NCBI GenBank assembly: GCA_014138725.1
Contig: JACJID010000002.1
Location: 572,001 to 636,000, forward strand
Reading direction: 5' to 3'
Source: Kutzneria viridogrisea
GTDB taxonomy: Bacteria > Actinomycetota > Actinomycetes > Mycobacteriales > Pseudonocardiaceae
DNA: 64,000 nt
The notes beneath the pieces were generated by a model that had not been told where the DNA came from, searched no databases, and saw only the letters and a list, made by a program, of their open reading frames with translations. Below are positions 1 to 64,000 of this stretch, piece after piece (position 1 is the stretch's first letter; every line of letters starts with the position of its first letter). A program made the position numbers and the translations under genes.

Positions 1-988
1 CCATCTTCTCCTGGATCTTCTTCTCCACCTCGTTGGCCACGTCCGGGTTCTCCAGCAGGAAGCGGCGGGCGTTCTCCTTGCCCTGGCCCAACTGGTCGCC
101 GTCGTAGGTGTACCAGGCGCCGGACTTGCGCAGGATGCCCTGCTCCACGCCCATGTCGATGAGCGAGCCCTCACGGCTGATGCCGTGGCCGTAGAGGATG
201 TCGAACTCGGCCTGCTTGAACGGCGGGGCGACCTTGTTCTTCACGACCTTGACACGGGTCCGGTTGCCCACCGCGTCCCCGCTGTCCTTCAGGGTCTCGA
301 TGCGGCGCACGTCCAGCCGGACCGAGGCGTAGAACTTCAGCGCCTTGCCACCTGTCGTGGTCTCCGGCGAGCCGAACATGACGCCGATCTTCTCGCGCAG
401 CTGGTTGATGAAGATGGCGGTGGTGCCGGAGTTGTTCAGGGCGCTGGTCATCTTGCGCAGGGCCTGGCTCATCAGGCGGGCCTGCAGACCAACGTGGTTG
501 TCGCCCATCTCGCCCTCGATCTCGGCGCGGGGCACCAGGGCGGCCACCGAGTCGATCACCAGGATGTCCAGCGCGCCCGAGCGCACCAGCATGTCGGCGA
601 TCTCCAGGGCCTGCTCACCGGTGTCCGGCTGGGAGACCAGCAGCGCGTCGGTGTCCACCCCGAGCGCCTTGGCGTAGTCGGGGTCCAGCGCGTGCTCGGC
701 GTCGACGAAGGCGGCGATGCCGCCCGCGCGCTGGGCGTTGGCCACCGCGTGCAGGGCGACCGTGGTCTTACCGGAGGACTCCGGGCCGTACACCTCGATG
801 ATGCGGCCGCGGGGCAGGCCGCCGATGCCCAGCGCGACGTCGAGCGCGATGGAGCCGGTCGGGATCACCTTGATCGGCTCGCGGCGCTCCTCGCCGAGGC
901 GCATCACCGAGCCCTTGCCGAAGTTCTTGTCGATCTGGGCCAGGGCCAGTTCGAGTGCCTTGTCCTTGTCCGGTGCTGCTGGTGCCAT
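1..988 (-). CDS. recA: RecA recombinase (C-terminus cut by window edge)
   Basis: RecA forms ATP-dependent filaments on single-stranded DNA, drives strand exchange and triggers LexA self-cleavage. About 329 codons are present, opening [20 protein letters not shown]. The Walker A motif GPESSGKTT, the [10 protein letters not shown] segment, the Walker B strand [13 protein letters not shown] and the L2 region [19 protein letters not shown] are all intact; only the acidic C-terminal tail lies outside the window. The ATG is supported by GAGGTGG about nine bases upstream. A LexA box sits about 130 bases upstream, and DUF3046 lies further upstream on the same strand, the usual actinobacterial order. 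No intein interrupts the visible part. Identity is certain from the sequence; damage induction is inferred from the box. Confidence 0.99.
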
Positions 989-1112
989 GGGAAGTCCACC
1001 TCGGTTGTCTGTCTGGCCGGCCCTGGGAGGAGCTGGTGCCCCGGCCGCCGTGGGTTGTCGGGACCGACGCTACGGGGAGGGTCTGACAAGTGGCGGCGAG
1101 CCGAGGGGCCCC

Positions 1113-1134
1113 AGGCTAGCCGAACACCTGTTCG
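1113..1134 (-). promoter_or_regulatory. LexA (SOS) box and -10 element of recA
   Basis: Positions 1121-1134 read CGAACACCTGTTCG, matching the actinobacterial/Gram-positive LexA consensus CGAACN4GTTCG. Reading toward recA, the box is followed after two bases by a -10-like TAGCCT (1118 down to 1113). This layout resembles the known mycobacterial recA promoter. It serves here as an internal reference for the second SOS box at 24745-24762. Confidence 0.9.
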
Positions 1135-1163
1135 AGTGCGAAACCGACACGCCGCACCCGGGT

Positions 1164-1358
1164 TCAGCGGCGCTCGGCGGGCACGTCGAAGGCGTCACAG
1201 ACGGCCTGCCACACCCTCTTGGCGTCCAGCCCGGCCTCCAGCGCCTCGTCGGCGGTGCGGCCGCCCAGCGCGGCGAACACGTGGTCGCGCGCGAGCATCT
1301 CGGACCTGACCTCGCCGAACTCCTCAGCCATGCGGCGGCGGAACACAGTCATGCGCAT
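1164..1358 (-). CDS. DUF3046 family protein
   Basis: A 64-residue protein of the actinobacterial DUF3046 family, which is regularly found just upstream of recA. Conserved segments are the ARDHVFAALGGRTADEALEAG core and the C-terminal KRVWQAVCDAFDVPAERR. There are no membrane segments or cysteine clusters, and no biochemical role is established for the family. A TAGGCT -10-like element lies eight bases upstream of the ATG, so the transcript may have a very short leader. The gene points toward recA with about 175 bases between them that contain recA's own SOS promoter. The family call is confident; function is unknown. Confidence 0.9.
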   Translation of the reverse strand: MRMTVFRRRMAEEFGEVRSEMLARDHVFAALGGRTADEALEAGLDAKRVWQAVCDAFDVPAERR

Positions 1359-1488
1359 CGTGACCGAGCCTACGCCGAGAGCAATTTGCGAAAAAGTTGG
1401 GCCCAGGGTCTTCCCCTCACGCCCACAAGCGCTATTCTTGTCTTGGGCCCGTGATCCCCCCGACGCTAAGGCAGTCGAAAGTCACGGC

Positions 1489-1740
1489 AGAAGCGCCGTA
1501 GTCGACCCCCAGGGCTGCGGCGCTTCTCTATGTCTGCGACATGACCAGCCCCGGTGATAACACCACCACGCTCCGCGTGAGGGCTGCGGCGCTTCTCTAT
1601 GTCTGCGACATGACCAGCCCCGGTGATAACACCACCACGCTCCGCGTGAGGGCTGCGGCGCTTCTCTATGTCTGCGGCCAGTCATAACGCCACCACGCTC
1701 CGCATACGACCTGCGGCGCTTCCCTATGCCCTGGACACGG
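1489..1740. repeat. Tandem 69-bp repeats with internal hairpin
   Basis: Two complete near-identical 69-base units start at 1511 and 1580. A third starts at 1649 and is shortened, and a decayed copy follows from about 1707. Each unit contains the short palindrome CACGCTCCGCGTG and the segment GCGGCGCTTCTCTATG. At 1489-1498 AGAAGCGCCG is the inverted complement of CGGCGCTTCT in the first unit. Because 69 is a multiple of three, the minus strand shows an open frame with a repeated 23-residue block, but it has no ribosome binding site or coding bias and I do not call it a gene. Confidence 0.85.
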
Positions 1741-2033
1741 CCACAACGCGTTTCCCTTCCGTGACCAATTCATGATCGATTCGGACGGTGCGCCCGTGAC
1801 CAGCCACGACACCCGGGCCCGATTCCCGTGATTGACCATTGGCCAGGGATTCGCCCACATCGTGGACGCCCGTTCGACCGCGCAATAGCGATTCCGGGAT
1901 GGCCACCGCCGCGCGATGTCACCCATCGCGCTCGGGAGGTCACTGTGCAGTTCGGCCCGTTCACCCCCATCCGGGTTTCGACGCGTTCGGCAGCGGCCCC
2001 CGTCGGCGGGAACTGCCCGGCGCGGTGTGGGCC
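1741..2033. other. Intergenic region without recognisable gene
   Basis: About 290 bases between the repeat block and the one-carbon operon. Local base composition is less GC-rich than the genes. Short open frames on both strands lack a Shine-Dalgarno site and show no family resemblance. I see no tRNA or strong hairpin. The promoter for the downstream pair lies at its right edge. Confidence 0.5.
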
Positions 2034-2039
2034 TAACCT
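2034..2039 (+). promoter_or_regulatory. -10 element of a probable leaderless transcript
   Basis: TAACCT ends seven bases before the ATG at 2047 and no Shine-Dalgarno sequence lies between. This spacing is what a leaderless mRNA starting at the A of ATG requires, an arrangement common in actinomycetes. No good -35 element is visible. Inferred from spacing only. Confidence 0.5.
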
Positions 2040-2046
2040 GATCCCC

Positions 2047-2637
2047 ATGCGGGATCAGACGATCGGGGACTGGCTGGACCAGCTGGCTTCCCGGGCTCCC
2101 GCGCCCGGTGGGGGCGCGGTGGCCGCGATGCACACGGCGATGGCGGCCGGGCTCGTCGAGATGGTGTGCAACCTGACCATCGGCAAGCCCAGGTACGCCG
2201 AACACGAGCCCACGATGCTCGGTGCGCTACGGGAGGCGGGCCAGTGCCGTGCCGAGGCGGTGGAGCTGGCCGAACAGGACGCGGCGGCGTTCACCGCGGT
2301 CACCACGGCCTACAGACTGCCCAAGGAGGACGAGCGGGACAGGGCGGTGCGCGGGGAGCGCATCCAGCAGGCGCTGCGTGCGGCCGCCGAAGTACCGCTA
2401 CGCACCGCCGAGGTGGCCGAGCGGGTGCTGGAACTGGCCGGGAGGATCAGGCGGGGTGCCAACGTGAACGTGCTTTCCGACGTGGACGTGGCCGAGCACT
2501 CCGCGCGGGCGGCGCTGGCCTCGGCCGTGGTCAACGTGGAGGTCAACCTGGCCGCGATGACCGACCAGGCGGCACGGGCCGAGCTGGCCGCCGAGGTGTC
2601 GCGGATCGGGCGGGTGCTGGAAGGGGTGCGGGCATGA
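2047..2637 (+). CDS. Cyclodeaminase/methenyl-THF cyclohydrolase family protein
   Basis: A 196-residue cytoplasmic protein of the formiminotransferase-cyclodeaminase C-terminal family, which includes the stand-alone methenyl-tetrahydrofolate cyclohydrolase FchA and cyclodeaminases. The family signature is the N-terminal stretch with APAPGGGAVAAMHTAMAAG (from about residue 17), followed by all-alpha sequence and the GANVNVLSDVDVAEHSARAAL segment. Length fits the family. No formiminotransferase or histidine-degradation gene is nearby. It overlaps the folD-like gene by four bases (ATGA), so the two should be made together. The adjacent FolD lacks its cyclohydrolase lysine, so the natural reading is that this protein supplies the cyclohydrolase step. 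Cyclodeaminase activity remains possible. Confidence 0.85.
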   Translation: MRDQTIGDWLDQLASRAPAPGGGAVAAMHTAMAAGLVEMVCNLTIGKPRYAEHEPTMLGALREAGQCRAEAVELAEQDAAAFTAVTTAYRLPKEDERDRAVRGERIQQALRAAAEVPLRTAEVAERVLELAGRIRRGANVNVLSDVDVAEHSARAALASAVVNVEVNLAAMTDQAARAELAAEVSRIGRVLEGVRA

Positions 2638-3455
2638 CGCTGATCGACGGGCGGAGCGTGGCAGCCGCGATCCGGACCCAGGTCGCCGAGGACGCGGCCG
2701 AGCTGCGGGCGGCGGGGACCACGCCGACCCTGGCGATCCTGGTGCCCACCGATGACGAGGCCACGGCCTGGTACGTGCGCTCCATCGTGCGCACGGCCGA
2801 GAAGGTGGGCGTCTCGGTGCGGGTAGTGGAGCGCTCGCAGGACGTGGGCGGGGCGCTGCGCGAGCTGTCCGCCGACCCCGAGGTGCACGGCATCATCTGC
2901 CAGACCCCGCTGCCCGAGGGCATGACCCTGGACGAGGTGGGGCTGCACATCGACGTGCGCAAGGACGTGGACGGGGCGAACCCGACCAGCGTGGGGCGGC
3001 TCGCGGTGGGCCTGCCCGCCTTCGCCCCAGCCACCGCGCAGGCCGTGGTGGAGCTGCTGCGCGCGCACGGCACCCCGCTGGCGGGCGCGGACGTGGTGGT
3101 GGTCGGCCGCAGCACCGTGGTGGGCAAGCCCGCCGCCCTGCTGCTGCTCGCGGAGAACGCGACGGTCACCGTGTGCCACTCGCACACGAAGGAACTGGCC
3201 GCGCAGACCAGCCGGGCGGACGTGCTGGTCGCCTGCGTGGGGCGGCCGGAGATGCTGGGCGCCGAGCACGTGCGGCCCGGGGCCGTGGTGATCGACGTGG
3301 GCACGAACCCGACCGCTGACGGCGGCCTGGTCGGGGACGTGCAGACCGCGGCGGTGGAGCCGATCGCCAGCGCGGTGACCCCGGTGCCCGGCGGGGTGGG
3401 GCCGGTGACCACGGCGCTGCTGCTGCGCAACGTGATCGCGGCGGCCGGTCAGTGA
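2634..3455 (+). CDS. folD: FolD-like methylene-THF dehydrogenase lacking the cyclohydrolase lysine
   Basis: A 273-residue homologue of bifunctional 5,10-methylene-THF dehydrogenase/methenyl-THF cyclohydrolase. The NADP-binding half is intact: VVVGRSTVVGKP followed by ATVTVCHSHT and the VIDVGTNP and TPVPGGVGPVTTALL blocks. In the catalytic half, Gln90 (in GIICQTPLPEG) and the KDVDG motif (residues 110-114) are kept. However, the segment aligning with YVASKRKA of E. coli FolD reads YVRSIVRT, so the essential Lys54 position is Ile51 and the following Lys is Arg53. In characterised FolD enzymes this Lys is needed for cyclohydrolase activity. The gene overlaps the upstream cyclohydrolase-family gene by four bases. 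Dehydrogenase-only function is my inference. Confidence 0.9.
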   Translation: MTLIDGRSVAAAIRTQVAEDAAELRAAGTTPTLAILVPTDDEATAWYVRSIVRTAEKVGVSVRVVERSQDVGGALRELSADPEVHGIICQTPLPEGMTLDEVGLHIDVRKDVDGANPTSVGRLAVGLPAFAPATAQAVVELLRAHGTPLAGADVVVVGRSTVVGKPAALLLLAENATVTVCHSHTKELAAQTSRADVLVACVGRPEMLGAEHVRPGAVVIDVGTNPTADGGLVGDVQTAAVEPIASAVTPVPGGVGPVTTALLLRNVIAAAGQ

Positions 3456-3493
3456 GTGGGTGCGGCCCCACCGGCTGGTGGGGCCGCACCCAC
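3456..3493. terminator. Bidirectional hairpin terminator
   Basis: A perfect 17-bp stem (3456-3472 with 3477-3493) and a four-base GGCT loop lie exactly between the stop codon of folD and the end of the convergent cbtA. There is no T-tract, as is common for actinomycete intergenic hairpins. Confidence 0.75.
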
Positions 3494-3499
3494 CGGGTG

Positions 3500-4234
3500 C
3501 TACACCGGCTGGGCCGTGAGCTGGGACTCGGTGCGCAGCTTGCGCTGTACGAGCGCACCGAACAGCAGGCCGATGGTCGCCCACATGACCAGCTGCGTGC
3601 CCAGCGAGACGACCCGGAAGTTCCACAGCAGTGCCGCCGGGAACTCCTTGGGCACCTCGTTGATGGCGGGCAGCAGCAGCTGCACCACCACGACCGCCAC
3701 CACGAAGGCCAGCACCGCGACCAGCGCGGCGTTCCAGGCGCCGAGGCCGGGCAGCAGCCTGCGGCCCAGGTAGGTCGCGGCCACCGCCAACCCGATGGAC
3801 AGCACCACCATCAGGAAGTACGCGCCGGTGCGCTCCCCGATGGTGTCCGGATTGCCCACCGAGGGCGGGTTGGCGGGGTACTTCAGGAACGGGACCACGA
3901 ACGCCGACAGGTAACCGGCCAGGGCCAGCAGCAGCGAGGTGGACCTGGCGCTGATCCGGCCGAGCCGCCCGTAGGCGATGGCGAAGGCCAACGCGAACAG
4001 GCCACCGAAGGCGATGGCGTAGAGCAGCACGCCGGTGGCCAGGCCCAGCGTGCTCTGCACGCCCCGGCTGACCAGCTCCGGCTCGGCCGCCTCACCGGCA
4101 GCGGCCGCCTCGGCGGACTCGAAGTCGATGGCCGAACCGACCAGGGGCTCACCCAGCAGCCAGGTGAACACCAGTGCGAGCACACCGGCCGCGAGACCGG
4201 CGAGCATGCCCCGCACCAGAAGGGTTCTCATCAT
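3500..4234 (-). CDS. cbtA: CbtA family cobalt transport subunit
   Basis: A 244-residue integral membrane protein of the CbtA family, the partner of CbtB in predicted cobalt uptake. It begins MMRTLLVRGMLAGLAAGVLA and has about six hydrophobic segments. Between the first two is a periplasmic-type loop rich in Ala and Glu (GSAIDFESAEAAAAGEAAEPE). A conserved-looking FLKYPANPPSVGNPDTIGER segment lies mid-protein. It starts 19 bases after cbtB on the same strand and downstream of a cobalamin riboswitch. Either of two consecutive ATG codons could be used; the first is given. The role in cobalt import is the accepted prediction for the family and is supported here by the riboswitch. Confidence 0.92.
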   Translation of the reverse strand: MMRTLLVRGMLAGLAAGVLALVFTWLLGEPLVGSAIDFESAEAAAAGEAAEPELVSRGVQSTLGLATGVLLYAIAFGGLFALAFAIAYGRLGRISARSTSLLLALAGYLSAFVVPFLKYPANPPSVGNPDTIGERTGAYFLMVVLSIGLAVAATYLGRRLLPGLGAWNAALVAVLAFVVAVVVVQLLLPAINEVPKEFPAALLWNFRVVSLGTQLVMWATIGLLFGALVQRKLRTESQLTAQPV

Positions 4235-4253
4235 GGTTGTGCGCTCCCCCGGC

Positions 4254-4469
4254 TCAGTGGCAGGGGAAGCCGAGCAGGTGCCTGCCGTCGTGCACGAACT
4301 CGTGCACGTAGTGGCCGGAGACCAGCGAGGTGGCGCCCTGCTCGGCGCCGACGAAGTAGAGCAGGACAACGGCGAGCACCCCGATGAACACTGCCCAGGG
4401 CAGCACTTCGCGGAGTGGGATCCGGACGGGGATGGGAATGGCGATCGGTGAGGGTGAGGCGATGCTCAC
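4254..4469 (-). CDS. cbtB: CbtB cobalt transporter subunit
   Basis: A 71-residue protein with a single membrane segment (LPWAVFIGVLAVVLLYFVGA) and a His-rich C-terminus with the pattern HYVHEFVHDGRHLLGFPCH, the hallmark of CbtB and a likely Co2+-binding tail. The GTG start is fixed by a strong AGGAGG seven bases upstream. It is the first gene after the cobalamin riboswitch and is followed closely by cbtA. Membrane location and metal-binding tail are visible; cobalt specificity is inferred from family and riboswitch. Confidence 0.94.
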   Translation of the reverse strand: MSIASPSPIAIPIPVRIPLREVLPWAVFIGVLAVVLLYFVGAEQGATSLVSGHYVHEFVHDGRHLLGFPCH

Positions 4470-4509
4470 GGGAACCTCCTTGGGCTTGCGCGACCCACTA
4501 GTTGGTGCT

Positions 4510-4640
4510 CACGACGACGGAGTGTCTGACTCACGGCCACCTCGGCTGAGGTGGACCGCACACAGTGGCGCGACCGTGCCGGGATCTCACCGGCTTACTC
4601 CGTTACGTCGATCGAGCGGACCGTAGTCAGCGTGTGAAGC
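4510..4640 (-). promoter_or_regulatory. Cobalamin riboswitch controlling cbtBA
   Basis: Read on the minus strand, the region contains the conserved cobalamin aptamer core: AAGCCGGTGAGATCCCGGC (4596-4578), then the GCCACTGTG element (4569-4561) and, after a variable hairpin, the B12-box-like GTCAGACACTC (4530-4520). It ends about 40 bases before the cbtB Shine-Dalgarno sequence. No strong terminator separates it from the gene, which suggests control of translation initiation by sequestering AGGAGG. It lies in the divergent space with the histidine-phosphatase-family gene but only reads toward cbtB. Boundaries are approximate. Confidence 0.9.
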
Positions 4641-4672
4641 CAGTGTCAATCAGCCGACCAGGTTGGGAGAGC

Positions 4673-5254
4673 ATGGTCACCATGAACCGGATCTTCCTGA
4701 TCAGCCACGGGGCCACCCAAGCGGTCCGTGAGGCACGCTTCGCCGATGACGAATCCCTCTGCGGGACAACGGATCCACTGGAAACGCCGTCCCGTGTGGA
4801 CGAGGTGCGGTGCGGGCCCGAACGCCGTTGTCTCGAAACGGCAACGGTTCTCGGTCTCACCCCGGTGACCGACCCCGGGTTGTCGGATCTGGACTGCGGC
4901 TCGTGGCGGGCGCGCGCGCTGGCGGAGGTGCAGGAACAGGACCCCGCCGGGCTGATGGCGTGGCTGTCCGATCCGGACGCGGACGCGCACGGCGGCGAGA
5001 CGGTGCGGCAACTGCTGGCCAGGGTCGGCTCCTGGCTGGACTGCTTGCCGGACAGGGGAAGGATAGTCGCGATCACCTCGCCCTCGGTGGTCCGCGCCGC
5101 GATTGTGCACTGCGTGCAAGCTCCTCCCGCCTCGTTCTGGCGCTTCGACGTGGCCCCGCTGACGCTGACCCACCTCTACGGCGGACCGGGGCGGTGGACC
5201 CTGCGCGAGACCGGCCACCCGCTGCCCCCTGCTCGCACGGCCCCACCCTCGTAG
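4673..5254 (+). CDS. Histidine phosphatase superfamily protein with degenerate active site
   Basis: A 193-residue member of the phosphoglycerate-mutase-like superfamily that includes the cobalamin pathway phosphatase CobC. The fold signature is clear, but catalytic positions are altered. The N-terminal LIRHG motif reads LISHG (Arg to Ser). The second catalytic His, normally in an SH or TH pair before a G/P and VxR, reads ITSPSVVRAA (His to Ser). The HGGET segment is kept. The start is chosen at the ATG after GGGAGAG; a second ATG follows nine bases later. It diverges from the riboswitch-cbtBA unit, so a link with cobalt or B12 is plausible. Whether it retains phosphatase activity is doubtful. 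Confidence 0.8.
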   Translation: MVTMNRIFLISHGATQAVREARFADDESLCGTTDPLETPSRVDEVRCGPERRCLETATVLGLTPVTDPGLSDLDCGSWRARALAEVQEQDPAGLMAWLSDPDADAHGGETVRQLLARVGSWLDCLPDRGRIVAITSPSVVRAAIVHCVQAPPASFWRFDVAPLTLTHLYGGPGRWTLRETGHPLPPARTAPPS

Positions 5255-5358
5255 GCGGCGGCGAGCAGGGCGCCCTCTCGATGGGGATCGGATCCCAACG
5301 ACAGCAAGGAGTTCCGCCCGCCGTCAGCCCGCACCCGTTGGAGCGGAACGACTCGGTA

Positions 5359-7344
5359 CTACCAGGCGCTGGTCATCGCCCAGGCCTCGGTGGGCAGCAG
5401 GCGCGCCTCCCCGCCGGTGGCGAACGCGGTGACACCGGTGGACTGCGTGTAGCGCGGATAGACCCGCGCGGTGAGTGACCTGCCGTCCCCGGTGAACACC
5501 TCGATCGAGGACCGGTCGGTCAGCACGCGCAGGTTCAGCCGCCCCTGCGCGTCGGGCGCCGAGGTCACGTGCGACACCGAACCCTGGCCGTAACCGGAAT
5601 TCCTCGTGTCGAGGACGAGTTGCCGGGTGGCGGGCTCATAACTGAGGATCACTCGCTCCGCGCTGCTGGCGAACAGGGTGAGCCCGAGCGTGGTGGCGCT
5701 GGACCGGCTGAGGTCGAAGCCGGTCCGGAGGTCCAGCGAGGCGCCGTCGGCGATCGGCACCGGCGCGGCGGTGGGCACCGCGGTCCCGCCGCGCCGCGCG
5801 AGCTGTGTGCCGTGCAGGCGGTCGAGCTGGCTGACGGGTGCCGAACCCAGGGTGCCGTCCGGTCGCACCGACAGCTGCCGGGTGATCGTCTCGGCCTGGG
5901 ACCAGCCGTCCAGCCGGTTGGGGTCGAACGCGTCCCCGTTGTTCATCCACCCCACCAGCAGCGGGCGGCCTGAGGAGTCGGTGAACGCCTGTGCCGCGTA
6001 GAAGTTCGGGCCGCTGTCCAACTGCCCGGACGCGGTGGGGGTGAAGGTGGAACCGGTGAAGTCGCCGAGGAAGTAGTGCTCGCCGCCGTTGGTGGAGACC
6101 AGCAGCGCCCAGCGGCCGTCGACCTGGATCAGGTTGGGGCACTCCCACATCCCGCCGGTGGAGCCGTCGCCACTGAGCAGCACGCCCCGGTAGGTCCACG
6201 CCCGCAGGTCCGGTGAGGAGTACAGCAGCACCTTGCCCGCGCCGCCGTGCCCGGAGCCGAGGACCATCTTCCACAGCCCGTCGTGCAGGTCCCGGAACAC
6301 CTTCGGGTCGCGGAACCCCGCCTCAGCCTCGGCGGGCGGGCCGGGGATGACCGGGTTGCCCGCGCCGGGGGTGAAGGTGGTGCCGTCGGTGCTCGTGGCG
6401 GACCAGACCTGTTCGCGGATCGCGCCCGGGTGCGCCGCGGTGTCGGTGTAGTGGGTGTAGAACAGCCGCAGTGCGCCGTTGTCCGCCACCGCGCTGCCGG
6501 ACCACTCCCCGGTGGTGTCGGACGGACCGGCCGGTGCGGGCGGGGTGAGCGCGACCGGGGCGTTGGTCCAGTGCACGGAGTCCGGGGACTGGGCGTGTGC
6601 CCAGTGCATCGGCCCCCAGAACGGGCTGGCAGGGTTGAACTGCGCGAAGAGCTGGTAGGTGCCCCGCCACTGGATCAGGCCGACCGGGTCGTTGATCCAG
6701 CCCTGGTACGGCGTGTAGTGGTACTGCGGGCGCAGCGGGTCCACCGCGTAGCGCGCGGCCGCCGGACCCTCGGTCGGGCCTGGCTGGTTGGCGGAGCCGA
6801 GCCGGACGGAGGTCAGGCCGTTGCCCGCGTCCCCGACCGCGCTGGTGCGCACGTCGTCCAGGTTGAGGTGCCCCCACTGGCCGGTGGCCTCGTCCACCAC
6901 CTCCAGGTACACGGCCTGCCCTCGCACCTCGCTGGTGTCCCAGGTGATCCGGGCGAGTTGCTCGCTGTTGTAACCGGTCTGCCGGTCCAGCACCGCGCCG
7001 TCGGCGGCCCGCACCAGGGCGACGTGGAGGTGCTGCGGATCGTAACCCCCGGCGATGAGGAAGCTGAGGTGGTCGGTGGCGGTGAACACCGAGGACCGGG
7101 CGATGCCGGTGGCGGTGTCCTGGTGGGCGAGGTAGCCGGACAGGAAGCAGGTGCCGTGCTGGTCGTAGGTGCCGCCCCACCACGTGGTCGCGGAGGACAC
7201 GGTGAACGCGGAGCCGGTGAGCGTCCAGCCGCCGGTGTCACAGGTTTCGAAGTCGGCGTTGGCCGGTACGGACGCCGTCGGGGCACCGGCGAGGGCCAGG
7301 GTCATCGCGGTGGCGAACGCGAGGCAGGAGCTGGGCAGGTGCAT
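5359..7344 (-). CDS. Secreted GH32 beta-fructosidase (levanase/inulinase type)
   Basis: A 661-residue glycoside hydrolase family 32 enzyme, predicted to be exported and to cleave fructans or sucrose. The catalytic triad is present: nucleophile Asp219 in WINDPVG (WMNDPNG in most members), Asp346 in FRDPKV, and acid/base Glu401 in WECPN. A signal peptide occupies about the first 30 residues, although its n-region has no basic residue. Between it and the catalytic five-bladed propeller lies an extra domain of about 160 residues that looks like a non-catalytic binding module and includes DHLSFLIAGGYDP. The C-terminal beta-sandwich ends with the typical RSSIEVFTGDG segment. GGAGGAG precedes the ATG. 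No sugar transporter adjoins it directly. Confidence 0.92.
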   Translation of the reverse strand: MHLPSSCLAFATAMTLALAGAPTASVPANADFETCDTGGWTLTGSAFTVSSATTWWGGTYDQHGTCFLSGYLAHQDTATGIARSSVFTATDHLSFLIAGGYDPQHLHVALVRAADGAVLDRQTGYNSEQLARITWDTSEVRGQAVYLEVVDEATGQWGHLNLDDVRTSAVGDAGNGLTSVRLGSANQPGPTEGPAAARYAVDPLRPQYHYTPYQGWINDPVGLIQWRGTYQLFAQFNPASPFWGPMHWAHAQSPDSVHWTNAPVALTPPAPAGPSDTTGEWSGSAVADNGALRLFYTHYTDTAAHPGAIREQVWSATSTDGTTFTPGAGNPVIPGPPAEAEAGFRDPKVFRDLHDGLWKMVLGSGHGGAGKVLLYSSPDLRAWTYRGVLLSGDGSTGGMWECPNLIQVDGRWALLVSTNGGEHYFLGDFTGSTFTPTASGQLDSGPNFYAAQAFTDSSGRPLLVGWMNNGDAFDPNRLDGWSQAETITRQLSVRPDGTLGSAPVSQLDRLHGTQLARRGGTAVPTAAPVPIADGASLDLRTGFDLSRSSATTLGLTLFASSAERVILSYEPATRQLVLDTRNSGYGQGSVSHVTSAPDAQGRLNLRVLTDRSSIEVFTGDGRSLTARVYPRYTQSTGVTAFATGGEARLLPTEAWAMTSAW

Positions 7345-7368
7345 GTCTCCTCCTGGGCGGCGGCGAAG

Positions 7369-7381
7369 GACTCGACGAGTC
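7369..7381. promoter_or_regulatory. Perfect short palindrome upstream of GH32 gene
   Basis: GACTCGACGAGTC is an odd, perfect palindrome 25-37 bases upstream of the GH32 start, in the 130-base gap before the MFS gene. It could be a repressor site for the fructanase, but no local regulator is encoded and I cannot identify the family. Confidence 0.3.
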
Positions 7382-7475
7382 GACCATCGGCGGCTGCCCG
7401 ACCACTGCCAGGGCAGCATGGCACAGCGGTCGACGGGGAAGCGAGGTTCCCGGGCCGCAGGAACGATTCCACTGT

Positions 7476-8705
7476 TCAGCGGGCGGGCCGCAGCGTGGTG
7501 AGCACGCTGGCCATCAGCACCGGTAGCGCGAGGAAGCCCAGCAACAGGCCCAGCGCCGGGTAGGACCAGGCCTGCACGACCACGCCCGCGGCCAGCCCGC
7601 CCAGCGCGCCACCCGCGTTCATCAGCAGGTCGGACAGTCCCTGGGCGGCCTGGCGCAGCGGGGCGGGCACCGACTCGGTGAGCAGCGCCGAACCGGCGAC
7701 CACCCCGGCCGACCAGCCCGCTCCGAGCACGGCCATGCCCACCGCCAACTGCGGGGCCTCGTGCGAGTCCGCCATGCCGCAGACGCCCGCCGCCGCGACG
7801 ACCAGGGCCGCGCCCACGGCGAGCACCGGCATGCGGCCCAGCCGGTCGGCCAGCCAGCCGAACAGCGGGCTGCCCGCGTACATGGCGGCCACGTGCAGGC
7901 TGATCACCACGCCGACCACGGTGAGCGAGGAGCCGGTGTGCTGCATCTGCACCGGGGTCATCGACATCATGCCGACCATCGCGGTGTTGCACAGGGTCAC
8001 GCCGAGCAGGGCGAGTCGGGCGGACGGGCTGAGCACACGCAGCATGGACCACCGCACCGGCTCGGCGGGAATAGCGGAACCGGTTACCCCGCAACAGGAA
8101 TCGCCGATCGCGGCGGGCACGGTGCCCACCGGCATGAGCGGGTCGGCGCGCAACCCGAGCGCGATGCCCGCCGCCGCGAGGGCGAACACGGCCGCGGCGA
8201 GCAGGAAGGGGCCGCCGTCACCGGCGAACCGGGTCGCGGGCTCGACGAGGTTGGGACCTGCCACGGCACCCAGGGTGGTCGACCAGACCACAGTGGACAG
8301 TGTGGAGGCGCGGTGCGCCGGGGCGGCGAGGTCGGTGGCGGCGAAGCGGGCGGCCAGGGTGGCCGAGGTCCCGCCGCCGAACGGCACGAGCGCGGCCAGC
8401 AACAGGGGCCAGGAACGCAGCTGCACCGCGAGCGCGGCCACAGCACCACCGAAGGCACCGGTGGCGTACGCGACGAGCAGTGCGCGTCTTCGCCCGTACC
8501 GGGTGGACAGGGTGGCGACCACGAGGGCGAGTCCCGCGGCGCCCAACGCGGTCGCGGTCGCGCCGAGCCCACCGACCACAGTGGACTCCGACAGGGAGGT
8601 GGTGACCAGGACTGCCACGGCGACACCGAGACCGACCCCCGCGGCGCCGAACACCTGGGTGCACACCAGAACGGACAACACCCGGCGCTGGGCCGGGTGC
8701 ACCAT
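7476..8705 (-). CDS. MFS transporter
   Basis: A 409-residue major facilitator with about twelve hydrophobic segments. The loop motif GWLADRLGRMPVLAVG appears in the second half and the first-half loop reads LSTRYGRRRALLVAY. The central cytoplasmic loop carries DSCCGVTGSAIPAEPVRW, an unusual Cys-Cys pair. The ATG at MVHPAQRR is used here. A GTG eleven codons earlier (VTINRVNRPAAM) is equally possible because neither has a convincing Shine-Dalgarno site. It lies about 60 bases downstream of the Hsp70-like gene on the same strand. The substrate cannot be told; the general shape resembles drug-efflux or unknown-solute members. Confidence 0.85.
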   Translation of the reverse strand: MVHPAQRRVLSVLVCTQVFGAAGVGLGVAVAVLVTTSLSESTVVGGLGATATALGAAGLALVVATLSTRYGRRRALLVAYATGAFGGAVAALAVQLRSWPLLLAALVPFGGGTSATLAARFAATDLAAPAHRASTLSTVVWSTTLGAVAGPNLVEPATRFAGDGGPFLLAAAVFALAAAGIALGLRADPLMPVGTVPAAIGDSCCGVTGSAIPAEPVRWSMLRVLSPSARLALLGVTLCNTAMVGMMSMTPVQMQHTGSSLTVVGVVISLHVAAMYAGSPLFGWLADRLGRMPVLAVGAALVVAAAGVCGMADSHEAPQLAVGMAVLGAGWSAGVVAGSALLTESVPAPLRQAAQGLSDLLMNAGGALGGLAAGVVVQAWSYPALGLLLGFLALPVLMASVLTTLRPAR

Positions 8706-8767
8706 CGCGGCCGGGCGGTTCACGCGGTTGATCGTCACACGGTGCGCGGCGCGGCAGGTAGCGCCAT

Positions 8768-10594
8768 TCAGGTACCGGGCTGGACGTTCTGCTCGAAGTA
8801 GTCCGCGACCGCGTTGGCGGTCAACGAGTCCGGGGCTGAGGTCACGGCGGTGGTCAGCACGCCAACGAGCGGCTGGTCCTTGACGGTGAACACCAGCACG
8901 CCGACCCCGCTGGCGACCACCGAGCGGTAGCTGCCCGCCAGGCCGTTGCCCTTCCAGTCGGCGCCAACCTGGTTGCTGGCGGCGTATCCGTCCAGCAGCG
9001 CCTTGACCTTGGCCGCCGCCTCCTCCGCGGACTTGGCCTGCTGGTAGACCACGGTGTGCGTGCCGTCGGAGCCGCCGAGGCGACAGGTGGCGGCGGCGCC
9101 GGTGAGCCCGGACAGCCCGACCGCGCCGCCGTCGTAGCCGCCGTTGCAGTCCGCCTTGTCCGCCACGGCACCGGCGAGTTGCCGCAGGCAGCCCGGCACG
9201 CCCTTGCCCTCGGTCGAGGTGCAGTCCGCTCCGGTCCCGCCCCGGAGCAGGACGAAACCGCCGACCCCGAGCAGTGCGAGCACCACCACGGCGGCCACCG
9301 ACAGCAAGGCGGCCTTCGGCAGGCGCTTGCGCGAAGGCGTCTGCTGCTGCGGCGCCTGATACTGCGGGTGCTGGAACTGGGGCTGCTGCGGGAACTGCTG
9401 CGGCGGGGTGGCCGGGAACTGGGCCTGGGCCAGGAAGCGGTCGCTGTCCGGGTACTGCTGCCGCGGCACGGGCTGGGACGGCGGAGCCTGCTGCGGGGCG
9501 GTGAACCCCGCGGTGCGCACGGCCATCCCGGCGCGGGGCACGTGGTGCGCACCGAGCGCGACGGCGGTCTCGGGCTGGTCCAGGCTGACCGGCACGACCC
9601 GCAGCCGCTCCGCGATCAGCGTGGCCACCAGCGGGATGCGGCTGGAGCCACCGACCAGGTACACCCCGGCCAGCGACTGCGGGGCCAGGCCGGTGGCGGC
9701 GATCGTGGCGCCCAGCAACTCGGTGCTGCGCAGCACGCTGGGCCGGATCAGCGCCTCCAGCTCGGGGCGGGTGACCAGCACGTCGTGGAAGGGCTCGGGC
9801 ATGGGCACCTCGGTCTGCGGGTGCCGGGACAGCGTCTCCTTGGCGGCCCGCACGTCCTCCCACAGCGAGCGCCGCGCCCTGCGGTCGGCGGTGGACTCCG
9901 GGCGCAGCAGGCGCTGCCAGCCCGGGGCGTCGCGGTGCGAGACCTGGCGGCCGACGTACTCCATCAGCGCCTGGTCCACGTCCAGCCCACCGAGGTCGGG
10001 CAGCCCGTCCTCGGCGAGCACGGTGAACCCGCTCTGGTCCACGCCGACCACCGCCACGTCGAAGGTGCCCGCGCCCAGGTCGTAGACGGCCAGCGCCTGG
10101 CCGGGAGCGAGCATTCCGTGCGAGGAGGCGAAGTGCGCCGCGGCGGCCACCGGCTCGGGCACCAGCACGAGCTCGCCGGTGATGCCCGCCAGCCGCGCGG
10201 AGGACAGCAGGGCGTTGCGCCGGGGCGTGCCCCACTGCGCGGGGTGGGTGAGCCGGACCTGCTCGGGCGCGGCCCCGCCGAGCTGGCGGCAGGTCTCGGT
10301 GAGGACCCGGCGCAGCACGGCGGCGAGCACCTCGTTGACCGGCACCACCGAGGTGCCCAGCAACAGGGTGCCCTCGTCGATGCGGCGCTTGGGGTTGGGC
10401 TCGAACCGCGAGGGGTCCAGCCGGGCGCTGCGCTCGGCGTCGCGGCCGACGAGGATGGTGCCGTCCTCGGCGGCGAACACCGCGGAGGGCATGGTGGCGG
10501 CCCCGTCGACCTCCACCACCCTGGGCGCCCGGTCCTGCGCGCGCAGCACGGCCACCGTGTTGGACGTGCCCAGATCCACCGACAGAACGTTCAC
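8768..10594 (-). CDS. Membrane-anchored Hsp70-like ATPase
   Basis: A 608-residue protein. Residues 1 to about 370 form an Hsp70/actin-like nucleotide-binding domain with phosphate-1 DLGTSNTVAV, phosphate-2 VYDLGAGTFDVAVV and the adenosine motif VYLVGGSSRIP. The usual Hsp70 substrate-binding domain is absent. In its place are a Pro/Gln-rich linker (about residues 375-420), a basic stop sequence, one membrane segment (about 428-451) and an extracytoplasmic domain of about 155 residues with four cysteines. The GTG start is chosen because GAGGGGG precedes it; an upstream ATG would place that site inside the protein. This architecture is known among actinobacterial Hsp70-like proteins of unclear role. 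It diverges by 50 bases from an MFS gene. Confidence 0.88.
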   Translation of the reverse strand: MNVLSVDLGTSNTVAVLRAQDRAPRVVEVDGAATMPSAVFAAEDGTILVGRDAERSARLDPSRFEPNPKRRIDEGTLLLGTSVVPVNEVLAAVLRRVLTETCRQLGGAAPEQVRLTHPAQWGTPRRNALLSSARLAGITGELVLVPEPVAAAAHFASSHGMLAPGQALAVYDLGAGTFDVAVVGVDQSGFTVLAEDGLPDLGGLDVDQALMEYVGRQVSHRDAPGWQRLLRPESTADRRARRSLWEDVRAAKETLSRHPQTEVPMPEPFHDVLVTRPELEALIRPSVLRSTELLGATIAATGLAPQSLAGVYLVGGSSRIPLVATLIAERLRVVPVSLDQPETAVALGAHHVPRAGMAVRTAGFTAPQQAPPSQPVPRQQYPDSDRFLAQAQFPATPPQQFPQQPQFQHPQYQAPQQQTPSRKRLPKAALLSVAAVVVLALLGVGGFVLLRGGTGADCTSTEGKGVPGCLRQLAGAVADKADCNGGYDGGAVGLSGLTGAAATCRLGGSDGTHTVVYQQAKSAEEAAAKVKALLDGYAASNQVGADWKGNGLAGSYRSVVASGVGVLVFTVKDQPLVGVLTTAVTSAPDSLTANAVADYFEQNVQPGT

Positions 10595-10644
10595 CGTTGC
10601 CCCCTCATCCGCGGGCATGATGTCACGTGGTGTGTGATCAGGTG

Positions 10645-11910
10645 ATGTCAACCGCAGCACCGGCACGCCGTTGGGTGTTCGTCATCCCGGTCGCGGCCGT
10701 GATGTACCTGCTGGCCTACCTGGACCGCACCAACGTGTCGGTCATCCTGCCCTACGTCGACCGCGAGCTGGCGCTCTCGCCCAGTGCGCAGGGCCTGGCC
10801 GGGGGCATCTTCTTCCTCGGCTACCTGCTGTTGCAGATCCCGGCCGCCGTGCTGGCCGCCCGGTGGAGCGCGCGGCGCACCGTGCTGCTGCTCATGCTGG
10901 CCTGGTCGGTGGCGGCGATGGCCTGCGGGCTGGTGGCCACCGAGGGACAGCTCTACCTGGCCCGGTTCCTGCTCGGGGTGTTCGAGGGCGGGGTGTGGCC
11001 CGCCGTGCTGATCCTGCTGGCCTCCTGGTTCCCACAGGCCGAGCGGGCCCGCGCGAACGCGCTGTGGATGGCCTGCCTGCCGCTGTCGGCGATCCTCACC
11101 TCACCGCTGTCGGGCTGGATGCTGTCGCACTGGTCCTGGCGGCTGGTGTTCGTGGTGCAGGGGCTGCCGCCGCTGCTGTGGGCCCTCGTGTGGTGGTTCA
11201 CCGTCGCGGACCGGCCCGCGCAGGCGCGCTGGATCTCCGCGGCCGAGCGCGAGCACGTGGAGCGCGCGCTGGCCGCCGACGAGGCGGCGAAACCGGTCAG
11301 CGGCAACGGGTCCTACCTCGCCGCACTGCGCGATCCGGTGGTGCTGCGGCTGATCGCGGTCTACTTCTTCTGGATCACCGGGTTCTACGGGTTCAGCCTG
11401 TGGCTGCCCTCGGTGGTGAAGACGTTGACGCACAACGGGTCCCCCGCGGTGGTCGGCGCGCTGAGCGCGGTGCCGTACCTGTTCGCGCTGGCCGCCATGC
11501 TGGGTGCCGCGGTGTGGGCCGACCGCACCGGGCGGCGTCGGGCCGCGGTGGCCGTGCCGCTCGTGGTGGCGATGGCCGCGCTGCTGCTGGGCCAGCTCGC
11601 CGCGGGCGCGCCGGTGCTCCAGTTCGCGCTGCTGTGCGTGGTGGCGGCCGGGGTCTACGCGCCGTACGGCCCGTTCTGGGCGATACCCGGCCGGGTGTTG
11701 CGCTTCGAGGTGGTCGCCGTGGCCATGGGTGTGATCAACGCGCTGGGCAACCTGGGCGGGTTCGCCGGGCCCTACCTGGTGGGCTGGCTGACCGAGCGGA
11801 CCGGGTCCAGCCTTCCGGGGTTCGCGGCGCTGAGCGCCTTCCTCGCGGTCGCGGTACTGGTGGCCCTGTTCGGGCTCAAGTCCGAGCAGGACGTGCACGC
11901 CGTGCGATGA
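10645..11910 (+). CDS. MFS transporter, anion:cation symporter type
   Basis: A 421-residue major facilitator resembling the anion:cation symporter branch (organic-acid permeases such as glucarate, phthalate or hydroxyphenylacetate carriers). It opens RRWVFVIPVAAVMYLLAYLDRTNVS, where the YLDRTNVS segment in the first helix is typical of that branch, followed by GGIFFLGYLLLQIPAA and the GVFEGGVWPAV motif in the fourth helix. Twelve helices can be counted. The ATG is used; a GTG immediately before it and another six codons upstream are alternatives. No catabolic genes adjoin it, so the substrate is unknown. It ends at a strong hairpin shared with the convergent sigma factor gene. Confidence 0.87.
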   Translation: MSTAAPARRWVFVIPVAAVMYLLAYLDRTNVSVILPYVDRELALSPSAQGLAGGIFFLGYLLLQIPAAVLAARWSARRTVLLLMLAWSVAAMACGLVATEGQLYLARFLLGVFEGGVWPAVLILLASWFPQAERARANALWMACLPLSAILTSPLSGWMLSHWSWRLVFVVQGLPPLLWALVWWFTVADRPAQARWISAAEREHVERALAADEAAKPVSGNGSYLAALRDPVVLRLIAVYFFWITGFYGFSLWLPSVVKTLTHNGSPAVVGALSAVPYLFALAAMLGAAVWADRTGRRRAAVAVPLVVAMAALLLGQLAAGAPVLQFALLCVVAAGVYAPYGPFWAIPGRVLRFEVVAVAMGVINALGNLGGFAGPYLVGWLTERTGSSLPGFAALSAFLAVAVLVALFGLKSEQDVHAVR

Positions 11911-11917
11911 CAAGGCA

Positions 11918-11946
11918 ACGCCACTTGCACCGTGTGCAAGTGGCGT
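11918..11946. terminator. Bidirectional hairpin
   Basis: A perfect 13-bp stem (11918-11930 with 11934-11946) and a three-base loop lie between the stop of the MFS gene and the end of the convergent sigma factor gene. No T-tract. Confidence 0.75.
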
Positions 11947-11969
11947 CCTCGTTCGCCGCGTGTGCGGTG

Positions 11970-12614
11970 TTACAGCTCCCGGCCGGAGGCCATCAGCTTG
12001 CGCAACCTGTTGAGCGCCCGGTGCTGGGCCACCCGGACCGCGCCAGGAGTGGAGCCGACCAGGTCGGCGGTCTCCTCGGCGGACAGTCCGACGACCACGC
12101 GCAGCACCACGATCTCGCGCTGCTTGTCCGACAGCACGCCGAGCAGCTTGCCCATGCTGTCCTTGAGCTCGGCCTGCAGCATGCGCTGCTCCGGGCCCGC
12201 GCCGATCTCCGGCCGGTCCGGCACCTCGGAGACCGGCAGCGAGCGGTTGCGCGCGGCGGCCCGGTGGGCGTCGGCGACCTTGTGCTGCGCGATCCCGTAC
12301 ACGAAGGCCAGGAACGGCTGTCCCTGGTCCCGGTAGCTGGGCAGGGCGGAGCAGACCGAGAGGCAGACCTCCTGGACCACGTCGTCCGCCGAGGCGAAGG
12401 ACTTGTCCAGCCGGCCGATCCTGGCCCGGCAGTACCGCATCACGATGGGCCTGATCGAGGTGAGGACGCGGTCCCTGGCATCCGCGTCCCCGTGGACGGC
12501 GGCATCGACCAACCGCCGGAAGTGCTCGTCCTGGGGGCCGTACGCGGCGACCGGCCGCGCGATCATCGGGCCGTCTTCGACCCCCACAGGCATGACCTGT
12601 GCCAAATTATTCAT
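11970..12614 (-). CDS. ECF sigma factor, SigD/ShbA type
   Basis: A 214-residue group 4 sigma factor. Region 2 contains RPIVMRYCRARIGR, the SADDVVQEVCLSV core-binding segment and QPFLAFVYGIAQHKVADAHR. Region 4 contains DKQREIVVLRVVVGLSAEETA and the helix-turn-helix recognition segment GSTPGAVRVAQHRALNRLRK. These match mycobacterial SigD and Streptomyces ShbA closely. ShbA controls the principal sigma gene in Streptomyces, and SigD acts in nutrient limitation in mycobacteria. No anti-sigma gene (RsdA-type) follows it; the next gene is convergent. The start MNNLAQV is preferred, with GGGGA eight bases upstream; a GTG 13 codons earlier is possible. Confidence 0.9.
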   Translation of the reverse strand: MNNLAQVMPVGVEDGPMIARPVAAYGPQDEHFRRLVDAAVHGDADARDRVLTSIRPIVMRYCRARIGRLDKSFASADDVVQEVCLSVCSALPSYRDQGQPFLAFVYGIAQHKVADAHRAAARNRSLPVSEVPDRPEIGAGPEQRMLQAELKDSMGKLLGVLSDKQREIVVLRVVVGLSAEETADLVGSTPGAVRVAQHRALNRLRKLMASGREL

Positions 12615-13282
12615 CCTTCTCGTCCCCGCACGTGAAGATTGGGTGGTGTCCACCGGTTGTATGGCGGATGGCCGGTGAACTGATTACCAGTAACGGTTGT
12701 GCACCCCACGCGCCGGATATATCAGGTCGGCGCCCTCTCAGCCGTCGACCCGAACACCCCCGACACCCCTTGCTGCCCCTCCCGGTCCGCGGCCATTGTT
12801 CGAGCCCCTTCCCGAGCGGGTCCACCTGACACCTTCCTCCTGAGCATCAGGCATGAGATGACGCTAACGCTGCGTACCCACCCTCACAAGAACCCTGGGA
12901 AAACTCCATGGAATCGGCTCTCTCCGGTAAACACACCACTACCGACGGTGAGTAGCACGCATCGCGGGGCCGGATGGTCCAGGGCGACCCGTGCAGACAG
13001 CGCCGGAAAAAGGGCAGCCCACCCGGACCTGCTACACAGCTTCCACCTGCGACAACGCTGTGTAGCACGATCCGGGCGGGCGATAAACCCCGGTCACGCA
13101 CCGGCTTCGATCGGACACAGCGGCAACACAGGGTGTGCGCCGAACATGCCCGATGCCGCTCCGGAGTCAGTTGAATACTTACAGTTACAATCCCTGGGCG
13201 TCACCTGAAGAAACGGTTTTCCACTACCCGTGGGTAATTCACGAATGCGGTAGTAAATGCGCCTGCAAGTACCACTCGCGAG
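12615..13282. other. Long intergenic region upstream of sigma factor
   Basis: About 670 bases between the sigma gene start and the chitinase stop. Base composition drops well below that of the genes, and short open frames show no family features or ribosome sites. It holds a large hairpin (13022-13076), TTAC-CA-GTAA (12684-12693) near the sigma promoter side, and TACCC-GT-GGGTA at about 13225-13236 next to the chitinase end. Promoter elements for the sigma gene should lie in its left third, but I cannot place them. Confidence 0.5.
13022..13076. repeat. Long interrupted hairpin
   Basis: GCTACACAGC (13031-13040) pairs perfectly with GCTGTGTAGC (13057-13066) around a 16-base loop. Outside a small internal bulge, CCCGGA (13022-13027) pairs with TCCGGG (13071-13076), giving 16 paired positions. 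It stands alone in a gene-free region, too far from either gene to be an ordinary terminator. It might be a structured RNA or a regulator site. Confidence 0.6.
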
Positions 13283-14971
13283 TCACAGAGTTCCCAGGTG
13301 CGGATGCACCGTGTTCGCGAAGGCATATCCGTTCGAGGCATCCCAGTTGATGGACCAGGTCATCGCGCCGCGAATGCCGGGATAGGTCGTGGCGGGCTTG
13401 AAACTGCCGCAGTTGGTGCCCTTGGCCAGGCAATCCAGGGCGTTGTTCACGTTCGACGGGGACTGGTAGCCACCGCCCGCGGCCGAGCTCGTCGCGGGCA
13501 GGCCGAGGCCCACCTGGTCGGCGCGCAGCCCGCCCTGCAACTGGATGCAGGACAGCGCGGTCAGGAAGTTGACCGTGCTCTGGGCGTAGACGTTGCCGTC
13601 GCAGCCGTTCATCGTGCCGGAGTTGTAGAACTGGGTGTTGACGATGGTCAGGATGTCCTTGACGTTCAGCGCCAGCTGGAAGTACGCCATGCCGGTGGAC
13701 TGCATGCCGATGGTCTCCGGGGCCATGGTCAGCACGAAGCCGGAGCCCGCCTTGGCCGCCAGCGAGTGCAGGGCCTGCCCCATGTAGGTGGGGTTGACCC
13801 CGTTCTCCAGGTCGATGTCCACCCCGTCGAAGCCGTAGCGCTGCATCAGGGCGTACACGCTTGAGGCGAAGTTGTTCGCCGCCGTGGCGTCGCCCACGCT
13901 GACGGTGCCGTTCTGCCCGCCCACCGAGATGATCACTTTCTGGCCGCGCGCGTGCAGGGCCTGCACGTCGGCGGTGAACTGCGCGTCGGTGTAGCCGCCC
14001 AGCTGCGAGGACAGGCCGGAGTCCAGGGTGAAGGTCACCCCGCCGGGTTTGCTCGGGTCGGTGTCGGCGAAGGCCACCGCGACCAGGTCGTAGCTGGTGG
14101 GCACGTCGGCCAGCTTGAGCGCCTTGGCCCCGTTGTAGAAGTTCTGCCAGTAGCCGGTCAGCACGTGCGCGGGCAGCGAGCCGCCACCGGGGTTGCCGCC
14201 ACCGCTCTGCGTGGTGACGGAGACCGCCGCCGACTTGGCCGACTCACCGGCCGTGTTGTAGGCGCTCACGGCGAAGGAGTAGGCGGTGGAGGCGGACAGG
14301 CCGCTCACCGCGTACGTGGTGCCCGTGGTGGACGCGATCTTCGTGCCGCCCTGGTAGACGTTGTAGCCGCTGACCGAGCCCGAGGGTGCCGACCAGGACA
14401 GCGAGGTCGAGGACGAGGTCGTGCCGGTGGCGGTCAACCCGGTGGGCGCCGAGGGCGGCTGCGTGTCCCCGCCACCGCCGCCGGGACCGGACAGCACGAG
14501 GTCGTCGGCGTAGTAGGTGGGCTGCCCGAACCAGCCGTGCACGTAGATCGTGACGCTGGTGGTGGACGCGCCGGTGGTGAACGAGGTGGACAGCTGCGTG
14601 TAGCCCGAGGACGAGGTCCAGGTGGACGGGTCGGTGCCGCCGGTGCCCGTGGCGCCGAGGTACACGTAGCTGCCCTGCACCCAGGCGGTCAGCGTGTACG
14701 CCGAGTTCGGCAGCACGGTGATCTTCTGGCTGCACTGGGCGTAGTCGGAACCGGCGGGCGTCGCCGCCACGGCGTAGGAGCCGCTGTGCGTCGGCGAGCC
14801 GACCACGGCCGCGCCGCTACAGGTCCAGCCCGCGGTGTTGCCCGCCTCGAAACCCGAGTTGGCGAGCAGGTTCGCCGCTGCGTGTGCGCTGCCCGCCGGG
14901 GAGAGCGCCACCCCGAGCGCGGTGAGCGCGGCGGCCGTCAGCACGGCCAGTAGTCGCTTGGTCCTTGTCAT
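13283..14971 (-). CDS. Secreted GH18 chitinase with CBM and fibronectin III domains
   Basis: A 562-residue exported chitinase. Order: signal peptide (1-31, MTRTKRLL start, cleavage after SAHA); carbohydrate-binding-type beta-sandwich (about 33-162); Gly-rich linker; fibronectin type III domain (about 172-254); Gly/Ser linker; GH18 catalytic barrel (about 266-562). The family motif DGVDIDLE spans 382-389 and Glu389 is the proton donor; KVIISVGGQNG is the second GH18 signature. The domain plan is that of Streptomyces-type family 18 exochitinases and endochitinases. A DasR-like operator overlaps the promoter, so induction by chitin/GlcNAc-derived signals is expected. The ATG is supported by the signal peptide and a GGAGGT sequence just upstream. 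Confidence 0.95.
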   Translation of the reverse strand: MTRTKRLLAVLTAAALTALGVALSPAGSAHAAANLLANSGFEAGNTAGWTCSGAAVVGSPTHSGSYAVAATPAGSDYAQCSQKITVLPNSAYTLTAWVQGSYVYLGATGTGGTDPSTWTSSSGYTQLSTSFTTGASTTSVTIYVHGWFGQPTYYADDLVLSGPGGGGGDTQPPSAPTGLTATGTTSSSTSLSWSAPSGSVSGYNVYQGGTKIASTTGTTYAVSGLSASTAYSFAVSAYNTAGESAKSAAVSVTTQSGGGNPGGGSLPAHVLTGYWQNFYNGAKALKLADVPTSYDLVAVAFADTDPSKPGGVTFTLDSGLSSQLGGYTDAQFTADVQALHARGQKVIISVGGQNGTVSVGDATAANNFASSVYALMQRYGFDGVDIDLENGVNPTYMGQALHSLAAKAGSGFVLTMAPETIGMQSTGMAYFQLALNVKDILTIVNTQFYNSGTMNGCDGNVYAQSTVNFLTALSCIQLQGGLRADQVGLGLPATSSAAGGGYQSPSNVNNALDCLAKGTNCGSFKPATTYPGIRGAMTWSINWDASNGYAFANTVHPHLGTL

Positions 14972-15033
14972 GCCTACCTCCGTGAGCAGGGGCGGTGGTG
15001 GCCCGCGCGCCGCCGTGGCGCGCGCACTCAAAG

Positions 15034-15060
15034 TGGACTAGACCAATTTCGCCCTGTCAA
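15034..15060 (-). promoter_or_regulatory. DasR-like operator within the chitinase promoter
   Basis: TGGACTAGACCA at 15034-15045 matches the DasR-responsive element core TGGTCTAGACCA at eleven of twelve positions. On the minus strand a -35 TTGACA (15060-15055) precedes it, and 17 bases later a -10-like TCCACT overlaps the operator. Streptomyces chitinase promoters carry the same combination. The operator lies 63-74 bases upstream of the chitinase ATG. It also lies 65 bases upstream of the divergent helicase gene. Confidence 0.8.
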
Positions 15061-15109
15061 GGGTTCGGCCGACCGGTACTTGTCGGTGCCCCGGGTCATG
15101 ATGGGCGGC

Positions 15110-18100
15110 ATGGACGTGCTCGAGCTGTTCTCCCCAGCCACCAGGGACTGGTTCCGGGGTGCCTTCGCCGCGCCGACCAGCGCCCAGGCCGGCGCCTGGT
15201 CGGCGGTTGCCGCGGGCGAGCACGCCCTGGTCGTGGCCCCGACCGGCTCCGGCAAGACCCTGTCCGCCTTCCTGTGGGCCCTGGACCGGCTGGCCGCTGA
15301 GCCGCCACCGGAGGAGCGCGGGCACCGCTGCCGGGTGCTCTACGTGTCCCCGCTCAAGGCGCTGGCCGTGGACGTGGAGCGCAACCTGCGTGCCCCGCTG
15401 GCGGGCATCCGGCAGGCCAGCCACCGGCTCGGGCTGCCAGCGCCCTCGATCACCGTGGGCATGCGCACCGGGGACACCCCGGCCGAGGAGCGCAGGCAGT
15501 TCGCCAGGACCCCGCCGGACGTGCTGGTGACCACGCCCGAATCGCTGTTCCTGCTGCTGACCTCGGCGGCCCAGGAGTCGCTGCGCGGGGTGCGCACGGT
15601 GATCGTGGACGAGGTGCACGCCGTGGCGGGCAGCAAGCGCGGCGCCCACCTCGCGCTGTCCCTGGAACGGCTGGACGCCCTGCTCGACCGGCCCGCGCAG
15701 CGCATCGGGCTGTCCGCGACGGTCCGCCCGGTGGCGGAGGTCGGCGCCTTCCTGTCCGGCGGGCGCCCGCTGCGCGTGGTGCAGCCGGAGTCGAGCAAGA
15801 CCGTGCAGGTCACGGTGGAGGTGCCGGTCGAGGACATGGCCACGCTGGGCGAGCCGACCGGGGAGGTGAACGGCTCCGCGGCGGGCGCGCAGCAGCGGGT
15901 GTCCATCTGGCCCTCGGTGGAGCAGCGGGTGCTGGACCTGGTGCGCGGGCACCGTTCCACCATCGTGTTCGCCAACTCGCGGCGGCTCGCCGAGCGGCTG
16001 ACCGCCCGCCTCAACGAGCTGGCGGGCGAGGAACCGCTTGTGCCGCAGCGGTTCCCAGCCGAGGCGGTGGGCGGTTCCGGCACGACGACCGGGGCCGAGC
16101 CGGTCATCGCCAGGGCACACCACGGCTCGATGTCCCGCGAGCAGCGCACCTCGGTGGAGGAGGACCTCAAGTCCGGGCGGCTGCCCTGCGTGGTGGCCAC
16201 CTCCTCGCTGGAGCTGGGCATCGACATGGGCGCGGTGGACCTGGTGGTGCAGGTGGAGGCGCCGCCCACGGTGGCCTCGGGCCTGCAACGGGTCGGGCGT
16301 GCCGGGCACCAGGTGGGCGCGGTCTCACGGGGTGTGGTGTTCCCGAAGTTCCGGGGCGACCTGGTGGCCTGCGCGGTGGTGGCCGAGCGCATGGCGGCCG
16401 GGGCGATCGAGTCGGTGCGCTATCCGCGCAACCCGCTGGACGTGCTGGCCCAGCACGTGGTGTCCATGGTGGCGATGCGGCCGTGGCAGGTCGGCGAACT
16501 GGCCGGGCTGGTACGCAGGGCGGCCCCGTTCGCCGGGCTGCCCGACTCCGCGCTGAACGCGGTGCTGGACATGCTCTCCGGGCGCTACCCCAGCGAGGAG
16601 TTCGGGGAGCTGCGGCCCCGGATCGTCTGGGACCGGATCAGCGGGGAGCTGCGCGGCAGGCCGGGGGCGCAGCGGCTGGCGGTGACCTCGGGCGGCACGA
16701 TCCCCGACCGCGGCCTGTTCACGGTGATGACGCCCGGCGGGGAGGACGGGCGCCCCGGCTCGCGGGTGGGCGAGCTGGACGAGGAGATGGTCTACGAGTC
16801 GCGGGTGGGCGACACCATCCTGCTGGGCACCAGTTCCTGGCGGGTGGAGGACATCACGCACGACCGGGTGGTGGTCGTGCCCGCGCCGGGGCAGCCCGCC
16901 CGGTTGCCGTTCTGGAAGGGCGACGCGCAGGGCCGTCCGCTGGAGCTGGGGCGGGCGCTGGGGGCCTTCGTGCGCGAACTGTCCACAATGGACGCTGAGG
17001 CGGCGCGGGAGCGCGCGGCGGCGGCCGGGCTGGACGAGTGGGCGCGGGACAACCTGTTCGCCTACCTGACCGAGCAGAAGCAGGCCACCCGGCACGTACC
17101 CGATGACCGCACCGTGCTGGTCGAGCGGTTCCGCGACGAGCTGGGCGACTGGCGCATGGTGGTGCACTCCCCGTTCGGCGCCCAGGTCAACGCCCCGTGG
17201 GCGCTGGCGATCGGGGCCCGGCTGCGCGAGCGGCGCGGGGTGGACGCGCAGGTGGCGCACTCCGACGACGGCATCGTGGTGCGGCTGCCGGACGCGTTGG
17301 ACGAGGCGGGGGCGGAGGTACTGCCCAGCGCCGAGGACGTGCTGCTGGACCCCGAGGAGGTCGAGCAGGTGGTGGTCGCCGAGGTGGGCGGCTCCGCGTT
17401 GTTCGCGGCCCGGTTCCGCGAGTGCGCGGCCCGCTCGCTGCTGCTGCCCCGGCTCGATCCCCGGCGCAGGACCCCGTTGTGGCAGCAGCGGCAGCGCTCG
17501 GCCCAACTGCTGTCGGTGGCCGCCCAGTACGAGCAGTTCCCGGTGGTGCTGGAGGCGATGCGCGAGTGCCTCCAGGACGTGTACGACCTGCCGGGGTTGC
17601 GCGAGCTGATGTCGGACGTGCGGGCACGCCGGATCCGCGTGGTGGAGGTGCAGACCCCGGCGCCCTCGCCCTTCGCGCGCAGCCTGTTGTTCGGCTACGT
17701 CGGCATGTTCCTGTACGAGACCGACACCCCGCTGGCCGAGCGCAGGGCCGCCGCGCTGTCGCTGGACAGCACCCTGCTGGCGGAACTGCTCGGCTCGGAG
17801 GCCATCCGTGAACTGCTCGACCCCGAGGTGCTGGCCGAGGTCGAGCAGTCACTGCAACGGCTCACCGAGGACCGCCGGGCCCGGGACGCGGAGGACGCCG
17901 CCGACCTGCTGCGGCTGCTGGGCGACCTGACCACGGCGGAGGCGGCCGAGCGCGGGGTGCGGCCGGAGTGGTTGGCGCGGCTGGAGGCGGAGCGGCGCGC
18001 GATCCAGGTGCGGATCGCGGGCGAGTCGCGCTACCTGGCGATCGAGGACGCGGGCCGGGTGCGCGACGCGCTGGGTGCGGCCTTGCCGGTGGGTGTGCCG

Positions 18101-19684
18101 GAGGTGTTCACCGAGCCGGTGGCCGACCCGCTCGGCGACCTGCTCTCCCGCTATGCCAGGACAAGGGGGCCGTTCCCCGCGGCGCAGGCGGCGGCCCGCT
18201 TCGGGCTGGGCGTGGCGGTGGTGCACACGGTGCTGGACCGCATGGCGGGCACCGGCCGCCTGGTCCGGGGCGAGCTCAGACCTCTTGCGGGGCACCCGTA
18301 CCCGAGCCAAGGCGGCACCGCGCCGACCGAGTACTGCGACGCGGAGGTGCTGCGCAGGCTCAGGCGTGCCTCGTTGGCGCGGCTGCGGGCCGAGGTGGAA
18401 CCGGTGGAGCAGCAGGCGCTCGGCCGGTTCCTGCCGACCTGGCACGGTGTCTCGCGAAGACTGCGGTCCGCACCGACCGTGGACGAGGTGCTCTCGGTGG
18501 TGGAGCAGCTCGCGGGCGCCCCGCTCCCGGCCAGCGGCCTGGAGTCCCTGCTGCTGCCCGCGCGGTTGCCGGGCTACTCCCCCGCGCTGCTCGACGAGCT
18601 GACCGCCACCGGGGAGGTCACCTGGGCGGGCTGCGGTGCGCTGGCCGGTGGGGACGGCTGGGTGGCGCTGGCGCCCACCGAGATCGCCGACCTGGTGCTG
18701 CCCGATCTGGAGGAGACCGCGCCCGACTCCCCGCTGCACCGGGCCGTTCTCTCCACTTTGGACGGTGGGGCGCTGTTCTTCCGCCAGCTGGCGGAGCGGG
18801 CGGGTGCGGTGCTGCTGGACGGCGGTGAGCAGCCGCCGGAGGACGCGGCGGTGGTGGCCGCCCTGTGGGACCTGGTGTGGGCGGGGCTGGTCACCAACGA
18901 CACGCTGGCCCCGCTGCGGTCACTGGTGTCCGGGCGCGGTGCCGCGCACAAGCCGCGCCGGGCGGCGCCCCGGGGCCGGTACACCCGACTGCGCACCGCC
19001 GCGCTGCCCAGCCGCACCGGGCCGCCGACGGTGGCGGGCCGCTGGTCGCTGGTGCCTCAGCGGGAGGCGGACCCGACCCGCCGGGCGCACGCCCGCGCCG
19101 AGGTGTTCCTGGAGCGGCACGGGGTGCTCACCCGCGGCGCCCTGGACACCGAGCGGGTGGCCGGCGGGTTCAGCGCGGTGTACCGGGTGCTGCGCGCGAT
19201 GGAGGAGTCGGGGCAGGTGGTGCGCGGCTACGTGGTGGAGGGGCTGGGCGCCGCCCAGTTCGCGGCGCGCGGGGCGGTGGACCGGCTGCGTGCGCTGTCC
19301 GACCCGGAGGAGCCGACCGGGGCGCTGGTGCTGGCGGCGGCCGATCCCGCCCAGCCCTACGGGGCCGCCCTGGACTGGCCGGACCCGATGGGCGAGGGCA
19401 GGCACCGGCCGGGGCGCAAGGCCGGGGCGCTGGCGGTGCTGGTGGACGGGGCCGCCGTGCTCTACGTGGAGCGCGGCGGCCGATCCCTGTTGTCGTTCAC
19501 CGACTCCGAACCGGCGCTGCGGCAGGCGGCCGCGGCGCTGGCCGGATCGGTGCGGGAGGGCTGGCTCGGGCAACTGGCCGTGCAGCGGGCCGACGGAGAG
19601 GGGGCGCTGGGCTCCAAGTTGTCGACCGTCTTGCAGGAGGCGGGTTTCCGGGCAACTCCCAAGGGGCTGCGACTGCGTGCCTGA
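15110..19684 (+). CDS. lhr: Lhr large superfamily 2 DNA helicase
   Basis: A 1524-residue ATP-dependent 3'-5' helicase of the Lhr family, involved in DNA repair in mycobacteria. Motif I APTGSGKT (about residue 43), motif Ia YVSPLKALAVD, motif Ib TTPESL, DEVH box IVDEVHAV, motif III LSATVRP, motif IV-V STIVFANSRR and TSSLELGIDMG, and motif VI QRVGRAGHQ are all present. The winged-helix and Lhr core follow to about residue 860. The long C-terminal extension typical of full-size bacterial Lhr completes the protein. Start candidates are ATG at 15098, 15101 and 15110; the last, MDVLELFSPATRDWF, gives the usual family N-terminus. No nei glycosylase gene follows, unlike mycobacteria. Confidence 0.97.
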   Translation: MDVLELFSPATRDWFRGAFAAPTSAQAGAWSAVAAGEHALVVAPTGSGKTLSAFLWALDRLAAEPPPEERGHRCRVLYVSPLKALAVDVERNLRAPLAGIRQASHRLGLPAPSITVGMRTGDTPAEERRQFARTPPDVLVTTPESLFLLLTSAAQESLRGVRTVIVDEVHAVAGSKRGAHLALSLERLDALLDRPAQRIGLSATVRPVAEVGAFLSGGRPLRVVQPESSKTVQVTVEVPVEDMATLGEPTGEVNGSAAGAQQRVSIWPSVEQRVLDLVRGHRSTIVFANSRRLAERLTARLNELAGEEPLVPQRFPAEAVGGSGTTTGAEPVIARAHHGSMSREQRTSVEEDLKSGRLPCVVATSSLELGIDMGAVDLVVQVEAPPTVASGLQRVGRAGHQVGAVSRGVVFPKFRGDLVACAVVAERMAAGAIESVRYPRNPLDVLAQHVVSMVAMRPWQVGELAGLVRRAAPFAGLPDSALNAVLDMLSGRYPSEEFGELRPRIVWDRISGELRGRPGAQRLAVTSGGTIPDRGLFTVMTPGGEDGRPGSRVGELDEEMVYESRVGDTILLGTSSWRVEDITHDRVVVVPAPGQPARLPFWKGDAQGRPLELGRALGAFVRELSTMDAEAARERAAAAGLDEWARDNLFAYLTEQKQATRHVPDDRTVLVERFRDELGDWRMVVHSPFGAQVNAPWALAIGARLRERRGVDAQVAHSDDGIVVRLPDALDEAGAEVLPSAEDVLLDPEEVEQVVVAEVGGSALFAARFRECAARSLLLPRLDPRRRTPLWQQRQRSAQLLSVAAQYEQFPVVLEAMRECLQDVYDLPGLRELMSDVRARRIRVVEVQTPAPSPFARSLLFGYVGMFLYETDTPLAERRAAALSLDSTLLAELLGSEAIRELLDPEVLAEVEQSLQRLTEDRRARDAEDAADLLRLLGDLTTAEAAERGVRPEWLARLEAERRAIQVRIAGESRYLAIEDAGRVRDALGAALPVGVPEVFTEPVADPLGDLLSRYARTRGPFPAAQAAARFGLGVAVVHTVLDRMAGTGRLVRGELRPLAGHPYPSQGGTAPTEYCDAEVLRRLRRASLARLRAEVEPVEQQALGRFLPTWHGVSRRLRSAPTVDEVLSVVEQLAGAPLPASGLESLLLPARLPGYSPALLDELTATGEVTWAGCGALAGGDGWVALAPTEIADLVLPDLEETAPDSPLHRAVLSTLDGGALFFRQLAERAGAVLLDGGEQPPEDAAVVAALWDLVWAGLVTNDTLAPLRSLVSGRGAAHKPRRAAPRGRYTRLRTAALPSRTGPPTVAGRWSLVPQREADPTRRAHARAEVFLERHGVLTRGALDTERVAGGFSAVYRVLRAMEESGQVVRGYVVEGLGAAQFAARGAVDRLRALSDPEEPTGALVLAAADPAQPYGAALDWPDPMGEGRHRPGRKAGALAVLVDGAAVLYVERGGRSLLSFTDSEPALRQAAAALAGSVREGWLGQLAVQRADGEGALGSKLSTVLQEAGFRATPKGLRLRA

Positions 19685-19686
19685 GC

Positions 19687-20142
19687 TCAGGCCACGCGGG
19701 TGGGGTCGTCCACGGTGGGCATGCCGCCCTCGCGGTGCGCCCGGCGCAGGTCCTCGACGTAGGCACGGGAGAACATCGCCGACAGCATGGCGATGCCGCC
19801 GCGGCGCACGCGGACCTCACCGTGCCGGATCTCGCCGACCAGCCGGACCCTGCGACCGCCCTCGGCTCGCGGGGCCTCGTGGTCCTTGACCCTGCCCCGG
19901 CCCAGCCAGTGCAGGTCCCAGTGGTCGACCACGGCGTCCTCGGGCAGCAGCAGCTTGACCATCGAGTGGTCCAGGTCCAGCCGGACCTCGATCTCGCCCT
20001 GCTCGATCCGCGGGGAGCGCAGGTCCAGCACGGCCATGCCGCGCCGGGCACGCACCTCGAACCGGCGGGCGGTGGTCCAGTGCCCCAGCTTCTTGACGGC
20101 CGTGTAGTGGGCCTGCACCGCAACGGGCTGCGTGGTGTCCAT
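19687..20142 (-). CDS. Uncharacterised protein, possibly LiaF-like C-terminal domain
   Basis: A 151-residue protein with no signal peptide or membrane segment. The middle is rich in alternating hydrophobic strands (ARRGMAVLDLRSPRIEQGEI, then EVRLDLDHSMVKLLLPEDAV, then the RHGEVRVRRGGIAMLSAM segment). This suggests a beta-solenoid-like fold similar to the C-terminal domain of LiaF-type or DUF1707-associated proteins, but the resemblance is weak. GGAGAGGAA sits at good spacing before the ATG. The stop codon is separated from the convergent lhr stop by only two bases (TGAGCTCA). A large hairpin lies just upstream, so expression is probably tightly controlled. Function unknown. Confidence 0.75.
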   Translation of the reverse strand: MDTTQPVAVQAHYTAVKKLGHWTTARRFEVRARRGMAVLDLRSPRIEQGEIEVRLDLDHSMVKLLLPEDAVVDHWDLHWLGRGRVKDHEAPRAEGGRRVRLVGEIRHGEVRVRRGGIAMLSAMFSRAYVEDLRRAHREGGMPTVDDPTRVA

Positions 20143-20191
20143 CTCTGTGTTCCTCTCCAGGAATCGGGCAACTACCTCGCATCGCAAGCGA

Positions 20192-20236
20192 CTCACCTTC
20201 AAAGTCTCTCGCTAACTAAGAGACTAAGAAGGTGAG
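20192..20236. promoter_or_regulatory. Nested inverted repeat upstream of unknown gene
   Basis: Outer arms CTCACCTTC (20192-20200) and GAAGGTGAG (20228-20236) enclose inner arms AGTCTCT (20203-20209) and AGAGACT (20219-20225), separated by AA on both sides and a nine-base centre. It ends 50 bases upstream of the small unknown gene at 20142. It also contains near-repeats of CTAAGAGACTAAG. It reads best as a repressor operator (MarR, PadR or TetR type) overlapping a promoter. It could also act as the terminator of nothing obvious, since acdS runs away from it. Confidence 0.6.
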
Positions 20237-20254
20237 CGATCCCTGTCAAGCGGC

Positions 20255-21253
20255 TCAGCCGGGCAGCGAGCTGTAGGCGTTGAGCGCGGGCTGGCCGCCC
20301 AGGTGCGCGTAGAGCACGGTGTTGTCCCCGCCCAGTTCCCCGGAGCGGATCAGCCCGATCAGCCCGGCCATCGACTTGCCCTCGTACACCGGGTCGGTGA
20401 TCATGCCCTCCAGCTTGGCGGCCATGCCCATCGCGGCGAGCGTGCCCTCGTCGGGCACCCCGTAGGTGCCCGCGTGGAAGCGCTCGTCCAGCAGCACCTC
20501 GGGCAGTTCGCCCACCCCGATCAGGTCGGCGGTGCCCCTGGCGATGGCGGCCACCCGCGCACGGGTCCGCTCCGGGGCCGCCGAGGCGTCGATGCCCAGC
20601 ACCCGGCGCGGCCGGTCGTCCAGTGCGAAGCCGGCGATCATGCCCGCCTGGGTGCTGCCGGTCACCGAGCAGACCACCACCGTGTCGAAGAAGACGCCAA
20701 GCTCGGCCTCCTGCCGCCGCACCTCCCGCGCCCAGGAGGCGAAACCCAAGCCGCCCAACGGGTGTTCCGAGGCACCGGCCGGGATCGGGTACGGCTTGCC
20801 GCCCTCCTGCCGCACCCGCTGCACGGCCTGCTGCCAGCTCTGCTTGACGTCGATGCCGAACTCGGCCCGCACGATGCTGATCTCCGCGCCCATCAGGCGG
20901 CTGAGCTGGATGTTGCCCACCCGGTCGTAGCCGGGGTCGGCCCAGTCCACCCAGCTCTCCTGGACCAGCACGCAGCGCAGCCCGGCCCGCGCCGCCGCGG
21001 CGGCCACCTGCCTGGTGTGGTTGGACTGCACCCCGCCGATGGACACCAGCGTGTCGCAGCCCTTGGCCAGCGCGTCGGCCAGCAGGTACTCCAGCTTGCG
21101 GGTCTTGTTGCCGCCGTAGGCCAGTCCGGAGTTGCAGTCCTCGCGTTTGGCCCAGATCTGCGGGCCGCCCAGTTCCGCGCTGAGCCGGTTCAGCGGGTGC
21201 ACCGGCGAGGGGCCGAACAGCAGCGGGTAGCGCGGGTAGTCCTCAAGCCTCAT
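20255..21253 (-). CDS. acdS: 1-aminocyclopropane-1-carboxylate deaminase
   Basis: A 332-residue PLP enzyme that converts ACC, the plant ethylene precursor, to 2-oxobutyrate and ammonia. The PLP lysine is Lys50 in [11 protein letters not shown] and the catalytic serine is Ser77 in [10 protein letters not shown]. The residues that separate true ACC deaminase from D-cysteine desulfhydrase are present: Tyr290-Glu291 in DPVYEGKSM and Leu318 in [10 protein letters not shown]. Length matches the family. The start overlaps the end of the GntR gene by 11 bases, which implies co-transcription. Neither gene shows unusual composition. This combination suggests a plant- or soil-associated strain that uses ACC as nitrogen source. 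Confidence 0.95.
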
Positions 21254-21890
21254 CGATCTCCCCTTCCAGGGTCGCCCAGTTCTGCTCGACGAGCCGGGCC
21301 GCGAGTTCGGCCTCCCCGGCCGTGCAGGCATCCACGATCTGCGCGTGCATGCGCACCGAGTCGTGCCCGCAGGCAGCGGAGAACCGTTGGTGCTCAAGCC
21401 TGCGCACCAACGGGGTGTAGCGCTGGATGGTCGCCGCGATGGCGAAGTTGCCGCAGCGGCGCACGGCCACGGCGTGGAACTCGTCGTCGGCGTCGAGTGC
21501 GGCGGCGACCTCACCGGCCCGCATCGCGCGCTTGAACCGGCCGTTGGCGGCACGCATCTCCGCGAGGTCCTCGGCGCTCAGCCGCGGCACGGCCAGGCGC
21601 AGTGCCAGTGCGTGCATGGCCTGCACGACCTGGTGCGCGTCCCGCACCGCGGCGGGGTCCAGCGGGGTGACCCGGGTGTAGCTGTGCGGCTTGGACTCGA
21701 CCAGCCCCTCCTCGGCGAGCCTGGTCAGCGCCTCGCGCACCGGGGTCCTGGACAGGCCCATGCGCTCGGCGAGGTCCACGTCCTTGATCGCCTCACCGGG
21801 CAGCAGGTCACCGGCCACGATCGCACGCCGGATCGCGTCCAGCGCCTGATCGCGCAGCAGCGGCCGGTCCAGCCGACTGATATATTGCAT
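21243..21890 (-). CDS. GntR family regulator, FCD (FadR-like) class
   Basis: A 215-residue regulator. Residues 10-75 form the winged helix ([47 protein letters not shown]). The C-terminal FCD helical domain contains the metal/ligand residues in [15 protein letters not shown] and the later [13 protein letters not shown] segment. It overlaps acdS by 11 bases, so it most likely controls acdS and itself. Actinobacterial acdS genes are commonly linked to a GntR gene of this type. A perfect 17-base palindrome sits directly against its start codon. Confidence 0.93.
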
Positions 21891-21907
21891 GCTGGCAGTG
21901 TGCCAGC
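21891..21907. promoter_or_regulatory. Palindromic operator at the GntR gene start
   Basis: GCTGGCAGTGTGCCAGC has perfect seven-base arms around GTG and abuts the ATG of the GntR gene. It therefore occupies the ribosome binding region or, if transcription starts close by, the promoter. Autoregulation by the GntR protein is the simplest reading. It could also be a hairpin limiting translation. Confidence 0.55.
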
Positions 21908-21917
21908 CGGGGTCGGT

Positions 21918-22355
21918 TCAGTCGAGACCGTGTTGGTACACGACGAAGCCCTTGAACCGCGCGACCTTGTCGTACAGCGCGCGGGCCGTTGCGTTGTCCT
22001 GCTTGGTGTTCCAGTACAGCCGGGGCAGACCGCGCGCACGGGTCAGTTCGGCCACGTGCGCGATGAGGCGGCGCGCGACCCCCAGACCGCGCGCCGCCTC
22101 GTCCACGAACAGGTCCTGGAGATAGCAGGCGCCCGCCGACCACACGTTGGCGTGGAACAGGAAGTGCGCGATGCCCACCAGCCTGCCCTCGTACCGGGCG
22201 CCGATGCCGTGCACCTCCTCGGCGGCCAGCAGCCGCCACCAGGTCCGCTCGTACTCCTCGTCGGAGATCTCGGTCTGGTAGAACGCCTTGTAGCCGCGTG
22301 CGAGTACCTCCCAGCGCTCGCGGTCCTGCTCGCGCAGCGGGCCGATCTCAAGCAT
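21918..22355 (-). CDS. GNAT family N-acetyltransferase
   Basis: A 145-residue GCN5-related acetyltransferase. The acetyl-CoA binding motif is LFVDEAARGLGVARRLIAHV (motif A) and the C-terminal motif B contains RLYWNTKQDNATARALYDKV. Length is a single domain with nothing extra. It overlaps the upstream aldo/keto reductase gene by eight bases and is followed after 27 bases by the GntR gene. It therefore probably belongs to the same leftward operon as acdS. The substrate is unknown. The N-terminal MLEIGPLREQDRERW resembles diamine or antibiotic acetyltransferases only in general fold. Confidence 0.88.
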   Translation of the reverse strand: MLEIGPLREQDRERWEVLARGYKAFYQTEISDEEYERTWWRLLAAEEVHGIGARYEGRLVGIAHFLFHANVWSAGACYLQDLFVDEAARGLGVARRLIAHVAELTRARGLPRLYWNTKQDNATARALYDKVARFKGFVVYQHGLD

Positions 22356-23334
22356 TGGCGCCGTCCAGTAGGGCGCGTTGCTCCGCGGTCAGGTCCAGGT
22401 CGACCGCGGCCAGGCTCTCGTCCAGCTGGGCCACCGAGGAGGCGCCGATCAGCGGGATCACCGGGACCTCGCCGCCGATCAGCCAGGACAGCACCACCTG
22501 GTTGACCGTGGCCCCGGTCTGCCCGGCGACCTCGTGCAGCGCGGCCAGCCTCGCCGCGGTGCCGGGGTGGGCGAAGGAGGAGTCCAGCGGCCGGTCCTCG
22601 CGCACGTAGGCCCCGGACAGCAGCGGGGTGTAGGCCACCATCGTCAGCCCGGGCTCGGCGCGCAGGTAGCTGAGCAGGTCCGGCCCGGCCACGCCCTGGT
22701 TGCCGTCCACCGACCGCCTGCCGGGCAGATCGGTGCGCCGACGCAGGTAGGTGTGGTGGTACTGGAGGACCTCGTACCCGGGCAGACCCGCCGCGGCAGC
22801 GAGGTTCCTGGCCCGCTCCACCCGCCAGGTCCAGTGGTTGCTCACCCCGAGCAGGCCCACCGAGCCCTCGGCGACCAACTCGGCGAAGGCCCGCACCGTC
22901 TCGGCCAACGGCACCGAATCGTCCTCGATGTGCGCGTACAGCAAGTCCACTGTGGGCACACCGAGTCGTTCCCTGCTGCGTTCCGAGGACTCGCGGATCA
23001 CCTTGGCGGACAGGCCTTCCTGGTTGGTGAAGGTCCTGCCCGGCACGAGCGGCCGCCCACCCAGCTTGGTGGCGATCACGATCTCGCCGCCGATCCCCCT
23101 GCTGCGCCGCCAGCGGCCGAGCAACTGCTCGCTCTCCCCGCCCTGGCTGCCGGTGTTCCAGAACGCGTAGTTGTTGGACGTGTCGATGAAGGTGCCGCCC
23201 GCCTCCACGTAGCGGTCCAGGATCGCGAACGCGGTCGGCTCGTCGGTGGTGGTGCCGAACAGCATCGCGCCCAGGCTGAGCACACTCACCTCACGACGCG
23301 TGCGCGGATCGGTGCCGATCGTGCGGTAACGCAT
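22348..23334 (-). CDS. Aldo/keto reductase
   Basis: A 328-residue NADPH-dependent aldo/keto reductase with a TIM barrel. The catalytic tetrad is visible as Asp and Tyr in FIDTSNNYAFW, Lys in IATKLGG and His in LLYAHIEDD. The C-terminal cofactor segment contains VIPLIGASSVAQLDESL. It starts MRYRTIGTDPRTRREVS and leads a probable operon with the acetyltransferase, GntR and acdS. The natural substrate is not predictable. The nearest characterised branch by pattern is the general stress/YccK-like group. Confidence 0.9.
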   Translation of the reverse strand: MRYRTIGTDPRTRREVSVLSLGAMLFGTTTDEPTAFAILDRYVEAGGTFIDTSNNYAFWNTGSQGGESEQLLGRWRRSRGIGGEIVIATKLGGRPLVPGRTFTNQEGLSAKVIRESSERSRERLGVPTVDLLYAHIEDDSVPLAETVRAFAELVAEGSVGLLGVSNHWTWRVERARNLAAAAGLPGYEVLQYHHTYLRRRTDLPGRRSVDGNQGVAGPDLLSYLRAEPGLTMVAYTPLLSGAYVREDRPLDSSFAHPGTAARLAALHEVAGQTGATVNQVVLSWLIGGEVPVIPLIGASSVAQLDESLAAVDLDLTAEQRALLDGANA

Positions 23335-23454
23335 CAGGTTCCCCCCTGTGTTGGTGTCGCGGGCAGTCTGCCCGCTGGAGCGCGCTCCAGGTCAAGCCCG
23401 GTACTGAGCGGGCGGGGCGGGATCTGGACAGGGAAAGAAGATCCCGCCCCTGGC

Positions 23455-24219
23455 TCACCGAGTCGCCAGCCGCAACAGCGCCCACACCTGTGCCACCGCG
23501 TCATGATCACGCTGCACGCGCACGTGCCGGTTGGACACACGTCCCCACAGCCACAGGTAGACGTCCCGCGCCGAACCGGTGATCACCGCCTGCGCCTGGG
23601 CCGCGTCGGCCTCCGAGGTGCGCCACGCGGCGGTGCCCTTCGGCCCGGCACTGACCAGCCAGGTGTGCCCGGCCGCCTGCACGGCCACCTTGCACGAGGC
23701 GGTGCCGGACACACCGAGCACCGTGAGCCGGTGCGCGAACCACAGGGTCAGCACCTCGTCGATGCCGTCCAGCGCGATCTGCTCGTCGATCGGGTCGATC
23801 TCCAACCCCGCGGCGCCCTGCACGTCCACCCGGTGCACCGTGGCCTCGTGCGCCATGCGCCTGCGCCAGAACCCGTAGGTCTGGTCCACGGTCCACCAGG
23901 TCGAGCAGACCTCCTCGGCCGGGTGCGCGGCCAACTCCGCCAGCAGTTCCGCAAGCCCGGTGAGCACGAACTCGGTGAGCGCGCGGCCCACCGGCGGTTG
24001 CCGCTGCCAGTGCACGGGACGGGTGCCCCCGCGCAACCAGGCCAGCGCCATCCGGTGCACCCCGCCGACGTGCCGGACCGTCTCCCCCAGGGTGAGCCCC
24101 GGGCAGCCGGGCACCGGCAGCTCGGGGCGCGCGCCTTCGGCGGAGCGGGCCAGCAGACCCACTTCGGCGCGCAGTACTTCGAGGAGCAGGTCGTGGTCGA
24201 CGAGGGCCCGCCCGGTCAC
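23455..24219 (-). CDS. Maleylpyruvate isomerase/mycothiol-dependent family protein
   Basis: A 254-residue protein of the DinB-like mycothiol-dependent maleylpyruvate-isomerase N-terminal family. The N-terminal helical bundle has the conserved His-containing GLTLGETVRHVGGVHRMAL and WRRRMAHEATVHRVDVQ segments, which supply the metal ligands. The C-terminal sterol-carrier-like part ends in the ITGSARDVYLWLWGRV segment common to actinobacterial members. The GTG start overlaps the stop of the HEPN gene by four bases (GTGA), so the two are translationally coupled. Most family members have no assigned substrate; a mycothiol-dependent transfer or isomerisation is inferred. Confidence 0.85.
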   Translation of the reverse strand: MTGRALVDHDLLLEVLRAEVGLLARSAEGARPELPVPGCPGLTLGETVRHVGGVHRMALAWLRGGTRPVHWQRQPPVGRALTEFVLTGLAELLAELAAHPAEEVCSTWWTVDQTYGFWRRRMAHEATVHRVDVQGAAGLEIDPIDEQIALDGIDEVLTLWFAHRLTVLGVSGTASCKVAVQAAGHTWLVSAGPKGTAAWRTSEADAAQAQAVITGSARDVYLWLWGRVSNRHVRVQRDHDAVAQVWALLRLATR

Positions 24220-24683
24220 GCCCCCGCCCCGTGCACGGCACGGTCGACGAGGTCCAGGAACTGGCCGGCCTGCCGCACGAGGTCGTCCGAGGCCCTGGGG
24301 TTGACCAGCCGGGTGATGCCGGACTCGATGGCGGCCCTGGTCGGGGAGCAGGCCTGGAAGAACGTGGCCCACTCGGTGAACTCGGGGGCCAGCGAGGCGA
24401 GCAGCACCCAGGCGCTGGTCGGCTTGGTCTTGGTGCGGTGCGGGCGCCCGCGCAGGGCGAGCACCGCGGCGGCCCCGCGCAGCGCGGCCAGGTGCGCCTG
24501 CACGAACCGCTCCGCGGCGTCGGCCTCCCGGGACGCGCCGAGCAGGCCCTGCCTGGCCTGGGCGAGCAGGCTGCGGGCGGTGGGCGAGGGGCCGGGCGAG
24601 GGCACCGCACGCAGCCGCCTGGCCGGACGGTTGTCGGCGGGGTCGAACATCGAGGCGGTCGGGAAGCGGACTGGCACGGACAT
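24216..24683 (-). CDS. SAV_6107 family HEPN domain protein
   Basis: A 155-residue alpha-helical protein matching the actinobacterial SAV_6107-type HEPN family. The domain (about residues 36-150) contains SREADAAERFVQAHLAALRG, where RFVQAH fits the HEPN Rx4-6H pattern of RNase or nucleotide-binding members, and ends in FLDLVDRAVHG. The N-terminal 35 residues are Pro/Arg-rich and probably disordered. GAGGAGG precedes the ATG. It overlaps the mycothiol-family gene by four bases. A perfect LexA box lies 62-79 bases upstream in the divergent region. SOS control of this gene is possible but the -10 geometry favours the opposite strand. No toxin-antitoxin partner of MNT type is seen. Confidence 0.82.
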   Translation of the reverse strand: MSVPVRFPTASMFDPADNRPARRLRAVPSPGPSPTARSLLAQARQGLLGASREADAAERFVQAHLAALRGAAAVLALRGRPHRTKTKPTSAWVLLASLAPEFTEWATFFQACSPTRAAIESGITRLVNPRASDDLVRQAGQFLDLVDRAVHGAGA

Positions 24684-24744
24684 GAGTGGCCTCCTCACGG
24701 CGTCGCGGAACTCGACGTCTCCGCCGTGGGGAAGCCGGCGGGGT

Positions 24745-24768
24745 GTCGAACACGTGTTCGACTAGACT
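24745..24768 (+). promoter_or_regulatory. Perfect LexA (SOS) box with -10 element
   Basis: GTCGAACACGTGTTCGAC (24745-24762) is a perfect 18-base palindrome containing the full LexA consensus TCGAACN4GTTCGA. On the plus strand it is followed at once by TAGACT (24763-24768). This is the same box, two-base gap and TAGNCT arrangement as at recA (1134-1113). It lies between the HEPN operon (left) and the YbaK-GNAT pair (right), about 75 bases from each start. LexA repression of the rightward pair is the best reading, with both directions possible. Confidence 0.85.
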
Positions 24769-24841
24769 CACGTTACCCGGTGGGGTGGCCCGCGTTCAAC
24801 CCCGATCCCCGCGAGTTGGGCCCGCGTGGTCTGATGGACCC

Positions 24842-25348
24842 GTGAGTGAGCAGGAGCACCCCGGGATCAGCGCGGTCCGCACCGCACTCCTGGCCGCCGG
24901 GGCAGACGGGGCGGCCAGTGGAGTGGTCGTGTTCGATGACGCGGTCCGCACCGCGGCGGCCGCGGCACAGGCATTGGGGGTCGAGGTCGGTGCCATCGCC
25001 AACAGCCTGTTCTTCCTCGCCGACGGCAAACCGCTGCTGGTGCTGACCTCCGGGGCGCACCGCGCGGACACCGACAAGGTCGCCGGACTGGTCGGCGCCG
25101 AGAAGGTGCGCAGGGCCGACCCCGAGTCGGTGCGCGAGCACACCGGGCAGGTCATCGGCGGGGTCTCCCCACTGGGCCACCCGGCGCCGATCCGCACGCT
25201 GGTGGACGAGCACCTGGCGACCTACCCGGTGGTGTGGGCGGCGGCCGGGCACCCGAAGGCCGTGTTCCCGACCAGCTTCGCCGAGCTGGTGGCCATCACC
25301 GGCGGCAGTGCGGCGGCGGTCGGCGAGCAGGCCGAGGCCCTGTCGTGA
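24842..25348 (+). CDS. YbaK/EbsC family aminoacyl-tRNA deacylase
   Basis: A 168-residue stand-alone trans-editing protein of the YbaK/ProX superfamily, which hydrolyses mischarged aminoacyl-tRNAs such as Cys-tRNA(Pro). Family features are the N-terminal GVVVFDDAVRTAAAAAQALG, the strand GAIANSLFFLADGKPLLVLTSGAHR, the catalytic Lys region ADTDKVAGLVG and the loop VIGGVSPLGHP. The C-terminal end HPKAVFPTSFAELVAITGG is typical. The GTG start has no clear Shine-Dalgarno. Its stop overlaps the next gene (GTGA). The presumed promoter is the LexA-box promoter about 75 bases upstream, unusual for a tRNA-quality-control enzyme. Amino-acid specificity is not determinable. Confidence 0.9.
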   Translation: MSEQEHPGISAVRTALLAAGADGAASGVVVFDDAVRTAAAAAQALGVEVGAIANSLFFLADGKPLLVLTSGAHRADTDKVAGLVGAEKVRRADPESVREHTGQVIGGVSPLGHPAPIRTLVDEHLATYPVVWAAAGHPKAVFPTSFAELVAITGGSAAAVGEQAEALS

Positions 25349-25917
25349 CGGCGGCACCGGCGCAGCGGCTGGTCGAGTTCACCGCCGAATCACTGCGCGC
25401 GCGGCTGCCCGAGGCGCTCAACCTGTACGTGTCGGCCATGGGCTACCCGGCGGGCACCGCGCAGCAGCGGGCGCCGATGTGGCTGGCCCACATGGTGCGG
25501 ATCGGCTGGCGCTGCGTGGGCGCGGTCGACTCGCAGGGTGCGCTGGTCGGCATCTGCTACGGCTACCAGGGCGCCAACGGGCAGTGGTGGCACGAGCAGG
25601 TGCGGCGCGGACTGTCCGCCGTGGCCAGCCCGCCCGTCGTGGACGAGTGGATGCGCGACTACTACGAGCTGACCGAGCTGCACGTCAGCCCGCAGTCCCA
25701 GGGGCAGGGCATCGGCGCGGAACTGTTGCGCGCCTTGCTGTCCGGTGTGGACAACGAGCGGGTGCTGCTGTCCACTCCGGAGGGTCCGACCCGGGCGTGG
25801 CGGCTGTACCGCAGGCTGGGCTTCGAGGACGTGCTGCGGCACTACCAGTTCGCGGGCGACCCGAGGCCGTTCGCCGTACTGGGCCGCACCCTGCCGCTGG
25901 CGCCAACCCAGCCCTGA
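25345..25917 (+). CDS. GNAT family N-acetyltransferase
   Basis: A 190-residue acetyltransferase. The acetyl-CoA loop is in ELHVSPQSQGQGIGAELLRA, followed by VLLSTPEGPTRAWRLYRRLG. An N-terminal part with YPAGTAQQRAPMWLAHM and a central WWHEQVRRGLSAV segment extend the domain. The GTG start overlaps the YbaK stop by four bases, so it is co-expressed and shares the LexA-type promoter. The substrate is unknown. The pairing may be relevant if the enzyme acetylates an aminoacyl compound, but that is speculation. Confidence 0.87.
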   Translation: MTAAPAQRLVEFTAESLRARLPEALNLYVSAMGYPAGTAQQRAPMWLAHMVRIGWRCVGAVDSQGALVGICYGYQGANGQWWHEQVRRGLSAVASPPVVDEWMRDYYELTELHVSPQSQGQGIGAELLRALLSGVDNERVLLSTPEGPTRAWRLYRRLGFEDVLRHYQFAGDPRPFAVLGRTLPLAPTQP

Positions 25918-25925
25918 GCGGGACT

Positions 25926-26071
25926 CACCCGCCCGTGGGCGGGACTCGCGTGCGAATTCAGCGCGTGTCGGCGCTTCCGGGACCGCGTGTCGGCGCTTCC
26001 GGGGCGCGATCCCACAAACTGGGAAACCGCCCACCAAGCGCCGACACACCGCACGCGAAGCGCCGACACGC
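25926..26071. repeat. Clustered direct and inverted repeats between convergent genes
   Basis: The 165-base gap contains CCCGCCC-GT-GGGCGGG (25928-25943), two direct copies of GCGTGTCGGCGCTTCCGG (about 25962 and 25984) and two inverted copies of AAGCGCCGACAC (about 26037 and 26058). The outer copies can form a long stem. It also carries the GCGGGACTCGC word that is tandemly repeated at 40614-40718. It probably acts as the terminator for both convergent genes, and the repeats look like a dispersed intergenic family. Confidence 0.7.
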
Positions 26072-26083
26072 GGGGTTTTCAGG

Positions 26084-27763
26084 TCAGAGCTCGACGATCC
26101 GCTCCTGCAGGGTGTCCAGGCCCATCGAGCCCATCTCCAGTGCCTGGCGGTGGAAGGCCTTCAGGTCGAAGTCCGCGCCGTGCTTGGCCTTGGCCGCTTC
26201 GCGGGCCGACAGCCACAGCCGCTCGCCCAGCTTGTAGGACGGGGCCTGGCCGGGCCAGCCCAGGTAGCGGTCGATCTCGTCGTGCACGTGTGCCGGGTCG
26301 GTGATCGTGCGGGTCAGCAGGAACTCCAGGCCCAGCTCGGGGGTCCAGCGCTCGCCCTCGTGGAAGCCGGTGCCGCGCGGGATCTCCAGCTCCAGGTGCA
26401 TGCCGATGTCCACGATCACCCGCGCGGCGCGGAACAGGTGGCCGTCGAGCATGCCGAGCAGGTCCCCGTCGTCGTCGAGGTAGCCCAGCTCGCGGACCAG
26501 CCGCTCGGCGTAGAGCGCCCAGCCCTCGCCGTGCCCGGACACCCAGCACAGCAGGCGCTGGAACCGGTTGAGCTGCTCGGAGTTGTGCACGGCGGTGGCG
26601 ATCTGCAGGTGGTGGCCGGGCACGCCCTCGTGGTAGACGGTCGTGGTCTCCCGCCAGGTGGAGAACAGCTCGCGGTCGGCGGGCACCGACCACCACATCG
26701 CGCCGGGACGGGAGAAGTCGTCGGTTGGCCCGATGTAGTAGGCGCCGACCCCGCCGCCGGGCGGGGCGATGCGGCAGTCCAGGGTCATCAGCGGCTCGGG
26801 GATGTGGAAGTGCACGTCCCGCATGTCCGCCAGGGCCTTGTCCGACAGCCCCTGCATCCAGTCGCGCAGCGCGTCCTGGCCGTGCAGCTGGTAGCGCGGG
26901 TCGGCGTCCAGCGCGGCGGCGGCCTCGGCCAGGGTGGCGCCCGGCTTGATCCGGTTCGCCACCTGCTTCATCTCGGCCTCCAGGCGGCTGAACTCCTCCC
27001 AGCCCCACTGGTACGCCTCGACCAGGTCCAGCCGCGCGCCGGTGAAGTAGCGCGACTTGAGCCGGTAGTGGTCCTCACCGACCGCGTCCGCCTCGGGCGC
27101 GCGGGCGGCCAGCTCGTCGCGCAGGAACCCGGCCAGGTCGGCGTAGCCCTCGGCGGCGGCCTTGGCCCCGGTCTCCAACCGGGTGCGCGTGGCGTCGCCG
27201 ACCTGGGCGCCCTCGATCATCGAGGCGAAGAAGGAGCGCCCGCCGCGCAGCCCGGACCAGGTCTCGCACTGCTCGATCACCTTGCTCACCTGGCGCTGCG
27301 CCGAGACCACGCCCCGGTCGGCCGCGGTGGCCAGCGAGGTGCGCAGCCCGGCCAGTGCCCACGGCACCTTGGCCAGCCGGGTGGCGATGGTCTCCCACTG
27401 CTCGGGGGTGTCGGTGGGCATCAGGTCGAACAGCTGGCGCAGGTCCTGCACCGGGCTGGCGATCACGTTGAGCGAGGACAGGTCCAGACCGGCCTCGTGG
27501 ATCTCCGCGCTGAGCCCGGAGCGCTCCAGGAACACGGCCTTGGCCGCGCGCTCGGAGTCCTCCACCGGCTCGGTGGCCGTGATCTCGCGCAGGGCGCGCT
27601 CGGTCAGCTCCGCCCTGGCGAGGTGCCCCTCCGGCGAGAAGTCTGTGAGTTCCTCGTCGTGCCCCGTGATGCCGAGTTGGGTTGCGGCGTTGGGGTCAAG
27701 TGCGGCGTAGTCCGCGACGTAGTCGTCGCTGATCTGGTGCACGCCTCGTCGGGTGGAAACCAT
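26084..27763 (-). CDS. DUF885 family protein, predicted metallopeptidase
   Basis: A 559-residue cytoplasmic protein of the DUF885 family. The putative zinc site is YHEGVPGHHLQ (HExxxxH-type, about residues 375-385). Further conserved segments are WVSGHGEGWALYAERL and the RAARVIVDIGMHLE helix, which together resemble the gluzincin-type carboxypeptidase M32/M2 folds. No signal peptide is present, so it acts inside the cell. It stands alone, convergent with the acetyltransferase and divergent from the LppM-like gene, with about 90 bases to the latter. Peptidase activity is predicted from the motif, not demonstrated for this branch. Confidence 0.9.
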   Translation of the reverse strand: MVSTRRGVHQISDDYVADYAALDPNAATQLGITGHDEELTDFSPEGHLARAELTERALREITATEPVEDSERAAKAVFLERSGLSAEIHEAGLDLSSLNVIASPVQDLRQLFDLMPTDTPEQWETIATRLAKVPWALAGLRTSLATAADRGVVSAQRQVSKVIEQCETWSGLRGGRSFFASMIEGAQVGDATRTRLETGAKAAAEGYADLAGFLRDELAARAPEADAVGEDHYRLKSRYFTGARLDLVEAYQWGWEEFSRLEAEMKQVANRIKPGATLAEAAAALDADPRYQLHGQDALRDWMQGLSDKALADMRDVHFHIPEPLMTLDCRIAPPGGGVGAYYIGPTDDFSRPGAMWWSVPADRELFSTWRETTTVYHEGVPGHHLQIATAVHNSEQLNRFQRLLCWVSGHGEGWALYAERLVRELGYLDDDGDLLGMLDGHLFRAARVIVDIGMHLELEIPRGTGFHEGERWTPELGLEFLLTRTITDPAHVHDEIDRYLGWPGQAPSYKLGERLWLSAREAAKAKHGADFDLKAFHRQALEMGSMGLDTLQERIVEL

Positions 27764-27854
27764 GGCCGCACGCTACCTGCCGCGAAACGCGCGGCCGTAC
27801 CCCCTTCGGGCGGTGATCCCAGGCCTGCGACCTGCCTGCTGGGACGATAACCGA

Positions 27855-28538
27855 GTGTACTGGGTCACAGGGCGCAAGGTCCTGCTCCGAACGGCCGTGG
27901 CCGCTGTGCTGGTCGCGGCGCTGAGCGGCTGCGTGCGCATGCAAGCGACGATGGTGGTGTCCCCGGACTACAAGGTTTCCGGCACGGTGGTGGCCGCCTC
28001 GGTGCCCACCTCCCCCACCGACCGCGGCCCGCAGCTGTCGATCCCCGGGGACCTGGGCGACCAGGTACTGATCCAGCCCTACTCCGCCGACGGCTACGTC
28101 GGCACCCAGTTGTCCTTCAGCGGGCTGGACTTCGACCAGGTCACGAACCTGGTGAACGGGTCGAGCCCGGTGCGCGGCAGCTACGCGCTGTCGGTACGCA
28201 GGGTCGGCGACGTGGTGGCCTTCACCGGGTCGGTGGACCTGAGCAAGGTGCCCGCGCAACGCTGCGACGTGCGGATCAGCGTCACGTTCCCGGCCGAGCC
28301 CACCAGCGCCACCGGCTCGGTCAGCGACACCACGGTCAACTGGCAGCCCAAGGCGGGCGCGGTCACCGCGCTGGCGGCCACCTCGGACCTGTCCACCCTG
28401 GCCACCGCCGAGTGGCTGCGCTGGAGCGTGCTGGTGGCCGGGGTGCTGGTGGCCTCGGTGGCGGTGGTCGGCGGGCTGGCGGTGCTGGCACACCGGCGCG
28501 CGCTGCGGGCCCGGCGGGTGGCCGCGACCCGGCGGTGA
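27855..28538 (+). CDS. LppM/DUF3153-type lipoprotein
   Basis: A 227-residue exported lipoprotein. The N-terminus RKVLLRTAVAAVLVAALSGC is a type II signal peptide with lipobox LSGC. The ectodomain (CVRMQATMVVSPDYKVSGTV onward to about residue 180) matches the LppM-like DUF3153 domain. A C-terminal membrane segment (SVLVAGVLVASVAVVGGLAVL) and a basic tail RRALRARRVAATRR follow, so it is anchored twice. LppM in M. tuberculosis affects envelope lipids and phagosome trafficking; the role in a non-pathogen is unknown. The GTG start is chosen because it places the signal peptide correctly; GGGAC lies upstream. Confidence 0.88.
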   Translation: MYWVTGRKVLLRTAVAAVLVAALSGCVRMQATMVVSPDYKVSGTVVAASVPTSPTDRGPQLSIPGDLGDQVLIQPYSADGYVGTQLSFSGLDFDQVTNLVNGSSPVRGSYALSVRRVGDVVAFTGSVDLSKVPAQRCDVRISVTFPAEPTSATGSVSDTTVNWQPKAGAVTALAATSDLSTLATAEWLRWSVLVAGVLVASVAVVGGLAVLAHRRALRARRVAATRR

Positions 28539-28548
28539 AATCGAAACG

Positions 28549-28589
28549 AAAAACGGGGCGGCGCCACAGTGTGGCGCCGCCCCGTTTTT
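28549..28589. terminator. Strong bidirectional intrinsic terminator
   Basis: A perfect 20-bp inverted repeat (28549-28568 with 28570-28589) is flanked by five A on the left and five T on the right within the arms. It ends the lipoprotein gene on the plus strand and the small secreted protein gene on the minus strand. Confidence 0.95.
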
Positions 28590-28601
28590 CTGCCGCGGAA
28601 A

Positions 28602-28955
28602 TCAGCCAGCGGTGTTCGAGCTGTTCGCGGCCGGGGAGCCGACGTAGTCGAGGAAGCTGCTGATCGGCAGGGTGTTGCCCGCGATCTGGACCGGCAGGTA
28701 GTCGGTCTCCTGCAGGTCGCCGCCACCGCCCATCACGTTGGAGGCGTTGGCGTGGCCCTCGCCACCGTCCACGTACTCCTCGCTGGACACCGGGACGTGG
28801 TTGTCCACGATCTGGATCGGGAAGTAGTGGGTCACCTGGGTGTCCCCACCGTCGTGCATGACCAGGTCGTGGCCGGGGGTGCCCGCGAACGCCGGCGAAC
28901 CAACGATCATCAGACCGGCGGCGACGCCAGCGATCATTCCGGCTTTCTTCAGCAC
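28602..28955 (-). CDS. Small secreted protein with two chaplin-like repeats, no Cys
   Basis: A 117-residue exported protein. The GTG start VLKKAG is chosen because AAGGAG lies ten bases upstream; an earlier GTG would be too close to it. A signal peptide of about 24 residues ends at SPAFA. The mature part has two similar blocks: GGDTQVTHYFPIQIVDNHVP and GGDLQETDYLPVQIAGNTLP, each followed by a short S-rich turn, joined by a Gly/Asn-rich spacer. The (V/L)PVxxxGNxxPxS pattern recalls chaplins, the amyloid-like surface proteins of aerial hyphae, but the paired cysteines of short chaplins are missing and there is no sorting signal. The chaplin relationship is tentative. Confidence 0.75.
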   Translation of the reverse strand: MLKKAGMIAGVAAGLMIVGSPAFAGTPGHDLVMHDGGDTQVTHYFPIQIVDNHVPVSSEEYVDGGEGHANASNVMGGGGDLQETDYLPVQIAGNTLPISSFLDYVGSPAANSSNTAG

Positions 28956-29096
28956 GGACTCCACACTCCTTGAGTAGCAAGTCTCCATCGGGGCGAAACT
29001 CGCCCGGGAGGCAAACTACCGTCATTCAACAGAATTCCGCGCCCTCGATACTCCTATTGAGTGATGACCTGATCCGTGGGCGTGTCGCTACGAAAT

Positions 29097-29130
29097 CGGG
29101 CGGGTAACACAATGGTGTGTCACCCGCCCG
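29097..29130 (-). terminator. Hairpin terminator downstream of metF
   Basis: CGGGCGGGT (29097-29105) pairs with ACCCGCCCG (29122-29130), with additional ACACA/TGTGT pairing inside. On the minus strand it is followed by ATTTCG, a short T-rich run. It lies 20 bases after the metF stop. Confidence 0.8.
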
Positions 29131-29149
29131 AATGATTGTTTTCGGCGAT

Positions 29150-30034
29150 TCAGGCCCGTGCGGGCAACAGCCCAAGCCTGCCGACGACCTCAGTGGTGGC
29201 CTTGGACCGGTTGAAGGTGTAGAAGTGCACGCCCGGCACGCCCTCGTCGATCAGCCGCTGGGACAGCTCGGTGACGATGTCGATGCCCTCCGCGCGGAAG
29301 GCCGCCGGGTCGTCCTGCAACGGGTCCAGCCTGCGCGCGATCGAGGCCGGCACCTGGGCCCCGGACAGCTCCACCGTCTTGCGCAGGGTGCGCACCGTGG
29401 TCAGCGGCAGGATGCCGGGCAGCAGCGGGGAGTCGCAGCCCTTCGCCGCCATCCGGTCGCGCAGCCGCAGGAAGTCCTCGGCCTCGAAGAACAGCTGGGC
29501 GATGGCGAAGTCCGCGCCCGCGCGGAACTTGCGCACCAGGTACTCGGTGTCGGTGTCCAGGTCCTGCGAGCGCGGGTGGCCGTACGGGAAGGCCGAGACG
29601 CCCACGCAGAAGTCGCCGAGGTCGCGCACCAGCCGCACGAGCTCCTCGGCGTAGGTCAGGCCCTGCGGGTGCTTGACCCACTCGCCGTTGGGGTCGCCGG
29701 GCGGGTCCCCGCGCACCGCCAGCACGTTGCGCACGCCGACCGCCGCGTACCAGCCGATCACGTTGCGCAGCTCGGCCACGGAGTGGTCCACCGCTGTGAG
29801 ATGCGCCATGGGCAACAGCGAGGTCTCCTGCACCACACGGCCCGTGGTGCGGATCGTCCGGTCCCTGCTGGAACCGCCCGCACCGTAGGTGACCGACATG
29901 AACGCAGGATCCAGGCCTTCGAGCTGGCGGATCGCCAGCCACAGCTGTTGTTCGTCCGCGGCGTCCCGTGGCGGGAAGAACTCCACGGAGAACACGGGCC
30001 TTGGCCCGCTGAGCCGCTCGACCACCGACGTCAT
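29150..30034 (-). CDS. metF: 5,10-methylenetetrahydrofolate reductase
   Basis: A 294-residue flavoprotein that reduces methylene-THF to methyl-THF for methionine synthesis. Family marks are VFSVEFFPPRDAADEQQLW at the N-terminus with the catalytic Glu, the MSVTYGAGGSSRDRT segment with the FAD/folate Thr-Tyr region, NVLAVRGDPPGD, and FAIAQLFFEAEDFLR. Length matches the E. coli enzyme (single catalytic domain). The ATG MTSVVERLSG is used. It is single and divergent from the polyprenyl synthase gene. It joins the upstream FolD-type pair in one-carbon metabolism but is 26 kb away. I see no S-box or other riboswitch in its short leader. Confidence 0.96.
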   Translation of the reverse strand: MTSVVERLSGPRPVFSVEFFPPRDAADEQQLWLAIRQLEGLDPAFMSVTYGAGGSSRDRTIRTTGRVVQETSLLPMAHLTAVDHSVAELRNVIGWYAAVGVRNVLAVRGDPPGDPNGEWVKHPQGLTYAEELVRLVRDLGDFCVGVSAFPYGHPRSQDLDTDTEYLVRKFRAGADFAIAQLFFEAEDFLRLRDRMAAKGCDSPLLPGILPLTTVRTLRKTVELSGAQVPASIARRLDPLQDDPAAFRAEGIDIVTELSQRLIDEGVPGVHFYTFNRSKATTEVVGRLGLLPARA

Positions 30035-30135
30035 GTGGTCAACAGTAGAGGGAGCAGTGCCTCCGGCAGCACCCCTTGCGGGGTGGCACGTACTGTTTGT
30101 AGGGACTCCCCCATCGTTCACTCGGAGGTTTGGGC

Positions 30136-31299
30136 ATGAGTAAGCCGGGCACCCTCGACGCGGCCCGGGCCGAGGTCCGGCCGGTCGCGCCGCAGGCGGC
30201 CTCAGCGCCCGAACCACACCCGCAGGACACCGCGCTGCTGGACAACGTGGAGCGCGCGCTCGTGGACTACCTGGGCGGGCGGCGCACGGAGGCGGCGCGG
30301 ATCGAGGACAGCTTCGGGGTCGCCGTGGACGCGCTGGCGACCTTCGTGCTCGGCGGCGGCAAGCGCATCCGGCCGACTTTCGCCTGGTGGGGCTGGCGGG
30401 GCGCGGGCGGGGACCCGTCCGGCCCGCAGACCCAGGCGGTGGTGCGCGCGGTCAGCGCGCTGGAACTGATCCAGGCCTGCGCCCTGGTGCACGACGACCT
30501 GATGGACGCCTCCGCGGTGCGCCGCGGCTCGCCCACGGTGCACGTGGCCTTCGCCCAGCGGCACCGCGCCAACGACTGGGCGGGTGCCCCGGAACGGTTC
30601 GGCCAGGCCGCCGCCGTGCTGCTCGGCGACCTCGCGCTGGCGTGGGCCGACGACATGCTCCGCGAGTCCGGTCTGAGCGGTGCCCAGTTGGACAGGGCGG
30701 CCGGGCCGTGGCGTGCGATGCGCACCGAGATGCTCGCCGGGCAGTACCTGGACGTGCTGACCCAGGCGCGCGCCGACTCCTCCCCGGAGGCGGCGCTGCG
30801 GGTGGACCGGCTCAAGACCGCCGCCTACACCGTGGAGCGGCCGCTGCACCTGGGCGCGGCCCTGGCCGGTGCCGGGCCGGAACTGGTCGACGGGCTGCGC
30901 CGGTTCGGGGTGGACATCGGGCTGGCCTTCCAGCTGCGTGACGACCTGCTCGGCGTGTTCGGCGACCCCGAGGTCACCGGCAAGCCAGCGGGCGACGACC
31001 TGCGCGAGGGCAAGCGCACCCTGCTGGTCTCGCTCGGGCTGACCCGGGCCGAGCAGGGCGGGCAGCACGCTCGGGCGCGGGCCCTGCGGGAGGCGATCGG
31101 GCGGGCCGACCTGGACGAGCCGGGGGTGGACGCGGTGCGGGAACTGCTGGTGGAACTGGGCGCGGTGGACGCCGTGGAGGCGAGGATCGGCGAGCTGACC
31201 GAGCGGGCGCTGGCCACGCTGCGGGCCACCGAGCTGGCGGAGCCCGCCGAGAGCAGACTGGCCGCGCTGGCGGTGGCCGCGACGCGACGTACCCACTGA
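30136..31299 (+). CDS. crtE: Polyprenyl diphosphate synthase (GGPP synthase type)
   Basis: A 387-residue trans-prenyltransferase. The first aspartate-rich motif is VHDDLMDAS, with the KRIRP substrate lysine region before it, and the second is FQLRDDLLGVFGD. In the FARM the DDLMD form (DDxxD) is shorter than the DDxxxxD form, as in actinobacterial/archaeal-type enzymes. GGAGG lies eight bases before the ATG, and TTGCGG-18-TAGGGA (30076-30105) is a plausible promoter. It is followed after four bases by a phytoene-desaturase gene, so the assignment to carotenoid GGPP synthesis follows from context. Chain length itself cannot be read with confidence. Confidence 0.9.
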   Translation: MSKPGTLDAARAEVRPVAPQAASAPEPHPQDTALLDNVERALVDYLGGRRTEAARIEDSFGVAVDALATFVLGGGKRIRPTFAWWGWRGAGGDPSGPQTQAVVRAVSALELIQACALVHDDLMDASAVRRGSPTVHVAFAQRHRANDWAGAPERFGQAAAVLLGDLALAWADDMLRESGLSGAQLDRAAGPWRAMRTEMLAGQYLDVLTQARADSSPEAALRVDRLKTAAYTVERPLHLGAALAGAGPELVDGLRRFGVDIGLAFQLRDDLLGVFGDPEVTGKPAGDDLREGKRTLLVSLGLTRAEQGGQHARARALREAIGRADLDEPGVDAVRELLVELGAVDAVEARIGELTERALATLRATELAEPAESRLAALAVAATRRTH

Positions 31300-31303
31300 C
31301 GCC

Positions 31304-32833
31304 ATGACCAGGACCGTCAAGGGGCGCACCGACCACGTGGTGGTCGTGGGCGCCGGGCTGGCCGGGCTGTCCGCCGCGCTGCACCTGCTGGGCGCGGGCC
31401 GCCAGGTGACGTTGATCGAGCGGGACCGGGTGCCCGGGGGCCGTGCGGGTCAGCTGGACCTGGAGGGCTACCGGCTGGACACCGGGCCCACCGTGCTGAC
31501 CATGCCGGAGCTGCTGGACGAGGCGTTCCACGCCGTCGGCGACTCGCTGTCGCGGCGGCTGGACCTGGTCGCGCTGGACCCTGCGTACCTGGCCCAGTTC
31601 CCGGACGGCAGCAGCATCCAGGTGCACAGCGAGGCCGAGGCGATGGAGGCCGAGGTGCGGCGGGTGGCCGGGCCTGCCGAGGCCCAGGGCTACCGCAGGC
31701 TGCGCCGCTGGCTGACCGAGCTGTACCAGGTGGAGCGGGACCGCTTCATCGGCGCCAACTTCGACTCCCCGCTGGACCTGGTGGGCCCCTCGCTGGCGAA
31801 ACTGGTCGGCATGGGGGCCTTCGGCAGCCTCGGCGCCAAGATCGGCGGCTTCGTCAGCGACCGGCGGCTGCGGCGGCTGTTCTCCTTCCAGTCCCTCTAC
31901 GCCGGGGTGGCGCCGGAGCGGGCGCTGGCCGCGTACGCCGTGATCGCGTACATGGACACCGTGGCCGGGGTGTGGTTCCCGCGCGGCGGCATGCGCGCGG
32001 TGCCCGAGGCCATGGCCGGGTCGGCCGCCAGGGCCGGCGCGGAGTTCCGGTACGGCACCTCGGTGGCCTGGCTGGAGCGGATCGGCTCCCGGGTGGCCGC
32101 CGTGCGCACCACGCACGGGGAGCGCATCCCCTGCGACGCCGTCGTGCTGACCCCGGACCTGCTCGCCTCGTACCGGCTGCTGGGCTACATGCCCCGGCGG
32201 CTGGCCCCGCTGCGCTGGTCGCCCTCCGCGGTGGTGCTGCACGCCGGGGTCGACCGGACGTGGCCGCAGCTGGCGCACCACACCCTCTCCTTCGGCGCGG
32301 CCTGGCGGCGCACCTTCGAGGAGATCACCAGCACCGGACGGCTGATGAGCGACCCCTCGCTGCTGATCAGCACGCCCACGCTGACCGATCCCTCGCTGGC
32401 GCCCGAGGGCAGGCACCTGCTGTCCGTGCTCGCGCCCTGCCCCAACCTGGAGCGCGGGCCGATCGACTGGGAGCGGGTCGGGCCCGCCTACCGGGACGAG
32501 CTGGTCGCCGAGCTGGAGCGGCGCGGGCTTACCGGCTTCGACTCCTCCGTGCGCGTGCAGCGGCTGCTGACCCCCGCCGACTGGGCGGACATGGGGCTGG
32601 CCGCGGGCACGCCCTTCGCCGCGGCGCACACCTTCGCGCAGACCGGGCCGTTCCGGCCGCGCAACCTGATCCGCGGCATCGACAACGTGGTGCTCGCCGG
32701 GTGCGGCACGACCCCGGGGGTGGGCATCCCGCCGGTGCTGATCTCCGGCAGGCTGGCCGCCGACCGGATCACCGGCGGCTCGGTGCGCCATGCGGGCTCG
32801 GCACGCCCGGACCTGGCCCGGTCGGCGACCTGA
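31304..32833 (+). CDS. crtI: Phytoene desaturase family oxidoreductase
   Basis: A 509-residue FAD-dependent carotenoid desaturase. The N-terminal dinucleotide motif is VVVVGAGLAGLSAALHLLGAG, followed by the CrtI-type GGRAGQLDLEGYRLDTGPTV. The C-terminal family signature appears as GIDNVVLAGCGTTPGVGIPP, where the usual bacterial CrtI form has G-x-x-THPG. It follows crtE by four bases and ends just before a 53-nt palindrome. No phytoene synthase (crtB) or cyclase gene is adjacent, so the pathway must be completed elsewhere, or the enzyme may act on another polyene. Product (lycopene versus shorter desaturation) is unknown. Confidence 0.9.
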   Translation: MTRTVKGRTDHVVVVGAGLAGLSAALHLLGAGRQVTLIERDRVPGGRAGQLDLEGYRLDTGPTVLTMPELLDEAFHAVGDSLSRRLDLVALDPAYLAQFPDGSSIQVHSEAEAMEAEVRRVAGPAEAQGYRRLRRWLTELYQVERDRFIGANFDSPLDLVGPSLAKLVGMGAFGSLGAKIGGFVSDRRLRRLFSFQSLYAGVAPERALAAYAVIAYMDTVAGVWFPRGGMRAVPEAMAGSAARAGAEFRYGTSVAWLERIGSRVAAVRTTHGERIPCDAVVLTPDLLASYRLLGYMPRRLAPLRWSPSAVVLHAGVDRTWPQLAHHTLSFGAAWRRTFEEITSTGRLMSDPSLLISTPTLTDPSLAPEGRHLLSVLAPCPNLERGPIDWERVGPAYRDELVAELERRGLTGFDSSVRVQRLLTPADWADMGLAAGTPFAAAHTFAQTGPFRPRNLIRGIDNVVLAGCGTTPGVGIPPVLISGRLAADRITGGSVRHAGSARPDLARSAT

Positions 32834-32836
32834 GGT

Positions 32837-32889
32837 GCCATGAAAGTGCCGTTCCTGGCATCTAGTGCCAGGAACGGCACTTTCATGGC
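32837..32889. repeat. 53-nt palindromic element, subtype 1, copy A
   Basis: Perfect 23-base arms, GCCATGAAAGTGCCGTTCCT-GGC at 32837-32859 and its complement at 32867-32889, surround a seven-base loop ATCTAGT. Complementarity extends by GGT/ACC outside, giving a 27-bp stem with a five-base loop when the ends of the loop are paired. It starts four bases after the crtI stop and probably terminates that transcript. Two further copies of the arms are at 48651 and 52529. Confidence 0.95.
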
Positions 32890-32937
32890 ACCCCTGGGGG
32901 TGAGAACCGCGGGACGAGCCCCGTGCGAAAGTAGGGT

Positions 32938-33690
32938 GTGCTGGTTCCCGGAGAGGTCGACACCGCGCCGAGAGGGGTGCGGGCCAAGCTCGCGCTGACG
33001 GCCCGCCTGCCCCGGCGTGGCCGCGGTTTCTGGTTCAGCCTGGCGATCGACCTGCTGTGGCCGTTCGTCATGGTGTTCACCAGGTCCAGCTGGCGCGGCG
33101 GCCAGCACCTGCCCAGCAGCGGCCCGGTGTTGGTGGCCAGCAACCACCTGTCCTTCGCCGACCCGGTCACGGTGACGGCGTACGTGCTCTCGCACGGGCG
33201 GATTCCGCGCTACCTGGCCAAGGCGAGCCTGTGGCGCATCCCCGTGGTGCGCTGGGTGCTCAGCTCCGGCAAGCACATCCCGGTGCACCGCGGCAGCACG
33301 AAGGCCACCGACGCCTACCGGGACGCGGTCCGCTCGATCGAGGACGGGCAGTGCGTGCTGTTCTTCCCCGAGGGCACGTTCACCCGTGATCCCCACGGCT
33401 GGCCCTCGGTGGCCCAGGCCAAGAGCGGGGTCGCACGGCTGGCGCTGGCCACCCGCGCGCCGGTGGTGCCGATCGGCCACTGGGGCACCCAACACCTGCT
33501 TCCGCGCAAGGTCTACTTCCCGAAGTTGCTGCCGCGCAAGGCGATCGGCGTGCAGGCCGGCCCGCCGGTCGACCTGTCGGACCTGTACGGGCTGGAGCCG
33601 ACCGCGGCCGTGGTGCGCGAGGCCAACGAGCGGATCATGGCGGCGATCACCGCGCAACTGGAGTCGGTGCGGGGCGAGTCAGCGCCCTAG
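32938..33690 (+). CDS. Lysophospholipid acyltransferase (PlsC-like)
   Basis: A 250-residue membrane-associated acyltransferase likely making phosphatidic acid from lysophosphatidate. The HX4D catalytic motif is SNHLSFADPVT, and the second block is LFFPEGTFTRD. A third block with P is VVPIGHWGTQ. The hydrophobic FSLAIDLLWPFVMVF segment anchors the N-terminus. The GTG at 32938 is used because the open frame supports it, but a GTG 13 codons later is possible and neither has a strong ribosome site. It is separated from crtI by the palindrome and probably has its own promoter. The last 12 bases overlap the convergent gene. Confidence 0.9.
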   Translation: MLVPGEVDTAPRGVRAKLALTARLPRRGRGFWFSLAIDLLWPFVMVFTRSSWRGGQHLPSSGPVLVASNHLSFADPVTVTAYVLSHGRIPRYLAKASLWRIPVVRWVLSSGKHIPVHRGSTKATDAYRDAVRSIEDGQCVLFFPEGTFTRDPHGWPSVAQAKSGVARLALATRAPVVPIGHWGTQHLLPRKVYFPKLLPRKAIGVQAGPPVDLSDLYGLEPTAAVVREANERIMAAITAQLESVRGESAP

Positions 33691-34419
33691 CTCGGCGAGC
33701 GCCTGCACGTACCGGTCCGGGTGCTGCCGCAGGGTCCGCGCCAGCAGCCGGAACGCCGCGTCCCGGTCCACGCCCGCGTCCAACAGCCGTTGCGCGGCCT
33801 GCCACACCTGCGGCGGGTCGTTGTGCCACAACTGGTTCGCGACCGCCTCGGCCGCCGGCTCGGACTCGCGGGAGCGCACCAGCAGGCCGCGGTCCTCCTC
33901 GTCGGCGGGGTCGAGCGAGGTCGGCTCCTGCGGTACCGCGAAGCCCCGGCGTGCGACCGCCTCGGCCACCGCCTCGGCGTCACCGGGATCCACACCGTCC
34001 AAGTAGGACTGGAACGAGTGCACCGCGTGCCGGAACTCCTCGACCTCCTGCTCGCACCGGGCCGTGATGTAGGGCAGCTGCTCCACCAGTTCCGTTCTGT
34101 CCTCTTCGGACAGTCGGCCCCGCCGCGCGGCCCATTCCGCCCACCGGGGCAGTACTTCCGGCAGCGCGGCGATCTCCTCGTACACGGCTTCCCCGTTGAC
34201 GGCCCAGGACACCAGGTCGCGCAGTCCCCGGGGGCTCACGGCGAGCGGGTGCCCGAGCCGTTCGAAGCCGTGCTCGATGATCAGGTCCACGACCTCCTCG
34301 TCCCGGACCTCGTTGTCAGCGAGGAACTCGGCCGCGAGCTCCGCCGCGCTCAGCTCGGGCAGGGCCGCCGGGTTCCGCTCGCGCTTGGCCTGCTTCTTGC
34401 TGCCACGCTTGGTCGTCAC
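33679..34419 (-). CDS. Uncharacterised actinobacterial protein
   Basis: A 246-residue soluble protein. The first 20 residues are basic (TTKRGSKKQAKRERN), followed by acidic, helix-rich sequence without signal peptide or membrane segment. Segments such as DEEVVDLIIEHGFERLGHPL and PPQVWQAAQRLLDAGVDRDA resemble helical-repeat proteins. DUF1841-like C-terminal features (RLLDAGxxRxxAxxxLA) are faintly visible. The GTG start overlaps the FUSC gene stop by four bases (GTGA) and has AGGGGAAG upstream, so it is coupled to the transporter. I do not recognise its function. Confidence 0.7.
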   Translation of the reverse strand: MTTKRGSKKQAKRERNPAALPELSAAELAAEFLADNEVRDEEVVDLIIEHGFERLGHPLAVSPRGLRDLVSWAVNGEAVYEEIAALPEVLPRWAEWAARRGRLSEEDRTELVEQLPYITARCEQEVEEFRHAVHSFQSYLDGVDPGDAEAVAEAVARRGFAVPQEPTSLDPADEEDRGLLVRSRESEPAAEAVANQLWHNDPPQVWQAAQRLLDAGVDRDAAFRLLARTLRQHPDRYVQALAELGR

Positions 34420-36866
34420 GAAGCTTCCCCTTGCCACGCCTCAGGATCCCGGATGAGCACGACGTCGCGGGTGTGCGGGCCCGCGCCGAGGGTGACCAGG
34501 TCGGCGGTGGGCTGCCTGCCGGGGCTGGAGGCCACCAGCAGGTACGTGCCGGTCGCGGGCACCTCGATGCGGTACCTGCCGTCGTCGGCGGGGCTGGACC
34601 GGCCGACCTGGCGGCCCCGCTGGTCGACCAGGGTCAGCGCGGCCTCGGCCAGCGGCCTGCCCCGGTCGTCGCGGACCTGGCCGAGCAGCCGGGCGGTGGT
34701 GGTGTCGGTGTCCTCACTGGGCTCGGTGGCCGCGTCGGCCTCCAGCCCGAGCGGGCGGCCCAGCGCGAGGACCAGCTCGTCGAGGTGGTCGAAGGCCGCG
34801 GTGACCAGCCGGGCCGCCGCCTCGTCCGGTTCGGCCGGGTCCTCGGCGAGGTGCCTGGGCCGCACGTGGCTGGTCAGGCTGTCGCCCGCGACCACCTCGC
34901 GGGGCGCCTGCTCGGTGTCGGGGTCCAGCGCCGCGATCAGCCGGTCCAGGTTGCCCGCGATGCGCTGCCCGGTCCTGGGCAGCCGCTCGTCCCCGGCCAG
35001 CAGGGCGGGCTCGGCGTTGGCGGCCAGGCTGCGCGCGTAGTAGGTGCAGCTGGCCAACAGGGTCAGCAGGCGGCGCAGGTCGCTGCGCTGCGCCCGGTAG
35101 GGGCTGATCACGTGCACCATCGGCTCGGCGGCCTTGCGCAGCTCCGCGAACCGCTTGTCGATCTCCCTGGTCTGGTCGATCAGGTCCACCGCCTCGGCCT
35201 CACGCAGCAGGCCCACCGAGTGGTCCACGAACTCGCGCAGCCCGCGCAACACCTCGGCCACGTCCGAGCGGATCGTGGCCCGCGTCCGCGTGGGCAACAC
35301 CAGCACCGCCGCCAGCCCGCCCGCCACCGCGCCGATGGCCGTCTCCTCCAGGCGCAGCACCAGCAGCTCCGGGGTGAAGGTCCCCAGCAGGCTGTAGAGC
35401 AGGCCGAGCATCATCGTCATGAAGAAGGTCATCAGGCCGTAGGAGACCTGGACCACGTAGACGCCGAGGAACACGCAGCCCACGATCAGCACCAGGATCA
35501 GCTGGGCGTGCCCGGCGACCAGGGTGGCCGCCACCATGCCCGCGAGGATGCCCAGCAGGGTGCCCACGGTGCGGCGGAACCCGCGGATGAGGATGTCCCC
35601 GCGCGAGGTCGTGTTCGCGAACACCAGGAAGGCCGTGATCACCGCCCAGTACCAGCGCTGCTCGGACAGCAGCTCCCCGCCCAGGATCGCCAGGCCCGCG
35701 CCCACGGTCGCCTGGATCGCCTGCCTGGTGGTCAGCCGCAGCCCGGTCGAGCCCTCGGCCTGCTCCTCCGGCTCGTCCTGCTCCTCGACACTGCGGTGCC
35801 TGCCCGCCTCCTCCGGCTTGCCCGCCTCCAGCGCGGGCGGCAGGTCGGTCTCCAGCTCGCGGCGCGCGCTGGTGATGCTCACCGCCAGCTCCCGCACGGC
35901 GCGGCGCAGGCCGTTGACGGCCGGTCCGCCGTCCAGGGCGTCGAGCATGCGGCCGTAGTCGGTGAGCCGGTCCATGGACAGCTCGTCCTCGAAGGCCATC
36001 GCCGGGCGCGGGTCCCGACCGGCAAGCCGCCGCAACTCGTACAGCTCGGCCACCAGGGCCGCCCGCACCTGCGGCGGCAGCTGCACGCACACCGCCCGCC
36101 GCGCGGCCACCGCCAGCCGCTCCCCCGCCAGCTCCACGTCCACCACGTCGGTCTGCCACGCCTCGAACTGGTCCTCACCGACCAGGCTCGCCAGCTCCGC
36201 CTCGATCATCAGCGCGCACTCGTGCAGCCGGGTGACCCTGAGCCGCAGCACCTCCTGGCGCCGCTCGTCGGGGGCCTCCACCAGGTGCGCCACCGCCTCC
36301 ACCAGCTGCCCCATGCGCGCGCGGAAGGCCGCCACCACGCGGCGCAGCACCAGGCGCGGCCTGCGCGGCAGCAGCACGAAGTGGCCCAGCGCCGAGCAGG
36401 CCAGCGCCACCCCGATCGCCAGCAGCAGCTGCGGCAGCTGGCTGGGCACCGCGTGGATGAACAGCGAGAAGAAGAAGGTCATGAAGGCGACCATGCCCAC
36501 CGCGAACCCGCGCGGGGCGTACCTGCGCAGGTACACCGCGATGAAGATGATCACCAGGAAGACCAGGTCGGCCACGGTCGGCAAGGGCTCCAGCAACGCG
36601 CTGACCGTGATCGACACGCCCGCCGCGACCGGCAGCAGCAGGAAGGTCACCGCCTTGGCCCCGGTGCTCGCGTCGTTCACCGACATCGCCGACATCATCG
36701 CCACGATCGTGCCCAGCATGACCGCGGTGATCGCCTGGCCGGTCAGCGCCAGCACGCCGATGGCCAGCACCACGCTGACCAGGGTGCGCAGTGCCATGCG
36801 CAGCCGGATCGCGCCGGGGTCGGCCGCCGCGAACCGGTCCAGCACCGCGTCGAACACACGCCTCAT
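34416..36866 (-). CDS. FUSC family transporter with C-terminal carboxypeptidase-regulatory-like domain
   Basis: An 816-residue membrane protein related to aromatic-acid efflux proteins (FUSC/AaeB/YccS type). Two sets of helices are separated by cytoplasmic helical domains: about residues 20-170 (VVLAIGVLALTGQAITAVML onward) and about 395-540, which includes the FUSC segment EQRWYWAVITAFLVFANTTS. The second cytoplasmic part runs to about 725. The last 85 residues form a beta-sandwich with the pattern LLGQVRDDRGRPLAEAALTL, DDGRYRIEVPATGTYLLVAS, typical of carboxypeptidase-regulatory or Cna-B-like domains. That domain is normally outside the cell. The fusion is unusual and its orientation needs explaining. 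It is coupled to the next gene by a four-base overlap. Confidence 0.87.
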   Translation of the reverse strand: MRRVFDAVLDRFAAADPGAIRLRMALRTLVSVVLAIGVLALTGQAITAVMLGTIVAMMSAMSVNDASTGAKAVTFLLLPVAAGVSITVSALLEPLPTVADLVFLVIIFIAVYLRRYAPRGFAVGMVAFMTFFFSLFIHAVPSQLPQLLLAIGVALACSALGHFVLLPRRPRLVLRRVVAAFRARMGQLVEAVAHLVEAPDERRQEVLRLRVTRLHECALMIEAELASLVGEDQFEAWQTDVVDVELAGERLAVAARRAVCVQLPPQVRAALVAELYELRRLAGRDPRPAMAFEDELSMDRLTDYGRMLDALDGGPAVNGLRRAVRELAVSITSARRELETDLPPALEAGKPEEAGRHRSVEEQDEPEEQAEGSTGLRLTTRQAIQATVGAGLAILGGELLSEQRWYWAVITAFLVFANTTSRGDILIRGFRRTVGTLLGILAGMVAATLVAGHAQLILVLIVGCVFLGVYVVQVSYGLMTFFMTMMLGLLYSLLGTFTPELLVLRLEETAIGAVAGGLAAVLVLPTRTRATIRSDVAEVLRGLREFVDHSVGLLREAEAVDLIDQTREIDKRFAELRKAAEPMVHVISPYRAQRSDLRRLLTLLASCTYYARSLAANAEPALLAGDERLPRTGQRIAGNLDRLIAALDPDTEQAPREVVAGDSLTSHVRPRHLAEDPAEPDEAAARLVTAAFDHLDELVLALGRPLGLEADAATEPSEDTDTTTARLLGQVRDDRGRPLAEAALTLVDQRGRQVGRSSPADDGRYRIEVPATGTYLLVASSPGRQPTADLVTLGAGPHTRDVVLIRDPEAWQGEAS

Positions 36867-36943
36867 GCCCTAATCCATACCTGGTCGGCCGCCCGCCGAC
36901 CCGGTCAACCCCCGGTTGTGCTGGTGGGCGGGGTCGCCGCGCC

Positions 36944-36996
36944 GTCACGAAGGTGCCCTTTGGGACGTTGACCGCCCTGAACGGCACCTTCGCGAC
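36944..36996. repeat. 53-nt palindromic element, subtype 2, copy D1
   Basis: GTCACGAAGGTGCC at the left end pairs with GGCACCTTCGCGAC at the right end with one mismatch; the centre is imperfect. Total length is exactly 53 bases, as for the other copies. It shares the AAGGTGCC word and the length with subtype 1 but differs in the rest. Confidence 0.8.
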
Positions 36997-37052
36997 ACTG
37001 GCGGGGCGCCGCCGCACCACCGGGCCGGGTCGCCACCGGGCGCCGCCGCGCC

Positions 37053-37105
37053 GTCACGAAGGGCACCTTCGAGACGTTCAGCGTCTCGAAGGTGCCCTTG
37101 ACGAC
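37053..37105. repeat. 53-nt palindromic element, subtype 2, copy D2
   Basis: AAGGGCACCTTCGAGACG (37059-37076) pairs perfectly with CGTCTCGAAGGTGCCCTT (37082-37099) around five bases. Flanking GTC/GAC bases extend the element to 53 bases. It lies 57 bases from D1 in the same orientation of ends. Confidence 0.88.
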
Positions 37106-37245
37106 AGGTCCGACCGGGTTGTCCACCGGCGCCGACTTATCCACATGTGGATCTTGGCGAAGATCAACTGTCGGGGGTGGGCGGTAGACTGGTACCGGGG
37201 TCGCCCCCTGGGAGTGGCGGGGGATGTTCATCGGTAGAGCGGCGA

Positions 37246-38265
37246 TCACGCCGAGCGGCGGACCACCAGCTGGGGGCGCACCACGGGGCGCTGGGCGGGG
37301 CTGGGGGCGCGGTCGGCGAGGATCAGCGCGACCTGCTCCACGGCGAGCTCGCCGAGTCGGCGCTTGTCGATGTGCAGGGTGGTCAGCGGCGGGTCGATGA
37401 GCTCCCCGAGTTGCAGCCCGTCGAAGCCGAGCACCGCGCAGTCCTCGGGCACGCCGCGGCCACGGCGGCGCGCGGCCTGCACGGCGCCGACGGCGATCAG
37501 GTCGTTGAACGCGAACACGGCGGTGGTGTCGGGGTGCTCGGTGAGCAGTTCGTCCATCGCGGTGAACCCGCCCAGCACGGACTGGTCGCACACGTGCACC
37601 CAGTGCTGGTCCACCGGCAGCCCGAACTCCTCGGCCACGGTCAGGAAGTGCAGCCGTCTGTCGTTCTGCGCGCTCTGCGCGGGGTAGGGCGCCCCGTCGA
37701 GCATGCCGATGCGGGTGTGCCCGCTGGACACCAGGTGGCGCATGCCCGCACGGACCCCGGCCTCCACGTCGATGCCCACCGACCCGAGCCGCGGCGACTG
37801 GCTGGACCGCTCCAGCAGCACCAGCGGCACCCCGGCGGCGTGCCGCTCCAGCACCTCGTCGGGGCTGCCCAGGTAGCCCACGATCGCGTCGGCCTGGTGC
37901 GCCAGCACCTCCAGCGCGCTCAGCTCCTTGTCCAGCCGGTACTGGGTGTCGCACACGACCACGTGCCAGCCCCGGTTCTCGGCCGCGGCCAGCACCCCGG
38001 CGGCCACCTCGGGGAAGAAGGGGTTCACCAGGTCGGAGATGATCAGCCCGACGGTGGTGGTGTCCTGTTTGACCAGTCCGCGTGCGAACCTGCTCGGCCG
38101 GTACCCGAGGGTGCGCACGGCCTCCAGCACCCGCTGCTTGGTGCTGGGGGTTATCTCCGCCATGTCGTTGACCGCACGGGAAACCGTCTGCCGGGACACA
38201 CCCGCCAGTCTGGCCACGTCCTCGATGGTGGCGCGGCCACGCCGCCCCGGTCCTGATCCTGTCAT
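37246..38265 (-). CDS. LacI family transcriptional regulator
   Basis: A 339-residue repressor of the LacI/GalR family. The DNA-binding head reads ATIEDVARLAGVSRQTVSRA, followed by the hinge PSRFARGLVKQ. The periplasmic-binding-like effector domain contains VGLIISDLVNPFFPEVAAGV and ends in FDGLQLGELIDPPLTTLHID, a typical LacI C-terminus. The ATG with GAGGA seven bases upstream is preferred over a TTG four codons earlier. It is divergent from phosphoglucomutase with about 120 bases between, which suggests but does not prove control of pgm or of itself. No sugar transporter is near. Confidence 0.92.
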   Translation of the reverse strand: MTGSGPGRRGRATIEDVARLAGVSRQTVSRAVNDMAEITPSTKQRVLEAVRTLGYRPSRFARGLVKQDTTTVGLIISDLVNPFFPEVAAGVLAAAENRGWHVVVCDTQYRLDKELSALEVLAHQADAIVGYLGSPDEVLERHAAGVPLVLLERSSQSPRLGSVGIDVEAGVRAGMRHLVSSGHTRIGMLDGAPYPAQSAQNDRRLHFLTVAEEFGLPVDQHWVHVCDQSVLGGFTAMDELLTEHPDTTAVFAFNDLIAVGAVQAARRRGRGVPEDCAVLGFDGLQLGELIDPPLTTLHIDKRRLGELAVEQVALILADRAPSPAQRPVVRPQLVVRRSA

Positions 38266-38385
38266 GCCCGTCCTCAATCACTGCCCCCGGTTGCCCCGAA
38301 TACCTGATTGCATCGCGGGGTGCCTGGGAAACCGCCAGCTGGGTGAGACAATGCGCGCGTCGATCACCGATGCCGAGGAGCGTTG

Positions 38386-40026
38386 ATGTCCGTGGACCCC
38401 AGGGCCGGCCAGCTCGCAAGCCCATCAGACCTGGTCGACCTCGCGAAACTGGTGACCGCGTACTACCGCGACCAACCCGATCCGGCCGTGGCCGAGCAGC
38501 GCGTGGCCTTCGGCACCTCCGGGCACCGGGGCTCCTCGTTCGCTTGTGGTTTCAACGAGAACCACATCCTGGCGACCAGTCAGGCGATCTGCGAGTACCG
38601 CGCGGGCAAGGGCATCGACGGCCCGCTGTTCCTGGGCAAGGACACGCACGCGCTGTCCGAGCCCGCGTTCGTCTCCGCGCTGGAGGTGTTCGCCGCCAAC
38701 GGGGTCCGCGTGCTGGTCGACAGCAGGGACGGCTACACGCCCACCCCGGCGCTGTCCCGGGCGATCCTGGTGCACAACGCGCGGGGCCGCGACACCGCGG
38801 ACGGCGTGGTGATCACCCCCTCGCACAACCCGCCGCGTGACGGCGGCTTCAAGTACAACCCGCCCAACGGCGGACCGGCCGACACCGACATCACCCGCTG
38901 GATCCAGGACCGCGCCAACGAGTTGCTGGCCCAGGACCTCAAGGGCGTGCGCCGCATCCCCTACGGCAGGGCACGTGCGGCCGACACCACCGGGACCTAC
39001 GACTTCCTCGACGCCTACGTCGGCGACCTGGCCGAGGCCGTGGACCTGGCGGCGGTCCGGTCATCGGGCGTTCGGATCGGCGCGGACCCGTTGGGCGGGG
39101 CCAGCGTTGCCTACTGGTCGGAGATCGCCGATCGCTACGGGCTGGACCTGACCGTGGTGAACCCCTTGGTGGACGGCACGTTCCGGTTCATGACCCTGGA
39201 CTGGGACGGCAAGATCCGGATGGACTGCTCCTCGCCGAGCGCGATGGCCTCGCTGATCTCCCGGCGCGCCGAGTTCGACCTGGCCACCGGCAACGACGCG
39301 GACGCCGACCGGCACGGCATCGTCACCCCCGACGCCGGTCTGCTCAACCCGAACCACTTCCTCGCCGTGGCCATCGACTACCTGTTCCGCCACCGGGACG
39401 GCTGGTCGGCGGCGGCAGCCGTGGGCAAGACCCTGGTCAGCTCCTCAATGATCGACCGGGTGACCGCGAGCCTGGGCAGGCGGCTGGTCGAGGTGCCGGT
39501 GGGCTTCAAGTGGTTCGTGCCCGGCCTGCTGGACGGCTCGGTGGCCTTCGGCGGGGAGGAGAGCGCGGGCGCCTCGTTCCTGCGCCGCGACGGCCAGGTC
39601 TGGACCACCGACAAGGACGGGCTGCTGCTCTGCCTGCTCGCGGCGGAGATCACCGCGGTCACCGGTGCCTCGCCCAGCCAGCGGTACGTGGAGCTGACCG
39701 AGCGCTTCGGCGCCCCGACCTACGCCAGGGTGGACGCACCGGCGACCCGCGAGCAGAAGGCCGCGCTGGGCAAGCTGTCCCCCGAGGCGGTGACCGCGAC
39801 CGAGCTCGCGGGCGACCCGATCACGGCGCGGCTGACCAGCGCTCCTGGCAACGGTGCGGCGCTGGGCGGGCTCAAGGTCGTCACGGAAAACGGCTGGTTC
39901 GCGGCCCGTCCTTCGGGTACTGAGGACGTTTACAAAATCTACGCTGAGAGCTTCACCGGCCCCGAGCACCTCGCCACGATCCAGCAGGAGGCCCGGGAGG
40001 TGGTGGGCCAGGCACTGGGGGGATGA
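38386..40026 (+). CDS. pgm: Phosphoglucomutase (alpha-D-glucose type)
   Basis: A 546-residue alpha-D-phosphohexomutase interconverting glucose 1- and 6-phosphate. The phosphoserine loop is [20 protein letters not shown], the metal-binding loop is [10 protein letters not shown], the sugar-specificity loop is [16 protein letters not shown] and the phosphate-binding loop is [16 protein letters not shown]. These and the length match E. coli Pgm. GAGGAG sits seven bases upstream of the ATG. It is followed directly by an acetyltransferase gene with a GTG start at the next base after the stop. It supplies glucose 1-phosphate for glycogen, trehalose and cell-wall sugar synthesis. Confidence 0.97.
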
Positions 40027-40584
40027 GTGCGGCCGATCGAGACCGAGCGCCTGCTGTTGCGCGCCTTCACCGAGGACGACTTCGAGGGCCTGCGGGCGGT
40101 CCAGTCCGACCCCGAGGTCACGCGGTACCTGTACTACGAACCCCGCTCCGAGCAGGAGGTGCGCGAGGCGCTGCGGTTGCGCATCCTGCGGACCTCGCTG
40201 GAACCGGCCAGCGGCGAGGCCGAGCACGCCGTGGTCGAGCACGCGGTCGTGCTGCGCGAGACCGGGGAGCTGATCGGTGACGTGCAGGTCGCCCTGGTCA
40301 GCGCCGAGCACCGGACGGGTGAGATCGGGTTCGTGTTCCACCCTGCACACCACGGCCGGGGCTACGCCGGGGAGGCAGCGCGGGCCGTGCTGCGTTCTGG
40401 TTTCCACGACCACGGTCTGCACCGGATCATCGGCCGCTGCGACGCGCGCAACACCGCGTCCTCGGGCCTGATGGAACGGCTCGGGATGCGGCGCGAGGCG
40501 CATTTCGTGCGCAACGAGTTCGTCAAGGGCGAGTGGTGCGACGAGCTGGTCTACGCGGTGCTGGCCGAGGAGTGGGAGTCCTGA
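40027..40584 (+). CDS. GNAT acetyltransferase, RimJ/RimL type
   Basis: A 185-residue acetyltransferase of the RimJ/RimL-like branch that modifies protein N-termini or small amines. It opens RPIETERLLLRAFTEDDFEG, the typical branch start. Motif A reads EIGFVFHPAHHGRGYAGEAA and motif B is IIGRCDARNTASSGLMERLG. The GTG start immediately follows the pgm stop (no gap), so translation is coupled and the Shine-Dalgarno is within pgm. The substrate is unknown. Confidence 0.9.
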   Translation: MRPIETERLLLRAFTEDDFEGLRAVQSDPEVTRYLYYEPRSEQEVREALRLRILRTSLEPASGEAEHAVVEHAVVLRETGELIGDVQVALVSAEHRTGEIGFVFHPAHHGRGYAGEAARAVLRSGFHDHGLHRIIGRCDARNTASSGLMERLGMRREAHFVRNEFVKGEWCDELVYAVLAEEWES

Positions 40585-40613
40585 CGAGTTGGCCGCGGCG
40601 AGCGCACGGCAGA

Positions 40614-40757
40614 GCGGGACTCGCGCACGGCTGGGCGGGACTCGCGCACGGCTGGGCGGGACTCGCGGGCGGCAGGGCGGGACTCGCGCGGTTGTGGGCG
40701 GGACTCGCAGGCACGAAGCCGGCGTGTCCCGCCCACAGGGCGACGAGTCCCGTTCTC
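40614..40757. repeat. Five 21-bp tandem repeats with inverted partners
   Basis: Units starting at 40614, 40635, 40656, 40677 and 40698 follow GCGGGACTCGCGCACGGCTG plus one G, the first two identical and the rest diverged. Inverted forms GTCCCGCCC and GAGTCCCG follow at 40735-40752, so the block can fold into alternative hairpins. It separates pgm-GNAT from the convergent crotonase gene and probably terminates both. The same GCGGGACTCGC word occurs at 25949. Confidence 0.85.
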
Positions 40758-41586
40758 AGCGGCCCTGGAACTCCGGCGGGCGGCGCTCGACGAAGGCCTG
40801 CACGGCCTCGCCCAGGTCCTTGCTCGGCAGGAACGCGGCGTTCCAGGCGCCGACGTAGCGCAGACCGGCGGCGACCTGCGGGCCCCGCACGGCGTCGAGC
40901 ACGTCCTTGGCACCCTGCACCACCAGCGGCGGGTTGGCGGCGATCTCGGCGGCCAGTTCGCGCGCGGCCCGCAGCGTGGCCTCCTGGTCCGGGTACACGT
41001 CGTTGACCAGGCCGATCCGCTCGGCGCGGCGGGCGTCCACGTCCTTGCCGGTGAAGGCCAGCTCCCGCAGATGGCCCTCGCCGATGATGCCGGCGAGCCG
41101 CTGCAGGCTGCCCAGGTCGGCGACGATGGCCACCTTGACCTCGCGCACGCTGAACTTGGCGTCCTCGCTGGCCACCCGGATGTCGGCGGCGGCGACCACG
41201 TCCACCCCGCCGCCGATGCACCAGCCGGACACCGCGGCGATCACCGGCTTGCGGCAGGCCGCGACCGAGGTGACGGCCTGCTGAAGGCGGCGCAGGTCGT
41301 CCAGGAAGCGGGTGCGCGGCTCGGCCAGCGCCTGGTCACCCAGCAGCTCGGCCCAGCTGGGCATCATGGCGGGCAGGTCCAGCCCGTAGGAGAAGTGCTT
41401 GCCGCTGCCGGTCAGCACGACCGCGCGGACCTGCGGGTCGGCGTCCAGGGCGCCGAACACCAGCGGCAGCTCGCGCCAGAAGTCCGGCCCCATGGCGTTG
41501 CCCTTGCCGGGCCCGAGCAGCGTGACCTCGGCGACGTGTCCCCTGACCTCGACGGACAGGGACACGAGCTTCTCATCTTCCAGCAT
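40756..41586 (-). CDS. Enoyl-CoA hydratase/isomerase (crotonase) family protein
   Basis: A 276-residue crotonase-fold enzyme of beta-oxidation type. The first oxyanion region reads GSGKHFSYGLDLPAMM, and the second is AAVSGWCIGGGVDVVAAADI. The Asp and Glu positions fit a dienoyl-CoA isomerase (ECH1-like) better than a hydratase: DIRVASEDAKFSVREVKVAIVADLGSLQRL, with the Val-Ala-Asp form of ECH1 homologues. The ATG overlaps the stop of the upstream monooxygenase gene by one base (TAATG), so the two form an operon. The substrate is probably an unsaturated fatty-acyl or steroid-derived CoA, inferred from the cluster. Confidence 0.88.
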   Translation of the reverse strand: MLEDEKLVSLSVEVRGHVAEVTLLGPGKGNAMGPDFWRELPLVFGALDADPQVRAVVLTGSGKHFSYGLDLPAMMPSWAELLGDQALAEPRTRFLDDLRRLQQAVTSVAACRKPVIAAVSGWCIGGGVDVVAAADIRVASEDAKFSVREVKVAIVADLGSLQRLAGIIGEGHLRELAFTGKDVDARRAERIGLVNDVYPDQEATLRAARELAAEIAANPPLVVQGAKDVLDAVRGPQVAAGLRYVGAWNAAFLPSKDLGEAVQAFVERRPPEFQGR

Positions 41587-42920
41587 TACTGGACGGTAAC
41601 CGACGGCTTCGGGCGGCTGTCAACCGCACGGGCCCTGCGCAGCTCGGCGAGGTAGTCCAGGAAGTCGACCTGGATGGTGTGCCGCTTGGAGCTGACGTAG
41701 CGGCGCCGCAGCGCGGCCCGGTACTCGCGGATCTCCCGGTGCATGGCCGCGGTGCCGGGCAGCCGGACCCGGCCCTGGATCAGGTCGGCGATCCAGTGCG
41801 ACTGGGCCTCGGCCAGCGGCATGATCGCGCCGAGGGGCTGGATCAGGCCCAGGAAGTACAGCCCGGGGTGGTCCGGGGGCACGACCCGGTGGAACAGCGC
41901 GACCTCGTTGTCCGCGCTGGTGATCACCGACTCGTCCAGGAACGGGAAGGTGATCCGGTACCCGGTGCAGTACACGACAACGTCGATCCGCTCGCTGGAG
42001 CCGTCCACGAAGTGCACGGTGTCGCCCTCGAACCGGGCGATGTTCGGCCGCACGGCGATGTCCCCGTGGCCCAGGCGGGTCAGCAGGTCGTCGGAGATCG
42101 TCGGGTGGGCCGAGAGCACCTTGTGGTCCGGCTCGGGCAGGCCGAAGCCGGTGACCCTGCCGCGCGCCACCGCGAGCAGCAGGCGCAGGGTCAGCCGCCG
42201 CAACCAGAACGGGCCCTTGGCCACCGGCGAGGTGGTGAGGTGGTCGGTGGGCACGCCGAACAGGTACTTGGGCAGGATGTGTGCCCCGCGCCGCATCGCC
42301 AGGAAGGTCCGCTCCGCCACGCGCGAGGTCTCCACCGCGATGTCGCAGGCGGAGTTGCCGATGCCCAGTACCAGCACGCGCTTGCCCACGTACGGCTGGA
42401 ACTCGCGGTAGTGGTGGGAGTGCACCTGCTCCCCGGTGAACGTGTCGGCCCCGGGGAAGGCCGGATCGGGCCAGCGCGGGTTCCAGTGGTGGCCGTTGGC
42501 GACCAGCACCGAGTGGTAGTGCTCGGTGTGCTCGGTGCCGCAATCCCGTTGCCGCGTGGTGACTTCGTAGCCCCCGCCCGGTGCGGGCCGCACGGCGGTG
42601 ACCTCGGTGCGGAAGGTGATCCGCTCGCGCAGCCCGAAGTGGTCGACGAAGTCGTCGAAGTAGCGCGCGATCTGGAAGTGGCTGGGATAGGCGGGCAGGT
42701 CCTCGGCCATCGGGTAGCTGGCGTACTGCATCAGCTGGCGAGAGGTGTTGATGTGCAGGGACCGGTACGCCGAGGACATGTTGTTGTCGTTGCCGTACCG
42801 CCAGTTCCCGCCCACCTCGGAGCCGACCTCGAAGCAGTCGAAGCCGATGCCGCGTTCGGCGAGCACCTGGCAGGCCGCGATGCCGGAGGACCCCGCCCCG
42901 ATGATGCAGACCTCGCCCAT
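41586..42920 (-). CDS. Flavin-containing monooxygenase
   Basis: A 444-residue FAD/NADPH monooxygenase. The FAD site is GEVCIIGAGSSGIAACQVLA at the N-terminus, the FMO fingerprint is FTGEQVHSHHYREF (FxGxxxHxxxY form), and the NADPH site is VLVLGIGNSACDIAVE. The ATG MGEVCII is used; an in-frame upstream start would cover the operator. It heads an operon with the crotonase gene and is divergent from a TetR gene. An operator palindrome lies 23 bases upstream of its start. The substrate is unknown; Baeyer-Villiger-type oxidation of a ketone is possible. Confidence 0.92.
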   Translation of the reverse strand: MGEVCIIGAGSSGIAACQVLAERGIGFDCFEVGSEVGGNWRYGNDNNMSSAYRSLHINTSRQLMQYASYPMAEDLPAYPSHFQIARYFDDFVDHFGLRERITFRTEVTAVRPAPGGGYEVTTRQRDCGTEHTEHYHSVLVANGHHWNPRWPDPAFPGADTFTGEQVHSHHYREFQPYVGKRVLVLGIGNSACDIAVETSRVAERTFLAMRRGAHILPKYLFGVPTDHLTTSPVAKGPFWLRRLTLRLLLAVARGRVTGFGLPEPDHKVLSAHPTISDDLLTRLGHGDIAVRPNIARFEGDTVHFVDGSSERIDVVVYCTGYRITFPFLDESVITSADNEVALFHRVVPPDHPGLYFLGLIQPLGAIMPLAEAQSHWIADLIQGRVRLPGTAAMHREIREYRAALRRRYVSSKRHTIQVDFLDYLAELRRARAVDSRPKPSVTVQ

Positions 42921-42942
42921 GCGCCGCCTCCCCGTCGAGGTT

Positions 42943-42958
42943 ATGACCAGGTGGTCAT
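42943..42958. promoter_or_regulatory. TetR operator, site 1
   Basis: ATGACCAGGTGGTCAT has perfect seven-base arms around GG. It is 23 bases from the monooxygenase ATG. It matches site 2 at 14 of 16 positions. A further inverted repeat GTTGAC-N7-GTCAAC (42976-42994) lies between the two sites. Confidence 0.8.
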
Positions 42959-43044
42959 TGCGCAGCATCGACCCGGTTGACCAGCACTGTCAACAACAAC
43001 CCCCCGTACGGTGCACGCCCTGTTGACAGGGGTCCGGCCCCGTG

Positions 43045-43060
43045 GTGACCTGGTGGTCAT
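43045..43060. promoter_or_regulatory. TetR operator, site 2, overlapping the tetR start
   Basis: GTGACCTGGTGGTCAT differs from site 1 at two of 16 positions and ends inside the ATG at 43059. Binding here would block the regulator's own expression, while site 1 would block the divergent operon. Confidence 0.75.
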
Positions 43061-43718
43061 GCCGACGAGCACCTGGCACAACCTCGAGGTCGAGCGCCGC
43101 GAACGGGTGCTCGACGCCGCGATGGCCGAGTTCGGCGCCCACGGCTACTCCGCGGGCAGCCTGAACGTCATCGCCCGCAACGCCGGCGTGGCGAAGGGCT
43201 CGCTGTTCCAGTACTTCACCGACAAGTTCGACTTCTACGCGCACGTCACCGAACACGTCGCGGCACAGGTGCGCGCGGCCATGCAGCCCTGGCTCGTGCT
43301 GCCCGCGGGCCGCCCGTTCGCCGAGTTCCTGCTCGACGGGGTGATGGCCTGGATCGACTACTTCGGCAGCCACCCGGTGCAGCGCGGGGTCACCGCGGCC
43401 ACCATGCTGGAGATGGACCCCACCGTGCGGGCGGCCGTGCGCACGCCCGTGCACCGCATGTACGGCGAAGGTCTGCGGCCCTTGCTGGAGCAGGCCCGCC
43501 AGGTGGGTGAACTGCCCGCCGACACGGATCTGGAGATCGTGCTGGCGATGCTGGTGATGGTGCTGCCACAGCTGGCCCTGGCCCCGTTCGAGCCCGGGCT
43601 GGACCCGGTCATCCCCCTGTACGGCAAGACTTCCGCCGAGCTGCGGGCGCCGGTCCGCCGACTGCTCGGCGCCACCCTGCGAGGTGATCCGCGATGGTCC
43701 ACTACGACGTCCTCGTGA
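43059..43718 (+). CDS. TetR family regulator of the divergent monooxygenase operon
   Basis: A 219-residue TetR-type repressor. The helix-turn-helix domain (about residues 12-56) contains RVLDAAMAEFGAHGYSAGSL, VIARNAGVAKGSLFQYFTDK. The larger C-terminal ligand domain includes MAWIDYFGSHPVQRGVTAAT. The ATG MPTSTWHNLE is preferred; earlier starts exist but would run through operator site 2. It is divergent from the monooxygenase-crotonase operon and its 3' end overlaps the ChoD-like gene by 25 bases, so the oxidase shares its transcript. The signal molecule is probably a lipid acid or CoA ester. Confidence 0.92.
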   Translation: MPTSTWHNLEVERRERVLDAAMAEFGAHGYSAGSLNVIARNAGVAKGSLFQYFTDKFDFYAHVTEHVAAQVRAAMQPWLVLPAGRPFAEFLLDGVMAWIDYFGSHPVQRGVTAATMLEMDPTVRAAVRTPVHRMYGEGLRPLLEQARQVGELPADTDLEIVLAMLVMVLPQLALAPFEPGLDPVIPLYGKTSAELRAPVRRLLGATLRGDPRWSTTTSS

Positions 43719-45373
43719 TCGGCTCCGGGTTCGGCGGCAGCGTCACGGCGCTGCGGCTGACCGAGAAGGGCTACCGGGTCGGCGTGCTGGAGGCGGGCCG
43801 CCGGTTCGAGGACTCCAACTACGCCAAGAACTCCTGGCACGTCCGGGACTACCTGTTCGCGCCCGGCCTGGGCTGTTACGGCATCCTGCGCATCACCGCC
43901 CTGCGCGACGTGTTGGTCTACAGCGGGGCCGGGGTGGGCGGCGGTTCCCTGGGTTACGCCAACACCCTGTACGAGCCGCCGGAGCCGTTCTACCGGGACG
44001 CGCAGTGGGCGCACATCACCGACTGGCGTGCCGAGCTGGCCCCGTACTACGACCAGGCCAAGCGCATGCTGGGCGTGGTAGAGAACCCGGCGACGACGGC
44101 GCCCGACCGGGTGCTGCGGGCGGTGGCCGAGGACATGGGTGTGGGCAGGACCTACCGGCGCACACCGGTCGGCGTCTACTTCGGGGAGCGGGCCGGGCAG
44201 GAGGCCGAGGACCCGTTCTTCGGCGGGGTGGGCCCGCGACGCACCGGGTGCCAGCTCTGCGGCGAGTGCATGACCGGGTGCCGGCACAACGCGAAGAACA
44301 CGCTGCCGAAGAACTACCTGTACCTGGCGGAGAAGGCGGGCGCCGTGGTGCACCCGCTGACCACGGCGTGCGACGTGCGCCCGAGGGCGGGCGGCGGCTA
44401 CCTCGTCACGACCGTCCGAACTGGACAGAAGCTGCGCAGGGACCGGACCCTGTTCACCGCCGACCAGGTGGTGTTCTCCGCGGCGGCACTGGGCACGCAG
44501 CGACTGCTGCACAGCTTGCGCGACAGGGGTTCGCTGCCGAACATCTCGCGGCGGCTCGGGCACCTGAGCCGCACCAACTCCGAGGCCGTGATCGGCGTGC
44601 GCGCCCGCGGTGGCGAGGTGGACTACAGCCGGGGCGTGGCGATCACCTCCTCGATCCACCCCGACGAGGTCACGCACGTGGAGCCGGTGCGCTACGGGCG
44701 CGACAGCAACCTGCTCGCGCTGATGCAGGCGATGATGGTCGACGGCGGGCCGAGACGGCTGCTGCGCGGGCTGGGCCAGATGGCCCGCAACTGGCGTGAC
44801 CTGCCCGCGCTGCACACGCCGCGGCACTGGTCGGAGCGGTCGATCATCCTGCTGGTGATGCAGACCCTGGACAACTCGATCACCACCTACACCCGGCGAA
44901 CCCTGTTGGGGCGCAGGAAGATGACCACCCGGCAGGGCGACGGGCAGCCGAACCCGAGCTGGATCCCGATCGGCCACCGGGTGGCCCGCGAGGTGGCCAG
45001 GCGCGTGGACGGGGTGCCCGGCGGCACCTGGGGCGATCTGCTGAACATGCCGACCACGGCGCACTTCATCGGCGGCTGCCCGATCGGGGACAGCGCCGGG
45101 ACCGGGGTGGTCGACCCGTACCACCGCCTGTACGGCCATCCCGGCCTGCACGTGGTGGACGGCTCCACGATCTCCGCCAACCTCGGGGTCAACCCCTCGC
45201 TGACGATCACCGCACAGGCCGAGCGCGCGATGGCGTTGTGGCCCAACAAGGACGAGCCCGATCCGCGGCCACCGCTGGGCGCCGACTACCGGCGGATCGG
45301 CCCCGTGGCGCCGAACCGGCCCGTGGTGCCCGAGGCCGCACCGGGCGCGCTGCGGCTCCCGCTCACGCCATGA
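43694..45373 (+). CDS. ChoD-like GMC-type oxidoreductase
   Basis: A 559-residue FAD oxidoreductase of the cholesterol-oxidase-like ChoD branch known from mycobacteria. The N-terminal FAD motif is YDVLVIGSGFGGSVTALRLT. A cysteine-rich insert GCQLCGECMTGCRHNAKNT resembles a 2[4Fe-4S]-type ferredoxin loop and is characteristic of this branch. The C-terminus contains FIGGCPIGDSAGTGVVDPYH and NLGVNPSLTITAQAERAM. The start overlaps the TetR gene by 25 bases. Despite the name, sterol oxidation by ChoD-type proteins is not well established, so substrate is uncertain. The last 11 bases overlap the convergent TetR gene. Confidence 0.9.
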   Translation: MVHYDVLVIGSGFGGSVTALRLTEKGYRVGVLEAGRRFEDSNYAKNSWHVRDYLFAPGLGCYGILRITALRDVLVYSGAGVGGGSLGYANTLYEPPEPFYRDAQWAHITDWRAELAPYYDQAKRMLGVVENPATTAPDRVLRAVAEDMGVGRTYRRTPVGVYFGERAGQEAEDPFFGGVGPRRTGCQLCGECMTGCRHNAKNTLPKNYLYLAEKAGAVVHPLTTACDVRPRAGGGYLVTTVRTGQKLRRDRTLFTADQVVFSAAALGTQRLLHSLRDRGSLPNISRRLGHLSRTNSEAVIGVRARGGEVDYSRGVAITSSIHPDEVTHVEPVRYGRDSNLLALMQAMMVDGGPRRLLRGLGQMARNWRDLPALHTPRHWSERSIILLVMQTLDNSITTYTRRTLLGRRKMTTRQGDGQPNPSWIPIGHRVAREVARRVDGVPGGTWGDLLNMPTTAHFIGGCPIGDSAGTGVVDPYHRLYGHPGLHVVDGSTISANLGVNPSLTITAQAERAMALWPNKDEPDPRPPLGADYRRIGPVAPNRPVVPEAAPGALRLPLTP

Positions 45374-45932
45374 GCGGTGCCAGGTAGACGGTGGCGAAGG
45401 CGCGCACCGACTCGTCGTCCTCCAGCCCGAGCACGCTGGTGGGGTTGAGGGTGAAGGAGATCGCCAACCGCACCAGCAGCTCGGCGAGCACGCGCGGGTC
45501 CCGCCCGCCGGACAGCTCCGGGCCGCCCGCCTCGCGGTACTGCGCCACCAGGAACTCGCTGGCCGCCGCGATGACCCCGCCCGCGCGCAGGGTCATGTAC
45601 GGCAGCAGTTCCTCCGGGTCGCTGACCAGCAGCCGGGTCAGCAGCGCGTCGGTGCGCACGTAGCGCAGGCCCACCACGAAGCCCTCGACGAGCCGCTCGC
45701 GGGCGGTGGGCAGCGGGCCGATCTCGGCCACGATGCCGCTGAAGAACCGGTAGCTCTCCCGCACCAGCGCGGCCTGCACCAAGGCGTTCTTGCTCTCGAA
45801 CCGGCGGTACACCGTGGCCCTGGACAGCCCGGCCCTGCGCGCGACGTTGTCCACATTGGTGCGCCGCAACCCGTAGTCGCGCAGCTCCTCCGTGGCGGCG
45901 TCGAGGATCAGGTCTTCCACCGTCGGTTCCAT
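45363..45932 (-). CDS. TetR family regulator
   Basis: A 189-residue TetR-type regulator. DNA-binding part: ILDAATEELRDYGLRRTNVD, NVARRAGLSRATVYRRFESK. Ligand domain unremarkable, ending with LGLEDDESVRAFATVYLAPL. It starts 16 bases after the MPAB gene on the same strand and is therefore probably its co-transcribed regulator. A matching inverted repeat lies upstream of the MPAB gene in the divergent region with the acyl-CoA ligase. This is the common actinobacterial pairing of MPAB-family proteins with a TetR. Confidence 0.9.
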   Translation of the reverse strand: MEPTVEDLILDAATEELRDYGLRRTNVDNVARRAGLSRATVYRRFESKNALVQAALVRESYRFFSGIVAEIGPLPTARERLVEGFVVGLRYVRTDALLTRLLVSDPEELLPYMTLRAGGVIAAASEFLVAQYREAGGPELSGGRDPRVLAELLVRLAISFTLNPTSVLGLEDDESVRAFATVYLAPLMA

Positions 45933-45948
45933 GGTGCGACCGACGCTA

Positions 45949-46776
45949 TCAGGCAGCGGCGGCCACCCTGCGCATCGCGGCCCGGGAGCGCGGCGAGTAG
46001 CGCAGCCGGTGCGGCAGCACGGTCCAGACCGCCTTGACGACCTTGGCGAACAGCCGCAGCCTGCGCTCGTCGCGCGCGGTCCAGGTCTGCCCGATGCGCT
46101 CGCGCAGCGCCGGGTGCAGGGTGCCCACGCTGACCCACCACAGCAGCCGTCCCATCGGCTTGCGGCCCAGCCGGTACAGCGGGGCGGGCACCCCGGGCAT
46201 CGTCTCCGGCGGGTGGTCCACGAAGCCCATCAGCCCCTCGGCGACCGGGGTGATCTCCAGTTCCTCGCGGCACATGTGGTCGAGGTAGGCCTCGAAGGCG
46301 GGCCAGTCCCGGGGCACGTCCCGCATGCTGACCCCGTAGAGCCGGTACCCGGCCAGGGTCTCCTGGTAGAGCCGTTCCTTCTCGGCCTCGGTGAAGGGCC
46401 GCTCGAACAGTTCCATGGCGCGCACCATCGTCTCGAAGATCGTGGCGTGCGCCCAGAAGTACGTGCCGGGGTCCAGCGCGTGGTAGCGGCGGCCCTGCTC
46501 GTCGGTGCCCTTGACGGTGTGGTGGTAGCCGGTGATCCGCTTCGCGGTGGCCTCCGCCTCGGGCCAGTCGAAGGTGACGCCCTGGATCTCCGGCACCGAG
46601 CGCACGATGCGCTCCCAGGGCTCGCCGAAGAAGTCCGAATGTTCTCGAACACCTGCCCCGAGGCCCGGGTGCATCAGTTGCAGCAGACCGGCCCTGACCA
46701 GCAGCAACAACACCCTGTTGTCCCCGCCGTAGCGCCAGTGCAACGAGCGGGGGCCGACCAGGTCGGTGTCCGTCAT
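45949..46776 (-). CDS. Oxygenase MPAB/DUF2236 family protein
   Basis: A 275-residue protein of the latex-clearing/MPAB (DUF2236) family, which contains heme-b dioxygenase-like enzymes (Lcp) and fungal mycophenolic acid MpaB. Conserved parts are LLLVRAGLLQLMHPGLGAGV, with the conserved His-Pro pair, and DPGTYFWAHATIFETMVRAM, which contains the family's central conserved His. GGGAGG precedes the ATG by good distance. It forms an operon with the TetR gene downstream. The substrate is unknown; rubber or long terpenoid cleavage is possible but not shown by sequence. Confidence 0.9.
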   Translation of the reverse strand: MTDTDLVGPRSLHWRYGGDNRVLLLLVRAGLLQLMHPGLGAGVREHSDFFGEPWERIVRSVPEIQGVTFDWPEAEATAKRITGYHHTVKGTDEQGRRYHALDPGTYFWAHATIFETMVRAMELFERPFTEAEKERLYQETLAGYRLYGVSMRDVPRDWPAFEAYLDHMCREELEITPVAEGLMGFVDHPPETMPGVPAPLYRLGRKPMGRLLWWVSVGTLHPALRERIGQTWTARDERRLRLFAKVVKAVWTVLPHRLRYSPRSRAAMRRVAAAA

Positions 46777-46794
46777 GACGCCTCCCGAACCGAT

Positions 46795-46810
46795 GAGACG
46801 AATCCGTTTC
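46795..46810. promoter_or_regulatory. Putative TetR operator upstream of MPAB gene
   Basis: GAGACG-AATC-CGTTTC is an inverted repeat with one mismatch per arm, 19 bases upstream of the MPAB ATG and 90 bases upstream of the divergent acyl-CoA ligase. It fits a small TetR operator and is likely bound by the regulator at 45363. Confidence 0.5.
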
Positions 46811-46899
46811 TTTGTATCACGATTGCTCTGCTGTGTCACCGGGTACACCGGCCCGCCGAACTGTTAACGTCAGGCATCTCGGTGTGGCGAGGAGGATTG

Positions 46900-48657
46900 A
46901 TGTCGGCTCCGGCGGAGACGCTGTGCGGCGCCTTCCAGGCCACCGCAGCCCGACACCCCAGGCTGGTCGCACTGCGCACCCCCGCCGACGCGGTGGCCAT
47001 CACCTGGCGCGAGTACGCGGCGCGGGTCCGCCGCATCGCCACCGGCCTGGCCAAACTGGGCGTGGCGCGCGGGCACACCGTGGCGCTGATGATGGGCAAC
47101 CGGCCCGAGTTCCACCTGGTCGACACCGCGGCGTTCCACCTGGGCGCCACCCCGTTCTCGCTGTACAACGCCTCCACCCCCGAGCAGGTGCAGGACCTGG
47201 TCGGCCAGGCGGGCAGCCGGGTCGTGGTGTGCGAGCAGCGGTTCCTGCCGCAGGTCACGGCCGGGCGCGCGGGCACCGCGGTGGAGCACGTGGTGTGCGT
47301 GGACGGCGAGGCCGAGGGCACCACCTCGCTGGCCAAGCTGGAGACCAGTCGCCTGCGGGGCTTCGACTTCGAGCAGACCTGGCGCGCGGTCGAGCCGCGG
47401 GACGCGCTCACGCTGATCTACACGGCGGGCACCACCGGCGCACCCAAGGGCGTGGAGCTGAGCCACCGCGCGATGCTCGCCGCCGTCGCGGGCAGCAACG
47501 CCGTGCTGGACGTGGGCCCGCGGGACCGGATCCTGTCCTTCCTGCCCGCGGCACACGTGGCCGACCGCTGGGGCACGCACTACAGCCAGATCGTGACCGG
47601 CATGCAGGTGACCTGCCTGGCCGACCGGCGGGCCCTGCTGCCCGCGCTGGTGGAGACCCGGCCCACCGTGCTCGGTTCCGTGCCGCAGGTCTGGGACCGG
47701 CTGCGCGCCAGCGTGGACGCGCTGATCCAGGGCGAGGCCGACCCGGTGCGCCGCTCCGCGCTGCGCGAGGCCGTGGAACTGGGCGTGCAGGTGGCCCGGC
47801 ACGGCAGGCAGGACGAGGAACTCTGGTCGCGCTACCGGGCGCTGGACGAGTGGGTACTCGCCCCGTTACGAGCGATGATCGGCTTCGACCGGGTCAGGGT
47901 CGCGCTGTGCGGGGCCGCGCCGATCAGCGTGGAGACCGTGGAGTTCGTCAACGCGCTGGGAGTGCCCCTGATCGAGGGCTGGGGCATGTCCGAGGTGAGC
48001 GGACTCGCCACGATGAACCCCTTGGACGCCAACAGGATCGGCACCGTGGGCAGGGCACTGCCCGGGGTCGAGCTGAGGCTGGCCGCCGACGGGGAGCTGC
48101 TCGTGCGCGGCGAAGTGCTGCTCAGCGGCTACCGGGACGACCCGGCGCGCACCGCCGAGGTGGTCGACCCCGAGGGCTGGCTGCACACCGGGGACATCGC
48201 CAGCATCGACGAGGACGGCTACGTGCGGATCGTGGACCGCAAGGCCGAGCTGATCGTCAACGCCGAGGGCCACAGCATCTCGCCGACCGCCGTCGAGTCC
48301 GCCGTGCGCGCCGAGTGCCCGCTGATCGGGCAGCTCGCCGTGATCGGTGACCGGCGGCCGTACAACGTGGCGCTGGTCGTGCTGGACCCTGATGCCGTGA
48401 AGTCCTTCGCCCGCGACAACGGGCTGCCCGAGGAGCCCGAGACCTGGGCCGCCGACCCCGCCGTGCTGGCCGCCGTCGAGGCCGGGATCATGGCGGGCAA
48501 CGAACGTCTGTCCACTGTGGAGCGAGTTGAGCGGTTCACCGTGCTCGCCACCGGCTGGCGGCCCGGCGGCACCGAGCTGACCCACACGCTGCGCCTGCGC
48601 CGCGCACCCATCGCCGAGAAGTACGCCGCCGAGATCGAGCAGCTCTACTCGCCATGA
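46900..48657 (+). CDS. Long-chain acyl-CoA synthetase (FadD15-like)
   Basis: A 585-residue AMP-forming acyl-CoA ligase. The P-loop is LIYTAGTTGAPKGVELSHRA (Ala in place of the usual Ser), the adenylate motif is PLIEGWGMSEVSGLATMNP, the hinge is WLHTGDIASIDEDGYVRIVD, followed by RKAELIVNAEGHSISP. It matches the mycobacterial FadD15 and bacterial long-chain FadD pattern. GAGGAGG lies six bases before the ATG. It is divergent from MPAB-tetR. Its penultimate bases and stop codon TGA (48655-48657) fall inside a 53-nt palindrome that also terminates the transcript. Confidence 0.93.
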   Translation: MSAPAETLCGAFQATAARHPRLVALRTPADAVAITWREYAARVRRIATGLAKLGVARGHTVALMMGNRPEFHLVDTAAFHLGATPFSLYNASTPEQVQDLVGQAGSRVVVCEQRFLPQVTAGRAGTAVEHVVCVDGEAEGTTSLAKLETSRLRGFDFEQTWRAVEPRDALTLIYTAGTTGAPKGVELSHRAMLAAVAGSNAVLDVGPRDRILSFLPAAHVADRWGTHYSQIVTGMQVTCLADRRALLPALVETRPTVLGSVPQVWDRLRASVDALIQGEADPVRRSALREAVELGVQVARHGRQDEELWSRYRALDEWVLAPLRAMIGFDRVRVALCGAAPISVETVEFVNALGVPLIEGWGMSEVSGLATMNPLDANRIGTVGRALPGVELRLAADGELLVRGEVLLSGYRDDPARTAEVVDPEGWLHTGDIASIDEDGYVRIVDRKAELIVNAEGHSISPTAVESAVRAECPLIGQLAVIGDRRPYNVALVVLDPDAVKSFARDNGLPEEPETWAADPAVLAAVEAGIMAGNERLSTVERVERFTVLATGWRPGGTELTHTLRLRRAPIAEKYAAEIEQLYSP

Positions 48658-48703
48658 AAGTGCCGTTCCTGGCACCTGACGCCAGGAACGGCACTTTCAT
48701 GGC
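48651..48703. repeat. 53-nt palindromic element, subtype 1, copy B
   Basis: Perfect 23-base arms at 48651-48673 and 48681-48703 with loop ACCTGAC. The arms are identical to copies A and C. The element contributes the last sense codon and the stop of the acyl-CoA ligase gene and lies seven bases before the end of the convergent alpha-mannosidase gene, forming a bidirectional terminator. Confidence 0.95.
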
Positions 48704-48709
48704 ACAGCG

Positions 48710-51709
48710 TTACCGGCTCAGCCGCACCGTGAGCACCTGGAAGGGCCTCAGCTGGAGCGGGACCCCGCCCCCGACCACGTCCAGGTCGTTCAGCGGCCGC
48801 TCCAGCAGGTCGGTCTCCCGCGCCCCGGTCAGCGCGAACGAGGTGCCCAGCGTGGCCTTGGCCCGCCCGCCGAGTGACTCGTAGAGCCGCACCACCACGT
48901 CACCGGACCGGTCGTCGGCGGCCTTCACGGCCTCCACCACGATCGCCGGGTTGTCCACGGTGACAACGGGTTCGACCCCGGCGCCACCGGTGACGACCCG
49001 CTCCGGCAGGTTGATCCGGTAGCCCTCGCGCACGGCGTCGGCGATCTGCGCGCCGGGCACCAGCGCGTAGGACAGCCGGTGCACGCCCTGGTCGGTCAGC
49101 GGGTCCGGGAAGCGGGGCGCCCGCAGCAGTGAGAGCCGCACGGTGGTGGTCGTGCCGCCGTCAGGCCGGGTGGACCGGGTCACGTCGTGCCCGTAGGTGG
49201 AGTCGTTGACCACGGCCACGCCGTAACCGGGCTCGCCCACGTGCACCCAGCGGTGCGCGCAGATCTCGAACTTGGCGGCGTCCCAGGAGGTGTTGACGTG
49301 CGTGGGCCGGTGCAGGTGACCGAACTGGGTCTCCGAGGTGGACCGGTCGGCGTGCACGTCGAGCGGGAACGCCACCTTGAGGAACTTCTCCACCTCCTGC
49401 CAGTCGACCTCGGTCGCCACGTCCAGGCGGCGCTGACCGGCGCGCAGGCGCAGCACCTGCGTGACGGTGGACTGCCCGAAGGTCCGCCGCACCCGGACCG
49501 CACCGACCCCGGGGCCCTCGTCGAGCACGGTGATCTCGTCCACCTGCGTGAGGTCCACGAGGTTGTTGCGGTAGAACGGGTCCACGTCCCAGGCGTCCCA
49601 CTGGTTGGGGATGTCCACGTGCAACTGGAGCAGGTTGCCCACGGCGCCGGGGGCCAGCACCTCACGGTCGGCGACCAGGTCGTGCACGGAGGTGACCAGG
49701 CCCCGCTCGTCGATGCGGACCCGTAGCACCCCGTTGTCCAGCAAGGAAGGGTCGGCGGTCACCGAGTTCTCCTCGGCACGCGGCACATCGGCACCGAGAC
49801 CGTCCACACCGGACCGTCCGTGCGGGGCGGCGTTGAAGACGATCGAGTGGGAACCGTTACCCGCCAAGGTGGTCAGCGCGCGGTCGATGATCGCTTTGAG
49901 CTCCTTGGCGACCTGCGCGTAGGTGATCTCGGCCTCGCGGTGCACCCAGGCGATGGAGCTGCCCGGCAGGATGTCGTGGAACTGGTGCAGCAGCACGGTC
50001 TTCCACAACCGGTCCAGGTCCTCGTACGGGTAGTCGAAACCGCCCGCGAGCAACGCGGCCGTGGACCACAGCTCGGCCTCGCGCAACAGGTGCTCGCTGC
50101 GCCGGTTGCCCTGCTTGGTGCGGGCCTGCGTGGTGTAGGTGGCGCGGTGCTTCTCCAGGTACAGCTCGCCCGACCAGACCGGGGCGTCCGGGTACTCCGC
50201 CTCGGCCGCGGCGAAGAACCTCGCGGGCGGCTCGATGGTCACCCGCGGCGAGCCCTCCAGGTCGGCGACCCTGCGGGCGGCCTCCAGCATCTCGCGGGTG
50301 GGACCGCCGCCGCCGTCGCCGTAGCCGAAGGGCACCAGCGAGCGGGTCGCCCGGCCGTGTTCGGAGAACTGCCTGCTGGCCCGGGCCAGGTCCGCGCCGA
50401 GCAGGTCGGAGTTGTAGGTGTCCACCGGCGGGAAGTGGGTGAAGACCTGGCTGCCGTCGATGCCCTCCCACCAGAAGCTGTGGTGCGGGAACCGGTTGAT
50501 CTGGTTCCAGGACAGCTTCTGGGTGAGGAACCAGCGCGAGCCGGACAGCTTCACCAGCTGGGGCAGCGCGGCGCTGTAGCCGAAGGAGTCGGGCAGCCAG
50601 ACCTCCTCGGTCTCCACCCCGAACTCCTCCAGGAAGAACCGCTTGCCGTGCACGAACTGGCGGGCCATCGCCTCACCGCCGGGCATGTTGGTGTCCGACT
50701 CCACCCACATGCCGCCAACGGGCACGAACTGCCCGCTCGCGACCCGCTCCTTGACGCGCTGGTAGACCTCCGGGTGGTTGTCCTTGATCCACGCGTACTG
50801 CTGGGCCTGGGAGCAGGCGAACACGAAGTCCGGGTAGTCAGCCATCAGCGCGGTCACGTTGGAGAAGGTGCGCGCGCACTTGCGTACGGTCTCCCGCAAC
50901 GGCCACAGCCAGGCCGAGTCGATGTGCGCGTGACCGGCCGCGGAGATGCGGTGCGCGCTGGCGTTGGCGGGCTTGGCCAGCACCTCGGCCAGCTCGGCGC
51001 GAGCGGCGCTGGCCGTGCCCGGCACGTCCTGGAAGTCCAGCCGGTCCAGGGCCCGGTCCAGCGCGCGCAGGATCTCCCAGCGCCGCGGGTCGTGGTCCAC
51101 CAGTTCCCGCTTGAGGCTGTCCAGCACCTCGATGTCCAGCACCAGCTGCCACACCTCGCGGTGGAACACGGCCAGGTCCGCGCGCACCACGTGGTAGATC
51201 GGATCGGTGCCCGCGGTCGCCTTGTCCCCCAACGGGGTCGGGTGGAACGGCTCCAAGTCCAGGATCACCGGGTTCGCCGCGGCCTCCACGAAGAAGTCCA
51301 CGACCTCCCCGCCGGAGACCGAGACGCCCACCGGCAGGTGCGTGCTGCGCGGGGCCAGGCCCTTGATCGGCTTGCCCTCCGGGGTGTAGGCCAGCCCCTC
51401 GGACTGGAAGCCCGGCCCCGGGTGGGTGAAACCCAGGTCCACCACGGCTTCCACGTGCTCGCCCGCCCACTCGGCGGGCACGGTGCCGGTCATCCGGAAC
51501 CAGCTCGTCGCCCAGGGGGCGCCCCAGGCGTCGCCGACCTTGGCCGGGGTGTACTCGGCGGCAAGCGCCTGCGCCACCGGCACCGGCTCGCCCGGCGCGT
51601 GCCAGACGGTCAGCTGGAGGGGCACCGCGCGGCCGTACACCGCGGGGCGGATCCGGTCGCGGAGGGTCCTGCTGAGCCGTTCCTCCAGCAGACTGCGATC
51701 ATCGTGCAT
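48710..51709 (-). CDS. GH38 alpha-mannosidase
   Basis: A 999-residue cytoplasmic glycoside hydrolase family 38 enzyme that releases alpha-linked mannose. Metal ligands are His262 and Asp264 (HAHIDSAWLWP, residues 260-270) and the nucleophile is Asp374 in VWLPDSFGYSAALPQL. The N-terminal domain includes WFRMTGTVPAEWAGEHVEAV. Several C-terminal beta domains complete the usual bacterial form. No signal peptide is present, so the substrate is imported. It is the last gene of the four-gene sugar operon and starts nine bases after the permease stop region. The ABC genes and divergent LacI point to an oligomannose or N-glycan-derived substrate. Confidence 0.95.
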   Translation of the reverse strand: MHDDRSLLEERLSRTLRDRIRPAVYGRAVPLQLTVWHAPGEPVPVAQALAAEYTPAKVGDAWGAPWATSWFRMTGTVPAEWAGEHVEAVVDLGFTHPGPGFQSEGLAYTPEGKPIKGLAPRSTHLPVGVSVSGGEVVDFFVEAAANPVILDLEPFHPTPLGDKATAGTDPIYHVVRADLAVFHREVWQLVLDIEVLDSLKRELVDHDPRRWEILRALDRALDRLDFQDVPGTASAARAELAEVLAKPANASAHRISAAGHAHIDSAWLWPLRETVRKCARTFSNVTALMADYPDFVFACSQAQQYAWIKDNHPEVYQRVKERVASGQFVPVGGMWVESDTNMPGGEAMARQFVHGKRFFLEEFGVETEEVWLPDSFGYSAALPQLVKLSGSRWFLTQKLSWNQINRFPHHSFWWEGIDGSQVFTHFPPVDTYNSDLLGADLARASRQFSEHGRATRSLVPFGYGDGGGGPTREMLEAARRVADLEGSPRVTIEPPARFFAAAEAEYPDAPVWSGELYLEKHRATYTTQARTKQGNRRSEHLLREAELWSTAALLAGGFDYPYEDLDRLWKTVLLHQFHDILPGSSIAWVHREAEITYAQVAKELKAIIDRALTTLAGNGSHSIVFNAAPHGRSGVDGLGADVPRAEENSVTADPSLLDNGVLRVRIDERGLVTSVHDLVADREVLAPGAVGNLLQLHVDIPNQWDAWDVDPFYRNNLVDLTQVDEITVLDEGPGVGAVRVRRTFGQSTVTQVLRLRAGQRRLDVATEVDWQEVEKFLKVAFPLDVHADRSTSETQFGHLHRPTHVNTSWDAAKFEICAHRWVHVGEPGYGVAVVNDSTYGHDVTRSTRPDGGTTTTVRLSLLRAPRFPDPLTDQGVHRLSYALVPGAQIADAVREGYRINLPERVVTGGAGVEPVVTVDNPAIVVEAVKAADDRSGDVVVRLYESLGGRAKATLGTSFALTGARETDLLERPLNDLDVVGGGVPLQLRPFQVLTVRLSR

Positions 51710-51718
51710 CTGGGCTCC

Positions 51719-52591
51719 TCACCCCTTGACAGCTCCTTCGCCAACGCCGCGGAAGAAGTGCTTCTGGGCCACCGTGAACAACAGCACCAGCGGGGCCACC
51801 GCGATCATCGTGCCCGCCGCGATCAGCCGCTGGTCGTTGACGAACGTACCCTGCAGGTAGCTCAGTCCGATGGTGAGCGTGTAGCGGGACGGGTCGCTGA
51901 GCACGATCAACGGCCACAGGAAGTCGTCCCAGCTGTACATGAACGAGAACACCGCCACCACGACCACCGTGCCCCGCGCCGAGGGCAGAGCGATGCGGGT
52001 GAACCGTTGCCAGGCGTTGGCCCCGTCGATCAGCGCCGCCTCCTCCACCGCCCCGGGCAGCGCGAGGAAGGCGTTGCGCATCAACAACACGTTCAGCGCG
52101 CTGATCGCCCCGGGCAGCACCACCGCCACCAGCGTGTTGTTCAGCTGCAACGAGCGCATCACCAGGAACAGCGCCACCATGATCGCCTCGAAGGGCACCA
52201 GCAGGCTGCCCAGGAACACCGCCGTCGCCAGCCCGCGACCGCGGAAACGCAGGCGGGCCAGGGCGTACCCGGCCAGGCTCGCGCCCACGCAGTTGGTCAC
52301 CACGTTGGCCACCGCCACCAGCAGCGAGTTCAGCGCGAAGGACCAGACCGGCACGGCCTCGCCGACCCGCGCGTAGTTGCCCGGGGTCAGCTCGTGCGGG
52401 ACGAAGCTCGGCGGCACCGAGTAGATGTCCTCCGACAGGCCCTTGAGCGAGGTGGACAGCTGCCACAGGAACGGCCCCACGGTGATCGCCAGCACCAGGA
52501 GCAGCAACAGGTACCGCCCGACCTGAGCGCCATGAAAGTGCCGTTCCTGGCGTTGAGTGCCAGGAACGGCACTTTCATGGCACCCGCTCAT
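51719..52591 (-). CDS. ABC sugar transporter permease, MalG type, with palindrome-derived N-terminus
   Basis: A 290-residue CUT1-type inner membrane permease. Six helices and the EAA loop EEAALIDGANAWQRFTRIAL, before LPSARG, are present. The ATG overlaps the stop of the upstream permease by four bases (ATGA). From codon 4 to codon 21 the reading frame runs through a 53-nt palindrome (52529-52581), giving the residues CHESAVPGTQRQERHFHG before the first helix at about residue 26. No other start codon lies between the element and the helix, so the element is translated. Typical MalG N-termini are short and basic, so this is an added tail. The ATPase (MsiK type) is not encoded here. Confidence 0.9.
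   Translation of the reverse strand: MSGCHESAVPGTQRQERHFHGAQVGRYLLLLLVLAITVGPFLWQLSTSLKGLSEDIYSVPPSFVPHELTPGNYARVGEAVPVWSFALNSLLVAVANVVTNCVGASLAGYALARLRFRGRGLATAVFLGSLLVPFEAIMVALFLVMRSLQLNNTLVAVVLPGAISALNVLLMRNAFLALPGAVEEAALIDGANAWQRFTRIALPSARGTVVVVAVFSFMYSWDDFLWPLIVLSDPSRYTLTIGLSYLQGTFVNDQRLIAAGTMIAVAPLVLLFTVAQKHFFRGVGEGAVKG
52529..52581. repeat. 53-nt palindromic element, subtype 1, copy C, inside a coding sequence
   Basis: Perfect 23-base arms at 52529-52551 and 52559-52581 with loop GTTGAGT. It lies 8 bases inside the start codon of the MalG-type gene on the minus strand. A stable hairpin here would slow ribosomes near the start or attenuate transcription between the two permeases. No in-frame stop exists in this frame, although other frames contain stops. 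Confidence 0.95.
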
Positions 52592-53466
52592 GACGCCGCC
52601 TCGTTGCGGTCCAGCCGGGAGGTGGCGACGAGCAGGCCCAGGGTGAGCAGGAACAGCACCACGCTCAACGCCGAGGAATAACCGAGGTCCCCGCGCAACC
52701 CGGTGCCGACCTGTTCGATCAGCATGACCAGGGTGGTGTCCGCGCCGCCCGGCCCGCCGGCGGGCCCGCCGAGCAGGTACACCTCGGAGAACACGCGGAA
52801 GGCCGACACCGCGGAGAGCACGGCGACGAGCACCATGGTGGGCCGCAGGGCGGGCAGCGTGACCGAGAGCAGGCGCCGGAACCGGCCCGCGCCGTCGACC
52901 TGTGCGGCCTCGTGCAGCTCGCGCGGCACGGACCCGAGCGCGGCCAGGTAGATGACCATGTAGTAGCCCAGGCCCCGCCACACGGTGACCAGCATGGCGC
53001 TGAGGATCAGCAGCCACTGGTCGGTGAGGAACGGGATCGGGGTGCGCAGCACACCGAGTGCCTGCAACACGCCGTTGACCAACCCGCGGGTGTCCAGCAG
53101 CCAGGACCAGATCAGCCCCACCACGACCACCGAGGCGATCACCGGGGTGAAGAAGGCGGTGCGGAAGAACGTGATACCGGGCAGTTTGCGCCGCACCAGC
53201 AGGGCGAGCAGCAGCGGCAGGACGACCAGCGCGGGCGCGACCACGACCACGTACAGGGCGCTGTTGCCAGCGGCGGTCCAGAAGGCCGGGTCGTGCAGCA
53301 GGCGGCCGAAGTTGTCCAGGCCGGTGAAGCGCCCGCCGCCGATGGTCCTGGCGTTGGTGAACGCGAGGATCACGGTGTTGACGAAGGGGAACAGGCTGAA
53401 CCCGATCACCGCCACCAGACTCGGCAGCAGGAACAGCCAGGGGGTCAGCCAGTGCTGACGGCTCAT
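52588..53466 (-). CDS. ABC sugar transporter permease, MalF type
   Basis: A 292-residue CUT1-type permease with six helices, beginning RQHWLTPWLFLLPSLVAVIG. The EAA loop is ELHEAAQVDGAGRFRRLLSV, before TLPALRP. Its ATG overlaps the stop of the binding-protein gene by four bases, and its own stop overlaps the start of the MalG-type gene, so translation is coupled through the unit. The loop GGPAGGPGGADTT is Gly-rich. Substrate inferred from the GH38 gene downstream. Confidence 0.93.
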   Translation of the reverse strand: MSRQHWLTPWLFLLPSLVAVIGFSLFPFVNTVILAFTNARTIGGGRFTGLDNFGRLLHDPAFWTAAGNSALYVVVVAPALVVLPLLLALLVRRKLPGITFFRTAFFTPVIASVVVVGLIWSWLLDTRGLVNGVLQALGVLRTPIPFLTDQWLLILSAMLVTVWRGLGYYMVIYLAALGSVPRELHEAAQVDGAGRFRRLLSVTLPALRPTMVLVAVLSAVSAFRVFSEVYLLGGPAGGPGGADTTLVMLIEQVGTGLRGDLGYSSALSVVLFLLTLGLLVATSRLDRNEAAS

Positions 53467-54758
53467 CCCGCGAGGAGCTTGTCGCACTGCGCCACGACCT
53501 CGTCCAGTGCCTGCTTGGCGGACTTCTTGCCCAGCATGGCCTCGGCCAGCTGCTGCTGCAACACCGTGAGCATCTGGTCGCTCCACTGCACGGGCGTGTA
53601 GTTGACCGCCGTGCCCAGCTGCTTGGCGGCGGCGACCCGCACCTTGGCCTCGTCCGTGCCGTCGGACTTGCTGAAGTACGGGTCGTCCATGGTGCCCTTG
53701 GTGCTGGGGAAGATGTTCACCAGCTTGGCGAAGGCGAGCTGGTTCTCCGCGTTGGTCACGAACCGGGCGAAGGCCAGCGCGGTCGGCTTGTTCTTGCTGC
53801 TCTCCGGCACCGACAGGCCCTGCACGAACATGGTGGCGTGCCCGGTGTTGGTGATCGGCTTGGTGATGCCCACGTTCGGGTACAGGCTGGGCGCGTTGGT
53901 CTTGAAGTTGCTCAGGTCGTACGCGGAACCGGGCGCCCAGGCGATCTGCTGGTTCATGAACTTGGTGCCCGCGCCGGTGTAGTTGGCGGTCAACGCCTCG
54001 GGGATGAGCGCGCCGGCGTCGTAGAGCTTCTTGTACAGCTCCACGAACCGCACGCCCTTGTCCTCGTTGAACGTGAACCTCGTGCCGCCGGGGTCCATCA
54101 CGTTCACCCCGTACAGCGCGAAGTCGGCGATCACCGGGGTGAGGCCGAGCATGGCGATCTTGCGGTCGCTGTGCTGGGCCATGGCCAGCGCGGCCGACTC
54201 CAGCTCGGCGTAGGTGGTCGGCGGGTGCTCGGCGTCGAGCCCGGCCTGGGTGAACAGGGCCTTGTTGTAGAACACCGGCCCGGTGTTGAGATACCAGGGG
54301 AAGCCGTAGGAACCGCTCTGGCCGGGCAGGGCGTAGGCCGACCACGCGTTGTCCAGGTAGTCCTTGGCCGCGTCGGGCATCGCGGAGCCGATGTCCACCA
54401 GCAGCTTCTGCTTGGCCAGCGGGTAGCTCAGGTCCGGCGGCATGTTGACCACGTCGGGCAGCGCGCCCGCCGCGGCGTCGGCGGTGACCTTCTTCAGGTA
54501 GCCGTCGGCGGGCTGGTCCACCCAGTTCACCGTCGTGCCGGGGTGGGCCTGCTGGAACCTGGTCACCAGGCCGTTGAGGTAGTCGGTGTACTTGGGCTTG
54601 AGCGCCCAGGTCTGGAAGGTGATGCTGCCCTTGACCTCGCCGGTCACCGGGCCGCCCGCCGCACCGGGGTCCCCGCCGGACAGACCGCAGCCGGTGGCGG
54701 CCAGCGCCGTTGCGCAGGCCAGGCCCACGAGGAACCCGCGTCGGGACAGGGAATTCAT
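53463..54758 (-). CDS. ABC sugar transporter substrate-binding lipoprotein
   Basis: A 431-residue exported solute-binding protein of the carbohydrate family. The signal peptide MNSLSRRGFLVGLACATALA has a twin-arginine-like SRRGF motif and ends in lipobox ATGC, so export may be through Tat with lipid anchoring. The mature part has the usual cluster B features (ITFQTWALKPKYTDYLNGLV, WYLNTGPVFYNKALF). The start is the ATG before SLSRR, since an upstream start would make an oversize n-region. It heads the operon permease-permease-mannosidase and is divergent from a LacI gene; tandem operators lie between. Confidence 0.93.
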   Translation of the reverse strand: MNSLSRRGFLVGLACATALAATGCGLSGGDPGAAGGPVTGEVKGSITFQTWALKPKYTDYLNGLVTRFQQAHPGTTVNWVDQPADGYLKKVTADAAAGALPDVVNMPPDLSYPLAKQKLLVDIGSAMPDAAKDYLDNAWSAYALPGQSGSYGFPWYLNTGPVFYNKALFTQAGLDAEHPPTTYAELESAALAMAQHSDRKIAMLGLTPVIADFALYGVNVMDPGGTRFTFNEDKGVRFVELYKKLYDAGALIPEALTANYTGAGTKFMNQQIAWAPGSAYDLSNFKTNAPSLYPNVGITKPITNTGHATMFVQGLSVPESSKNKPTALAFARFVTNAENQLAFAKLVNIFPSTKGTMDDPYFSKSDGTDEAKVRVAAAKQLGTAVNYTPVQWSDQMLTVLQQQLAEAMLGKKSAKQALDEVVAQCDKLLAG

Positions 54759-54895
54759 CCGCACACCGCCCAATACCGGTAGAGCCGAATTGGCGCCGCC
54801 ACTCTCGCAAACGCCCTCCTGGACTGTCAACAGTCGAATCTGTCCTGGTAGAGGCCTTGACAGGACAGGGCGCGTGACCGATGCTGCGTTCGAGA

Positions 54896-54929
54896 TAAAC
54901 CGGTTTAGCGCTGATGCTGAACCGGTTTA
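54896..54929. promoter_or_regulatory. Tandem LacI operators
   Basis: TAAACCGGTTTA (54896-54907, perfect palindrome) and TGAACCGGTTTA (54918-54929) are centred 22 bases apart, two helical turns, just before the LacI start at 54942. The central CG and AA/TT flanks fit LacI-family sites. A separate inverted repeat TGTCCTG-N13-CAGGACA lies at 54841-54867 and a TTGACA at 54857 could be the -35 for the regulator. Confidence 0.88.
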
Positions 54930-54941
54930 GGAAGGTGCCTG

Positions 54942-55949
54942 GTGAAACGACCGACGATCATGGACATCGCGCGCAGGGCAGGGGTGTCCAAGGGCGCGGT
55001 CTCGATGGCGCTCAACGGGCAGCCGGGGGTCTCCGAGGCCACCCGGCGACGCATCCTGCAGGTGGCCCAGGAGCTGGACTGGCACCCGAACAACGCCGCG
55101 CGGGCGCTGTCGGCGGCACGGGCGGGCGCGATCGGGCTGGTGCTGGCCAGGCCAGCGCGGACCCTCGGCGTGGAGCCGTTCTTCTTCCAGCTCATCTCCG
55201 GCCTACAGGCGGAGTTGTCCGAGCGGCGGATAGCCCTGCTGCTCCAAGTGGTCGACGACCACGTAGCCGAGATGGAGCTGTACCGGCAGTGGTGGTCCGA
55301 GCGCCGGGTGGACGGGGTGTTCGTGATCGACCTGCGCGCCCAGGACGAGCGCGTGCGGCTGCTGGAGAAGCTCGGGCTGCCCGCGCTGGTGATCGGCGGA
55401 CCGGGCCACCACGGGGAACTGCCGAGCGTGTGGGCCGACGACGCGCACGGGATGCGCTCGATCGTGACGCACCTGACCGGCTTGGGGCACAAGAGGATCG
55501 CCCGCGTGGCGGGCCTGCCCGAACTGCTGCACACCCAGCGGCGCACGGCGGCCTTCCGCGAGGCCACCCGGGGCCTGGCCGGGTGGACGGTGAGCACCGA
55601 CTACTCCGGGGAGCAGGGCGCGGAGGCGACCCGGCGCCTGCTGGCGGCGCCCGAGCCGCCCACCGCGATCGTCTACGACAACGACGTGATGGCGGTGGCG
55701 GGGGTCGCGGTGGCCGCCGAACTGGGCGTGCCAGTGCCCGAACGGCTCTCGGTCGTGGCCTGGGACGACTCCCCGCTGTGCCAGTTGCTGCACCCGCAGC
55801 TCACGGCGCTGACCCGGGACACCTTCGCCTTCGGCGCGCGGGCGGCCCGGGCCCTGCTCGACGTGCTGGACGGCGCAGGGGGTGGCGATCTGGAAGACCA
55901 CGTTCCCGAACTGGTGGCCCGGGAGAGCACCGCTCCCCCCGCACCGTAA
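54942..55949 (+). CDS. LacI family repressor of the mannosidase/ABC operon
   Basis: A 335-residue LacI-type regulator. The head piece reads TIMDIARRAGVSKGAVSMAL, NGQPGVSEATRRRILQVAQE, and the hinge WHPNNAARALSAARAG. The effector domain has AIGLVLARPARTLGVEPFFF and ends near VAWDDSPLCQLLHPQLTALT. GTG start with GAAGG upstream. It is divergent from the binding-protein gene and has two operators within 46 bases of its start, so it is expected to repress both itself and the operon. The inducer is likely a mannose-containing sugar. Confidence 0.94.
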   Translation: MKRPTIMDIARRAGVSKGAVSMALNGQPGVSEATRRRILQVAQELDWHPNNAARALSAARAGAIGLVLARPARTLGVEPFFFQLISGLQAELSERRIALLLQVVDDHVAEMELYRQWWSERRVDGVFVIDLRAQDERVRLLEKLGLPALVIGGPGHHGELPSVWADDAHGMRSIVTHLTGLGHKRIARVAGLPELLHTQRRTAAFREATRGLAGWTVSTDYSGEQGAEATRRLLAAPEPPTAIVYDNDVMAVAGVAVAAELGVPVPERLSVVAWDDSPLCQLLHPQLTALTRDTFAFGARAARALLDVLDGAGGGDLEDHVPELVARESTAPPAP

Positions 55950-55952
55950 GCC

Positions 55953-56387
55953 TCACTCGGTGACGGCAACTCCGACCGCGGGCCGCGAGGAGTTCGCGGT
56001 GGCGCGCCTGAGCAGGCGGTCCACCGACCACGCGCCCGGGCCGATGACCACGATCAGCAGGAAGGCCCAGCAGAACAGCACCGAGAGCTCGCCCTGGTTG
56101 AGCAAGGGGAAAAACCCCTTCGGGGCGTGCGCGGTGAAGTAGGCGTAGGCCATGGACCCCGAGCAGATCAGCGCGGCGATCCGGGTGAACAGGCCCAACG
56201 CCACCAGCGCACCACCGACCAGCTGGATCGCGGCCGCCCACCAGCTGGGCCACACCGGGAACGCGACCGCGCCCTTGCTGCCCAGCACACCGAACAGGCT
56301 GGCCGCGCCGTGGCACACGAACAGCGCGCCGACGATTAATCGGAACAGGGACAGGACGGGCTCTCGTGCTTGGTCGAGCAGTCGCAT
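55953..56387 (-). CDS. DoxX family membrane protein
   Basis: A 144-residue membrane protein with four hydrophobic segments: LSLFRLIVGALFVCHGAASL, AAAIQLVGGALVALGLFTRI, AALICSGSMAYAYFTAHAPK and ELSVLFCWAFLLIVVIGPGA. These match the DoxX/SURF4-like family, where MRLLDQAREPVLSLFRLIVG is a typical start. GGAGGAG nine bases upstream supports the ATG used rather than the one three codons earlier. DoxX proteins take part in thiol/oxidative stress systems in mycobacteria; no partner is adjacent. It is convergent with the LacI gene with only three bases between. Confidence 0.9.
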   Translation of the reverse strand: MRLLDQAREPVLSLFRLIVGALFVCHGAASLFGVLGSKGAVAFPVWPSWWAAAIQLVGGALVALGLFTRIAALICSGSMAYAYFTAHAPKGFFPLLNQGELSVLFCWAFLLIVVIGPGAWSVDRLLRRATANSSRPAVGVAVTE

Positions 56388-56503
56388 GACGGGCATCTCC
56401 TCCGCGGCGGACGGCGGCCTTTCACTGTTGGGGCGATTGTTCACATGCGAACGAGTTACCGGAAGCGTTGACCGTTGCCCCGAGAGTTAACAAATGCGAC
56501 ATC

Positions 56504-57445
56504 TCACCGCCAGCCTGGCAGCCTCCGCCGCAGCCAGCGCAGCGCGACCTCACCCTGCAACCGCTGGAACTCGCGCAGTTGGGGCAGCCCCGGCACGGGC
56601 GGCCGGAGCGCTCCGGTGACGAAATAGCCGGTGAACCCGGCCAGCACGGCGGTGATCCGATCCGGGTCGACCCGCCTGCTCACCTCGTGCTCGGCCAGCA
56701 CCGACTCGGGATCGGGGCCACCTTGCAGCACCACGCTGGGCAGGAACGCGAGCAGGTCGAACCACGGCGCGGCGAGCACCGCGGCCGGCCAGTCAACGAA
56801 GATCACATCCTCGGCGGTGAGCAACAGGTTGTCCGCGCGCAGGTCCCCGTGTACCAGGGTGTGCCCGGCGCAGGCCGCACCGCCGCGCGCGGCGAGGTCC
56901 GCCAGCCGGTCCAGGTTCCTGGCGGCCCAGGGGTCCAGCCGCTCGTCGGGCCGCACCTTCGCCCAGCCGGTGAACCCCTCGGTCATTATGTCCACAGTGG
57001 ACGGAGCCTGGACCGGCGCCGGGGTCAGCGCGGACCACAGCCGGGGCAGGGCGTCGAGCACCCGCCGCAACTGGTCGGGCCGCCACGGCAGCTCGGGCGT
57101 GCGGCCGTCCACCTCCTCGAAGACCAGCACCACCCAGCCGTCCAGTTCCCAGCTGCCCAGCAATCTCGGCACGGGCGCCGCGGCGGGCAGCGCGGCGCTG
57201 ATCGCCGCCTCCCGCCGGTAGAACCCGGCCGAGTCGGGATTCGGTTCCGGGCCGACCGCCTTGACGAAGGCGCCCCGCCCGTCGGCCAGGGACAGCCTGG
57301 CCGCCAGCGCGGGTGAGAAGCCACCCGGCTGGCTGCGCGCGGAGACGACCGGTGATCCCAGGAAGGAATCGACCGATGCTCGGATCCGCTCGGGCACGGC
57401 CGACCACCGCACGCGGTTGCCGCCGTGCCCCAACACCAGGTTCAT
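56504..57445 (-). CDS. Aminoglycoside phosphotransferase family protein
   Basis: A 313-residue protein-kinase-like phosphotransferase (APH family). Catalytic loop: TLVHGDLRADNLLLTAEDVI, where HGDLRADN corresponds to the HxDxxxxN motif, and the DFG-equivalent is FVDWPAA. The ATP-binding lysine is in GAFVKAVGPE. The C-terminus RWLRRRLPGWR is basic. Small divergent space (60 bases) separates it from the HdeD-like gene. Most actinomycete members act on small hydroxylated molecules or are of unknown substrate, and resistance to aminoglycosides is not implied. Confidence 0.88.
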   Translation of the reverse strand: MNLVLGHGGNRVRWSAVPERIRASVDSFLGSPVVSARSQPGGFSPALAARLSLADGRGAFVKAVGPEPNPDSAGFYRREAAISAALPAAAPVPRLLGSWELDGWVVLVFEEVDGRTPELPWRPDQLRRVLDALPRLWSALTPAPVQAPSTVDIMTEGFTGWAKVRPDERLDPWAARNLDRLADLAARGGAACAGHTLVHGDLRADNLLLTAEDVIFVDWPAAVLAAPWFDLLAFLPSVVLQGGPDPESVLAEHEVSRRVDPDRITAVLAGFTGYFVTGALRPPVPGLPQLREFQRLQGEVALRWLRRRLPGWR

Positions 57446-57505
57446 GGCCAGACGGTAGCGGCGCCCCGCGTTGCGGCCCACCGAATATGGGCCCACCATG
57501 GCCGT

Positions 57506-58057
57506 GTGCTGGAGCTGCTGACGCGCAACTGGTGGCTGGTCGCCCTGCGTGGCGTCTTCGCCGTGGTCTTCGCCGTGCTCACCCTGGCCTGGCCGGACGT
57601 CACCGTGGTGGCGCTGGTCCTGCTGTGGGGCGTCTACGCGCTCGTGGACGGGTTGAGCTCGCTCGCACTGGGCATGGCCGTGCGCGGGCAACGCTGGGCC
57701 AACGTGGGGCTGGGCGTGCTCGGGGTGCTCGCCGGCCTGCTGGCGATCCTGCTGCCCGGGGTCACCGCCGTGCTGCTGCTGGTGATCATCGCGGTGTGGG
57801 CGATCGTGGCCGGTCTGCTCCAGCTGGTGGCGGCGGTGCTGCTGCGCGGGGTCACGGCCCACGCCTGGTTCCTGATCGTGACCGGCGCGCTCACCCTGGT
57901 GCTGGGCATCGTGCTGCTGGTGCACCCGGAGGTCGGCGCGGTCGCGCTGGTCACCACGATCGCGGTGTTCGCACTGATCTGGGGCGTGAGCCTGATCCTG
58001 CTGGCGCTGCGGCTACGCGGGCTGGGCAAGCGACTGGCCGCTGCCCCGCAGGCGTGA
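57506..58057 (+). CDS. HdeD family membrane protein
   Basis: A 183-residue membrane protein with six hydrophobic segments in three hairpin pairs, a DUF308/HdeD-like repeat. Start segment VLELLTRNWWLVALRGVFAV and typical VLLWGVYALVDGLSSLALGM, then the VTGALTLVLGIVLLVHPEVG repeat. The GTG start is chosen because upstream frame has no hydrophobic lead. HdeD in E. coli is linked to acid resistance, but actinomycete members are uncharacterised. Its final 45 bases overlap the convergent mannosyltransferase gene. Confidence 0.87.
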   Translation: MLELLTRNWWLVALRGVFAVVFAVLTLAWPDVTVVALVLLWGVYALVDGLSSLALGMAVRGQRWANVGLGVLGVLAGLLAILLPGVTAVLLLVIIAVWAIVAGLLQLVAAVLLRGVTAHAWFLIVTGALTLVLGIVLLVHPEVGAVALVTTIAVFALIWGVSLILLALRLRGLGKRLAAAPQA

Positions 58058-59293
58058 GGCGGCGCCCAGCCGCAGCCGGGCCGTCCAGACCGCCATCGAG
58101 CCGAGCATCGCGATCGCCAGCCACACGTACAGGTTGCCGAGCAGGCTCTCGCCGAAGTCCCAGTACTGACCGGGTTCGCGCAGTTGCGGCGGCAGCCGGT
58201 ACGGGGTGAACAGGCACAGGTACCAGGCGTACAGCCCCAGCACGCAGGCCGTCCACGAGTGCGCGCGGGCCACCCGCACCGCGGCCCACACCAGTCCGGG
58301 GGCCACCCAGACCCAATGGTGGGCCCAGGACACCGGCGAGACCAGCAGCCCGCAGGCGGCCACGGCCAGCAGCGCGGCCACGTCCTCACCCGCGGCGCGG
58401 GCCCGTGCCGCGACCAGCACCGTGACCGCCAGCACCAGCACGCTCAGGCCCAGCCAGAGCGGGTTCTGCCAGCCGGTGTCCACCGCGACGCGGGCCAGCA
58501 CACCGCGCAGCGACTGGTTGTAGGAGAAGCCGAGCACGCCGATCCGCTTGGTGTCGAACAGGGCGCCGAACCAGTAGTCCAGGGAGTCGCGCGGGGCCAG
58601 CAGCGCCCCGGCCAGACACAGCCCCAGGAAGCCGCCGACCGCGGTCAGCACCGGCCGCCACTGCCTGCGCACCAGGAAGAACAGCACGAACACGGCCGGG
58701 GTCAGCTTGACCGCGGCGGCCAGCCCGATCAGCAGCCCGCGTGGCCACCAGGGCCGGGCGACCAGGCAGTCGGCCAGCACCAGGACCAGCAGCAGCACGT
58801 TGACCTGGCCGAAGGAGATCGTCTCGCGCACCGGCTCCAGCCAGGTGGCGGCCAGGGTCGAGGCCAGCGCCAGTACCGGTAGCGGGTAGCGGCGGGCGAA
58901 GCCCACCGGCAGCAGTCTGACCAGCACCAGCCGCAGGCTCGCGGCCAGCGCGCCCATCGTGCCCGCGGTGAACAGGGCGGCGGCCAGCCCGGCGGGCAGC
59001 ACGGTCAGCGCCGAGAACAGCACGGCGGCCAGCGGCGGGTAGGTGAAGCGCAGGGTGAACTTCGGGAACGGGGTGGGCAGCTGCGCCTGGTAGAGGTCGG
59101 CGCCGTCCCGCCACACCTGGCCGCCGCCGAGGTAGACGTCCAGGTCGGTGAAGTGGTGGTCGTCGAAGGCACAGATGTAGACCGCACTCGCCGCGATCGC
59201 ACCGACCAGCACCAGTGCGGCAGCCAGCCACCAGATCCGCCGCACGAGGGACCTGGGCGCGGGGTTCGACGCGGCGTCCACCGGTTCCCTCAC
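58013..59293 (-). CDS. GT87 family mannosyltransferase-like membrane protein
   Basis: A 426-residue polytopic glycosyltransferase of the GT-C superfamily, GT87 type, comparable to mycobacterial alpha-(1->2)-mannosyltransferases (Rv2181-like) that decorate lipomannan. About ten membrane segments. The GT-C acidic loop is FDDHHFTDLDVYLGGGQVWR, in which the D-x-D-like TDLD sequence is the likely catalytic site, followed by FTYPPLAAVLFSAL. Polyprenyl-phosphate-mannose would be the donor. GTG start, with no alternative better placed. Overlaps the HdeD gene at the 3' end. Confidence 0.9.
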   Translation of the reverse strand: MREPVDAASNPAPRSLVRRIWWLAAALVLVGAIAASAVYICAFDDHHFTDLDVYLGGGQVWRDGADLYQAQLPTPFPKFTLRFTYPPLAAVLFSALTVLPAGLAAALFTAGTMGALAASLRLVLVRLLPVGFARRYPLPVLALASTLAATWLEPVRETISFGQVNVLLLVLVLADCLVARPWWPRGLLIGLAAAVKLTPAVFVLFFLVRRQWRPVLTAVGGFLGLCLAGALLAPRDSLDYWFGALFDTKRIGVLGFSYNQSLRGVLARVAVDTGWQNPLWLGLSVLVLAVTVLVAARARAAGEDVAALLAVAACGLLVSPVSWAHHWVWVAPGLVWAAVRVARAHSWTACVLGLYAWYLCLFTPYRLPPQLREPGQYWDFGESLLGNLYVWLAIAMLGSMAVWTARLRLGAASRLRGSGQSLAQPA

Positions 59294-59468
59294 GAGATCA
59301 ACCTGCTCTGACGCCGCTCAGCGTAACGGGTCTCTCCCGCTGCCGTCCGGGTGGCGATGTGGGGGTGCGCGCGCCGATTCGCTTACGTAGAGTGGTCTGA
59401 CAGGTGCACTCGGTCGAAATTCAGCGTGATCTGGGCGACGAACATCGCACGAATGCGCACGCACGGGC

Positions 59469-59474
59469 TACCCT
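59469..59474 (+). promoter_or_regulatory. -10 element of leaderless toxin-antitoxin transcript
   Basis: TACCCT ends six bases before the antitoxin ATG at 59481 and no Shine-Dalgarno sequence is present, so the mRNA probably starts at or next to the ATG. Confidence 0.55.
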
Positions 59475-59480
59475 GTGCTC

Positions 59481-60065
59481 ATGACAGTGGCGTTGGAGAC
59501 CGTGTTGGCCAAGGCGGGCCTGCGGGTGACCGCCGACGAGTTCCTCTGCCTCGTGGAGGACGTGGCCCGCAGGCTCTCGCCGCCGCACCCGGACCCGGCC
59601 GCCTACTTCAGCCCCGAACAGCAGGTGGCGCTCACCGATGTCGGGCTGGATCTCGGCGGCCTGCGCGAGGACGACTTCGAGCCGCGCGCCAGGGAGCTGG
59701 CGGCGCGCACCGTACTGCTGGACACCGCGCTGACCGTGGCCGACGCCGCGGCCGTGCTCGACGTGGACACCAGCCGGATCCGGCACCGGCTGGCCGCGGG
59801 CAGACTGGCCGGGTGGAAGGACCGGGGCAGCTGGCGACTGCCCGCGTGGCAGTTCACCGAGAACGGGGTGCTGCCCGGGCTGGAGACCGTGCTGGCCGCG
59901 ATGCCCGAGGACCAGCCCCCGCTGGTGCTCGCCGGGTTCATGACCACCCCGCAGCCCGACCTCCAGGTCGGCGACCAGCCGGGCACGCCGAGGAACTGGC
60001 TGCTCGCCGGCGGCGACCCGCGCCGCGTGGCCACCCAGGCCGCCATGCTGGGCACTCCCGTCTGA
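59481..60065 (+). CDS. Antitoxin of the RES toxin system (Xre/MbcA-like)
   Basis: A 194-residue protein next to a RES-domain toxin. The N-terminal half is alpha-helical. The middle contains a helix-turn-helix-like stretch TVADAAAVLDVDTSRIRHRL followed by AAGRLAGWKDRGSWRLPAWQ, a DNA-binding excisionase-like pattern. The C-terminus DLQVGDQPGTPRNWLLAGGD matches the toxin-contact domain of the actinobacterial RES partners. It precedes the toxin by 58 bases, the usual antitoxin-first order, and would autoregulate the pair. The ATG is preferred over a GTG two codons before. Confidence 0.88.
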   Translation: MTVALETVLAKAGLRVTADEFLCLVEDVARRLSPPHPDPAAYFSPEQQVALTDVGLDLGGLREDDFEPRARELAARTVLLDTALTVADAAAVLDVDTSRIRHRLAAGRLAGWKDRGSWRLPAWQFTENGVLPGLETVLAAMPEDQPPLVLAGFMTTPQPDLQVGDQPGTPRNWLLAGGDPRRVATQAAMLGTPV

Positions 60066-60123
60066 GCCCACCGGCCGGACCCCGCCCAGCAGGTACCACC
60101 CCGAGACGACTGGATCCCCCGAC

Positions 60124-60780
60124 TTGGCACGGCTCCCCCCGCCGCCCGCACCCGCTGTGCTCCAGGCGCTGTTGCGCCGGGCCGAGGATGTGGTTGCGGT
60201 GCACCGCGCGACCAGGCTCGTCCGCATCTTCACCGCGGGCGGCAGCCACCCGCAGCGGTGGAACTCCTTCCGCTACACCGGGCCGCTGCCGCACGCCCGC
60301 TTCGACCCGCACCCGATGCCCCCGGACGGGGTGCCCGTGGACGACCACGGCAACGGGGTGCTCTACTTCGGGCTGTCCGTGCGCACCAGCGTGGCCGAGG
60401 TCTACCAGGCGACGTCCACAGTGGACCGCAAGACCCGGCGCCCGCACCTGGTGGTGTTCCGCCCCAAGCGAACCCTGCGCCTGCTCGACCTGGCCGGGCT
60501 GTGGCCCACCAGGGCAGGCGCCTCGCAGGAGATCAGCAGCGGCCCCAAGGAGCTGACCCAGGCCTGGGCCAGGACCATCCGCGCCGCCTACCCCGAACTG
60601 GACGGGCTCTGGTACCGCTCCTCCATGGACGCGGGCGACCCGGCCATCTGCCTGTGGGACCCGCCCGGCGGCAACGCCATGCCCGACGCCCCCGACGTGC
60701 TGCTCCCACTGGAGCACCCGGGCCTGGACCTGCCGCTGAGCCGCATCTGCGAGGAACTGAACTACATCATGCTGGGCTGA
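60124..60780 (+). CDS. RES domain toxin (NAD-degrading type)
   Basis: A 218-residue RES-domain protein, a family with NAD+ phosphorylase or glycohydrolase toxins such as MbcT. Signature residues are the Arg in TRLVRIFTAGG, Tyr and Glu in VLYFGLSVRTSVAEVYQATS, and the C-terminal GLWYRSSMDAGDPAICLWDP. The start is uncertain: the frame is open back to the antitoxin, and TTG at 60124 (LARLPPPPAPAV) matches the usual family beginning, but has no clear ribosome site. Poor initiation would be consistent with low toxin level. Toxicity is inferred from homology. Confidence 0.88.
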   Translation: MARLPPPPAPAVLQALLRRAEDVVAVHRATRLVRIFTAGGSHPQRWNSFRYTGPLPHARFDPHPMPPDGVPVDDHGNGVLYFGLSVRTSVAEVYQATSTVDRKTRRPHLVVFRPKRTLRLLDLAGLWPTRAGASQEISSGPKELTQAWARTIRAAYPELDGLWYRSSMDAGDPAICLWDPPGGNAMPDAPDVLLPLEHPGLDLPLSRICEELNYIMLG

Positions 60781-60827
60781 GGCCACCCGCGGCGCACGCC
60801 GACAGCGCGTGCGCCGCGGGGACTGGC

Positions 60828-61412
60828 TCAACCGAAGGCGGGACGGCTGCGGGGAACCGACGGAGGGCGGCTGCGGCGGCCGGGCGCGCGCAGGAACCGT
60901 CCATATCGGACGGTCATCAGCCGCTGACCGTCCACGTCGTACTCGCGCACGGCCCCGTCGTGGCGCCAGCCGTGGTGCTCGTAGAAGGACCGGCTCGCCG
61001 CGTCGTCCTGGAACACCCAGAGCACGGCGTAACGGAAGCCCTGGGCCGCGAGGTGGTCCAGCCCGGCCTGGTGCGCGGCACGGCCCGCACCGGTGCCCTT
61101 GCGCTCGGGGTCCCCGTAGAGCGCGAGCAGCTCACCGGTGCTCAGGTCCTCGTGCACGTCCTCGGGATCGCGCGCCTCGCACACCCCGCAGTAGGCGCCG
61201 ACCCCGCCCTGCTCGTCCTCGGCGAGGAACACCCCGTCCGGGTCGGGCATCGCCAGCCACCGCTGCCAGCCCTTGAGCCTGCTCTCCGGGAGCATCCGGT
61301 CCAACAGCGCGTCGGACACCAGTCCCCGGTAGGCGTGCTGCCAGGCGGCCACGTTGATCCTGGCCAGTTCCCCCGCATCCCCCTGCAGAGCCCGTCGCAC
61401 GGTCCATGTCAT
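60828..61412 (-). CDS. GNAT family N-acetyltransferase
   Basis: A 194-residue acetyltransferase with N-terminal TWTVRRALQGDAGELARINV, acetyl-CoA loop GDPERKGTGAGRAAHQAGLD and end motif VLWVFQDDAASRSFYEHHGW. A short Arg/Pro-rich tail follows. It is convergent with the RES gene and lies about 40 bases downstream of the S9 peptidase gene. The substrate is unknown. Confidence 0.9.
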   Translation of the reverse strand: MTWTVRRALQGDAGELARINVAAWQHAYRGLVSDALLDRMLPESRLKGWQRWLAMPDPDGVFLAEDEQGGVGAYCGVCEARDPEDVHEDLSTGELLALYGDPERKGTGAGRAAHQAGLDHLAAQGFRYAVLWVFQDDAASRSFYEHHGWRHDGAVREYDVDGQRLMTVRYGRFLRAPGRRSRPPSVPRSRPAFG

Positions 61413-61455
61413 GGCATCGAGACTGCCTGATGAGTCCCCTTGAATGCCAACGGAT

Positions 61456-63357
61456 TCAACTCCCAGTCGAGTTCAGCTGCCGTGACCACCACCGCAGCAC
61501 CGCCTCGAAGCGTTGCCGCCGATGCTGTGGCCTGCCGGAACGGGTCAGTTCGTGCCCCTCGCCCGGGAACAGCAGCAATTCGGTCTCGACCCCGTTGCGC
61601 ATCAGGGCCACGAACAGCCGCTGCGCCTGCTCCACCGGGCAGCGCCAGTCCTGTTCGGAGTGCACCACCGCGAACGGGATGCCGATCCGGTCGGCGTAGC
61701 TGAGCGGGCTGACCGCGCGCTGCTCGGCGGGGTCGGATCCGCAGTAGACCTCGGCGAACCACCAGCCGATGTCCGAGGAGCCGGTGAAGGAGTCCCAGGC
61801 GTTGACGGCCCGCTCGCTCCACGCGGCGCGGAACCGGTGCCCGTGGTGCGCGGCCAGCCAACCGGTCATGAAGCCCCCGTAGGAGCCGCCCATCACGCCC
61901 ACCTGCCCGGGATCGCACTCCGGCAGGGCGAGTGCCACGTCCAGCAGCGCCAGCACGTCCTGGGCGTCCACCGTGCCCAGCGCGCGCACGATCGACCGCC
62001 CGTGCCGCTGCCCGTACCCGGCCGAACCGCGCGGGTTGGGCAGCACCACGGCATACCCGGCCGAGGCGTAGACCTGCGCCTCGTCGAAGAATCCCCAGCC
62101 GTGGTACATGAAAGGTCCGCCGTGCACGGCGAGCAGCACCGGGTGCGGCCCCGGCCCCTCGGGCAGCACCAGCCAGCCGTGCACCGGGTAGCCGTCGGCC
62201 GAGTCCCCGGCCAGCTCCCGCACCGGGTGCAGCCCCGAGCTCCGCAGCGGCTCCGCGAAGTCGGTGAGCTTTCCCTTACCCACGAGGACAACCTCACCAG
62301 GGCTGTCCGATGTGGACAGTACGGCCACGGTCCTGCCCGCCTCGTGCGCGAAGGACCGCAGCTGGGCCCGTTCCCCTGCCAGCACCGGGATCTGTTCCAG
62401 CACAAGGCCGTCCGCGTCCAGCGGCACCCGGCGCAGCTCCACCGCCCCTCGGTTGCGCACCCCGAGCAGCACGCCCTCGGCCGTCACCACCGGGGCCCCG
62501 GCGTCGGGCTCGCAGTCCACGGTCTCCTCGTCGGTGAGCCGCCGCGGTGTGCCGCCCGCCAGGTCGGCCACCCACAGCCCGTGGTTGCTGGGCAGCCACT
62601 CCAGCTCGGCGAAGCGCACGCCCAGGTAGTACACCTGCTGCCCGTGCACCACGGGCCGGTACGACTCGCCCTCGGTGCGCACGGCCAACTCCGGCGTGCC
62701 ACCGGCCGAGGGCACCAGGTAGAGGTCGAAGTGCAGGGTGGGCCGCTCGCCCAGCGCGCGCGGCGCCACGACGACCAGCCGCTCGCCGTCCTCGGTCCAC
62801 GCCGGGTCGGCCAGGTCGCAGTCGACCTCGGTGAGCTGGCGCACCGGGCCGTCCAGTTCGGCCACGAACAGCTGCTGGGGCCGGTCCAGCAGGAAGCCGG
62901 TGTTGTCCAGCCGGTAGTCCAGGCGGGTGATCCGGCGCGGGGCCTCGCCCTCGGCCACGGGTGCGCCCTCAGTGCCGTAGCGGCCCGGTTCGGGCACCCT
63001 GGCCACGAAGGCGATCCGCCGCGAGTCCGGGGCCCACACCGGGGCACCGGCCCCGCCGGGCAGCTCGGTGAGCCGCACCGGCTCCCCGCCGTCCGCGGGC
63101 ATCACGTAGAGCTGCGCGACGCCCCGCTCCCTGCGCAGGAACGCCACCGTGCGGCCGTCCGGGGAGATCGCGGGCGAGCTGTCCCGCTCGCCCCTGGTCC
63201 ACGGCTGGGCCGGTGCCCCGTCCAGCGGGACCCGCCACAGCCCGCCCACGTAGGCGTCGGCCGTCAGGTCGGGGGCGGCGAGGTCGACCAGCAGCAGGTC
63301 ACCGTGCAGGCAGGGGGCGGCGGGGACGCGCAGCAGCGCGATGTCGTCAGGGCGCAC
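61456..63357 (-). CDS. S9 family serine peptidase (acylaminoacyl-peptidase/dipeptidyl-peptidase type)
   Basis: A 633-residue cytoplasmic peptidase. The N-terminal seven-bladed propeller (about 30-360) has TolB-like repeats, for example SPAISPDGRTVAFLRRERGV. The C-terminal alpha/beta-hydrolase carries the triad: Ser in VMGGSYGGFMTGWLAAHHGH, Asp in VVHSEQDWRCPVEQAQ, His in LFPGEGHELTRSGRPQHR. HGGPFMYHGWGFFDEAQVYA holds the oxyanion side. GTG start. It presumably processes oligopeptides released from proteins. No signal peptide. The gene is 19 bases from the TerC gene on the same strand. Confidence 0.93.
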   Translation of the reverse strand: MRPDDIALLRVPAAPCLHGDLLLVDLAAPDLTADAYVGGLWRVPLDGAPAQPWTRGERDSSPAISPDGRTVAFLRRERGVAQLYVMPADGGEPVRLTELPGGAGAPVWAPDSRRIAFVARVPEPGRYGTEGAPVAEGEAPRRITRLDYRLDNTGFLLDRPQQLFVAELDGPVRQLTEVDCDLADPAWTEDGERLVVVAPRALGERPTLHFDLYLVPSAGGTPELAVRTEGESYRPVVHGQQVYYLGVRFAELEWLPSNHGLWVADLAGGTPRRLTDEETVDCEPDAGAPVVTAEGVLLGVRNRGAVELRRVPLDADGLVLEQIPVLAGERAQLRSFAHEAGRTVAVLSTSDSPGEVVLVGKGKLTDFAEPLRSSGLHPVRELAGDSADGYPVHGWLVLPEGPGPHPVLLAVHGGPFMYHGWGFFDEAQVYASAGYAVVLPNPRGSAGYGQRHGRSIVRALGTVDAQDVLALLDVALALPECDPGQVGVMGGSYGGFMTGWLAAHHGHRFRAAWSERAVNAWDSFTGSSDIGWWFAEVYCGSDPAEQRAVSPLSYADRIGIPFAVVHSEQDWRCPVEQAQRLFVALMRNGVETELLLFPGEGHELTRSGRPQHRRQRFEAVLRWWSRQLNSTGS

Positions 63358-63376
63358 GCAGCGGACCGTACCCGGC

Positions 63377-64000
63377 TCAGCCCGCCTCGGGACTGGCCTT
63401 GCCGGACATGTGCGTCTTCACCAGGCTCGCGACGGTCGTCACGGCCAGGATGCCGCCGATGACCGCCAGGGACAGGCCCGTGCTGATCACGGGAACCGGC
63501 ACCGGCTGGCCACCGTTGAGGAAGGGCAGCGAGTTCTCGTGCAACGCCTCAAGGATGAGCTTGACGCCGATGAAACCGAGCACCACCGACAGCCCGATGG
63601 ACAGGTACACCAGCCGGTCCAGCAGCCCGTCGATGAGGAAGTACAGCTGGCGCAGGCCCATCAGCGCGAAGGCGTTGGCGGTGAAGACCAGGAAGGGCTC
63701 CTTGGTCAGCGCGAAGATCGCCGGGATGGAGTCCAGTGCGAACAGCAGGTCGGTGGTGCCGATGGCGATCATCACGATGAGCATCGGGGTCACCATGCGC
63801 CTGCCCGCGACCCGGATGAAGGACTTGGCGCCGTGGTAGTCATCGGTGACCGGCAGCACCTTGCGGGCGAACCGGATCAGCGCGTTCTCCTCGTACTCCT
63901 CGCCCTCGTTGCGGTGCCTGGCCAGCTGGATGCCCGTGTAGATCAGGAACGCGCCGAACAGGTAGAACACGGCGCTGAACTGGTGGATCACCACCGAGCC
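63377..64000 (-). CDS. TerC family membrane protein (N-terminus cut by window edge)
   Basis: The visible 207 residues are the C-terminal two thirds of a TerC-type integral membrane protein, about 330 residues in full. Conserved parts are the TPMLIVMIAIGTTDLLFALDSIPAIFALT region with the metal-type Asp pair, and FVLANAFALMGLRQLYFLID-like sequence FTANAFALMGLRQLYFLIDG. The family is linked to tellurite resistance and to manganese export and metalation of secreted proteins. It may be the distal or separate gene upstream of the S9 peptidase; the start lies outside the window. Confidence 0.93.
   Translation of the reverse strand, partial: GSVVIHQFSAVFYLFGAFLIYTGIQLARHRNEGEEYEENALIRFARKVLPVTDDYHGAKSFIRVAGRRMVTPMLIVMIAIGTTDLLFALDSIPAIFALTKEPFLVFTANAFALMGLRQLYFLIDGLLDRLVYLSIGLSVVLGFIGVKLILEALHENSLPFLNGGQPVPVPVISTGLSLAVIGGILAVTTVASLVKTHMSGKASPEAG

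Follow-up and report, generated by a model that had tools for sequence, protein, structure and literature searches.

A REP-like palindromic repeat that appears to be read in frame into the N-terminus of a MalG-type permease in Kutzneria

Among the described repeats that come closest to the element reported here are the REP sequences of Escherichia coli and Pseudomonas, short dispersed palindromes present in many copies, some of which lie no more than 15-20 nt from a stop codon; in E. coli, those placed less than 16 nt from the stop lower translation (PMC12306157). The SPRITE repeats of Streptococcus pneumoniae form a terminator-like hairpin, are enriched near gene 3' ends, and have been proposed as co-opted terminators (PMC3049150). 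In mycobacteria, a related actinobacterial lineage, I-shaped terminators consist of a hairpin located 50 bp or less from the stop codon and lack a poly-U tract; the same review also cites work in which the mycobacterial polymerase requires a U-tract (PMC12288462). Palindromic repeats can also be found in frame within host proteins, as is the case for the Rickettsia palindromic elements, which measure about 150 bp and of which nearly half lie in ORFs (PMC10969869).

The element considered here lies in a stretch of 64,000 nucleotides, hereafter the window. Its host is a soil bacterium of the genus Kutzneria (Pseudonocardiaceae), with a genome (G000) of 10.25 Mb, in which the window spans C2:572001-636000. 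On the minus strand of the window, a gene for an extracellular solute-binding protein (53463..54764, PF01547) is followed in the same direction by those of a MalF-type ABC permease (52588..53466, 292 aa, PF00528) and a MalG-type ABC permease (51719..52591, 290 aa, PF00528), and the gene downstream of malG encodes a GH38 mannosidase. The TGA of malF overlaps the ATG of malG, and the N-terminal part of the latter includes a 57-bp palindromic element (52527..52583, minus strand) with a 25-bp stem, flanking RY bases included, and a 7-nt loop, which occupies malG codons 3-22. Its 53-nt perfect core (52529..52581), the element named in the preliminary description, begins 6 nt past the malF stop and corresponds to MalG residues 4-21. 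The perfect 23-bp-arm palindrome claimed there is indeed present, the arms at 52529-52551 and 52559-52581 being 23 nt each and 100% complementary. The arm sequence occurs six times in the window, that is, in three palindromes, and never in any of 100 shuffles. The 57-nt RNA of the malG copy has a predicted fold of -50.8 kcal/mol (z -13.4), a very stable hairpin that would begin 5-7 nt behind the malG start codon. As had also been claimed, the malG frame stays open through the element, which is read in it as CHESAVPGTQRQERHFHG; two of the three reading frames of the malG-strand 57-mer are open.

The arms had been described as shared with two intergenic copies, and both are found. That at 32837..32889 lies 3 nt past the stop of the 31304-32833 gene, but that at 48651..48703, between the stop of the GH38 alpha-mannosidase gene and the 46900-48657 gene, gives the latter its stop codon and is not purely intergenic. 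The protein that ends at 48657 closes with ..EIEQLYSP and its K. buriramensis orthologue with ..EIEELYA; no palindrome was found at the K. buriramensis counterpart of this gene end, and the orthologue bears out that the stop codon is supplied by the element. A search of the window against Rfam gave no match above the gathering score for the element. The only match in the window, away from it, is a cobalamin riboswitch (RF00174, 38.3 bits, 4499-4640, minus strand). Two diverged, decayed copies of another flavour (36946..36994 and 37055..37103, both matching model R1 at E 7e-9) lie 109 bp apart with similar flanks, and two further clusters of inverted repeats, with CGCGTGTCGGCGCTTCCGGG and CGGGACTCGC units, are found at 25962-26072 and 40657-40763.

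Across the genome, 86 copies carry the exact outer arms, and the number rises to 104 with the looser CATGAAAG..CTTTCATG ends, the reversed-pattern control giving none in either case. Eight of the 86 are placed in the middle of a MITE-like repeat of about 205 bp with CTAGTGGC/GCCACTAG-type ends (L127, L149, L160, L185, L186, L187, L189 and L191, of which L186 and L187 are partial); the 78 others, outside this longer CTAGTGGC-type repeat, are referred to as solo copies. Of the 156 ends of the latter, 84% have a purine at position -2 and 98% a pyrimidine at position -1. The conservation of these bases on both sides points to a repeat unit of about 57 bp (52527-52583 in malG), equal to 19 codons, and so removes the puzzle raised by the preliminary description, according to which 53 nt, not being a multiple of three, would have called for a new start or for changes in the flanks. 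As the 86 copies were selected by their exact outer arms, the conservation of those arms is no evidence; the inner stem covaries: aligned over 57 columns, the 86 copies show 121 cells changed on both sides versus 46.8 after shuffling, and a within-genome covariation score of 0.180 versus 0.081 (0.060 at most with the partner strand slid). The inner 6-mers match exactly in 62 of the copies, and seven of the remaining 24 join two common arm types, as though halves had been swapped.

Most copies adjoin the ends of genes. Seventy of the 78 solo copies lie within 20 nt of a gene 3' end, against 10.5% of random non-coding positions, a null drawn only from element-free non-coding gaps in the same loci and the window; the eight beyond this distance are L115, L118, L119, L120, L163, L175, L183 and L190. 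Taking all 86 together, 73 are found within 40 nt of a gene 3' end. Based on the gene caller, the element sits at 45 convergent, 37 tandem and 4 divergent junctions (45/36/3 with a stricter gene threshold), and the element-free junctions of the same loci and the window number 45, 183 and 71, respectively. A TGA within the element serves as the stop codon of one or both neighbouring genes in 18 copies, amounting to 19 gene ends by the same caller. Together, the fold, the 3'-end bias and the covariation point to a two-way 3'-end hairpin, and the family is probably a REP-like one with a terminator-like hairpin at gene 3' ends. In RNA, the 25-bp hairpin could form on either strand, and the element would serve, or be tolerated, as a bidirectional 3'-end hairpin acting as an I-shaped (U-tract-less) terminator or as an end-stabiliser; copies less than 15 nt from a stop might also act as a brake on the ribosome. 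Against a terminator role stand the lack of a T-tract, none of the 156 ends of solo copies having six or more T in 10 nt, the eight of 78 solo copies that lie more than 20 nt from a gene 3' end, and the 4 of 86 copies flanked by divergent genes, a setting that hardly suits a terminator.

These four copies fit better with a purely selfish family, MITE- or REP-like, in which the 3'-end bias reflects least harm and the malG copy is tolerated as near-neutral, with no role for the hairpin. The high copy number and the similarity within the genome agree with this somewhat doubtful alternative, as do the convergent junctions, whose median gap of 65 nt with the element versus 6 nt without it looks like the result of insertion, and the placement of another copy, L115, in a variable linker. 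Indeed, placement at 3' ends could arise from selection against harm alone. The selfish alternative is at odds, however, with the compensatory changes in the stem, seen both within and across genomes, and with the absence of a target duplication: for each of three assumptions on the boundaries of the element, the direct repeats of 2-9 nt around the 78 solo copies fall within the range of 500 shuffles.

The same lack of duplication at solo copies led to the rejection of a target-duplicating transposon as the source of the family. A Y1/RAYT source within the window genome was rejected as well, PF01797 giving no match in G000; nor does it in G001, G002, G005 or G006, while G003 holds one 33-residue fragment (23.8 bits) and the control gave matches in 5 of 14 named genomes. 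Phage or plasmid carriage was discarded because blastn (E 1e-5) matched neither plasmids nor phages and the arm pattern has no exact match in viral contigs. DNA-uptake-type single sites were discarded because the arms are paired (83 forward and 82 reverse, with up to three mismatches). The family would have spread by a non-RAYT route, with homogenisation within each genome.

In relatives, the shape of the element is kept and its sequence is specific to each genome. At E 0.01, a covariance model built on 27 sequences from the window genome, G021 and K. sp. CA-103260 finds matches in 27 of 60 genomes, among them the window genome itself; 23 of these belong to the 36 genomes of its taxonomic family, and 4 to the 24 from other families. 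No more than 100 candidates were scored per genome, and the matches, by construction of a structure model, favour paired sequences and count both strands. Five of six congeners match, G004 being the one without. In an even draw of 148 genomes from the class, three match, again including the own one, under the stricter limit of E 1e-4 and among fewer scored candidates (40 at most per genome), with 125 of the others not listed by family. Representatives of 16 genomes, one from each and selected among 28 loci (L197-L224), differ in sequence and keep the 53 nt and the 7-nt loop; in their alignment both sides have changed in 18 of 23 pairs (covariation score 0.662 versus 0.153). Each of the 12 loci left out (L210, L211 and L215-L224) was either weaker or truncated, differed in length, belonged to an array, or was a second own copy. 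Arm agreement reaches 0.90-0.92 within a genome, as computed from selected copies in all three genomes, and drops to 0.71-0.76 from one genome to another. G000 and G006, although congeners, agree with each other (0.71) no better than either does with G021 (0.76 and 0.75).

Despite these differences in sequence type, some gene ends are occupied in more than one genome. Out of 19 sites from G006 and G021, top-scoring rather than randomly drawn, three are at the 3' end of a gene for which the G000 orthologue has a copy as well, with the other type of sequence (L227/L129, L241/L170 and L242/L143; one in a congener, two in another genus), the rough chance expectation being less than one. At L242/L143 the blastn match stops about 125 nt short of the element, the remainder having been judged by eye; L238/L159, considered as a fourth shared site, was rejected, as the match is not at the site. 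Judged by eye, a 3' end is found within 20 nt in 8 of 9 copies from G006, 7 of 10 from G021 and 12 of 16 from L199-L214, the last count including L199, which is the same site as L225. This occupation of the same ends, in one congener and in another genus twice, and the retention of 53 nt and loop in the 16 aligned genomes chosen among 28 loci further weaken the case for a purely selfish family. Hairpin units that match the family model are also seen as a tandem array in G019 (L216) and as a doublet in G002 (L202).

The malF/malG junction was compared in the window and eight orthologues (G001, G002, G003, G005, G006, G013, G022 and G027), nine junctions in all; the three closest named malG orthologues, with 82-86% identity, are all from Kutzneria. 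Counting from the start codon, the first-helix motif GPFLWQ is preceded by 38 residues in the window MalG, 20 in G005, 19 in G001, G003 and G006, 18 in G022 and G027, 23 in G013, and 45 in G002. Seven of the eight orthologues therefore have 15-20 residues fewer before the motif. The comparison of N-termini in orthologues with and without the element, suggested by the preliminary description, thus agrees with it: no element-free orthologue with a tail as long as that of the window was seen among the eight, and G002, whose tail is longer and runs counter to the preferred reading of the malG copy, reads a different repeat. Divergence of the flanks kept the empty site of the malG copy from being located exactly. 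Regarding the 18-residue soluble tail that had been proposed, the extension holds relative to seven of eight orthologues, but its solubility is doubtful, as an AlphaFold2 model on 30 aligned sequences, of low confidence up to about residue 20 (mean pLDDT 54-57 for residues 1-20), has a helix from residue 16 to 49.

Whether the element forms part of the protein depends on the start codon. As in the window, the malG start overlaps the malF stop in five of the eight orthologues (G005, G002, G027, G022 and G013), and in G001, G003 and G006 malG starts at a GTG overlapping the stop codon of a short ORF that another repeat creates. In agreement with the earlier claim that no other start precedes the first helix, no in-frame ATG, GTG or TTG is found between the core and the first membrane helix of malG, and the next in-frame starts, one TTG and two GTGs, all lie within that helix. 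Translation from one of these, the element being an untranslated malF-malG spacer, is quite improbable: it would cut into the first helix, no stop interrupts the frame within the element, and all eight orthologues start at a stop-overlapping codon and keep an R-Y stretch before the helix that no downstream malG start would retain. In favour of a downstream start, a codon-usage gene caller picked the TTG at 52507, downstream of the element (it was trained on the window genome, and its starts are unreliable, its stops better), and at L190 the true start seems to lie downstream of the copy. On the evidence of start codons and reading frame, translation appears to proceed through the malG element.

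A second dispersed repeat occupies the same junction in four of the five congeners read (G001, G002, G003 and G006; L082, L083, L085 and L086), where it has the sequence GTGAGCGAGCTTGCGAGCGAACCAT.., and the fifth, G005, has no insert. The malG frame is open through the GTGAGCGAGCTTGCGAGCGAACCAT.. repeat of K. sp. 744 (G002, L085); the other three have the repeat as a short ORF, behind which comes a second GTGA start. The junction has thus taken in two unrelated repeats, and a repeat may have been read into MalG twice. The recurrence of repeats at this junction, along with the very stable hairpin 5-7 nt behind the start codon, would also suit a switch: placed between two coupled genes, the hairpin would reduce the amount of MalG compared with MalF, or make the upstream message more stable, and would have been retained for this effect. 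In E. coli, a REP between malE and malF stabilises the upstream message. A switch is nevertheless improbable here, since equal numbers of MalF and MalG are to be expected and G005 does without any insert.

Two of the 86 copies, those of malG and L115, appear to be read through in frame, and they use different frames. The L115 copy is open in frame as GAMKVPLLAFNASNGTFMTPV inside a 504-aa protein, within a linker of variable length, and the coding sequence on both sides of the copy matches the only orthologue found in the 60 genomes (in G006); a clean insertion of 19 residues was rejected for L115, as this sole orthologue differs by 4 residues there and the linker is variable. A coding start within the copy at L190, called by the gene caller, was rejected because the orthologues start downstream.

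The favoured reading, which we regard as fairly probable, is that the malG element is a copy of a REP-like family of 57-bp 3'-end hairpins, made coding by the malF/malG overlap. The copy occupies the usual place behind a stop codon, in this case that of malF, and is coding because the malG ATG overlaps that stop; it is a by-product of gene overlap, a point that the preliminary description had missed. Ribosomes terminating on malF would reinitiate at the ATG that overlaps its stop and translate the element in frame as CHESAVPGTQRQERHFHG, and a ribosome translating malG would melt the hairpin and let transcription continue into malG, so that an in-frame copy could be tolerated inside the operon. 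The hairpin function, the reinitiation, the melting, and the non-RAYT spread with homogenisation are all inferred from sequence. A broader proposal, more tentative, is that of Pseudonocardiaceae-wide two-way stop-and-hairpin cassettes: 57-bp palindromes that would give stops and 3'-end hairpins to both neighbours, be kept at orthologous gene ends across genera, be rewritten set-wise into a genome-specific sequence without a RAYT, and occasionally be read into proteins such as MalG.

The locus offers a natural case of a dispersed repeat that is seemingly part of a membrane protein, with the frame kept. The family is alike within a genome and different between genomes, with three cases at the same gene ends, which raises the testable question of how homogenisation proceeds without a known transposase, and it is relevant to the formation of transcript ends in GC-rich actinobacteria.

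Literature searches, in which subscription journals were mostly outside coverage, returned no paper on the family by title or abstract start, and a term search of the K. albida genome paper finds neither 'palindrom' nor 'hairpin'. With REP sequences, the family shares short, high-copy palindromes that adjoin stop codons (86 copies; 70 of 78 solo ones), but no Y1 (PF01797) match was found in the window genome or in four of the five family-rich congeners, and the Kutzneria element has a perfect stem of 23-25 bp and a sequence that varies from genome to genome. SPRITE resembles it in hairpin and placement, but is AT-rich and has a U-rich tract, whereas the Kutzneria element lacks a T-tract and is palindromic in both directions. 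The T-tract behind the hairpin that defines classic intrinsic terminators is lacking at all 156 ends of the solo copies. As in I-shaped terminators, stable hairpins without a T-tract lie within 50 nt of stop codons, termination itself being a prediction; those terminators are not described as a repeat family in the part of the review cited (PMC12288462), whereas the Kutzneria copies share their sequence genome-wide. The Rickettsia elements are read in frame within host proteins; in Kutzneria the frame is open through the copies of malG and of the L115 protein. The Rickettsia elements differ in that they are longer (about 57 bp here) and more often coding (2 of 86 copies apparently in frame here), and in their conserved encoded peptide, as opposed to two putatively coding copies in different frames and a majority of copies behind stop codons. 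MITEs are likewise small, non-autonomous inverted repeats, and eight Kutzneria copies lie within a longer MITE-like repeat, but the solo element has no target-site duplication, the comparison with parent transposons being limited to PF01797. Failing the RAYT test in the window genome and the duplication test, the family is best placed as a REP-like variant rather than as a member of REP/RAYT or of the MITEs, and it resembles SPRITE and the stop-proximal REPs in its possible role.
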